Virus record (IMG/VR): IMGVR_UViG_3300045051_001003
Span: 1 to 31,071 of that record
Strand: one strand, 5' to 3'
DNA from: a virus
Length of the DNA: 31,071 nt
Below the pieces are notes generated by a model. The model saw nothing but the letters and a program-made list of their open reading frames with translations, had not been told where the DNA came from and searched no databases. A program made the translations under genes and the position numbers. Below are positions 1-31,071 of the stretch, piece after piece. Within the stretch, counting starts at the first letter, position 1, and every line of letters begins with the position of its first letter.

Positions 1-206
1 TAATAAAAAATCAAAAAATGATTGACAAATATAAGATGGAAACTAAAATAGTCGGTACAGTACATGACTCAATATTATTTGAGTCTCCTGAAAAAGAAGT
101 AGAAATTATTAGTGTAGAGGGAGTAAAAAACATGACAGAAAATATTCCTAAGATAACTATTAAATTAAAATCAGATGTACAAATACTTGATAAATGGGAG
201 AAATAA
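1..206 (+). CDS. DNA polymerase, family A, C-terminal fragment
   Basis: The reading frame is open to the left edge of the window, so only about the last 67 residues of a larger protein are visible. They contain VGTVHDSILFE, which matches motif C of family A (PolI-like) DNA polymerases, where the His-Asp pair belongs to the palm active site. The usual motif is HDE; here Ser follows the Asp. The tail, with a proline-containing loop, a K-x-K-x-D segment and a terminal DKWEK, looks like the end of phage PolA proteins. It should act as the replicative polymerase, and the adjacent beta clamp gene fits this. ATG codons at 18 and 36 are internal and not starts. Sure of the family; the rest of the protein cannot be judged. 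Confidence 0.8.
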   Translation, partial: IKNQKMIDKYKMETKIVGTVHDSILFESPEKEVEIISVEGVKNMTENIPKITIKLKSDVQILDKWEK

Positions 207-207
207 A

Positions 208-1317
208 ATGAATCTTGATAGAAAAAAACTACAAGCATGTCTTAATTCACTTTCAAAAGTAATGGCTAATAATAAAAAACCAATTAAACCAATTTATAAG
301 AATGTGCAATTTATTATAACAAGTAACAAGCTTTCTTTATATGCTATGGATGGAGAACATTTTATTACATCCCTTTACGGTGATATAGAGAATGAAGATT
401 CTTCATTCATGGTAGAATATGAAACAATTAATAAACTTGTTTCTTTATCTGAAGTAGAAGAAATTAAATTTGATTTTAAGGAAACTTCTATAAAGATTGC
501 TTTAGGTAAAAGTAAATATACACTCCAATATTTTATTGGGCAGGATTTTAAATTTTTTATAGATGATATTGAAACAAAAGAGCAGACATTAGTTTTAACA
601 GAAACAGTTGAAAATATAACATCTGCTATAAGTTTTGTATCCCCTGTTATTAATAACGGTAGTGAACAAAACAAATTCAAAGGAATATATTTTGATGGTA
701 ATTTTGTAGCTGCTGATACTTCTGGAGTTGCAGTTCATTATATCTCTGAAAGTGAAGGTACATTTTTTGTACCTAAAGAATCTTTTTCTCTTATATCCTC
801 ACTATCTAAAGATACTACTGTAGATATTTTTACTACAGGAACACATGTTATCATAGAATCAAAATTTAATAAATTAATTATTCCTATATTAGTTCAAGAA
901 TTTCCTAATTATAAAAATATTGTAAATAAAGTAAATAAATATACTTTATCATTTACAGTTGATAAAGAACAATTTATTAAAGCATGTTCTAGGATAAAGT
1001 TGTTTTCAGATGATTCTATAAAACAGCATGGATTATTTAAGATATCTGCAGATGAAATAACTTTGACAGCTAATTCCTCTAATAAAGAAGGAGAAGAAAT
1101 TATAGAGGCAATAGAAATCGTAATTTCTGAAAATCCTGTAGAAATTCTTGTTGATTTTAAAAGGTTTATTGATTATATTAGTAATATATCATCTGAAACA
1201 ATTACACTACAATTTACAGAAGTTGTTAATAAATCACAACCTATACTAATAAAAGGAGATTGTCTTCCATTTTATATAGAGAGTTCTCTAGTAAAAAGAA
1301 ATTTAAATTTAGTATAA
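208..1317 (+). CDS. dnaN: DNA polymerase sliding clamp (beta subunit, DnaN-like)
   Basis: The product is 369 residues, the normal size of bacterial beta clamps (about 365-380). It starts with a typical helix (MNLDRKKLQACLNSLSKV) and carries the domain-2 type segment FKGIYFDGNFVAADTSGVAV, equivalent to the L-x-G-V-x-F...ATDGHRLA region of DnaN. Three repeated clamp domains fit the length. The clamp encircles DNA as a ring and tethers the polymerase. The start at 208 is chosen over an in-frame ATG at 175 because GGGAG at 196-200 lies seven bases upstream and the polymerase gene ends at 206. Phages more often carry a PCNA-like clamp (T4 gp45) or borrow thioredoxin (T7), so a bacterial-type clamp beside a PolI-type polymerase is less usual. 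Confidence 0.85.
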   Translation: MNLDRKKLQACLNSLSKVMANNKKPIKPIYKNVQFIITSNKLSLYAMDGEHFITSLYGDIENEDSSFMVEYETINKLVSLSEVEEIKFDFKETSIKIALGKSKYTLQYFIGQDFKFFIDDIETKEQTLVLTETVENITSAISFVSPVINNGSEQNKFKGIYFDGNFVAADTSGVAVHYISESEGTFFVPKESFSLISSLSKDTTVDIFTTGTHVIIESKFNKLIIPILVQEFPNYKNIVNKVNKYTLSFTVDKEQFIKACSRIKLFSDDSIKQHGLFKISADEITLTANSSNKEGEEIIEAIEIVISENPVEILVDFKRFIDYISNISSETITLQFTEVVNKSQPILIKGDCLPFYIESSLVKRNLNLV

Positions 1318-1321
1318 ATAT

Positions 1322-1861
1322 ATGAAAAGTAAACCTAAATTAGGATTTAACAAAATTACTTACCAAGATGACAAAATATTAAAGTTTCTTGTCGAATCTA
1401 AGAAATATGGGAACTTTGAAATTATTATAGATATAGAGGATTATGAAAAAATAAAAAATTATAGATGGTACATTTCTTTTAGTAAGCAATGGGATAGATT
1501 TAGGGAAATTATTGCAAATACTTATTTAAATAAAAAACAATTATTAGTACTGCATCAATTAATAATGAATGACAAAATGGTTGATCATAAGAATGGTAAT
1601 ATATTTGACAATAGGAAAGAAAATTTAAGAAAATGTACAAAATCTGAAAATGCATGGAACAGAGGAAAACAAAAAAATAATACATCTGGTTATAAAGGAG
1701 TTTATTGGGATAAATCACGAAATAAGTGGTTAGTTTTTATTGGAGTAAATAAAAAATATATTCATATAGGTAGATTTAGTAATATTATTGAAGCAGCAAA
1801 AGCATACAATGAAGCAGCTATTAAATATCATGGAAAATTTGCAAAATTAAATATAATATAA
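1322..1861 (+). CDS. HNH homing endonuclease with AP2 DNA-binding domain
   Basis: This 179-residue protein has an N-terminal region with the Y-x-W-Y pattern (NYRWYISF, about 46-53), then an HNH core with His78, the DHKNG motif at 88-92 and Asn97/Asn101. A C-terminal AP2 domain covers about 121-176 (TSGYKGVYWDKSRNKW, then EAAKAYNEAAIKYHGKFA). This is the standard architecture of free-standing phage HNH homing endonucleases: HNH nicks or cuts DNA and AP2 binds it. It begins 4 bp after the clamp gene stop, in an operon of replication genes, the usual place for such mobile genes. It looks intact. Its target is unknown; the polymerase/clamp locus is the natural guess. Confidence 0.9.
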   Translation: MKSKPKLGFNKITYQDDKILKFLVESKKYGNFEIIIDIEDYEKIKNYRWYISFSKQWDRFREIIANTYLNKKQLLVLHQLIMNDKMVDHKNGNIFDNRKENLRKCTKSENAWNRGKQKNNTSGYKGVYWDKSRNKWLVFIGVNKKYIHIGRFSNIIEAAKAYNEAAIKYHGKFAKLNII

Positions 1862-1878
1862 AAACTTGGAGATATGGT

Positions 1879-2763
1879 ATGAGGTTAAAAATTTTAGGTT
1901 GTGGTAATGCATTTAGTACAAAACAGTATAACCAGTGTTTTCTTTTAGAAGAAGATGGAAGAAGAATGTTGTTTGATTGTGGGTTTCAAATACCTGCTGC
2001 TTTTAATTATCATGGTATAGATATTAAAACAATTGATGATATTTACATCTCTCATGCTCATGCAGATCATTGTGGCGGTTTAGAGTGGATGGCTTTTAGC
2101 AGGTATGATTGGGTTAATCGTCCTAAAAAGTATGATGCTAATAAATTTAGTCCTAGATATGCTCCAAGACTCATTGCTAATAAGACATTACTTTCTAATT
2201 TGTGGTATAAAACTCTAATGGGGGGATTAGAGTCTATGGAAGGATTCCAATCTACTATAGAAACTTTTTTTGAACCTCTTTCTATAGGAGAAAATGAATC
2301 TTTCATATGGCAAGGTTGGGAATGTTCTCTTATTCAACAAATACATATAATGACAGGTAGTATGATAGCATCAACCTTTGGTTTATTCATGAAAAAATTT
2401 GGTAAACCTTCCCTATATTTTACTGCAGATAGTCAGCACTGCTCTCCAAAGCAAATGGAACTTTTTTATAAAGATGCAGATATGATTTTTCAAGATACTG
2501 AATTAATTGGTGTTGATACTCTTACTAAAGAAGTTAGATTTAGTTCTGGAGTTCATGCAAGTTATGGACAATTAGCAAGTTGGGAAAAAGTCAATGCTAT
2601 AAAACTTCCTGTAGCAGTAAGAAATAAAATGTGGTTATCTCATTATCAGGATTTTGCATTAGAAAATAAAAACTTTTTTGGACAAAACTGTGATTGGGAT
2701 GCTTTAGCAAAAGAAGATGGATTTTCAGGATTTTTAAAACTTGGACAGGAATTTGAAATATGA
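1879..2763 (+). CDS. Metallo-beta-lactamase-fold metal-dependent hydrolase
   Basis: The 294-residue product begins with the strand and loop ILGCGNAFST, typical of RNase Z/PhnP-like members of the superfamily. It has the metal-binding motif H59-A-H61-A-D63-H64, followed by CGGLE. Further likely ligands are the Asp in YFTADSQH and the late His in WLSHYQD. The fold and a dinuclear metal site are clear; the substrate is not, since the family includes tRNA 3' nucleases, cyclic phosphodiesterases and lactonases. A long insertion after the first motif (about residues 70-130) is not typical of RNase Z. GGAG lies upstream of the ATG. Its last four bases overlap the ferredoxin start (ATGA at 2760-2763), so the two are probably translated together. 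Confidence 0.8.
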   Translation: MRLKILGCGNAFSTKQYNQCFLLEEDGRRMLFDCGFQIPAAFNYHGIDIKTIDDIYISHAHADHCGGLEWMAFSRYDWVNRPKKYDANKFSPRYAPRLIANKTLLSNLWYKTLMGGLESMEGFQSTIETFFEPLSIGENESFIWQGWECSLIQQIHIMTGSMIASTFGLFMKKFGKPSLYFTADSQHCSPKQMELFYKDADMIFQDTELIGVDTLTKEVRFSSGVHASYGQLASWEKVNAIKLPVAVRNKMWLSHYQDFALENKNFFGQNCDWDALAKEDGFSGFLKLGQEFEI

Positions 2764-2945
2764 AAGTAGATAAAAATTCGTGTATGGCTTGTATGATGTG
2801 TCAAGAAGAATGTCCTATGGATGCTATTAGTGTAGATGCGGATAATAACTCTAAAGGATATAAAGGTGCTGTCATTAATCAAGATTTATGTACTGATTGT
2901 GGTAACTGTGCTTCAATTTGTCCTGCAGATGCAATAAGTGAGTAG
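2760..2945 (+). CDS. 2[4Fe-4S] bacterial-type ferredoxin
   Basis: The 61-residue protein has two complete C-x2-C-x2-C-x3-C-P clusters: Cys8, 11, 14, 18 and Cys44, 47, 50, 54. Each is followed by an Ala-Ile pair (MDAIS, ADAIS), as in clostridial ferredoxins. It should carry two [4Fe-4S] clusters and act as a soluble low-potential electron carrier. It overlaps the upstream hydrolase gene by ATGA, which suggests coupled expression and perhaps joint function. The class II ribonucleotide reductase 1.6 kb downstream is a possible electron acceptor through a disulfide-reducing partner, but that is only inference. Family assignment is very secure; the partner is unknown. Confidence 0.93.
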   Translation: MKVDKNSCMACMMCQEECPMDAISVDADNNSKGYKGAVINQDLCTDCGNCASICPADAISE

Positions 2946-2946
2946 T

Positions 2947-3186
2947 ATGCTAGAAATTATTTTAGAAAATTACCCTGAAGATGATTTTTTAAAAGCAGAT
3001 GGTTTTGATGATGCTGTAATCGGTGTTGATGAATTAAATATGAAATTAATTTACTCTGTTTCAAAATGTGTTGCAATTTTAATGAAAAATATGTCTTATG
3101 AGGAAGCTTTAGAATATTTTGATTTTAATGTAGCAGGAAGCTATATGGGAGAGAAAACACCTATTTGGTGTTATGATATTTTTTAG
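2947..3186 (+). CDS. Conserved phage protein of unknown function
   Basis: This is a 79-residue acidic protein. It contains DDAVIGVDE, a helix with YSVSKCVAILM, and a C-terminal EYFDFNVAGSYMGEKTPIWC. I recognise this pattern (GFDDAVIG... EYFxFNVxGAYxGEKTPIW) as a small protein recurring in unrelated phages, but no function is established that I can name. The frame also offers GTG at 2938, overlapping the ferredoxin stop. The ATG at 2947 is preferred because a weak GTGAG precedes it and the extra residues (MSS) add nothing conserved. It lies in the same operon as its neighbours. Confidence 0.65.
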   Translation: MLEIILENYPEDDFLKADGFDDAVIGVDELNMKLIYSVSKCVAILMKNMSYEEALEYFDFNVAGSYMGEKTPIWCYDIF

Positions 3187-3196
3187 GAGGATATAT

Positions 3197-3328
3197 GTGA
3201 GAATATTTTTAGGTTATTATAATGGAGCTACAATATGGCAAACCGAAGGAAAAATTCTTTCATTAGAAGAAGTTGTAAAATTTATGGAAGAAAATTATAT
3301 AAAAGAAGAAGAGGTAAATAATGGGTAA
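3197..3328 (+). CDS. Small hypothetical protein (GTG start)
   Basis: A 43-residue reading frame begins with GTG, six bases after a perfect AGGAGG at 3185-3190. An ATG at 3195 is closed at once by TGA, so the GTG is the only sensible start. The product begins MRIFLGYYNGATIWQTEGK and continues with a charged helix (LSLEEVVKFMEENYIKEEE). Its end overlaps the next start by 8 bp, as in the rest of this operon. No family recognised. The ideal Shine-Dalgarno and exact fit between genes are the main evidence. Confidence 0.55.
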   Translation: MRIFLGYYNGATIWQTEGKILSLEEVVKFMEENYIKEEEVNNG

Positions 3329-3593
3329 TCAAAAAAACGTAGAAAGAAAGGATAAGAATGTATTCTTAAAAAGAAAAAGAATAGGAAATTTTTCTAAAGG
3401 GCAGCGTGTCACTTATAAACCAAGTGATAATAAAGATTTTAATTATGGCTCTGGTGTTATAAGGGAATTTTGTGACGACTCTGAATTTATTCAATGTAAT
3501 TTCGATTCAACTGCTTCTATGAATCCTGTTGTAGTTAGAGTAAGTTCTTTAGTAAAAGGTTATAACCAAAAATTAAAAGATAAGGAGAAGTAA
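3321..3593 (+). CDS. Hypothetical basic protein
   Basis: A 90-residue protein with a very basic, Lys-rich N-terminus (about residues 1-25). A beta-type middle follows (GQRVTYKPSDNKDFNYGSGVI, 27-47), reading like a small barrel that begins with a KGQRVTY strand, as in KOW/SH3-type modules. A GAGG element precedes the ATG at about 3310. I do not recognise the family. The basic tail plus a possible small barrel could bind nucleic acid, but this is weak inference. It overlaps both the upstream microprotein (8 bp) and, end to start, the next gene. Confidence 0.5.
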   Translation: MGNQKNVERKDKNVFLKRKRIGNFSKGQRVTYKPSDNKDFNYGSGVIREFCDDSEFIQCNFDSTASMNPVVVRVSSLVKGYNQKLKDKEK

Positions 3594-3749
3594 GTGGATA
3601 AATTCCAAATTCTTTCTAAGATATTAAGAGACTTATATAAGAATAAAGTAGATGACACTATAACATTAAAAATACTAATAGATTTACTTGATGAAGTAGA
3701 AGAAAAATATGAAAAAGGAGTATGGAATGGAGATAAAGAAATTAATTGA
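3594..3749 (+). CDS. Small hypothetical helical protein (GTG start)
   Basis: A 51-residue frame begins with GTG directly after the stop of the upstream gene. AAGGAG lies at 3582-3587, six bases upstream. The product is mostly helical and acidic (LSKILRDLYKN... ILIDLLDEVEEKYEKG) with no motif I know. It runs 23 bp into the MazG-like gene, and the last codons also carry that gene's ribosome binding site. Supported by its start signal and position only. Confidence 0.5.
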   Translation: MDKFQILSKILRDLYKNKVDDTITLKILIDLLDEVEEKYEKGVWNGDKEIN

Positions 3750-4086
3750 AGAATCCCACAATACTGCAAAAGAAAAAGGTTTTTGGGATACAGAAAGAAA
3801 TGTAGGTGAAATGCTTATGCTTGTTGTTTCAGAATTAGGAGAAGCATTAGAGGCACATAGACATGATAAATTTGCTGATTGGAAAGATATTGAAAAAACT
3901 ACACCCGGATTTGAAGATAAAGCATTTGAAGCAAAAATTAAAGATACTTTTGAGGATGAAATTGCTGATGTATTTATAAGACTTGGAGATTTATGTGGTG
4001 GATTAGGCATTGATATAGAAAAACATATTGAAGCTAAAATGGCATATAATAAAACAAGAGAGAAATTACATGGAAAAAAATATTAA
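3727..4086 (+). CDS. MazG-like nucleoside triphosphate pyrophosphohydrolase
   Basis: The 119-residue product has the all-alpha MazG signature: E36-x2-E39 in SELGEALEAHR and E78-x2-D81 in DEIADVFIRLGD, which bind Mg2+ and the nucleotide. The C-terminal helix IEAKMAYNKTR is also typical. Such enzymes hydrolyse (d)NTPs to monophosphates and pyrophosphate. Phage copies are thought to tune nucleotide pools or alarmone levels. The ATG at 3727 is chosen over 3709 because GGAG sits a proper distance before it and MEIKKLIEESH is a normal start for this family. It lies just before the DUF1599-type protein and ribonucleotide reductase, a nucleotide-metabolism block. Confidence 0.83.
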   Translation: MEIKKLIEESHNTAKEKGFWDTERNVGEMLMLVVSELGEALEAHRHDKFADWKDIEKTTPGFEDKAFEAKIKDTFEDEIADVFIRLGDLCGGLGIDIEKHIEAKMAYNKTREKLHGKKY

Positions 4087-4543
4087 TGTTTATTGTACAT
4101 TCTGTGGCAAAGAAATTTCTATGGATCCATTACATTATTGTAAGGAAAGGGGTGAACATGTAATTAAAAAAAACATTTGGGATTATAGAAAAAAAGGAGA
4201 AAATATGTTAACAGATGGTGGTTCAAATACGAGAGTATCTGATAAAAATGAAGAAGAAATAGAGTTGACAGAATCACAATTAGATATTATAAGAACAATG
4301 GATTCAATGAAAGAATTTCTACTTGAAAAGAATAGAAGATATGGAGATTCAGCACTGCATCCAAAAAGAATGTTTTCAAAAGCAACAACAGATGAACAAA
4401 TACTTGTAAGACTTGATGATAAGATATCAAGAATACAAAATAGTGATGAACTAAGAAAAAATGACATTGCGGATATGATAGGTTATTTAGCCTTGCTGTG
4501 TGTAGCAAAACAATGGGTAGATTTTAAAGATTTACTAGATTAA
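4070..4543 (+). CDS. DUF1599-like protein (nucleotide modification associated domain 1) with Cys-rich N-terminus
   Basis: From the ATG at 4070 the product is 157 residues. The C-terminal two thirds match the DUF1599 pattern: LLEKNRRYGDSALHP, then ILVRLDDKISRIQN, then DIADMIGYLALL. This all-alpha domain is related to MazG/dUTPase-like pyrophosphatases and is named for its occurrence near DNA base-modification genes. The N-terminus holds Cys9-x2-Cys12 and Cys24 with His22, perhaps a small metal site. An in-frame ATG at 4205 has AAGGAG at 4194-4199, so a 112-residue form holding only the domain is likely also made, or is the real product. The frame also extends upstream to 4028, but that would bury it inside the MazG gene. 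Confidence 0.7.
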   Translation: MEKNINVYCTFCGKEISMDPLHYCKERGEHVIKKNIWDYRKKGENMLTDGGSNTRVSDKNEEEIELTESQLDIIRTMDSMKEFLLEKNRRYGDSALHPKRMFSKATTDEQILVRLDDKISRIQNSDELRKNDIADMIGYLALLCVAKQWVDFKDLLD

Positions 4544-4553
4544 TGGAGAAATC

Positions 4554-6854
4554 ATGAAAGATAGTATAATAAAATTATTAAAAGAAAGATATTTCCTAGA
4601 CGAAACAGAACTTACATGGGAAGAATTAGTTGACAGAGTATGTCACATATATAAAGAAATAAAGCCTTATATGTTAGCAATGGATTTTCTTGCATCATCT
4701 CCTACATTAATGAATGCAAATACAAAAGGTAAAAGATTAGGGACACTTTCATCCTGTTTTCCTATGGGAATAGAAGATAGTATAGAAGGAATTTATGATG
4801 CATTAAAAGAATGTGCTATTACTACTAAATATGGTGGTGGAGTTGGTTATGATTTTTCTACTTTAAGAAGTTCCAAAGAAGGTATTAAAGGATTGAATGG
4901 TAGAAAGAGTTCAGGACCTATTCCATTTATTCAAAATTTTAATACAGCATTAGATTCTATACAGCAAGGTGGAGTAAGGCGTGGAGCTGGTATGGGACTT
5001 CTCGATATAGATCATGGTGATATTATAGAATTTATTAAAGCTAAAGAAGATACAACAAAAATTAATAGGTTGAATCTTTCTACAGGCATGACAGATTTTT
5101 TCTATGAACAATTGCATAAAAATCCAGATGCAATTCATCAGATAAAATTTAAAGATGGAACATTGCATGACTTAGAATATGAAGGTAAAAAAATAACTAC
5201 AAGAGAATTGTGGAATCTTATAGTACATCATGCATGGATGACAGCAGAACCGGGTATCTTTAATAAAGATATAGCTTTTAATCAGTGCACAACAACTAAT
5301 GTAAGTAAAACAGTTCTTGCAAACCCATGTTCAGAATTTACAAATGTTCCATATTCATCTTGTAATCTTGGGAGTATTAATCTATCTAATTTAGTTGAAG
5401 GAAATAAATTTAATTGGGAAAAATTTGAAGAAATTATTATTCATGCTACAAGATTCCTTAATAATGTAATAGATATGAATAAATTTCCTATTAAAAAGAT
5501 AGAAGAGGTTACAAAAAAGGTTAGACCTATTGGTTTAGGTGTAATGGGATTTGCACACATGTTATATAAAAAAAGAATACCATACAATTCAGAAAAAGCA
5601 TATAAACTAGCTGATGAAATTTTTAAATATATGACATTAAGAAGCATGAAAGAATCAGTTGAAATGGCAAAATTAAAAGGATATTATGATGCTTTCGATT
5701 ATGAACTATTTATGAAAGCTAATAAAAGATTTTTTACTAAAGCAAATCATAGAAATATAGATATTGAACAATTACAGAAAGAAATTAAAAAGTATGGTAC
5801 AAGAGATTCAGCATTTACTTCTATTGCACCAACAGGAACATTATCATTTATTGCAGATACATCAGGAGGAATTGAACCTGTATTTGCATTAACATATTCT
5901 CGTAAAATAGAAAAATTAAATAGAGAGTATGAAACAGTATTTATTTCTGACCCTGTATTTGAAGAATATTTAAATGAAAACTATAATGAAGATGATAAAA
6001 TAAAAATACTTAAACATGTTGCTGAGAATAAAGGTAGTTGCCAAACATGTGAATTAATACCTGAAGAAGATAGAAAAGTATTTGTAGTAGCAGGGGATAT
6101 AGCACCTATGGAACATGTTAAAATGTTAGGAGCTGTTGCAAGGAATACTTCAATGTCGGTTTCTAAAACAATTAACCTACCAAACACAGCAACAGAAGAA
6201 GAAGTGTCAGAAGTTTATTTACAAGCACATAAAGAAGGTATTATTGGAGTTACTGTTTATAGGGATGGATGCAGAGAAGGAATTCTTATTCATTCAACTG
6301 TAGATAATAAACCAGCTATTGTAAAAACAAATGCTCCTAAACGTCCTAGGTCGTTACCTTGTCATGTGTATAAAATTTCTACTTTAAATAAAGAGACTAA
6401 AGAAAGTGAGAAATGGATTGTATTTGTAGGATTACTAGAAGGTGAACCTTATGAAATTATTGCAGGTAAAGTAGATTTAATAGATATACCATCTTCTATT
6501 ACAGAAGGAATCGTTACAAAGGTAAAAAGAGGATTGTATCAATTTGAATACAATGGTGAAATAATAGTAAAAGATATTACTAAAGCTTTTCTTAATGATA
6601 TACAAGAGCATACTACAAGATTAATGTCATGGGGACTAAGACATGGTGGTGGAATTAACTTTCTTAGGGATGTTCTTGAAAAATCAAAAGGAACTTTAGT
6701 AGATTTTAACAAAGCTATTATTAGGGCTATTAATAAATATGCTAAAGATGTTTCATTAAAAGAAAAATGTCTTGTCTGTGGTTCAGACTTAATATTTGTA
6801 GAAGGATGCATTAAGTGTAAGAACCCGGAGTGCAGTTATGGAAAATGTGGTTAA
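4554..6854 (+). CDS. nrdJ: Adenosylcobalamin-dependent (class II) ribonucleotide reductase
   Basis: The 766-residue product reduces ribonucleotides to deoxyribonucleotides for phage DNA synthesis. It carries SSCFP (Cys68), NPCSE (Asn257, Cys259, Glu261) and SSCNLGSINL (Cys270). By analogy with known class II enzymes, Cys259 is the thiyl radical residue and Cys68/Cys270 the redox pair. APTGTLSFIADTSGGIEPVF (425-444) is the family's phosphate-binding region. The C-terminus has a Cys-rich element, CLVCGSD... CIKCKNPECSYGKC, as in NrdJ proteins. No NrdB-type radical subunit or NrdG activase is seen nearby, consistent with class II, which needs no oxygen but needs B12. Start supported by GGAG nine bases upstream. 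Confidence 0.95.
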   Translation: MKDSIIKLLKERYFLDETELTWEELVDRVCHIYKEIKPYMLAMDFLASSPTLMNANTKGKRLGTLSSCFPMGIEDSIEGIYDALKECAITTKYGGGVGYDFSTLRSSKEGIKGLNGRKSSGPIPFIQNFNTALDSIQQGGVRRGAGMGLLDIDHGDIIEFIKAKEDTTKINRLNLSTGMTDFFYEQLHKNPDAIHQIKFKDGTLHDLEYEGKKITTRELWNLIVHHAWMTAEPGIFNKDIAFNQCTTTNVSKTVLANPCSEFTNVPYSSCNLGSINLSNLVEGNKFNWEKFEEIIIHATRFLNNVIDMNKFPIKKIEEVTKKVRPIGLGVMGFAHMLYKKRIPYNSEKAYKLADEIFKYMTLRSMKESVEMAKLKGYYDAFDYELFMKANKRFFTKANHRNIDIEQLQKEIKKYGTRDSAFTSIAPTGTLSFIADTSGGIEPVFALTYSRKIEKLNREYETVFISDPVFEEYLNENYNEDDKIKILKHVAENKGSCQTCELIPEEDRKVFVVAGDIAPMEHVKMLGAVARNTSMSVSKTINLPNTATEEEVSEVYLQAHKEGIIGVTVYRDGCREGILIHSTVDNKPAIVKTNAPKRPRSLPCHVYKISTLNKETKESEKWIVFVGLLEGEPYEIIAGKVDLIDIPSSITEGIVTKVKRGLYQFEYNGEIIVKDITKAFLNDIQEHTTRLMSWGLRHGGGINFLRDVLEKSKGTLVDFNKAIIRAINKYAKDVSLKEKCLVCGSDLIFVEGCIKCKNPECSYGKCG

Positions 6855-6872
6855 AATAAAAGGAGAAATAAA

Positions 6873-8300
6873 ATGGGTAAAAAAGACAATTCAGAAATAA
6901 CAACAGATGCAGAACCAGTAAAAGAAAATAAAATATTACCACCGGGTTCATTGCCTCAATCAGTGCTGGATATTAATAAGAAATTTAAAACAACAAAGAT
7001 TACTACTCTTGATAAAGCTAAATCTTTTATTCTTAAAAGAATGTTTAGTGGTTCTATTTTTGTAGATGAATTATCAGGAGGTGGATGGGGATATAAAAGA
7101 ATTCACATGTTATATGGGTATCGTTCAAGTGGGAAAAATGCATTATTGAATCAAACAATGGCATATAATCAAAGAATATGCAGACATTGTTTAGGAGTAT
7201 TACCAGAAGATTATAATAATGAACATGATAGACATGCAGTTTTTCTTAGATATGTTTTAGGTTTGCCTGAATGTAAATGTTCTAATCCTGAAGGTAAAAT
7301 TTTTTGGGTGCTGGATTATGAAAAAGCATTAGCTATAGAAGGACAAAAAGTAATTATTGTAAAAAGTATAACTGACAAGAAAACAGAAGAAAAAGTGCTT
7401 GAAGATTTCTATGATACTAATGTTCAAAGATTAGATGAATTGGCACAAAAACAAAAACTTTCAGAAGAAGAAGTAGCTGAAGCTAAAGCTATTGAAAAAT
7501 GGATTAAAGGATTAAGTATAGAAGAGCAGGAAATCATACACGAATCTACAACAGATTATCTTGTTAAATGCGGAGTAAGAGTTAATAAGTTATTAGTTTC
7601 AGATCCTGAAGATACAGAAGAAGGAGTTGAAATGGTTCGTCCTATTATAAAAGATCAAGCAGTTGATGGAATCATATGGGACAGTCTTCAAGCGTCTGTT
7701 CCAAGATATGTAAAAGACAGAGATGCTGCAGATGCTACTATGGGTGCAGAAAGTAAAGCTAATGGATTATTAATGCGTCATATTTTCAGTGCATATGCTG
7801 CAAAAGATTTGGAAGATGAACAAGAAGCATATAAACCTGCATTCTTTATTAATAGCCAAATGAGAAGCTCTATCGGTGGATTTATTGCTAAACAAGATAC
7901 TTTTTCTGGAGGACATGCTGTTGCTCATGCTAACTCACTTATACTGGAACTTAAAAAAGAAAAGTATGTAAAAGCAGATGGAACAGATGCTCCTTTTACA
8001 GAATCTTTTTATGGGCAGAAAATCAGAGTAAGAGCAGAGAAAAATAAGCTTGCTGCTCCCGGTGATATGTTTGAAATTGTTTATTATTTTAAAGATGGAG
8101 ATTTCTGTAAAACAGGTGAAATAGACCATACATCTGAAATAATTACATTAGGTATTGAGAAAGGTGTTATAAGAAGAGAAGGAAATTCATATTTTCCAAC
8201 TGATACAGACAAATTTGTTGGAAAAGAAAAACTGATTACTTTTTTTAGAGAAAACCCTGAATTTGTTGGTAAAGTTTATAGAAATATTAAAGGACAATAA
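6873..8300 (+). CDS. RecA/UvsX-like recombinase with apparent zinc-binding insertion
   Basis: The 475-residue protein follows the RecA plan: P-loop G82-YRSSGKN (Walker A, but with Asn89 where Thr/Ser is expected), WVLDYEKAL (145-153, matching FIDAEHAL of RecA), Walker B DGIIWDS (265-271), FINSQMR (325-331, the INQ-R element) and GGHAVAHANSLILEL (346-360). The C-terminal GDFCKTGEIDHTSEIITLGI segment matches the end of the RecA core. Between P-loop and WVLDYE there is an insertion with Cys103-x2-Cys106 and Cys134-x-Cys136, a likely zinc site. An acidic coiled helix pair (170-225) is also inserted. It should pair homologous strands in recombination-dependent replication. AAAGGAG precedes the ATG. 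Confidence 0.85.
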   Translation: MGKKDNSEITTDAEPVKENKILPPGSLPQSVLDINKKFKTTKITTLDKAKSFILKRMFSGSIFVDELSGGGWGYKRIHMLYGYRSSGKNALLNQTMAYNQRICRHCLGVLPEDYNNEHDRHAVFLRYVLGLPECKCSNPEGKIFWVLDYEKALAIEGQKVIIVKSITDKKTEEKVLEDFYDTNVQRLDELAQKQKLSEEEVAEAKAIEKWIKGLSIEEQEIIHESTTDYLVKCGVRVNKLLVSDPEDTEEGVEMVRPIIKDQAVDGIIWDSLQASVPRYVKDRDAADATMGAESKANGLLMRHIFSAYAAKDLEDEQEAYKPAFFINSQMRSSIGGFIAKQDTFSGGHAVAHANSLILELKKEKYVKADGTDAPFTESFYGQKIRVRAEKNKLAAPGDMFEIVYYFKDGDFCKTGEIDHTSEIITLGIEKGVIRREGNSYFPTDTDKFVGKEKLITFFRENPEFVGKVYRNIKGQ

Positions 8301-8301
8301 C

Positions 8302-8553
8302 ATGAAAGTAGAAACAGATAATGAAATAGTATTAAAATTTTTATTAGATAGTTATGAAAGTGTTAAAGATGAAAAAATTATTATGAGTTTAAAAGAAACA
8401 ATAGAAACAATTATAGACTCTGTTTTTCTTGAAGCACTTTATGATGGAGATAGAAAAGAATTATTATCTAATGCATTATCTGTTATGTTGTCTCTTTCTT
8501 TATATATGAAAGACAATCCAAATCTTTTAAATGAGGATAGAAAAATACATTGA
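8302..8553 (+). CDS. Hypothetical small helical protein
   Basis: An 83-residue all-helical, acidic protein (ETDNEIVLKFLLDSYESVKD... LSNALSVMLSLSLYMKDNP). The ATG at 8302 directly follows the recombinase stop; an in-frame ATG at 8263 would lie inside that gene. No family recognised. It sits between the RecA-like protein and a PD-(D/E)XK nuclease with a TTGA end-to-start overlap, so it belongs to the recombination cluster by position only. Confidence 0.55.
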   Translation: MKVETDNEIVLKFLLDSYESVKDEKIIMSLKETIETIIDSVFLEALYDGDRKELLSNALSVMLSLSLYMKDNPNLLNEDRKIH

Positions 8554-9209
8554 AAACACCTTATATAAAACACTACTCTCCTTTTGAGTTTAATGAATTA
8601 ACTAAAGGAAATAAAGGGGAAATGAGAACAGATATATTAAGGGCTAAATATTCAGAAGAGGTAGTAGAAGAATATTTAAGAGTAAATGGTATTTATGTAA
8701 TAGAAAGAGATGATAAGTATACAGGTAAGTTTGATATTAAATGCAGTGATGGATGTTCTTATGAGATAAAAGATGAAAGTTATAATTATGATGAAAAAAG
8801 TGGAAATATTGCTCTTGAGATAGGTAAACTTAAAACTAATCTTGAAGTATTATCTCAAGATACGCTGGAGTATATTTACAAAAATAATCTTTATCAAAAA
8901 TCATCTTTATTAATAAGTGATTCTACTTTTCATATGTGGAATATTAAGATACAAGCTAAAAAAATAGTACCTGTACAAATATCAACTAAAAGGATATTAA
9001 ATGAAATATTTCCTTTGCGTACTCGATTTTCATATACAAGTAATAAAACAGGAGATAAAAGGTCATTCTTAGCATTAGTAAAAATAAAAGATTTCATAGA
9101 AAATTGTGATTGCTTTTTAGACATGTCTCACAGTAAGTGGGCAAATGATTATTTATGGGATAAAGAAGAGATATTAAATATATTAACCGAAAAGGAAAGA
9201 CATGATTAA
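8550..9209 (+). CDS. PD-(D/E)XK-type nuclease (TTG start)
   Basis: A 219-residue protein. The segment FDIKCSDGCSYEIKDE (61-76) places Asp62, Glu72 and Lys74 as a D...E-x-K catalytic triad. It is followed by SGNIALEIGK (84-93), reminiscent of the sGNIfiE segment of several phage PD-(D/E)XK nucleases. The gene starts with TTG in a TTGA overlap with the upstream stop; GAGG at 8533-8536 is somewhat distant. It ends 8 bp inside a DNA methyltransferase gene. It could be a recombination nuclease or, given that neighbour, one half of a restriction-modification-like pair. Fold prediction moderate; role uncertain. Confidence 0.6.
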   Translation: MKTPYIKHYSPFEFNELTKGNKGEMRTDILRAKYSEEVVEEYLRVNGIYVIERDDKYTGKFDIKCSDGCSYEIKDESYNYDEKSGNIALEIGKLKTNLEVLSQDTLEYIYKNNLYQKSSLLISDSTFHMWNIKIQAKKIVPVQISTKRILNEIFPLRTRFSYTSNKTGDKRSFLALVKIKDFIENCDCFLDMSHSKWANDYLWDKEEILNILTEKERHD

Positions 9210-10161
9210 AGATAATAAAATTTATTGTGGAGATAATGTAGAAATTTTAAAAACATTTCCTGATAATTGTATTGATTGTGTTGTTACAAGTCCACCATAT
9301 GATTCTGCTCGTACATATAAAGGATATAGCTTCAGATTTGAGAAAGTAGCTATAGAACTATATAGAGTATTAAAAGAAGGTGGAGTTGTTGTTTGGAATG
9401 TAAATGATGAAACTGTTAAAGGTAGTGAAAGTCTTACATCATTTAAACAAGCTATCTTCTTTGTTGAAGAATGTAGATTTAGATTACATGATACTATGTA
9501 TTATGAAAAAAATAGCTCATCATTTCCTGCTAAAGCAAACGGTAATAGATATACACAAACAATAGAATATGTTTTTATATTATCTAAAGGTGCTCCTAAA
9601 ACTGCTAAATTAATATGTGATAAAAAGAATAGATGGGAAGGTTGGAAAGGATTTGGAAAAACAACCATGAGAAATAAAGAAGGTGAATTGGTTGAATATG
9701 ATAAGAAACCTACTCCTGAATATTCCCCTCGTAATAACATATGGAGATATAATACTGGAAAAGGGTTTAGTTCTAAAGGAGATACAGCATCTCAGCATCC
9801 TGCTATTATGCCTATAGGATTAGCAGTAGACCATATAAGAACATGGACACAGGAAGGGGATATTGTTTTAGATCCTTTTAATGGTTCGGGTACTACAATC
9901 TGTGCTTCTAAATTTATGAACAGAAAATATATAGGAATTGATGTATCAGAAGAATATTGTAAATTAGCAGAAGAGAGATTAAAAGAAAAAATAGATATTG
10001 AAGATATTATAAGAAAGAATGCGGAAATACAAGCAGGAAGATACCCACAAGATTCTCAAAAAAAAGAAGTTAAATCTGTTACAGATATTAATGTAGAAAT
10101 AAAACAAACAGCAGAAAAACAAATTAAAGATTTGGAACAAGGTAAATTATTTGGACAATAA
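9202..10161 (+). CDS. DNA methyltransferase, N4-cytosine/N6-adenine type
   Basis: The 319-residue enzyme has the catalytic motif TSPPYD (Ser30-Pro-Pro-Tyr33) near the N-terminus and the AdoMet-binding motif DPFNGSGTT at 224-232. This order is that of the beta class. SPPY is usual for N4-cytosine enzymes but also occurs among N6-adenine ones. RKYIGIDVSEEYCKLAEERL after the FxGxG motif is the standard next strand and helix. The last about 60 residues are a charged extension beyond the core. Methylation probably protects phage DNA from host restriction or a phage nuclease. It overlaps the nuclease gene by 8 bp and the next gene by 11 bp. Confidence 0.9.
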   Translation: MIKDNKIYCGDNVEILKTFPDNCIDCVVTSPPYDSARTYKGYSFRFEKVAIELYRVLKEGGVVVWNVNDETVKGSESLTSFKQAIFFVEECRFRLHDTMYYEKNSSSFPAKANGNRYTQTIEYVFILSKGAPKTAKLICDKKNRWEGWKGFGKTTMRNKEGELVEYDKKPTPEYSPRNNIWRYNTGKGFSSKGDTASQHPAIMPIGLAVDHIRTWTQEGDIVLDPFNGSGTTICASKFMNRKYIGIDVSEEYCKLAEERLKEKIDIEDIIRKNAEIQAGRYPQDSQKKEVKSVTDINVEIKQTAEKQIKDLEQGKLFGQ

Positions 10162-10615
10162 AAAAATATCAAGAAAAAGAGAACAAAAAGCATCTAATGA
10201 TATTGGTGGTAAAGCACATATTAATAGTGGGGCTATGTGGTTTCGTAAAAGTGATTTAAGTAATGATTTTTGGCAAATTGAAGATAAATTTACATGGGAT
10301 AATAAATATTCTATAAAATATTCTATTTTAAAGAAAATAGAAAAAGAAGCAATGAGATTAGAAAAATTACCTGCATTAAGGTTTGGATTTGAAAACGAAA
10401 AAAGAGATTATGCTGTAATAGAAACAAAGCACTTTAAAAATACAAATAAAGTAATTGTGTATACAACTAATAAAAATAGTATTCCTTTTCAAATAGAAGA
10501 TTTAATAAAAATGGTAAATGATGGTTTTTTATATGAAATTGTATTTGAAAAATTTAATAAAAAGTATTATATTATGGCATGGGAATATTTTTTAGAAATT
10601 TACGAGGAGGTTTAA
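10151..10615 (+). CDS. Holliday junction resolvase-like PD-(D/E)XK nuclease (TTG start)
   Basis: A 154-residue protein. After a basic N-terminus and SNDIGGKAHINSGAMWF (15-31) come Asp35 and QIEDK (Glu44-x-Lys46), a D-x8-E-x-K active-site pattern. A helix ILKKIEKEAMRLEKLPALRFGF follows (59-80). This arrangement (Gly/Ser motif, D, ExK, then a helix leading into a P-A-L strand) is that of small phage Hjc-like resolvases. It would resolve recombination or replication branches before packaging. The start is TTG with AAGG upstream, overlapping the methyltransferase end. No ATG is available near this position. Confidence 0.55.
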   Translation: MDNKKISRKREQKASNDIGGKAHINSGAMWFRKSDLSNDFWQIEDKFTWDNKYSIKYSILKKIEKEAMRLEKLPALRFGFENEKRDYAVIETKHFKNTNKVIVYTTNKNSIPFQIEDLIKMVNDGFLYEIVFEKFNKKYYIMAWEYFLEIYEEV

Positions 10616-10789
10616 ATGAATAGAGAAGATTTTGTATGTGAAAAATGTAATCAGGTAATAGAACATAATAAAATAAATTCTAAAGATAATTTTCCTGAAA
10701 AAATTGAATGTCCATTTTGTAAAGAGCTAAGTGCTAGAAGAAAATGGAGTGGAAAAATAATAATTCCTCAAAATTTTAAGGCGGTTTAA
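10616..10789 (+). CDS. Small zinc ribbon protein
   Basis: A 57-residue product with Cys8-x2-Cys11 and Cys32-x2-Cys35. The second pair is followed by ...SARRKWSGKIIIPQNFKAV. Two CxxC knuckles about 20 residues apart make a zinc ribbon. The layout resembles small FmdB-type zinc ribbon proteins found in phages. Start supported by GAGGAGG six bases upstream. It lies between the resolvase-like gene and the helicase loader. Possibly a nucleic-acid or protein adaptor; function unknown. Confidence 0.65.
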   Translation: MNREDFVCEKCNQVIEHNKINSKDNFPEKIECPFCKELSARRKWSGKIIIPQNFKAV

Positions 10790-10793
10790 TATA

Positions 10794-11525
10794 TTGGAAA
10801 AATGTAAAAATTGTAATGGTTCAGGTTATATAGAAGTTATTAATGAAGAAGATGGTGAAACTTACATGAAGATATGTGATTGTAAGAAACAATCTTTTAC
10901 TGAAGACACTCTTAAAAGAAAATTAGTGGATGCAAGAATACCTATTGAGTATCATAAATACACTATTGAAGATTATGAGAGATTACCATTTGGTCCTTCT
11001 ATTGAAAAAGAAAATGAAAAAGGAATAACTATCATAAAAAAGATAGTAGCAGAACCTGCATTTTTTGAAGATAATTTTAAATTACTTTGGATATGGGGAA
11101 CAGATCCTAATTCATGTCATACTTCATTAGCAATAATAATAGCGAAAGCATTAATGCGACATGGACATATGGTTAGATTTATATCTATGCAAAATCTAGT
11201 ACAAATGATTATGGATTTTGAAAATAAAGATGCATTAAAAGAATTTCATAGATTTGATACATTTATTATTGATGATGCTTGTGATACTACTAGAACTTTT
11301 ATTAGTACAAAAAGTGAGTATATAAAAACTAATTTAATAGAATTTTTCTCTTCTAATCTTACAAATGATAAAAAGTTTATATGTACATCTAATGTTGATG
11401 TTAACAGTATTGATAATGTTTTTAAAGATATTAAATTTATTATAAATAGATATGCATATGAAATAAAATTACAAGGAGATATTTCTTCATATCTTCAAAG
11501 TAAGATAAGTGGAGGTATAAAATGA
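10794..11525 (+). CDS. DnaC-like helicase loader with degenerate Walker A (TTG start)
   Basis: The 243-residue protein starts with a Cys knuckle, C4-x2-C7-NGSGY ... C28-x-C30, often seen at the N-terminus of DnaC/DnaI-type loaders. The AAA+ part has strand LLWIWG then TDPNSCHTSLAIIIAKAL, where GxGKT is expected; His109 occupies the place of the P-loop lysine. Walker B is FIIDD (157-161) and a sensor-like CTSN is at 197-200. Position just before DnaB supports a loader role. Loss of the lysine suggests weak or no ATP hydrolysis. TTG at 10794 is the start that keeps the Cys knuckle; the spacing to AAGGCGG is ordinary. Confidence 0.72.
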   Translation: MEKCKNCNGSGYIEVINEEDGETYMKICDCKKQSFTEDTLKRKLVDARIPIEYHKYTIEDYERLPFGPSIEKENEKGITIIKKIVAEPAFFEDNFKLLWIWGTDPNSCHTSLAIIIAKALMRHGHMVRFISMQNLVQMIMDFENKDALKEFHRFDTFIIDDACDTTRTFISTKSEYIKTNLIEFFSSNLTNDKKFICTSNVDVNSIDNVFKDIKFIINRYAYEIKLQGDISSYLQSKISGGIK

Positions 11526-11737
11526 GTTATATATGTAGTTATAAATGTGCAGATGTAAAATTTGATGTTTATGATACTGAAAGAATTAATAAAAGTATTA
11601 CTAATTATTTATTTTATATAACTCCTAATAAGCTCGTTGAAGTACAAAAATACTTAATTGAAAATAATATACCTTTTATAGACTCTCCAGAACAAATGAA
11701 TTTACTTATTGAAAAAAATTTAATAGGTATTTATTAA
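11522..11737 (+). CDS. Hypothetical protein
   Basis: A 71-residue protein starting in an ATGA overlap with the loader. It shows alternating strands and helices: SYICSYKCADVKFDVYD, a helix around residues 38-48 (LVEVQKYLIENNI), and a short C-terminal helix. The mix suggests a small alpha/beta fold, but no family is recognised. It is the last gene before the tandem repeat upstream of the replicative helicase. Confidence 0.55.
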   Translation: MSYICSYKCADVKFDVYDTERINKSITNYLFYITPNKLVEVQKYLIENNIPFIDSPEQMNLLIEKNLIGIY

Positions 11738-11738
11738 G

Positions 11739-11786
11739 CAGAATAAACTTGTAACTGCACAACAGAATAAACTTGTAAGAGTACAA
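11739..11786 (+). repeat. Two tandem 24-bp repeats with dyad symmetry, upstream of the helicase gene
   Basis: Two 24-bp units abut at 11739-11762 and 11763-11786. They share CAGAATAAACTTGTAA and end in ACAA. Each ends in an inverted repeat: TTGTA-AGAG-TACAA (11773-11786) in the second and TTGT-N6-ACAA (11749-11762) in the first. A much weaker third copy may run from 11787 into the helicase start. The units fill a 71-bp intergenic gap, the largest in the first 25 kb. Iteron-like binding sites for a replication protein or a tandem operator for the helicase gene are the two obvious readings. Confidence 0.75.
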
Positions 11787-11808
11787 CACTTTAAACTAAG
11801 GATACTAC

Positions 11809-13254
11809 ATGAAAGATATAAGCGGAATAGCAAAAGATTTTTCTTTACCTATAGATGAAGATAATGAATCAGTTGTAATCTCTAGTGCAATACAATCTAA
11901 AGAGAATTTAGATATTTTTTGCAAAAGAGTTGATTATAGAGAATTAAGAAAACTTGAATATAAAACAATAGCCTATGCACTACATGAAATACATGATAAA
12001 AAACTAGAAGTAAATATAGATGCTATTTTATTGTATTCAAAGTCTAGCCCAGTTAACAGCACAATTGATTATAAATTTATTAATGAATTAATTACTAATT
12101 TCCCTGTTGTTCCTAAAGAAAATTTAGAAGAACATATAACAAATTTAAAAACAAGTACAGTAAAAGCTAATGTTGTACAAAGTGTATTTAGCAGTATCTA
12201 TAAAGATTGTTTAGATCCAAGAACTGATTTAACCAAGATAGATAAAGATGTAGAATATGTTAAAACCTTAATTAAAAATGGTTTTAACTCTAATAAACTT
12301 GAATTTAAAAACACAGAAGAATTAGTATTAGATTATATAGCAGCTAAAGCAAGAAATGAAGAAAAAAGAACAACAGGATATTCGATATTAGATAAACATT
12401 TAGTAGAAGGATTTAAAGAAGGACAAATAACAACAGTATGTGCATTACCGGGATTAGGTAAAAGTAGTTTTGTATTATCTATGATGAATAACCTTGGAAA
12501 TAAGAAAATACCTACAGCTCAATTTGCTATGGAAATGCCTAATATGTCTATTATGCATAAGTTCCTTGCATTTGGCTCTAGACTTCCTATTAATACTGTT
12601 ATACATAAACCTGAAGATTTATCACCTGAAGAATTAATAGCTTATGAAGAAGCTATTAGGATGCTTAAGTTAAAAAGTATATATTTAAATGATAAACCAA
12701 CTGTTCCTCTATCTTATATTAGAGAACAGATTACTATGTTACAGGATTTTTTAAAAACACAGTATTTAGTAGTGTCTATAGACTTGTTTGGTAAAATAAA
12801 AGATTTACAAGGTTCAGATAATTTTGCAAGAGATTATGAAAAGAGCTTAAATGAAGTTCAGAGAATGGTAAGAGAACTTGGTGTGCATATGATTTTAGTT
12901 GCACAGATAAATCGTTCAGTTGCTCAAAGAAAATGGAGCAGGCCTAAAATGTCTGATTTAAAAAATGCAGGGGCATTAGAAGAAGTATCAGATTTAATTT
13001 TTGGTATACATCGTCCAAATTATGATCCTGAAGTTGCATTAAGAGCAAAATTTAAGAAAACAGAAACAGACATGCAACATATTGAAGAAAGTCCAGATAA
13101 GGATTTAGCTGAAATAATCTTTCTTAAACAAAGAATGGGTGAAGGTAATCTTATAGTTAATTTTAAGTTTGATCCTGATACAACTAGATTTATTCCTTTT
13201 CTCGATGAAGAACAGGAATTTCTTAATTCTCAAAAGTTTAATGAGGAAGATTAA
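11809..13254 (+). CDS. dnaB: Replicative DNA helicase (DnaB family)
   Basis: The 481-residue protein has the two DnaB parts. The N-terminal helical domain covers about 1-150. The RecA-like C-terminal ATPase starts at RTTGYSILDKHLVEGFKEGQ and carries Walker A ALPGLGKSS (212-220), FAMEMP (239-244), Walker B VVSIDLF (321-327) and the conserved block QINRSV... PKMSDLKNAGALEEVSDLIFGIHR (367-402). LAEIIFLKQRMGEGN (433-447) contains the usual arginine-finger region. It forms a hexamer and unwinds DNA at the fork. A loader gene lies upstream and a primase gene downstream. AAGGA precedes the ATG. Confidence 0.95.
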   Translation: MKDISGIAKDFSLPIDEDNESVVISSAIQSKENLDIFCKRVDYRELRKLEYKTIAYALHEIHDKKLEVNIDAILLYSKSSPVNSTIDYKFINELITNFPVVPKENLEEHITNLKTSTVKANVVQSVFSSIYKDCLDPRTDLTKIDKDVEYVKTLIKNGFNSNKLEFKNTEELVLDYIAAKARNEEKRTTGYSILDKHLVEGFKEGQITTVCALPGLGKSSFVLSMMNNLGNKKIPTAQFAMEMPNMSIMHKFLAFGSRLPINTVIHKPEDLSPEELIAYEEAIRMLKLKSIYLNDKPTVPLSYIREQITMLQDFLKTQYLVVSIDLFGKIKDLQGSDNFARDYEKSLNEVQRMVRELGVHMILVAQINRSVAQRKWSRPKMSDLKNAGALEEVSDLIFGIHRPNYDPEVALRAKFKKTETDMQHIEESPDKDLAEIIFLKQRMGEGNLIVNFKFDPDTTRFIPFLDEEQEFLNSQKFNEED

Positions 13255-14030
13255 TGGAATTAAATAATATTTATAATATAGATTGTTTAGAAGGTATTAA
13301 ACAATTAAATGATAGTTCTATTAATTTAGTTATTACTTCTCCTCCTTATAATGTAGATTTAGGTAATAATAAATATAACAAGAGTCCATATAATTTGTAT
13401 AACGACAATAAAGAACATAAGGATTATATTGCATGGTTAAAAGAAATATTTTACAATTTAAAAGATAAATTAACAGATGATGGTAGAGTAGTTATTAATA
13501 TAGGTGATGGTAAAAATGGAGCAATAGCAACACATTCAGATATTATACAATTTATGGTATATGAATTAAATTATATTTTAATGTCACAAATTATATGGAA
13601 TAAATCTCAAATTGGAAATAGAACGAGTTGGGGTAGCTGGATGTCTCCAAGTTGTCCATCGTTCCCAACACCATTTGAGTACATCTTAGTATTTGCTAAT
13701 AAATCTAAAAAATTATTACATGAAGGTAAAACAGACCTAGAAGAAAAAGAGTTTATAAATTGGGGTTTTGCTATATGGGAAATGTTGCCTGAAGTTAAAA
13801 TGAAAAGATATGGACATCCTGCAATGTTTCCTGAAGAATTAGCTCGTAGATGTATAAAAATGTTTAGTTATGTAGGAGATACAGTTTTAGATGTTTTTTC
13901 TGGAATGGGAACTACTTGTTATGTAGCAAAATCATTAAAAAGAAATTACATTGGGTTTGAGTTATCTAAGGAATACTGTAACAAGTCATTAGAAAGAATT
14001 GATTTAATGCAGGAAGCCTTATTTGATTAA
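13254..14030 (+). CDS. DNA methyltransferase, N4-cytosine/N6-adenine type
   Basis: A 258-residue enzyme of the beta order: catalytic TSPPYN with Ser29-Pro-Pro-Tyr32, then DVFSGMGTT (213-221) for AdoMet, then RNYIGFELSKEY. The insert around residues 113-145 (IIWNKSQIGNRTSWGSWM... TPFEYILVF) is the usual region between motifs. The start overlaps the helicase stop by one base (TAATG). It lies between helicase and primase, so the methyl mark is made together with replication. It is clearly distinct from the methyltransferase at 9202 and shares more of its start (NNIYNxDC) with the one at 21182. Confidence 0.9.
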   Translation: MELNNIYNIDCLEGIKQLNDSSINLVITSPPYNVDLGNNKYNKSPYNLYNDNKEHKDYIAWLKEIFYNLKDKLTDDGRVVINIGDGKNGAIATHSDIIQFMVYELNYILMSQIIWNKSQIGNRTSWGSWMSPSCPSFPTPFEYILVFANKSKKLLHEGKTDLEEKEFINWGFAIWEMLPEVKMKRYGHPAMFPEELARRCIKMFSYVGDTVLDVFSGMGTTCYVAKSLKRNYIGFELSKEYCNKSLERIDLMQEALFD

Positions 14031-14039
14031 AAGGATAAT

Positions 14040-14966
14040 ATGAAAATAGATGTTATAAAAATATTAGAAACTTTAAAAGTAGATTACAAATCTGCAGGTG
14101 AAAATAATGTATGGATAAAATGTATTAATCCATATCATGATGATAGTAGTCCTAGTATGCATTTACACACATCAAAAGGAATAATGCATTGTTTTTCTTG
14201 TGGTTATAAAGGATTTATTACAGAACTTATTAAACAACATTTAAATACTACTGATGAAATAGAAACCTTATATTTTCTTCATCAATTTGCTACAGGCATA
14301 GGTTCAAGTTTTGATAGAACTCAATACAAGAAAGAAATAGAATCTAAAATTGAAGAGAAAAAAGGCATAGATTTTCCTAAACATAGAAGTGCAGTTAACA
14401 ATCCTTATTTAATTAAAAGAGGGTTTTCTAATAAAGAAATAGAAGATTGGAATATGGGAGTTATTAACGATTCCGAATATTTTAAAAACAATGGATGGAT
14501 ATATGTTCCTATTAACCAAGATGGTGAGTTAAGAAATTATTTTATGAGAAATCCTTTTGGAAGTGATAAGTTGTATGGTCCTTATCCTAAAAGAGATTTA
14601 CTTGTAGGTATTGATAGAGGTACTGAAGATAAAATATACGTATTAGAAGGAATATTTAAAATGATTGCTTTTAGAAGAACGAGAGCATTTGCTGTTTCTT
14701 CTTTAGGTAATCAGTTATCAAAAGAACAATTAAAATTATTAAAACAATTTAAAACAGTAGTAATAGTTCCCGATAATGATACAGCAGGATTCGTACTGGT
14801 ACGAACAGCAAAGTCATTACTATATAATGTAGATCTAAGAGTTTGTACATTACCTTTAAATAAAAAAGATGCTGATGAATGTACATTAGACGAATTATTA
14901 TATGCTCAATTAAATGAAGTACCAATAAAAGAATATTTATCAAAAAAATTAATAAAAATTGCTTGA
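14040..14966 (+). CDS. DNA primase, DnaG/TOPRIM type
   Basis: The 308-residue protein has a CHC2-type zinc site: Cys28, His33, Cys51 and Cys54 (CINPYHDD... HCFSCGYKG). The TOPRIM fold follows with IYVLEGIF (Glu203) and VIVPDNDTAG (Asp245, Asp247), the metal-binding acids for RNA primer synthesis. It is about half the length of bacterial DnaG and lacks the C-terminal helicase-interaction domain, as is common in phages. AAAGGATAAT precedes the ATG. Its TGA stop lies in TTGACA, but there is no usable -10 site for a promoter there. Confidence 0.9.
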   Translation: MKIDVIKILETLKVDYKSAGENNVWIKCINPYHDDSSPSMHLHTSKGIMHCFSCGYKGFITELIKQHLNTTDEIETLYFLHQFATGIGSSFDRTQYKKEIESKIEEKKGIDFPKHRSAVNNPYLIKRGFSNKEIEDWNMGVINDSEYFKNNGWIYVPINQDGELRNYFMRNPFGSDKLYGPYPKRDLLVGIDRGTEDKIYVLEGIFKMIAFRRTRAFAVSSLGNQLSKEQLKLLKQFKTVVIVPDNDTAGFVLVRTAKSLLYNVDLRVCTLPLNKKDADECTLDELLYAQLNEVPIKEYLSKKLIKIA

Positions 14967-14988
14967 CAGTTTTTAGTAGGAGAATAGT

Positions 14989-15192
14989 ATGGATTTAATT
15001 AAAGTTGCAAGTAGTAATATTGATAGTATCGGTTTCGATGAAAATGGTTTGACAGTTAGATTTAAGTCTGGAAGTATGTACCAATATGGAGATGTAGATT
15101 TGGCAATGTATAATGAATTTTTAAATTCAGAGTCAAAAGGAAAATTTTTTAATACTAAAATAAAAAATAAAACTTATGTTAAGGTAGGGTAA
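14989..15192 (+). CDS. KTSC domain protein
   Basis: A 67-residue protein matching the KTSC pattern over its whole length: VASSNIDSIGFDENGLTVRF, SGSMYQYGDV, then a helix and SESKGKFFNTKIKNKTY. The domain is named after fused lysyl-tRNA synthetase C-terminal parts and is widespread in phages as a free-standing beta protein. Its biochemical role is not established. A GGAG lies eight bases before the ATG. The gene begins a cluster of small genes leading to the tubulin-like gene. Confidence 0.8.
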   Translation: MDLIKVASSNIDSIGFDENGLTVRFKSGSMYQYGDVDLAMYNEFLNSESKGKFFNTKIKNKTYVKVG

Positions 15193-15193
15193 T

Positions 15194-15601
15194 ATGGAAA
15201 TAGTAGTAGATTCATCAAAAGTCGGGGTAAGTTTAGAAAAAACAATTCAAGCAAAGATGGCAGAAAGAAGTCTTCCGGGATGCTTAGGGCATTTATTTCC
15301 TCCTATAATGTCTAAATTTATAGAAACAGAGGATACGGAATTGTTAGCAAAAACAGAATCTCTTAAAGATGATGAAAAAATAAACGTAAATATGATGGAA
15401 TTTATTGTTAGTAAAAATATTGATATAACAGAAGTATCACTAACAAAAGAAGGATTAGAAAAAATAGAAAAAGCAAAGATAGAGACAGCTACTCTTTATG
15501 TAGATAGAATAAAAAGTTGTGTTGAATGCCAATATATTGATACTTGTCATAAGATAACACAAAATTATTTACAATTAATTAAATTAAACGAGAAGGTATA
15601 A
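15194..15601 (+). CDS. Hypothetical protein with C-terminal Cys cluster
   Basis: A 135-residue protein. The N-terminal part begins with strand-like EIVVDSSKV, followed by helices. Near the C-terminus it has CVECQYIDTC and a following HK, a possible metal site (C-x2-C-x5-C-H). No family recognised. It starts one base after the KTSC gene stop and ends just before a small charged protein, so it is co-transcribed with them and the tubulin-like gene. Confidence 0.55.
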   Translation: MEIVVDSSKVGVSLEKTIQAKMAERSLPGCLGHLFPPIMSKFIETEDTELLAKTESLKDDEKINVNMMEFIVSKNIDITEVSLTKEGLEKIEKAKIETATLYVDRIKSCVECQYIDTCHKITQNYLQLIKLNEKV

Positions 15602-15603
15602 TA

Positions 15604-15855
15604 ATGAAAAAAATGAAATCTGACAAATTTAATCAATATTCAAAAAAAATGTCTCAAAAAATTGATAAGATAATAGATCCTAAAACAGTTGAAGGGATGG
15701 ATATAGAAAAAGAGTATCAATTAATACAAGAAAGAAAAAGTAAACTTTCAGCTAATATGAGAGAAGCAATTACATATCATATGAGTGTTAAAACAATTCA
15801 AAAAGAAAAAGATAAAAAAGCAGAAGAAGAAAAAAATAAAGGAGAGGAAAAATGA
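15604..15855 (+). CDS. Small charged helical protein upstream of the tubulin-like gene
   Basis: An 83-residue, very Lys/Glu-rich protein. A long predicted helix covers most of it, ending in a tail of mixed charge (KEKDKKAEEEKNKGEEK). The second ATG at 15613 is an alternative start. It overlaps the tubulin-like gene by ATGA, so their translation is coupled. No family recognised. As a small, charged, coiled protein adjacent to a filament-forming GTPase it could be an accessory factor, but only position supports that. Confidence 0.5.
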   Translation: MKKMKSDKFNQYSKKMSQKIDKIIDPKTVEGMDIEKEYQLIQERKSKLSANMREAITYHMSVKTIQKEKDKKAEEEKNKGEEK

Positions 15856-16925
15856 TACAAGAAAGTTTAAATGTAATAGGACTTGGACAGGCTGGAAGTA
15901 GAATTGCTAAATTTTTTGATAGAGCAAATGTTCCTACCATGTATGCAAACAGTGACGAAGTAGATTTTAGGGGACTTAATATACCTGAAAACAAAACCCT
16001 TCTTATTGAAGGAACTGGTACAGGTTGTTCTTATGTAAAAGGGCTTCAAATAGTGGATAAAAATTTAGATACTTTTATCAGTTATATCTCTAAAGTACTA
16101 AATAAAGATAAGCTTAATCTATTTATCTTTGGTTGTGGCGGTGGTTCAGGTTCTTCAATGTCTACAAGAGCTATTAAATATGCTATTGAGAATAAGTATA
16201 GAGTTGGTGTCCTTACAGTTCTTCCTGCTGATGTGCTTGGTATTGTTCCTAAAGGTAACGCAATTAAAACCCTTGAAGATTTAAAAGAATTTCCTATTAA
16301 TACATTTATTCTTGCTGATAATGAATATTTATCAAAGGATATAGTTTTGGGTAAAGATTGGTGGAGTGAAATTAATCAAAAAATATATGATCAGGTTGAA
16401 GCTGCATTTGAAATAACAGGTTCTAAAAAAACTTCACAGGCTGGTATAGGTTCAATAGATAAGGGAGAGTTAATGCGTATTCTTCAATATGGTAATGGAC
16501 TTATTGATATTAGAACATTTAGAATTAAAAAATACCAAATGACAGAAGAATATGTTGAGGAATTGCTCCATAAGCCTGTATTGACTGAAGGTTATAATTA
16601 TAAAGATAGTTTGGCTTATATTATTAATATTGATACTCCTACGTTTGGTAATTATTCTCAATTTGCACAGACTGTGTTTATGAAATCAAGTGGTAAATAT
16701 GGTTCTGCTATTTCTAAATTTGGTATGTTTATTGATGGTTCTCTTTCAGAAGAAATTGTTCTTACAATAATAACAGCAGGACTTAAGTTTCCTAAAATTG
16801 TTACTAAAGAAATGAAAAAGTTTAATAGAGAAGGTGTAAGGCTTAATAAGAAAAAAGATAAAGAAGATAAAACAGATTTCTCTATTGTTGATAGCAGTAT
16901 GATAGATGATGAGTTTGATATCTAA
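15852..16925 (+). CDS. Tubulin/FtsZ-family GTPase (phage tubulin, TubZ/PhuZ-like)
   Basis: The 357-residue protein shows the tubulin/FtsZ nucleotide-binding plan. The first strand and loop are NVIGLGQAGSRIAKFF (7-22). A T3-like GTGTGCS is at 54-60. The signature loop FGCGGGSGSS (93-102) corresponds to GGGTG(S/T)G. ADNEY (155-159) fits the sugar-binding segment, and NGLIDIR (215-221) lies where FtsZ has the T7 loop, with Asp219 as the candidate catalytic acid. A C-terminal domain and an acidic tail (MIDDEFDI) follow. Such phage tubulins form filaments that position or segregate phage DNA. Low similarity to bacterial FtsZ and the phage context favour a divergent phage tubulin. Strong SD, ATGA coupled to the upstream gene. 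Confidence 0.82.
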   Translation: MIQESLNVIGLGQAGSRIAKFFDRANVPTMYANSDEVDFRGLNIPENKTLLIEGTGTGCSYVKGLQIVDKNLDTFISYISKVLNKDKLNLFIFGCGGGSGSSMSTRAIKYAIENKYRVGVLTVLPADVLGIVPKGNAIKTLEDLKEFPINTFILADNEYLSKDIVLGKDWWSEINQKIYDQVEAAFEITGSKKTSQAGIGSIDKGELMRILQYGNGLIDIRTFRIKKYQMTEEYVEELLHKPVLTEGYNYKDSLAYIINIDTPTFGNYSQFAQTVFMKSSGKYGSAISKFGMFIDGSLSEEIVLTIITAGLKFPKIVTKEMKKFNREGVRLNKKKDKEDKTDFSIVDSSMIDDEFDI

Positions 16926-16928
16926 TTA

Positions 16929-17165
16929 ATGGAAAAGAAACAATCAGATAAAAATCTCACTATATATTTAGGTGAAGAGAAAGAATTATTCTGGAAGATT
17001 AGGGATGAATTAAAATCTTTATGGTATGATTCCTATGGAGAATCTCTTACTAATAATAAGATGATATTAACAGCTATGCAATTATTAAGAGATTCTCTAT
17101 CAGGTAAGGAAAACAGATTTGATAAAAAGAAGTATAAACTACAAGATAAATACTGGAGGTTGTAA
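16929..17165 (+). CDS. Possible ribbon-helix-helix protein next to the tubulin-like gene
   Basis: A 78-residue basic protein. NLTIYLGEE (9-17) could be the DNA-contacting strand, followed by two helices (KELFWKIRDELKSLWYDSYG and NNKMILTAMQLLRDSLS), the strand-helix-helix order of ribbon-helix-helix DNA-binding proteins. A basic tail follows. It begins three bases after the tubulin-like stop. Plasmid and phage filament systems pair a filament gene with a small DNA adaptor (TubR for TubZ, ParR for ParM), so an adaptor role is plausible but not shown. The first helix is longer than in a standard ribbon-helix-helix fold. Confidence 0.5.
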   Translation: MEKKQSDKNLTIYLGEEKELFWKIRDELKSLWYDSYGESLTNNKMILTAMQLLRDSLSGKENRFDKKKYKLQDKYWRL

Positions 17166-17321
17166 ATGGATTGGAAATTGCGTGGTGAACTAGGATGGTT
17201 TCAAGGTGAAGATTGGTGTTTATTTCATGTTAATATACTAAATTTTGATAATGAAGTGTTTGTTCAGATATTTAAAATAAAAATATTAAAATTTATATTT
17301 GGAATTCACATAGAAAAGTGA
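17166..17321 (+). CDS. Small hypothetical protein
   Basis: A 51-residue product starting eight bases after GGAGG (17154-17158). It is rich in Trp and Phe (DWKLRGELGWFQGEDWC... FVQIFKIKILKFIFGIHIE) and reads as a short beta-rich protein. Its stop overlaps the next start as GTGA (17318-17321), the overlap style used across this operon. No family recognised. Support comes from the strong ribosome binding site and the exact overlaps. Confidence 0.5.
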   Translation: MDWKLRGELGWFQGEDWCLFHVNILNFDNEVFVQIFKIKILKFIFGIHIEK

Positions 17322-18757
17322 TTATATCAGATAAAATTTATATAAATAAATCAGAGTTAGGAGAGCATCTCCAAGGACTTTGTGATTTATTTATTTATAA
17401 TAATCCGGAGTATTATCAAAAAAAGAAGCTAAAATTATCAGTTGCTAATGTATTTGATAAGTTATACCATTACCAATTTGATGGTATAACTTTGTCCCTA
17501 CCTAGAGGAAGTCTTGATAAAGTAAAACAATACTATAAAGAACATAATCTTTTATTTAGAGCTGCAGATAAAAGGATATCTTATAAACCAATTAATATAA
17601 AACTCCATGATACTATAATAGAACCTCAACAAAGACAAATAATGGATTTACTTATTAATAATGGTGGTGGTTGTGTTGAAATGGCAATGGGCGGTGGCAA
17701 ATCTATTGCTATTCTTGGATTAATATCAGAAATAAAACAACCTACTATCATACTTCTTCATGAACATAGATTATTAACTCAATGGAAAGAAGAAATTGAA
17801 AAGAGATTAAAAGGTAAATTTAAATTAGGACAATTACACGGAGATATTAAAGAAGAGGGAGATATTACTCTTGGGTTAATACAAACAGTTCATAGAATGT
17901 TTGATGAAGATGTACATTGTCTTGATAAGTATGGTATGATTATTGTTGATGAAATGCATAGAGTTAATTCTGATACTTATATAAAAGTTATTAATAATGT
18001 TCCTGCTAAATATAGGATAGGAGTAACAGGAACAATAGATAGAAAAGATGGTAAAGAAATCTTATCCTTCGATATGATAGGAAAACCTCTCATAAAAATT
18101 GGTGCTCATGATATAAAACATCGTATTACAAATTTTAGATTTGAAATTATTAACACAAATATACCTATAGAGATACCTTATACAGAAAGATGGACAGGAC
18201 AAAGAAGAGAACCTGTTATTGATTTTACAAAAACTCTTACAGTACTTACACAAAACGATGAAAGAAACAGTATTATAATAAGTAAAGTTATTGATGCTAT
18301 AAAAGAAGGGCATATCTGTTTAATACTTTCTGATAGAGTAGAACATAACAAAAATATGCATAAAATGTTGACAGAAATGGGAATTATGTGTATATTACTT
18401 ATTGGAGAGACTAGAAAAAAAGTTAAGTGGGATGAAATAAGAAATGATACTTCTGTACAATGTATTGTTGCAAATACAAGTATAGCAAGTGAAGGATTAG
18501 ATTTACCCAGACTTTCAGCATTATTTTTGACATGTCCATCCTCTAATTATCCTAAATTATCTCAAAGAGTAGGAAGAATTAGAAGACATGTAGATGGCAA
18601 ACAATTGCCAGTTCTATATGATTTTGTCGATAATCTTGCTTATAGCAGTACGGTAAATGGCAAATCCTATCTTCTTAAGCACATCGCAAGGAAAAGAATT
18701 AAGTTATATCAAAAGTTAATTGATGATTATAACAATGGAAAAACAGAAACTCTGTAG
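17318..18757 (+). CDS. Superfamily 2 DNA helicase, UvsW/XPB-like (GTG start)
   Basis: The 479-residue protein has an N-terminal non-helicase region (about 1-95), then the SF2 core: PQQRQIMDLLIN (Q-like motif, 103-114), motif I AMGGGKS (123-129), motif II VDEMHR (210-215), motif III GVTGT (235-239), a motif V-like IASEGLDLP (389-397) and motif VI QRVGRIRR (416-423). This is the plan of T4 UvsW and XPB-type helicases, which remodel branched DNA and R-loops in recombination-dependent replication. It matches the RecA-like protein and resolvase upstream. GTG starts in a GTGA overlap. Confidence 0.88.
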   Translation: MIISDKIYINKSELGEHLQGLCDLFIYNNPEYYQKKKLKLSVANVFDKLYHYQFDGITLSLPRGSLDKVKQYYKEHNLLFRAADKRISYKPINIKLHDTIIEPQQRQIMDLLINNGGGCVEMAMGGGKSIAILGLISEIKQPTIILLHEHRLLTQWKEEIEKRLKGKFKLGQLHGDIKEEGDITLGLIQTVHRMFDEDVHCLDKYGMIIVDEMHRVNSDTYIKVINNVPAKYRIGVTGTIDRKDGKEILSFDMIGKPLIKIGAHDIKHRITNFRFEIINTNIPIEIPYTERWTGQRREPVIDFTKTLTVLTQNDERNSIIISKVIDAIKEGHICLILSDRVEHNKNMHKMLTEMGIMCILLIGETRKKVKWDEIRNDTSVQCIVANTSIASEGLDLPRLSALFLTCPSSNYPKLSQRVGRIRRHVDGKQLPVLYDFVDNLAYSSTVNGKSYLLKHIARKRIKLYQKLIDDYNNGKTETL

Positions 18758-18784
18758 TGAGGTAAAAATGGTGGTTATTATGAA

Positions 18785-19495
18785 ATGGAGAAATTTAAAG
18801 TCGGGTTAGAGTTAAGTAAAAACTATAATAAAAGGACAGATGAAGATACACAATTATTAAATGAAATTATATTATCAGCAATAGAACTAATACATACAGA
18901 AGATAAGCATAAAGATATTGCAATTAATTTTTTAGTTACTATTTTTGAACCATTAATTAAAAAAAGTGCTTCAAAAATATATAGTAAATTTAAACCTACT
19001 ATTGAATATGACGATATATTACAGGAGTGTTATTTATTATTTCTAAAATTAGTAAATAAGTATAATCCTGATGAAGCTCCATTTTCATGGTATGTAAACT
19101 ACTTTCTTCCTCAGTCGTTATATGTTTGGGGGAGAGCAACTAAAAAAAGTCAGCATGTACAAATAGATTTTAATGGAGATATACCATATGATCATGCTTT
19201 TTCTAACTATAATAGAGATTCAATGGAAGAGTTCGATTTTTATATCTTAGAAAAAGAATATATTAAATTTATGGAAACAAGATCTATAAAAAAATCAAGA
19301 AGTACAACATCTAAAATAGTATGTGAAAAATTCTTTTTAGGTGGGGTTAATTGTACAGATATATCACATGAAATAGGAATTAGTTATCAGGCAGTATATG
19401 AAATTATTAACAGGATTAAAGATGAATTTAAAGTATTTCTTCAGGAGAGTAAGTATTCTCCCTTTATATTAACATCTACAGGATATGTATATTGA
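18785..19495 (+). CDS. Sigma-70 family RNA polymerase sigma factor
   Basis: The 236-residue protein has a region 2-like segment, FEPLIKKSASKIYSKF... YDDILQECYLLFLKLVNKY... SWYVNYFLPQSLYVWGRA (54-118), containing the DDILQEC signature that binds core polymerase. A region 4-like helix-turn-helix covers about 184-212 (GGVNCTDISHEIGISYQAVYEIINRI) for -35 recognition. Region 1.1 is absent and region 3 seems reduced. Phage sigma factors of this type redirect host RNA polymerase to middle or late genes. No matching promoter set is visible on the plus strand here, so its targets are probably outside the window. The stop overlaps the next TTG start. Confidence 0.8.
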   Translation: MEKFKVGLELSKNYNKRTDEDTQLLNEIILSAIELIHTEDKHKDIAINFLVTIFEPLIKKSASKIYSKFKPTIEYDDILQECYLLFLKLVNKYNPDEAPFSWYVNYFLPQSLYVWGRATKKSQHVQIDFNGDIPYDHAFSNYNRDSMEEFDFYILEKEYIKFMETRSIKKSRSTTSKIVCEKFFLGGVNCTDISHEIGISYQAVYEIINRIKDEFKVFLQESKYSPFILTSTGYVY

Positions 19496-19674
19496 AAGTT
19501 TATAAATTACAAATAAATATACCATCTGACTTAAGATTTAAGTTTAAAAACAAATGTGATTATTATGAATTAAATCAATCTAATGTTGTCAATTTTCTTG
19601 TTAATAAATTTAATGAAGGAATGTTTGATGAAGAATTAGGAATATCTAAAGTGGAGGAAATAAGTGGAAGTTAA
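19492..19674 (+). CDS. Ribbon-helix-helix DNA-binding protein (TTG start)
   Basis: A 60-residue protein whose first 40 residues fit the ribbon-helix-helix fold well: strand KLQINIPSDL, helix RFKFKNKCDYYEL, turn NQSN, helix VVNFLVNKFNEG. Such proteins bind operators as dimers through the paired strands. The TTG start overlaps the sigma gene stop as TTGA. The end overlaps the rmlC-like gene by 11 bp. It may be a regulator acting with the sigma factor. Candidate operators in the window are the dyads at 11739-11786 and the repeats at 25387-25435, but no link is shown. Confidence 0.65.
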   Translation: MKVYKLQINIPSDLRFKFKNKCDYYELNQSNVVNFLVNKFNEGMFDEELGISKVEEISGS

Positions 19675-20209
19675 ACATATTCGTGGTACAATGGTAATGG
19701 ATCAACCTATATATAAAGATGAAAGGGGATGGTTTAGGGAATTATATAAACAATCTAATTTTTTCGCTAATGGATTTAAACAAGATAATCTTTCTTTTTC
19801 TAAAAAAGGAGTAATGAGAGGATTACATTACCAAATAGAACCGAATGCACAAGCAAAGTATATTACTGTAATATCAGGAAAAATAACAGATATTATTGTC
19901 GATATTAGAAAAGATTCACCTACTTTTGGGCAATATATGAAAGTAGAATTATCTGGAGAAAATGGAAGAGTAGTTTTTATGCCTGAAGGATGTGCTCATG
20001 GATTTATAGCATTAGAAGATACTTATTTTTTATATAAATGTTCTAATGAATATAATAAAAAAGCTGAAAGATGTATATTTTGTTATGATGATTTTTTAGA
20101 TATTGATTGGGGTAAAGATATTCCTATTGTACCTATGTTATCAGAAAAAGACAAACAAGGTAAAAAATTTAAGGAATTATTTTTAATAAATGAAGGAGAA
20201 ATTAAATGA
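19664..20209 (+). CDS. rmlC: dTDP-4-dehydrorhamnose 3,5-epimerase-like (RmlC family), GTG start
   Basis: The 181-residue protein is full length for RmlC. It has DERGWFRELY (19-28), RGLHYQ (52-57, with His55 as the candidate catalytic base), the Lys in QAKYITVISG (Lys65), VDIRKDSPTFGQ (79-90) and MPEGCAHGF (106-114). This cupin enzyme epimerises dTDP-4-keto-6-deoxy-glucose at C3 and C5. It starts with GTG after GGAGG, inside the preceding small gene, and overlaps rmlB by 4 bp. Phage copies usually serve surface or DNA glycosylation. RmlA and RmlD are not in the window, so host enzymes or another end product must be assumed. Confidence 0.9.
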   Translation: MEVKHIRGTMVMDQPIYKDERGWFRELYKQSNFFANGFKQDNLSFSKKGVMRGLHYQIEPNAQAKYITVISGKITDIIVDIRKDSPTFGQYMKVELSGENGRVVFMPEGCAHGFIALEDTYFLYKCSNEYNKKAERCIFCYDDFLDIDWGKDIPIVPMLSEKDKQGKKFKELFLINEGEIK

Positions 20210-21192
20210 ATAATGTGTTAATTACAGGTGGATGTGGATTTATTGGAACAAATTTTATAAAATATCTTTTTGACATACCTGCATTTAAAGGTAAAGTAAT
20301 CAATATAGATAAATTAACATATGCAGCTCAACCGGGAAATTTAAAAGATATAGATTATATTTTTGGAAGTAAAGATTATATTTTTATACAAGGTGATATT
20401 AATGACAGAGACTTAATAGAACATACTTTGTATACCTATGAGATAGATGTAGTAGTTAACTTTGCTGCTGAATCTTCTGTAGATAAATCTTTACTTGGTG
20501 CAGAAGAATTTTTAAGGACTAATATTAATGGTGTTTATAATTTAATGGAATCCTGTAAAGCTATTTGGGGAGAAAAATGTGAAAATAAACTTTTTATACA
20601 AATAGGAACAGATGAAGTATGGGTTCAGGAAAATTTACAATCAATAGCAAATGAAAATTCACCTTATAATCCTCATAATATATATGCTGCAACAAAAGCA
20701 TCTGCTGACCATATCGCTATGTCATATTTTCATACATATGGTATACCTGTTATTAATACTCATTTTTCTAATAATTATGGTCCATACCAACATGGTGAAA
20801 AATTTATTCCTACTATTATAAATAATATAATTAATAAAAGAGAAATTCCTGTTTATGGTAATGGTACTAATAGAAGACAGTGGGTATATGTTGAAGATGT
20901 TTGTGAAGCTTTGTGGTTAGTAATATTAAAAGGTAAAGCTGGAGAACTATATTGCATAGGTGGAGCAGATGAACTAGACAATATTCATGTGGTACATTCT
21001 ATTTGTGATATATATGATGAAGTTTATGGTGAACAAATACATAGTATAAGATTTGTTGAAGATAGAAAAGGACATGATTTTAGGTATTGTATAGATTATA
21101 CTAAATCAATGGAAGAATTGGGATGGACTCCTAACACAAAATTAAAAGATGGTTTAATAAAAACAATTAAATACTATAAAAATGATAAATAA
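20206..21192 (+). CDS. rmlB: dTDP-glucose 4,6-dehydratase-like (RmlB family)
   Basis: The 328-residue protein is an extended short-chain dehydrogenase. It has NAD-binding GGCGFIG (8-14), DKLTYAAQPGNL (35-46), the catalytic Thr135-Asp136-Glu137 characteristic of RmlB, and Tyr160-x3-Lys164 (YAATK). NNYGPYQHGEKFIP follows, then the substrate-binding C-terminus with GNGTNRRQWVYVEDV. The enzyme converts dTDP-glucose to dTDP-4-keto-6-deoxy-glucose, the substrate of the RmlC-type protein encoded just upstream. It overlaps a DNA methyltransferase gene by 11 bp, an unusual neighbour for sugar genes. Confidence 0.92.
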   Translation: MNNVLITGGCGFIGTNFIKYLFDIPAFKGKVINIDKLTYAAQPGNLKDIDYIFGSKDYIFIQGDINDRDLIEHTLYTYEIDVVVNFAAESSVDKSLLGAEEFLRTNINGVYNLMESCKAIWGEKCENKLFIQIGTDEVWVQENLQSIANENSPYNPHNIYAATKASADHIAMSYFHTYGIPVINTHFSNNYGPYQHGEKFIPTIINNIINKREIPVYGNGTNRRQWVYVEDVCEALWLVILKGKAGELYCIGGADELDNIHVVHSICDIYDEVYGEQIHSIRFVEDRKGHDFRYCIDYTKSMEELGWTPNTKLKDGLIKTIKYYKNDK

Positions 21193-21856
21193 CATATATA
21201 ATACTGATTGTTTTGAAGGATTTAAATTAATTAAAGATAAAAGCATTAACCATGTTTTTACAAGTCCTCCTTATAATAGAAAAAGAAATGATAAATATGA
21301 GCATCATGATGATATTATAGAAGATTATTTTGGATTTCTTTGTAATGTCATTGATGAATGTTTAAGAGTAAGTAAAGATTATGTATTTTTTAATATCATG
21401 AAAAATTTCTATAACAAACAGGATGTATTTAAATTAATAGGTAAATATTCAGAGAAAATTGTAGAAATAATTATTTGGGAAAAAACAAACCCTCTTCCTG
21501 CAAGTGGTAATAACATAACTAATGCCTATGAGTTCTTTATTATTTTTGGTGATAAACCTTTAAAAAGTAATACAACCTACACTAAAAATTTATTAGCCAC
21601 ATCTATAAATAATAAAACTTCAAAAGAACATAGAGCTATTATGAAGCAAGAAGTTGCTGACTGGTTTATTGAAAAATTTACACAGGAAGGTGATATCCTA
21701 CTAGATTGTTTTATGGGTACAGGAACTACTGCTATCAGTTGTATAAATTTTAAAAGAAATTATATAGGATTTGAAATTCAGCCTGAATATTATAAAATAG
21801 CTAATGAAAGAATATTAGAATTTAATGATAGGAAGAGTATGGAATTATTTGTATGA
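21182..21856 (+). CDS. DNA methyltransferase, N4-cytosine/N6-adenine type
   Basis: A 224-residue enzyme, the smallest of three in the window. It has TSPPYN (Ser28-Pro-Pro-Tyr31) and, after a short middle, DCFMGTGTT (175-183) and RNYIGFEIQPEYYKIANERI. Beta-class order; base specificity cannot be told from the motifs. It shares NNIYNxDC at its start with the methyltransferase at 13254, so the two may be distant paralogues. It sits between rmlB and a glycosyltransferase with overlaps on both sides (11 and 4 bp), so all are expressed together. Confidence 0.9.
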   Translation: MINNIYNTDCFEGFKLIKDKSINHVFTSPPYNRKRNDKYEHHDDIIEDYFGFLCNVIDECLRVSKDYVFFNIMKNFYNKQDVFKLIGKYSEKIVEIIIWEKTNPLPASGNNITNAYEFFIIFGDKPLKSNTTYTKNLLATSINNKTSKEHRAIMKQEVADWFIEKFTQEGDILLDCFMGTGTTAISCINFKRNYIGFEIQPEYYKIANERILEFNDRKSMELFV

Positions 21857-23019
21857 ATTTGAAAGATATTATAAAAGGAAAAGTACTAATATTAGGAGTA
21901 GATACTCTTCCTTTAACATTAACTGAAGATGCTCCTAAAACATTTGTATACGATAATATTGAATATGACATTAAAGATAAATGTTGTAGAGCCACTGCTT
22001 TAGGCACAAGAACTTGGCAAACAGCTAATCAACTAAAAGAATTTAAACCTACTATTCTTGTACCAGACATTAATTATCCCGGTGAACAGTATATTGCTAA
22101 TATAGAATTTACTATTAAATCTTATGATTATAAAAAAGCTACATTTAACTATAGTGAAGAATTAGATGAATATATAAAAGAACACGATACTATTATATTT
22201 CCTATGATTGGCGGTATCGGAGCTAAAAATTTTTGGAAAGTACCTGAAGATAAGGTAGTTATATATGATGGATTTGAAAATCAATTACTGTCTTTACCTT
22301 ATGCTTTACAAAATAAAGATGAAAAATATAAAGAAGATTATAGTAGGAATTATAAATATCATTATAACTTAAATTTTGAAAGAATAGATTATATATTATA
22401 CTGTAATGAACCAATGAGATATTTTTTTGAATCCCAATTATATTTAAATGGAAAACTAGGATATAATAATTTTAAAGAATCTCCTCTTATTAAATTTCCT
22501 TATACATTAGAAAACAGAGATTTAAAAATAAATAGAGAAAAAGTAGTTGTTAAAAATAATAAATTAATTGTAGATAGTTCTCTTAAATTATTATGGTATG
22601 GGCCTAGTTACCCTTGGTATGATATTGAAACACTTATAGATGTGATAGGAACTACAGATAATGTGACTTTAGATTTTGTTGCAGTAAAACACCCTCGATA
22701 TAAAAATTCTTATAATGAATCTTTATTTAAAGATTTACCTCATAATATTAAAGTGATAGAAGAATACCAAGACGAAAGGTGGGAAATATATAAAAATTAT
22801 GATGCTGGTATTTTACTATCTAAAGAATATGTGGAAAATAAATATAATACAAGATGTAGACTTTATGATATGCTTTCCTATGGTTTACCTATTATAACTA
22901 ATGAATCCACTCCAATCTTTAAAGAATTAGAAATGGAAAAATGTTATTACAACCTTAAAAAAGTTATAGTTGAACGTACTATTTTTAATGGAATGAAAAA
23001 ATTAAGTATAGAATGGTAG
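21853..23019 (+). CDS. Glycosyltransferase, GT-B type (probable)
   Basis: A 388-residue protein. The C-terminal half has the look of a GT-B/GT1-GT4 glycosyltransferase: LLWYGPSYPWYDIETLIDVI (246-265) opens the second Rossmann domain, AVKHPRYK (277-284) follows, and IYKNYDAGILLSK then TRCRLYDMLSYGLPII (333-348) matches the E-x7-E-like donor-binding region, with R/D-M-L-x-Y-G-L-P in place of the glutamates. The N-terminal half (1-230) would bind the acceptor. Donor is probably a nucleotide sugar; rmlB and rmlC next door suggest a dTDP-deoxysugar. The acceptor is unknown: host surface glycan, virion protein or DNA. Confidence 0.65.
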   Translation: MNLKDIIKGKVLILGVDTLPLTLTEDAPKTFVYDNIEYDIKDKCCRATALGTRTWQTANQLKEFKPTILVPDINYPGEQYIANIEFTIKSYDYKKATFNYSEELDEYIKEHDTIIFPMIGGIGAKNFWKVPEDKVVIYDGFENQLLSLPYALQNKDEKYKEDYSRNYKYHYNLNFERIDYILYCNEPMRYFFESQLYLNGKLGYNNFKESPLIKFPYTLENRDLKINREKVVVKNNKLIVDSSLKLLWYGPSYPWYDIETLIDVIGTTDNVTLDFVAVKHPRYKNSYNESLFKDLPHNIKVIEEYQDERWEIYKNYDAGILLSKEYVENKYNTRCRLYDMLSYGLPIITNESTPIFKELEMEKCYYNLKKVIVERTIFNGMKKLSIEW

Positions 23020-23023
23020 TAAA

Positions 23024-24970
23024 ATGGGAATTGGTAATAGATTATTAGATGTAAATTATAAACCTGAAGAAAATATAGCGAATAACTTTGGAATATATAC
23101 TTCCTTTAAAAAAATAATTAAATGTCCTGTACAGTTTACAGAAGATCCTTTTGAATATATAGAAGGATATTTAGGTTATAAATTACGCCCATTTCAAAGA
23201 GTTGTTATAGAAGATATCTATGCTGTAGATGAAAATAATTTTCCTAAATATGATACTTCAGTTCTTATACTCGGAATGCGTAGCGGCAAAAGTTTAATAT
23301 CATCAACGGTTGGTTCATTTCAACTCCATAAGTTACTAGCAATGGATGATCCTGCTAAACAATTAGGACAAATATCACACTATAAGTTATCTGGATGCTT
23401 TGTAGCTAACTCTGAACAACAAAGTAAACAAACAGCTTATGCTTCTTTTGAAAATATTATTAACAACACTGATTGGTGGAATAGTTATATAGGATATTTA
23501 AAACAAAGAGAAGAAAGTGAAGGTAGAGAAACCTTATTTCAGCAGAGTCAAAAAAGGATACATTTTAAAGAAAAGAATTTAGAAATATTAAGTCTTCATT
23601 CTAACTCATCTTCTTTAGCTGGTGTTACTAGTTTCTTCTATTCTTTTGAAGAAATTAGTCGTGCTGATATATCTGATGATACTGTTCAATCTGCAACTGA
23701 AAAAAGAACTGCACAAGCTATCTACTATACAGGTAGCCGTTCAGCAAAATCACTTTACCCTTTTTCTAAAATTGTAGTAACAACTTCACCTATGTATGAA
23801 AATGATTTTGGTATGCAATTATTATACCAAGCAAAAGATTTTAAAGGTGGAAAGAATAAATATGTTCTTGATGCACTAAGAAGTAAATATTTTCCTGAAA
23901 AAGTTAATAGGATGATTGCATATAATTATACTACTACAGAAGCTAATCCACAAACTTCAGAAAATATAACAGGTTTTACAGAAGATAGTTTTGCTTCAGA
24001 AAGAATGTCTAACTTAACTGCTTATATGCGAGATTTTGAAGCATTACCTCCCTCTGCCCTTTCTCCTTTCTTTGAACATGCAGATAGAATAGAAAAATGT
24101 ATTAATAGAGATAGACCAATTGTAGCCACTTTTACTACAGGAATATTTGAAGAAAACATTACTACTATAAAAGGAATTGAAATAAGAAGATATATAGGCA
24201 AACAAATAAGAATTGCAATGTCTGACAAATTAAGAAGATATTTTATATGTTGTGACCAGGGTGAAAAGAAAGATGCTTTTGTTATTTGTATGGGACATGG
24301 AGAAGAAGTAGACTATAATGCTGTTAATGGTTCTGGTAAAGAAATTACAATGAAGAAACATAAGATAATAATAGATTTAATAGAAGCATGGATACCAGAT
24401 AAAGAGAATAAAATCACAGTATCATTTCAAAATGTAGAAGAAGTATTAAAAGTATTAAGTAACCATTTTTTTATAGATACACTGGCATATGACCAATGGC
24501 AATCAACTGAATCAATTCAAAGAATGTTTTCAGAAGGTATTCATACTGAAAAAATTGGTGCTACTCTTGAGATGTATGAAACACTAAAAATGTTAATATA
24601 TTCAGGAATGGTTGAATTGCCTGTTGATGAAGATCTAGTACAAGAACTTAGAACTTTAAATGTTATTAAAGGAAAACGTATAGATCACCCGATTTCAGGT
24701 TCAAAGGACAGGGCTGACGCATTAGTTAGGGTTGTATTTAAAGTGTATGAAGCGTCTGTAAAAGATGCTATACAAGGAACTGATATGCTTCCTAAAGCTG
24801 CTTTTTTTCCTACTGTTAGAAGTATGCAAGGACCTGAATTTAATCTTATGTCTTATGGTGGTTCTTTAGCAGGGTCAGGTGGAGGCATATGGGGTAATAG
24901 CGGTGTTTTCGGAAATAGAGATACATTTGTTCAATGTAATGTTTTACCTAATCTTGATAAACTCAAGTAA
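23024..24970 (+). CDS. terL: Terminase large subunit (TerL)
   Basis: The 648-residue protein is the DNA-packaging motor. The ATPase part has Walker A LILGMRSGKS (81-90) and a Walker B-like FFYSFEE (204-210) with adjacent catalytic Glu; VVTTSP (251-256) fits the coupling motif. The nuclease part has Asp411 (FICCDQG), Asp490 (LAYDQW) and a C-terminal acid cluster in HPISGSKDRADALVR (555-569), the three metal-binding acids of the RNase H-like fold. The C-terminal 60 residues are Gly/Ser rich. No small terminase or portal gene follows, which is unusual; the next gene is convergent and starts from the very next base. Confidence 0.88.
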   Translation: MGIGNRLLDVNYKPEENIANNFGIYTSFKKIIKCPVQFTEDPFEYIEGYLGYKLRPFQRVVIEDIYAVDENNFPKYDTSVLILGMRSGKSLISSTVGSFQLHKLLAMDDPAKQLGQISHYKLSGCFVANSEQQSKQTAYASFENIINNTDWWNSYIGYLKQREESEGRETLFQQSQKRIHFKEKNLEILSLHSNSSSLAGVTSFFYSFEEISRADISDDTVQSATEKRTAQAIYYTGSRSAKSLYPFSKIVVTTSPMYENDFGMQLLYQAKDFKGGKNKYVLDALRSKYFPEKVNRMIAYNYTTTEANPQTSENITGFTEDSFASERMSNLTAYMRDFEALPPSALSPFFEHADRIEKCINRDRPIVATFTTGIFEENITTIKGIEIRRYIGKQIRIAMSDKLRRYFICCDQGEKKDAFVICMGHGEEVDYNAVNGSGKEITMKKHKIIIDLIEAWIPDKENKITVSFQNVEEVLKVLSNHFFIDTLAYDQWQSTESIQRMFSEGIHTEKIGATLEMYETLKMLIYSGMVELPVDEDLVQELRTLNVIKGKRIDHPISGSKDRADALVRVVFKVYEASVKDAIQGTDMLPKAAFFPTVRSMQGPEFNLMSYGGSLAGSGGGIWGNSGVFGNRDTFVQCNVLPNLDKLK

Positions 24971-25339
24971 CTAAGGTCTTATATTTAATCTATTATTAGG
25001 GTTATCTAAAGCTCTGGCTCTTTGTTCTTCTTTCATACGGTTATTTTCTATATTACTTTCATAAGCATCAATAGCTGATTCATCTACATTATAACTTAAT
25101 AATTCATCTCTAATTTCAAGCTCTTTTCTAAAAGGTATTCCAATATCGTTACCATTTTCATCAACAGTTTCAAAATGAACATTCTTTATAAGTTTACCCC
25201 ATTGATCTTCATCATCAATGTATTCAATACTATCTTTAGGAACGTAAATACCATCTCCAAATTCATATGCATTATCTATATTAAATAGTGATGCTTTTTT
25301 AATAAAATCATCTAAATTTTTAGCTGTATATTTGTTCAT
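24971..25339 (-). CDS. Hypothetical protein
   Basis: A 122-residue acidic protein, beginning MNKYTAKNLDDFIKKASLF. The N-terminal helix resembles that of the divergent gene at 25488 (YKNIDEMLKQAKAIL), a weak hint that the two are related. The start at 25339 (upstream in-frame ATG at 25372 rejected) has GGAGG at 25344-25348, and a good promoter lies at 25383-25411. The TAG stop touches the terminase stop (24970) with no base between. No function recognised. Confidence 0.6.
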   Translation of the reverse strand: MNKYTAKNLDDFIKKASLFNIDNAYEFGDGIYVPKDSIEYIDDEDQWGKLIKNVHFETVDENGNDIGIPFRKELEIRDELLSYNVDESAIDAYESNIENNRMKEEQRARALDNPNNRLNIRP

Positions 25340-25382
25340 AGTTTCCTCCAATAGATATATAAATAATAACATTTATTATTAA

Positions 25383-25411
25383 ATTTTAAGGCTATGACCT
25401 GATAAAGTCAA
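25383..25411 (-). promoter_or_regulatory. Sigma-70 type promoter for the minus-strand gene at 24971-25339
   Basis: On the minus strand TTGACT (25411-25406), a 17-bp spacer and TAAAAT (25388-25383) make a near-consensus promoter. The predicted start is near 25376, giving a leader of about 37 bases with the GGAGG before the ATG. The spacer contains one copy of the 16-bp direct repeat described next, so the promoter is probably controlled by whatever binds that repeat. Confidence 0.65.
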
Positions 25412-25435
25412 CAAAAAAATAAGGCTATGACCTGA
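25387..25435 (+). repeat. Two direct repeats in a divergent intergenic region
   Basis: TAAGGCTATGACCTGA occurs exactly twice, at 25387-25402 and 25420-25435, with starts 33 bp apart (about three helical turns). The first copy lies inside the spacer of the leftward promoter; the second lies upstream of its -35 and just before a TATAAA (25445-25450) that may serve the rightward gene at 25488. Placement on one face of DNA between divergent genes is typical of an operator pair. The binding protein is unknown. Confidence 0.7.
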
Positions 25436-25487
25436 AAAATGTGGTATAAACACTATTTTTTAAGTATATATTTATGAGGTAATTAAT

Positions 25488-25973
25488 ATGTATAATTATA
25501 AAAATATAGATGAGATGTTAAAACAAGCTAAAGCGATTCTAGAAAAAGCTCCATTTAATTATTTAAGTAATGAGTCTTTTAATAACTTAATGAAAAGAGG
25601 TTATGGAGATAAAGAAACTGCTTTTAATGATATTAAAAATTTAGTACAACAGGTTGAATTTGCTCAAGATAGTGATGCAGGTTTAACTTTTAATATAAAA
25701 GGTAATATGTTAATTGTTGAAAAAGATACTGGTATTTCACAATTATGGAGAAACCCTGAAGAAAATGTTGATGAAGAAGTAGGGCAACATCTTTTGTATC
25801 CTGCTATAGAAATAGAGTTTAATACAGGTGAAAGAAATAAAATTTATTTCAGTAAGATTAATATAACTAATAATTATATTCCTATTAACCAATTTTCTAT
25901 AGAAACACATGATCCTGATTTAAAATTTGTAAATCCTGATAAACCTAAAAAACAATTTAAACAATATATGTAA
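25488..25973 (+). CDS. Hypothetical protein
   Basis: A 161-residue protein, the only plus-strand gene in the last 6 kb. It has an N-terminal helix (YKNIDEMLKQAKAILEKAP), a beta-rich middle (GLTFNIKGNMLIVEKD, IEIEFNTGERNKIYFSKINI) and a Pro/Lys-rich tail. A GAGG eight bases before the ATG and a TATAAA upstream support expression. No family recognised. It ends with TAA at 25973, directly against the stop of the minus-strand gene at 25974. Confidence 0.6.
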   Translation: MYNYKNIDEMLKQAKAILEKAPFNYLSNESFNNLMKRGYGDKETAFNDIKNLVQQVEFAQDSDAGLTFNIKGNMLIVEKDTGISQLWRNPEENVDEEVGQHLLYPAIEIEFNTGERNKIYFSKINITNNYIPINQFSIETHDPDLKFVNPDKPKKQFKQYM

Positions 25974-26315
25974 TTAAATAATATCTATTAATATTCTCGT
26001 AACATAACTGTTTATATCGCAATAAGTATAGCCATTTAATTTTAAATTTTTTTTAACAGGTGTAATATTGTCTATAAAATTTTGTATATTAAAATCAATT
26101 TTTTTATCTTTAAATTTGAAAGCATAATAAATCTTATTAATATTGTCTATCCAAAAAATAACTCCCCAATTACAATAAACATCCATATCATTCCATAGAT
26201 GTTTATTAGTTAATTCAATTACTTTTTTTATAGAATAGCCTTCACTAACAAAATAAAAATTATCTAATTTTTTACTGAAGGCTATTAACCTATTAAATGT
26301 ATCTATTGCATTCAT
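25974..26315 (-). CDS. Hypothetical protein, probably translated from a leaderless mRNA
   Basis: A 113-residue protein with an N-terminal helix (MNAIDTFNRLIAFSKKL) and a beta-rich remainder with aromatic strands (WGVIFWIDNINKIYYAFKF). No family recognised. There is no Shine-Dalgarno before the ATG. Instead an excellent promoter ends six bases upstream, which would place the transcription start at the ATG itself (see promoter at 26322-26351). The stop touches that of the convergent gene at 25973. Confidence 0.6.
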   Translation of the reverse strand: MNAIDTFNRLIAFSKKLDNFYFVSEGYSIKKVIELTNKHLWNDMDVYCNWGVIFWIDNINKIYYAFKFKDKKIDFNIQNFIDNITPVKKNLKLNGYTYCDINSYVTRILIDII

Positions 26316-26321
26316 AGATAC

Positions 26322-26351
26322 ATTATATCATATTTTGAAGCTATTTGTCAA
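26322..26351 (-). promoter_or_regulatory. Consensus sigma-70 promoter with extended -10, six bases from an ATG
   Basis: On the minus strand: TTGACA (26351-26346), 18-bp spacer, TATAAT (26327-26322) preceded by TGA, that is a TGn extended -10. Both hexamers are perfect. Only six bases (GTATCT) separate the -10 from the ATG at 26315, so transcription starting seven bases downstream would begin at the A of the start codon. AAAAAGAC just upstream of the -35 is shared with the promoter at 28482-28509. Confidence 0.8.
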
Positions 26352-26359
26352 GTCTTTTT

Positions 26360-26482
26360 TTATTCTTCTTCTAAATATTCGTCTGATAAATAATAAGGAC
26401 AATTCTCTATTAATTCACCGGATTCATTCTTTGGATTAGTACAATCCGGTTTTACAAAATGATAACAAGTATCACATTTCAT
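26360..26482 (-). CDS. Cys-rich microprotein, putative metal binding
   Basis: A 40-residue product with Cys3-x2-Cys6 near the start (KCDTCYHF), Cys14 and Cys28 in CPYYL, and an acidic tail. The C-x2-C...C...C-x-Y-Y pattern recurs in the minus-strand gene at 29313-29501, and similar small one-knuckle proteins are common in phages. Four cysteines could hold one zinc. AAGGA precedes the ATG; the upstream gene stop (TAA) lies one base before the ATG. Function unknown. Confidence 0.6.
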   Translation of the reverse strand: MKCDTCYHFVKPDCTNPKNESGELIENCPYYLSDEYLEEE

Positions 26483-26483
26483 T

Positions 26484-26963
26484 TTATTTTCCTTTTTTAT
26501 TGAATGGCAGTTCTAATTGCTTATCTTCTGGACATTTTTTATCCCACATATTTTTATGTTTTTGTTTAATAGTTTTCCATGATTCATTTTGAATATTCCA
26601 TAACCTAACTTTTACTAAATCCATTAATAGAATATAGAATGCTTGGCGTTTAGCAAGTGCTTTTTCTAGTGCTATTTCTTCACCTTCTTTTTTATTATAA
26701 GAATCTTCGGATAGAGGAACAGCTTTACCAGTAAAAATAATATTATCTTTGTCTATAGTACAGTTAAATTTTTTTATTGAAAAAACTTTAAGAGAAGCAA
26801 ATTGAGCATATATTTGACAAGCTTGAGGATCTTCTATTTTACATACAGTTGCATCATTCCCATAATAAAATTTAATATTAATTTTATTGTTACAGTAAGG
26901 ATAGTCAGTTTCAAAACTATTTTCACTAAAGCCTACATTAAAACCAAAATCATTTTTTTTCAT
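26484..26963 (-). CDS. Conserved phage-type hypothetical protein
   Basis: A 159-residue protein. The segment FTGKAVPLSEDSYNKKEGEEIALEKALAKR resembles a motif found in small phage proteins of the G-x-A-x-C-x-P-x-D-x-F...G-x-x-I-A-x-x-R-A type, where a strand-turn-helix is followed by a long basic helix. The N-terminal half is beta rich with several Cys (Cys24, 41, 49). A Trp-rich helix and a basic tail close the protein. AAGGAG lies before the ATG; it overlaps the gene upstream by 14 bp. I can name no function. Confidence 0.6.
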   Translation of the reverse strand: MKKNDFGFNVGFSENSFETDYPYCNNKINIKFYYGNDATVCKIEDPQACQIYAQFASLKVFSIKKFNCTIDKDNIIFTGKAVPLSEDSYNKKEGEEIALEKALAKRQAFYILLMDLVKVRLWNIQNESWKTIKQKHKNMWDKKCPEDKQLELPFNKKGK

Positions 26964-27156
26964 TTAATTTCTCCTTATTTATATAATTTTTAGCTTGAGT
27001 TAAAACATTAATCAAATCATCTAACCAGTATGATGAAAATTCTTCTTTATTAAACCATACTTCGTCATTTTGTACCATAACAGATAATAACTTATAATTA
27101 TTATCATGTCCATTATCTTTTATTTCTATACCAAAACATTCACCTAAAAATTTCAT
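26950..27156 (-). CDS. Hypothetical protein
   Basis: A 68-residue acidic protein beginning MKFLGECFGIEIKDNG. It has a beta-type first half (NYKLLSVMVQNDEVWFNKEEF) and a helical second half (WLDDLINVLTQAKNYINKE). No family recognised. GGAG lies seven bases before the ATG. It overlaps the downstream gene by 14 bp in the minus-strand operon. Confidence 0.55.
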   Translation of the reverse strand: MKFLGECFGIEIKDNGHDNNYKLLSVMVQNDEVWFNKEEFSSYWLDDLINVLTQAKNYINKEKLNEKK

Positions 27157-27172
27157 CTATTTTCTCCTGTAC

Positions 27173-27739
27173 TCAAATATTAAAATGTTTTCTTTTATCT
27201 AAAATCCATTTACAAGTTTCATTATCTAATTCATAAAGCATATTTTGATGTTTCATTTGAGTCATTATAACATTACCATTATTAGATGGATGAATATGTA
27301 CTCTTTTTTGTTCATCTACTTTAAAATTGTAATTAATAAAATGACTACCAAAAATTTCTATTTTATCATTAATAACAAGATTTTTATAATCTTCTATATT
27401 ATCTATTCTATATTTAGTAATATATCTATAGGTATTAAGAATATCAACTTTTCCATTTGGAAAATCTTCAATATTAGTTTCATAAATATCTTCTATCTTT
27501 TTATAGTCATTCTCATAAAAATGAACAAAACTATTAAAGATAAAATCAATATTAGTTCCTGTGTAATATCTACATAGTTTCAATATTAATTTATTCTTTT
27601 TATTATTAAGAAATACTTTAAATTTTGTTTTAAATTTATTAAACATTTTTTTTAACTCCGTAAAAAAGATAATTGATAGACATATAAAAGTAATCGTTGC
27701 TAATGCTATAAAAAAATACAGTACATAAATATCCTTCAT
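27173..27739 (-). CDS. Membrane-anchored hypothetical protein
   Basis: A 188-residue protein. One N-terminal membrane segment is clear (YVLYFFIALATITFICLSII, about residues 5-24), followed by a basic stretch (KKMFNKFKTKFKVF) that by the positive-inside rule keeps the rest of the protein in the cytoplasm. The remainder is a mixed alpha/beta domain without recognised motifs. The start at 27739 is preferred over 27766 because GGGAG lies at the right distance and ATGA overlaps the previous stop. It lies in the operon with the lytic transglycosylase; a lysis role is possible but unproven. Confidence 0.6.
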   Translation of the reverse strand: MKDIYVLYFFIALATITFICLSIIFFTELKKMFNKFKTKFKVFLNNKKNKLILKLCRYYTGTNIDFIFNSFVHFYENDYKKIEDIYETNIEDFPNGKVDILNTYRYITKYRIDNIEDYKNLVINDKIEIFGSHFINYNFKVDEQKRVHIHPSNNGNVIMTQMKHQNMLYELDNETCKWILDKRKHFNI

Positions 27740-27966
27740 CTTGGTTCTCTCCCACAATATTTGCATTTAAAGTTAGTAACAGGTGCTCCACAGCCTCTGC
27801 AAGTATATTCTTTAATATGATTTAAATCCTGTTTCTCTAAAATAGTAGTAGCTCTAAAAGGTTCATTATAACTACTATATTGATTAATACCAGTTCCCCA
27901 AGAATAATATCCTGATGTAACACCATAACTACCACTATAACCACTATAACCACCACTGTGACTCAT
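27736..27966 (-). CDS. Tyr/Gly/Ser-rich protein with C-terminal zinc ribbon
   Basis: A 76-residue protein in two parts. Residues 1-35 are low complexity, with repeated Gly-Tyr-Ser (SGGYSGYSGSYGVTSGYYS). The C-terminus is a zinc ribbon, Cys56-x2-Cys59 and Cys68-x2-Cys71 (CRGCGAPVTNFKCKYCG). Small phage proteins with such a terminal ribbon are common and of unknown function. It overlaps both neighbours by ATGA (27963-27966 and 27736-27739), so it is translated with the transglycosylase and the membrane protein. Confidence 0.65.
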   Translation of the reverse strand: MSHSGGYSGYSGSYGVTSGYYSWGTGINQYSSYNEPFRATTILEKQDLNHIKEYTCRGCGAPVTNFKCKYCGREPR

Positions 27967-28475
27967 TTTATTTCTACCTTTGCTACTTGAAGATTTTTAG
28001 TGGTATTACTATTATTAATAATAACATCACAATACGTCTTATAATTTTTATACTTTTCTTTATTTGAATATGGACCAGCATTATAATATCTCAATGCTTC
28101 TTTCTTATTACCTTTAGCAAGAATAAGACAATCTTTATAAATTTTAGTACCTAATTTTATATTTAAATAAATACTATACAATAAGTTTAAATCAGATTCC
28201 CAATGACAGGGCATTACTTGTCCTAATCCTCTTGCTCCTACAGGAGAGATTGCTTTAGGATTACCATCTGATTCACTTTTTATTAATGCTAAATAATCAT
28301 TAAAGTCAATGTTATTTAAATTAGAATTATAAGTTGTAGTTACAAAAATAGAATATGTCAACCATTTATATTGAGTTTTATATGTATCAAAAGCATTCCA
28401 TTCTTCATCAGAAGCAATAGTAGGAATGTATATAGATGCAGAAAAGAAAATTATTGTTAGTATATATTTAATCAT
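27963..28475 (-). CDS. Lytic transglycosylase (SLT domain), exported
   Basis: A 170-residue protein with an N-terminal signal sequence (hydrophobic 3-20, cleavage plausible after TIAS, residue 22). The SLT-type catalytic domain has LALIKSESDGNP (62-73, with Glu68 as acid), ISPVGARGLGQVMP (76-89) and EALRYYNAGP. It cleaves peptidoglycan in the periplasm or cell wall, during lysis or DNA entry. The phage may use it as an endolysin-like enzyme secreted by the host Sec system, or as an accessory enzyme. It has no Shine-Dalgarno; the promoter at 28482-28509 ends six bases from its ATG. Confidence 0.85.
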   Translation of the reverse strand: MIKYILTIIFFSASIYIPTIASDEEWNAFDTYKTQYKWLTYSIFVTTTYNSNLNNIDFNDYLALIKSESDGNPKAISPVGARGLGQVMPCHWESDLNLLYSIYLNIKLGTKIYKDCLILAKGNKKEALRYYNAGPYSNKEKYKNYKTYCDVIINNSNTTKNLQVAKVEIK

Positions 28476-28481
28476 AGTAGA

Positions 28482-28509
28482 ATTTTACCATACGGTATTT
28501 AATTGTCAA
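28482..28509 (-). promoter_or_regulatory. Sigma-70 promoter with extended -10, six bases from an ATG
   Basis: On the minus strand: TTGACA (28509-28504), 16-bp spacer, TAAAAT (28487-28482) with TGG just before it (TGn extended -10). Six bases (TCTACT) then lead to the ATG of the transglycosylase at 28475. Upstream is the stop codon of the preceding gene and AAAAGAC. The same order (TAA, A-run, GACTTGACA, extended -10, six bases, ATG) occurs at 26322-26351. Confidence 0.75.
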
Positions 28510-28516
28510 GTCTTTT

Positions 28517-29320
28517 TTATCTTAATTTTGAGCCTTGGTGTAATTTTCCTTGTTTGTCGTAAATTCTATAATCTACATACTCATGTTTAATTATAACAGC
28601 ACCTGCATCAAGTTTTGCTTTTATTTCTTTATTTTCTTCTTTTAATAATTTATTTTGATTATCAAACAAATCATGTTCTTTTTTATCCCATTTTTCATGT
28701 GCTTCTTGCCACTTAGTATTCATTTCTTGAGCTGTACTAACACTACGAAAATAATTAAAAAGAAATATACTAAATCCGATTGCCACTATAACAATACTAA
28801 ATCTAAATGCTATAGAAAATACCTGCCTGAATGGTAATGAAGCAATTAATTTTAAGTAGTGATAAAATCTTGTTCCTAAAAATTTAAATACTTCTACAGT
28901 ACCTATTAATATAATAGGAACAAACATTAATATATTAACAAAGAAATTAACAATAATTGTTTTATAATCTATTTCTACTGAAAGAGCTTTTACCACATCT
29001 TCTACACTTGGTTCAGTTTGATGAGTAACAGTTTTCTTTTGTTTAGATTTTTTATCTTGTATTTGTATTTCTTTTTCAAACTTTATTTCTTTTATCTCCT
29101 GTATTTTAATTTCTTCATAAATATTAGGAGAGTGCAGTTTTAAAAATCCTTTATGTTCTTTTACAGGTTTTCTTTTAAATAAATTTTGAATATTTTGTAT
29201 GTGTTTACTTCGTTGCAAATGTACACGAACATCAAAAAATAAATCAACAATAGTATCTATAACATCCTTTTTATAATTAATAGGTTTCCATCTATTTAAT
29301 GGAGTGTTATCTTTAATCAT
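28517..29320 (-). CDS. Membrane protein with two transmembrane segments and coiled coil
   Basis: A 267-residue protein. A basic N-terminal region (1-120) is followed by transmembrane segments at about 121-148 (IIVNFFVNILMFVPIILIG) and 166-191 (FSIVIVAIGFSIFLFNYF), then a charged coiled coil (196-238) and a short C-terminal domain. The two helices are joined by a short, partly basic loop. No family recognised. Its ATG overlaps the upstream gene by 8 bp and it is followed by the promoter at 28482. It might belong to host-takeover or lysis functions, but nothing specific supports this. Confidence 0.6.
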   Translation of the reverse strand: MIKDNTPLNRWKPINYKKDVIDTIVDLFFDVRVHLQRSKHIQNIQNLFKRKPVKEHKGFLKLHSPNIYEEIKIQEIKEIKFEKEIQIQDKKSKQKKTVTHQTEPSVEDVVKALSVEIDYKTIIVNFFVNILMFVPIILIGTVEVFKFLGTRFYHYLKLIASLPFRQVFSIAFRFSIVIVAIGFSIFLFNYFRSVSTAQEMNTKWQEAHEKWDKKEHDLFDNQNKLLKEENKEIKAKLDAGAVIIKHEYVDYRIYDKQGKLHQGSKLR

Positions 29321-29501
29321 TAATAAGTTCCTTTGTTTCTTTTTTTATTTCAATTCTATTGTAAGCTATTCTTGTATAGTATTTGCAAGCATGGTATCCT
29401 GAAGAAACTCTTGAGTCATGGAAATCACATAACCCACCACCATAAATATCATTTTTAAGTTTTAAAAAATATGCACAACCACCACATGATTTTGCTGGCA
29501 T
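29313..29501 (-). CDS. Cys-rich small protein, putative metal binding
   Basis: A 62-residue protein with Cys6-x2-Cys9 (SCGGCAYF), Cys25 (GGGLCDFHD) and Cys39 (HACKYY). The pattern C-x2-C-x-Y-F...G-x-C...C-x-Y-Y is a widespread phage microprotein type that should hold a single metal ion. The shorter gene at 26360-26482 has the same layout. It begins immediately after the stop of the hydrophobic microprotein (TAAATG). Function unknown. Confidence 0.65.
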   Translation of the reverse strand: MPAKSCGGCAYFLKLKNDIYGGGLCDFHDSRVSSGYHACKYYTRIAYNRIEIKKETKELIND

Positions 29502-29582
29502 TTAAATACTGCATCCTACTATTAAAAATATACCGGCTACTATTAAAAATATACCAAAAACAATCCCCAATACTTTTTTCAT
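29502..29582 (-). CDS. Hydrophobic 26-residue microprotein with lipobox-like end
   Basis: The product starts MKKVLGIVFGIFLIV and is nearly all hydrophobic. It contains GIFLIV twice, seven residues apart, and ends in IVGCSI. A Lys-Lys start, one membrane helix and I-V-G-C (a lipobox) fit a tiny lipoprotein, or simply a single-helix membrane peptide. GGAG lies eight bases before the ATG, the TAA touches the next gene's ATG, and the previous gene stops one base before its start. Function unknown. Small lysis peptides of the colicin-release type have a similar build, but this is only a comparison. Confidence 0.6.
   Translation of the reverse strand: MKKVLGIVFGIFLIVAGIFLIVGCSI
29516..29555 (+). 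repeat. In-frame tandem repeat inside the hydrophobic microprotein gene
   Basis: CTACTATTAAAAATATACC occurs at 29516-29534 and again at 29537-29555, a period of 21 bp, that is seven codons. It encodes the GIFLIV(A/G) duplication. The copies are identical at base level, which suggests a recent slippage event or selection for the repeat itself. Confidence 0.85.
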
Positions 29583-29583
29583 A

Positions 29584-30156
29584 TTATTTCTCCTTTTCTA
29601 AATCTTTTAATTCATTTTGTAAAAGTGCTATTGAGATATTAATAAGACTTTTGTAATTTTTTATATCATTCTTATCACTACTAATAATATTCATAACTAC
29701 CATACTACAAGGAAAGCTAAGTCCCCATGTTGCTATCTCGTTGATGATTTTAACCTTCCACTCTTCTGATTGTTTATCTACTTTATTATCAGATAATTCT
29801 TCTATTTTGTCAATTCTTTCTTCTACAGGACGAGTCATATCATCTAATAACTCTTCTAATTCTTCACTTGGAAAATTTTCTTTAAACTCAGCTTCTATTA
29901 TATCGTTTGTAATATCTTTTTCTTCAATAGAACTAAACATCCACTCCTTAAATAACCACTCACCATTATCAATCTTTAATTTATAACTTCCAAAACTATC
30001 AGTAGATAAAACTTCACTTATTTTTCCACAATAAATTGATTGACCACGAGAGAAAAAATCAGTGTCATCTACAGGATCTCTATATACAATGCCATGCTCA
30101 TTTCTATTAGTCTCATACCAATTAATATCTTTTATTTGTACTATAGTTTTTTTCAT
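29584..30156 (-). CDS. Hypothetical acidic protein
   Basis: A 190-residue protein. The first 80 residues are beta rich with aromatic residues (DINWYETNRNEHGIVYRD... KLKIDNGEWLFKEWMF), and the middle is very acidic (EEKDITNDIIEAEFKENFPSEELEELLDD is mostly Glu/Asp in helix). The C-terminus is helical. The ATG overlaps the GIY-YIG gene stop (ATGA). No family recognised. The C-terminal part contains FPCSMVVMNII, possibly a buried helix. Confidence 0.6.
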   Translation of the reverse strand: MKKTIVQIKDINWYETNRNEHGIVYRDPVDDTDFFSRGQSIYCGKISEVLSTDSFGSYKLKIDNGEWLFKEWMFSSIEEKDITNDIIEAEFKENFPSEELEELLDDMTRPVEERIDKIEELSDNKVDKQSEEWKVKIINEIATWGLSFPCSMVVMNIISSDKNDIKNYKSLINISIALLQNELKDLEKEK

Positions 30157-30983
30157 TTAAAATTTCCTTCATAAATACTATGAATAATAAATGCTATTTG
30201 TGTCAAGTATAATTTTTTTAATTCTATGTTTTTTCTTCTTGAATTTCGTCTTTTTTCTATCATTTCCTGAGTAACAATTTGTCCTTTATGAGATTCTTTT
30301 AATTTTTTAAGAGTTTCTTCTGAATAAACATTAGTTAGTCCTTTATTCCAAGGTTCTTTCTTTTTATTACTTTCTCTTAATTTTTGTTTTGTTTCTTCTC
30401 TACAAGATATTCCTTTATTCCAAGCTTTTTGTCCTTTATGAGAAATCCCTAGATTTTTTCTATGTTCTTCAGTAAAAGGTAATCTATTTTTAGCAGCCTC
30501 ACTTTGTTTTTTTCTTGTCTCTTCTGTTCTTTTTTTACCTTTTAAGCTTAATGTTCTTTTACTAATAGTTTCTTGGGATTGTTTTTTACCTTTTTTTCCT
30601 TTTTGTTTTTTACTCATTTTATCTTTTGTAGATTGCTTATGATTAAACCCTAATAAAGTCCTCCCATCCTTAGTTAAATTATATCCATATATTTCATCAT
30701 GATTAATACCATCTGCTCCAAAACTTCTATAAAAATATATGCATTCTGTTTCGGCTTCATTTAATAATAATTCTAATTCTTCTTTTGAATCAGCTTCTAA
30801 AATTCCAAGTATTCTTTTTTTAAAGAATTGCTTACCATAATGTTTAATTGAATTTTTCAGTCTTAAACCTGAACCTAAATAATTAATAGAATCTTTAGGT
30901 AAACCAAATTTTTGTCCAACATAAACTTTATTTGTTTGTTGATTCAAAGTAATGTAAATATAACCGTAGAATTTTTGATTCAT
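30153..30983 (-). CDS. GIY-YIG homing endonuclease with NUMOD3-like repeats
   Basis: A 276-residue protein. The GIY-YIG core is at the N-terminus: GYIYITLN (7-14), VYVGQKFG (20-27) and a following L-G-S-G-x-R region with the helix EAETECIYFYR carrying the catalytic-type Glu. From about residue 115 come repeated basic helix-loop elements (HKQSTKDKMSKKQKGKKG, EHRKNLGISHKGQKAWNKG, EETLKKLKESHKGQ), the NUMOD3 DNA-binding repeats of SegA/I-TevI-like enzymes. It is complete. GAGG lies nine bases before the ATG. It may be a free-standing mobile gene placed at the head of the minus-strand operon. Confidence 0.88.
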   Translation of the reverse strand: MNQKFYGYIYITLNQQTNKVYVGQKFGLPKDSINYLGSGLRLKNSIKHYGKQFFKKRILGILEADSKEELELLLNEAETECIYFYRSFGADGINHDEIYGYNLTKDGRTLLGFNHKQSTKDKMSKKQKGKKGKKQSQETISKRTLSLKGKKRTEETRKKQSEAAKNRLPFTEEHRKNLGISHKGQKAWNKGISCREETKQKLRESNKKKEPWNKGLTNVYSEETLKKLKESHKGQIVTQEMIEKRRNSRRKNIELKKLYLTQIAFIIHSIYEGNFK

Positions 30984-31024
30984 ATAAATTACCTCACATA
31001 TAATTTATAATCTTGTGGAAGTTA

Positions 31025-31047
31025 GATTATTGATGTGAGCAATAATC
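31025..31047. repeat. Perfect 8-bp inverted repeat near the right edge
   Basis: GATTATTG (31025-31032) and CAATAATC (31040-31047) are separated by seven bases. It lies about 42 bp upstream of the GIY-YIG gene start. No T-run follows on either strand, so it is not an obvious terminator. It may be an operator for the minus-strand operon or part of a structured RNA cut by the window edge. Confidence 0.55.
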
Positions 31048-31071
31048 AAAGGAGCAACCCTCTGTCTTTCC

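Follow-up and report, generated by a model that had tools for sequence, protein, structure and literature searches.

Phage tubulins whose roles have been worked out fall into two groups. One is PhuZ of the phiKZ-like jumbo phages, which operates together with a phage nucleus and has an acidic C-terminal tail. The other is TubZ, which serves a plasmid-like partition with the help of a winged-helix adaptor. The TubZRC system of Bacillus plasmids and phage c-st includes, besides TubZ itself, the winged-helix protein TubR, an iterated centromere (tubC) and TubY, and the tail of TubZ carries partner-binding sites (PMC5322520). PhuZ centres phage DNA (PMC7950403). A filament with a small co-encoded adaptor, the logic proposed here, is also found in AlpC/AlpA of prophage CGP3 and in ParM/ParR (PMC4446434, PMC5016525). 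AlpC/AlpA, a phage filament with a co-transcribed DNA adaptor, is needed for replication (PMC4446434). In archaea, ftsZ2 is co-transcribed with the gene of CdrS, a small ribbon-helix-helix (RHH) transcription factor that acts as a regulator (PMC7439475).

The tubulin described here, together with those of four related phages, fits neither group: the fold is TubZ/CetZ-like, neither TubR nor a nucleus protein was detected, and the gene has a fixed place in a replication block. Two small uncharacterised proteins, of 135 and 78 residues, are kept beside it. Together with a helicase, they make up a testable four-gene set (135-residue protein, tubulin, 78-residue protein and helicase) for how nucleus-less phages might use a cytoskeleton for replication.

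Identification of the tubulin homologue

The window, that is, the whole 31,071-base virus record analysed (IMG/VR IMGVR_UViG_3300045051_001003), carries a replication block on its plus strand, with genes for a clamp, a UvsX-like recombinase, a helicase loader, DnaB, a primase, a UvsW-like helicase and a sigma factor. A preliminary description, made from the sequence alone, had assigned a 357-residue protein to tubulin and its gene to a phage replication operon, and the genes around it bear out that setting. The reported arrangement was also confirmed: the gene for a charged 83-residue protein (15604..15855, plus strand) overlaps the start of the 357-residue gene (15852..16925, plus strand) by ATGA and, after a gap of three bases, the gene for a 78-residue protein follows (16929..17165, plus strand). 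Searches for Rfam RNAs and tRNAs in the window retrieved none.

The 357-residue protein is a real GTPase of the tubulin/FtsZ superfamily, as had been proposed. It matches the Pfam profile PF00091 (Tubulin) with an E value of 1.4e-10 (42.2 bits, cut-off 33), and a single-sequence search retrieved CetZ (3zid, 3.5e-5). The profile of the clade formed with four phage relatives aligned best with Bacillus cereus TubZ (4ei7, 2.5e-15), hardly ahead of CetZ (3zid, 4.6e-15), and then with FtsZ (4.5e-12). The AlphaFold2 model, for which the input alignment included distant relatives, displays a full tubulin fold (pLDDT 75.9, pTM 0.79), with helix 170-190 sitting between the two domains, the position of the long helix H7. 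Foldseek returned 1088 PDB matches at E ≤ 0.001, headed by TubZ, CetZ and FtsZ. The best solved match was again B. cereus TubZ (4ei7; E 5e-19, TM 0.74, 16% identity), followed by Haloferax CetZ2 (4b45, TM 0.71) and FtsZ, and the best viral model was a protein named FtsZ from an uncultured phage (TM 0.84).

The nucleotide loops are recognizable as T1 (VIGLGQAGSRI), T2 (ANSDEVD), T3 (GTGTG), T4 (GCGGGSGSS) and T6 (LADN), and loops T1-T6 are kept across the five phages. Thus, two of the three motifs originally read as nucleotide loops, GLGQAGSRI and GCGGGSGSS, correspond to T1 and T4. The third, NGLIDIR, is not such a loop: in the AlphaFold2 model it leads into strand 217-226, past helix 204-211 (H8), and in the clade this region forms a signature, QYG[NK]GL.D[IV]R. 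The T7 synergy loop is GSIDKGE (200-206), whose D203 and E206 are invariant in the clade; across the wider tubulin set, D203 does not vary and residue 206 is acidic. Because T1-T6 and D203/E206 are kept in the window and in four relatives whose tubulins are 40-43% identical to it, the clade appears, on sequence grounds, to have a working GTPase under selection. All five proteins end in acidic C-terminal tails, IDDEFDI in the window and IDDDFDI, IDDDFDL, LEEDFQL and LDEDF in the others.

Distribution and phylogeny

A scan for the DnaB helicase of the window retrieved its four close relatives, L069 (121 kb), L070 (28 kb), L072 (218 kb) and L073 (77 kb), and the final viral scan found no more members of the clade. 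Other searches were not productive: tblastn of the tubulin against 50,697 phage records and an initial viral scan using the 357-residue protein alone retrieved nothing, and a DNA pattern for the T4 loop gave chance matches only. More distant tubulins were found through a DNA pattern for GLGQAGSRI and a profile scan, namely a jumbo-phage group (L041-L044, 134-340 kb), L036 and proteins of plasmids or conjugative elements (L045-L048); an Alicyclobacillus plasmid (L040) was found in a separate search. A genome scan detected further relatives in Myxococcota, Dehalococcoidia and archaeal genomes.

In a maximum-likelihood tree, which left out TubZ itself, the five phage tubulins formed one clade (99/100) on a long stem of 1.8 changes per site. 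The clade was not joined to L041-L044, to the plasmid proteins or to phiKZ PhuZ, and its deep placement is unsettled; the comparison with TubZ relied on PDB entries. Among the relatives compared, TubZ itself excluded, the window tubulin and its four relatives therefore constitute an isolated, deep-branching clade.

The tubulins of L041-L044 and gp138 of Bacillus phage G are of the GLGQAG type, like that of the window, and in L041-L043 a UvsW-type helicase follows the tubulin, as it does here. The L041-L044 proteins differ in having about 90 extra N-terminal residues. The distant phages and plasmids with a tubulin that were tested, L041-L044 among them, yielded no member of either the 78-residue or the 135-residue family. 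Phage G gp138 matches both the window clade and L041-L044, and differs in being preceded by the winged-helix-like gp137. Both genes lie in L113 (3686-5113), where the product of gp138, a tubulin homologue, is given as 'xxxxx' with the note putative FtsZ-like; gp137 and gp138 may be a TubR-TubZ-like pair of phage G.

In L045-L048 and L040, a winged-helix-like gene lies immediately before each GLGQAG-type tubulin, and these are divergent TubRZ-like pairs. Conjugation-type genes lie downstream of the tubulin in L045-L048, and the DNA of L047 is also present in Paenibacillus dendrobii (L062). A separate family of proteins of about 280 residues occurs in viral contigs (L018, L019, L022, L023, L028, L029, L031, L033, L037 and L039). 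Its members have a GLGQAGCSIA-like start, DN and MINVF-like motifs and no GGGTGTG loop. The L019 member had no Pfam or PHROG match, and the family is possibly made up of degenerate tubulin relatives.

The conserved gene block

In all four close relatives, the tubulin gene lies inside the replication block, in the order primase, (KTSC), (small RHH gene), 135-residue protein, tubulin, 78-residue protein, UvsW-type helicase and sigma factor. The helicase (17318..18757, plus strand, in the window; PHROG 16, 1.7e-51; Pfam ResIII) is downstream of the tubulin in the four relatives and also in several distant jumbo phages. The KTSC-domain gene (14989..15192, plus strand; 67 residues; PF13619, 1.7e-19) is kept in the block in three of the four. 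Intein-like insertions split helicase, DnaB, primase or terminase genes in L069, L070, L072, L073, L004 and L071; the copies of these genes in the window are uninterrupted.

The gene for the 135-residue protein (15194..15601, plus strand) is directly upstream of the tubulin gene in the four relatives, with 26-32% identity between the proteins; in the window, the 83-residue gene intervenes. Four cysteines, C30, C109, C112 and C118 (Cx2Cx5C), are invariant in the five phages, and this pattern leads us to suspect that the protein binds metal. No database match was found for the 135-residue protein. We also considered a resemblance to the iron-sulphur domain of the primase large subunit, for which the databases gave no support. 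The 83-residue protein had been suggested as a third member of the system, which our results do not support: it is lineage-specific, with no homologue detectable in the records of the four relatives.

L069 and L073 each carry a clear RHH gene, scoring above cut-off for Pfam RHH_1, two genes upstream of the tubulin. The one in L072 is weaker, and none was found in the window or L070. Within the window, a 60-residue protein encoded downstream of the sigma factor (19492..19674, plus strand; family A7) aligned with a 32-sequence RHH alignment in hhalign with an E value of 2e-4, a score reached by none of 200 column-shuffles. It has no Pfam match, and from the profile comparison it would be a better RHH candidate than the 78-residue protein.

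The 78-residue protein

Homologues of the 78-residue protein are encoded in all four relatives, with identities of 46, 35, 31 and 28% and E values from 5e-12 to 1.4e-6, so that the gene is present in five out of five phages of the clade. A viral scan with the protein retrieved a sole locus, L068, which was spurious. The expected co-conservation with the tubulin gene does hold in the five phages, but it is not specific, as the whole block from the primase through the 135-residue protein, tubulin, 78-residue protein and helicase to the sigma factor is kept. Since the block is conserved as a whole, the co-occurrence is weak evidence of an interaction between the two proteins.

The gene is tied to the helicase as tightly as to the tubulin. 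This arrangement bears on an alternative, which we consider somewhat unlikely, that the 78-residue protein serves the UvsW-type helicase, as an accessory factor or as a regulator of branch migration or replication restart, and is found near the tubulin through conservation of the block. In its favour, L069, L070, L072 and L073 all have an overlap of 4-56 bases between the 78-residue gene and the start of the helicase gene, and the L072 copy keeps this contact even though two extra ORFs part it from the tubulin. Against it, four of the five phages have the gene immediately after the tubulin, with 0-13 bases between them, and in more distant jumbo phages the tubulin adjoins the helicase without any 78-residue gene. 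Moreover, in the window a 51-residue ORF (17166..17321, plus strand) lies between the 78-residue gene and the helicase. This ORF has no family match and may not be a real gene.

The preliminary description took the protein for a basic one that could be RHH. With a pI of 9.3, the window copy is indeed basic, and the protein is basic in three of the five phages in total, but near-neutral in two relatives. The alignment contains the invariant residues W32, Y33, G37, L40, K74, Y75 and R77, with the family motif WY.KYGE.L. A single-sequence AlphaFold2 model (pLDDT 68) has helices at 16-34 and 40-58. The strand is absent from this monomer model; the N-terminus of most members, however, follows a [QN][IL]Y[VIL]-like pattern known from RHH ribbons, and a strand-helix-helix pattern is plausible. 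The family was compared with the same RHH alignment by hhalign, giving an E value of 0.066, and 13 of 200 column-shuffles scored as high; a trio of phage RHH proteins, used as a positive control, reached 2.9e-9. None of the five members matched a Pfam RHH family, the RHH_1 search of the window found nothing, and Foldseek with the 78-residue model gave no match. A similarity of the family to a GTF2I repeat (2dn5, E 0.0043) is probably due to chance, as it concerns one eukaryotic domain and is weaker with single members. The pattern is compatible with a possible RHH fold, which is unproven because Pfam, RHH_1 and Foldseek gave no match and hhalign did no better than with shuffles. The mixing of two known types of system, proposed for a tubulin with an RHH partner, is likewise undemonstrated and would not be entirely novel, archaeal CdrS-FtsZ2 being a precedent.

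CdrS resembles the present case as a small protein whose gene shares an operon with that of a tubulin homologue, and differs in being an RHH transcription factor where the RHH fold of the 78-residue protein is putative. The precedent nevertheless raises another alternative, in which the 78-residue protein would be a DNA-binding regulator of operon transcription, as CdrS is for archaeal ftsZ2, and not an adaptor. Its small size, its basic character in three of the five phages and the strand-helix-helix pattern are compatible with such a role, as are the RHH genes that L069, L073 and, less clearly, L072 carry upstream of the tubulin. We find this role improbable, in that the RHH fold lacks statistical support and there is no convincing excess of operators or promoters near the 78-residue gene.

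Comparison with known systems and proposed role

By fold and by clade profile, TubZ is the best match to the window tubulin, and the flexible C-terminal tail and the mobile-element host are shared. The identity in the structural match is, however, 16%, and the window tubulin is encoded in a lytic-type replication block, unlike TubZRC. TubR, tubC and TubY have no counterpart here: no winged-helix match was found among the neighbours of the window tubulin, no iteron-type binding site was found close to the tubulin and 78-residue genes, and no multi-copy repeat family was found near these genes in the window or its relatives. The system is not TubZRC by membership, because searches for both TubR and an iterated centromere were negative. 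The same searches in the window and relatives failed to find the repeat-type site that the small protein had been expected to bind. AlpC/AlpA and ParM/ParR are likewise distinguished by their iterated sites (alpS and parC), and their filaments are actin-like. Archaeal CetZ, the second-best profile match, has a similar fold, whereas the window tubulin is phage-encoded, with conserved neighbours and a tail motif of its own; the likeness does not imply a role in cell shape.

We propose, with moderate confidence, that the phage tubulin positions or organises replicating phage DNA. The phage would make its own GTP-dependent, tubulin-type filament of TubZ/CetZ-like fold together with its replication proteins, and this filament, presumably polymerised from the 357-residue protein, would position or organise the DNA as it replicates in the cell. 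The acidic tail kept in the clade is probably, like the TubZ tail, a docking site for a partner. The 78-residue protein is the leading candidate for this partner and may link the filament to DNA, although we put forward its role as a filament-DNA adaptor only tentatively. The complete combination, which would be a DNA-positioning system of a new kind with a TubZ/CetZ-type filament, a non-winged-helix 78-residue adaptor, perhaps the 135-residue protein, and a replication and recombination block, in a lineage of large phages with no nucleus, is unlikely to be right in every part.

PhuZ is also a phage-encoded tubulin, and the window tubulin could instead form a spindle of the PhuZ type, centring a proteinaceous phage nucleus and moving capsids with no need for a DNA adaptor. 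The phages look lytic and large, with records of up to 218 kb, and the best PHROG match is 'tubulin PhuZ', albeit a weak one (0.0025 for the window protein, 1.1e-5 for the best relative). Yet the window tubulin resembles TubZ/CetZ more closely in both profile and fold, PhuZ models being clearly weaker in Foldseek (TM about 0.5-0.6 to the 357-residue model), and the neighbouring genes are different. A search with the phiKZ nucleus shell protein ChmA, run without a positive control on partial records, found no counterpart in the window or in its four relatives. With a PHROG value of 0.0025 and a position apart from phiKZ PhuZ in the tree, where placement is unsure, the window tubulin does not belong to the PhuZ family by sequence, and we regard a PhuZ-type spindle as a poor candidate.

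Inhibition of host division is common among phages, and the presence of an FtsZ-superfamily protein within a lytic-type gene set would also be compatible with an action on the host, in which the tubulin co-assembles with or blocks host FtsZ and stops division during infection. The intact GTP loops, the T7 acidic residues and the conserved tail of its own suggest a self-standing polymer instead, and the profile is no closer to bacterial FtsZ than to TubZ/CetZ; such an action is very unlikely.

Repeats and other features of the window

A 24-bp tandem repeat (11739-11786) fills the gap before the DnaB gene with two full copies, and a third site resembling it lies at 9276-9292 on the minus strand. 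It is a possible origin element. As a centromere it was rejected, having two full copies only and no counterpart before DnaB in the relatives. A 21-bp direct repeat, CTACTATTAAAAATATACCGG, is present in two near-complete copies at 29516-29555, either between minus-strand genes or where one of them starts.

RmlC- and RmlB-like nucleotide-sugar genes (19664-21192) are encoded close to the tubulin block, and an NAD-epimerase-like gene adjoins the tubulin in the jumbo phages L042-L044 as well. At 2760-2945, the window encodes a ferredoxin-like protein with two CxxCxxC clusters, adjoining the gene for an MBL-fold-like hydrolase; the ferredoxin-like gene suggests an anaerobic host.
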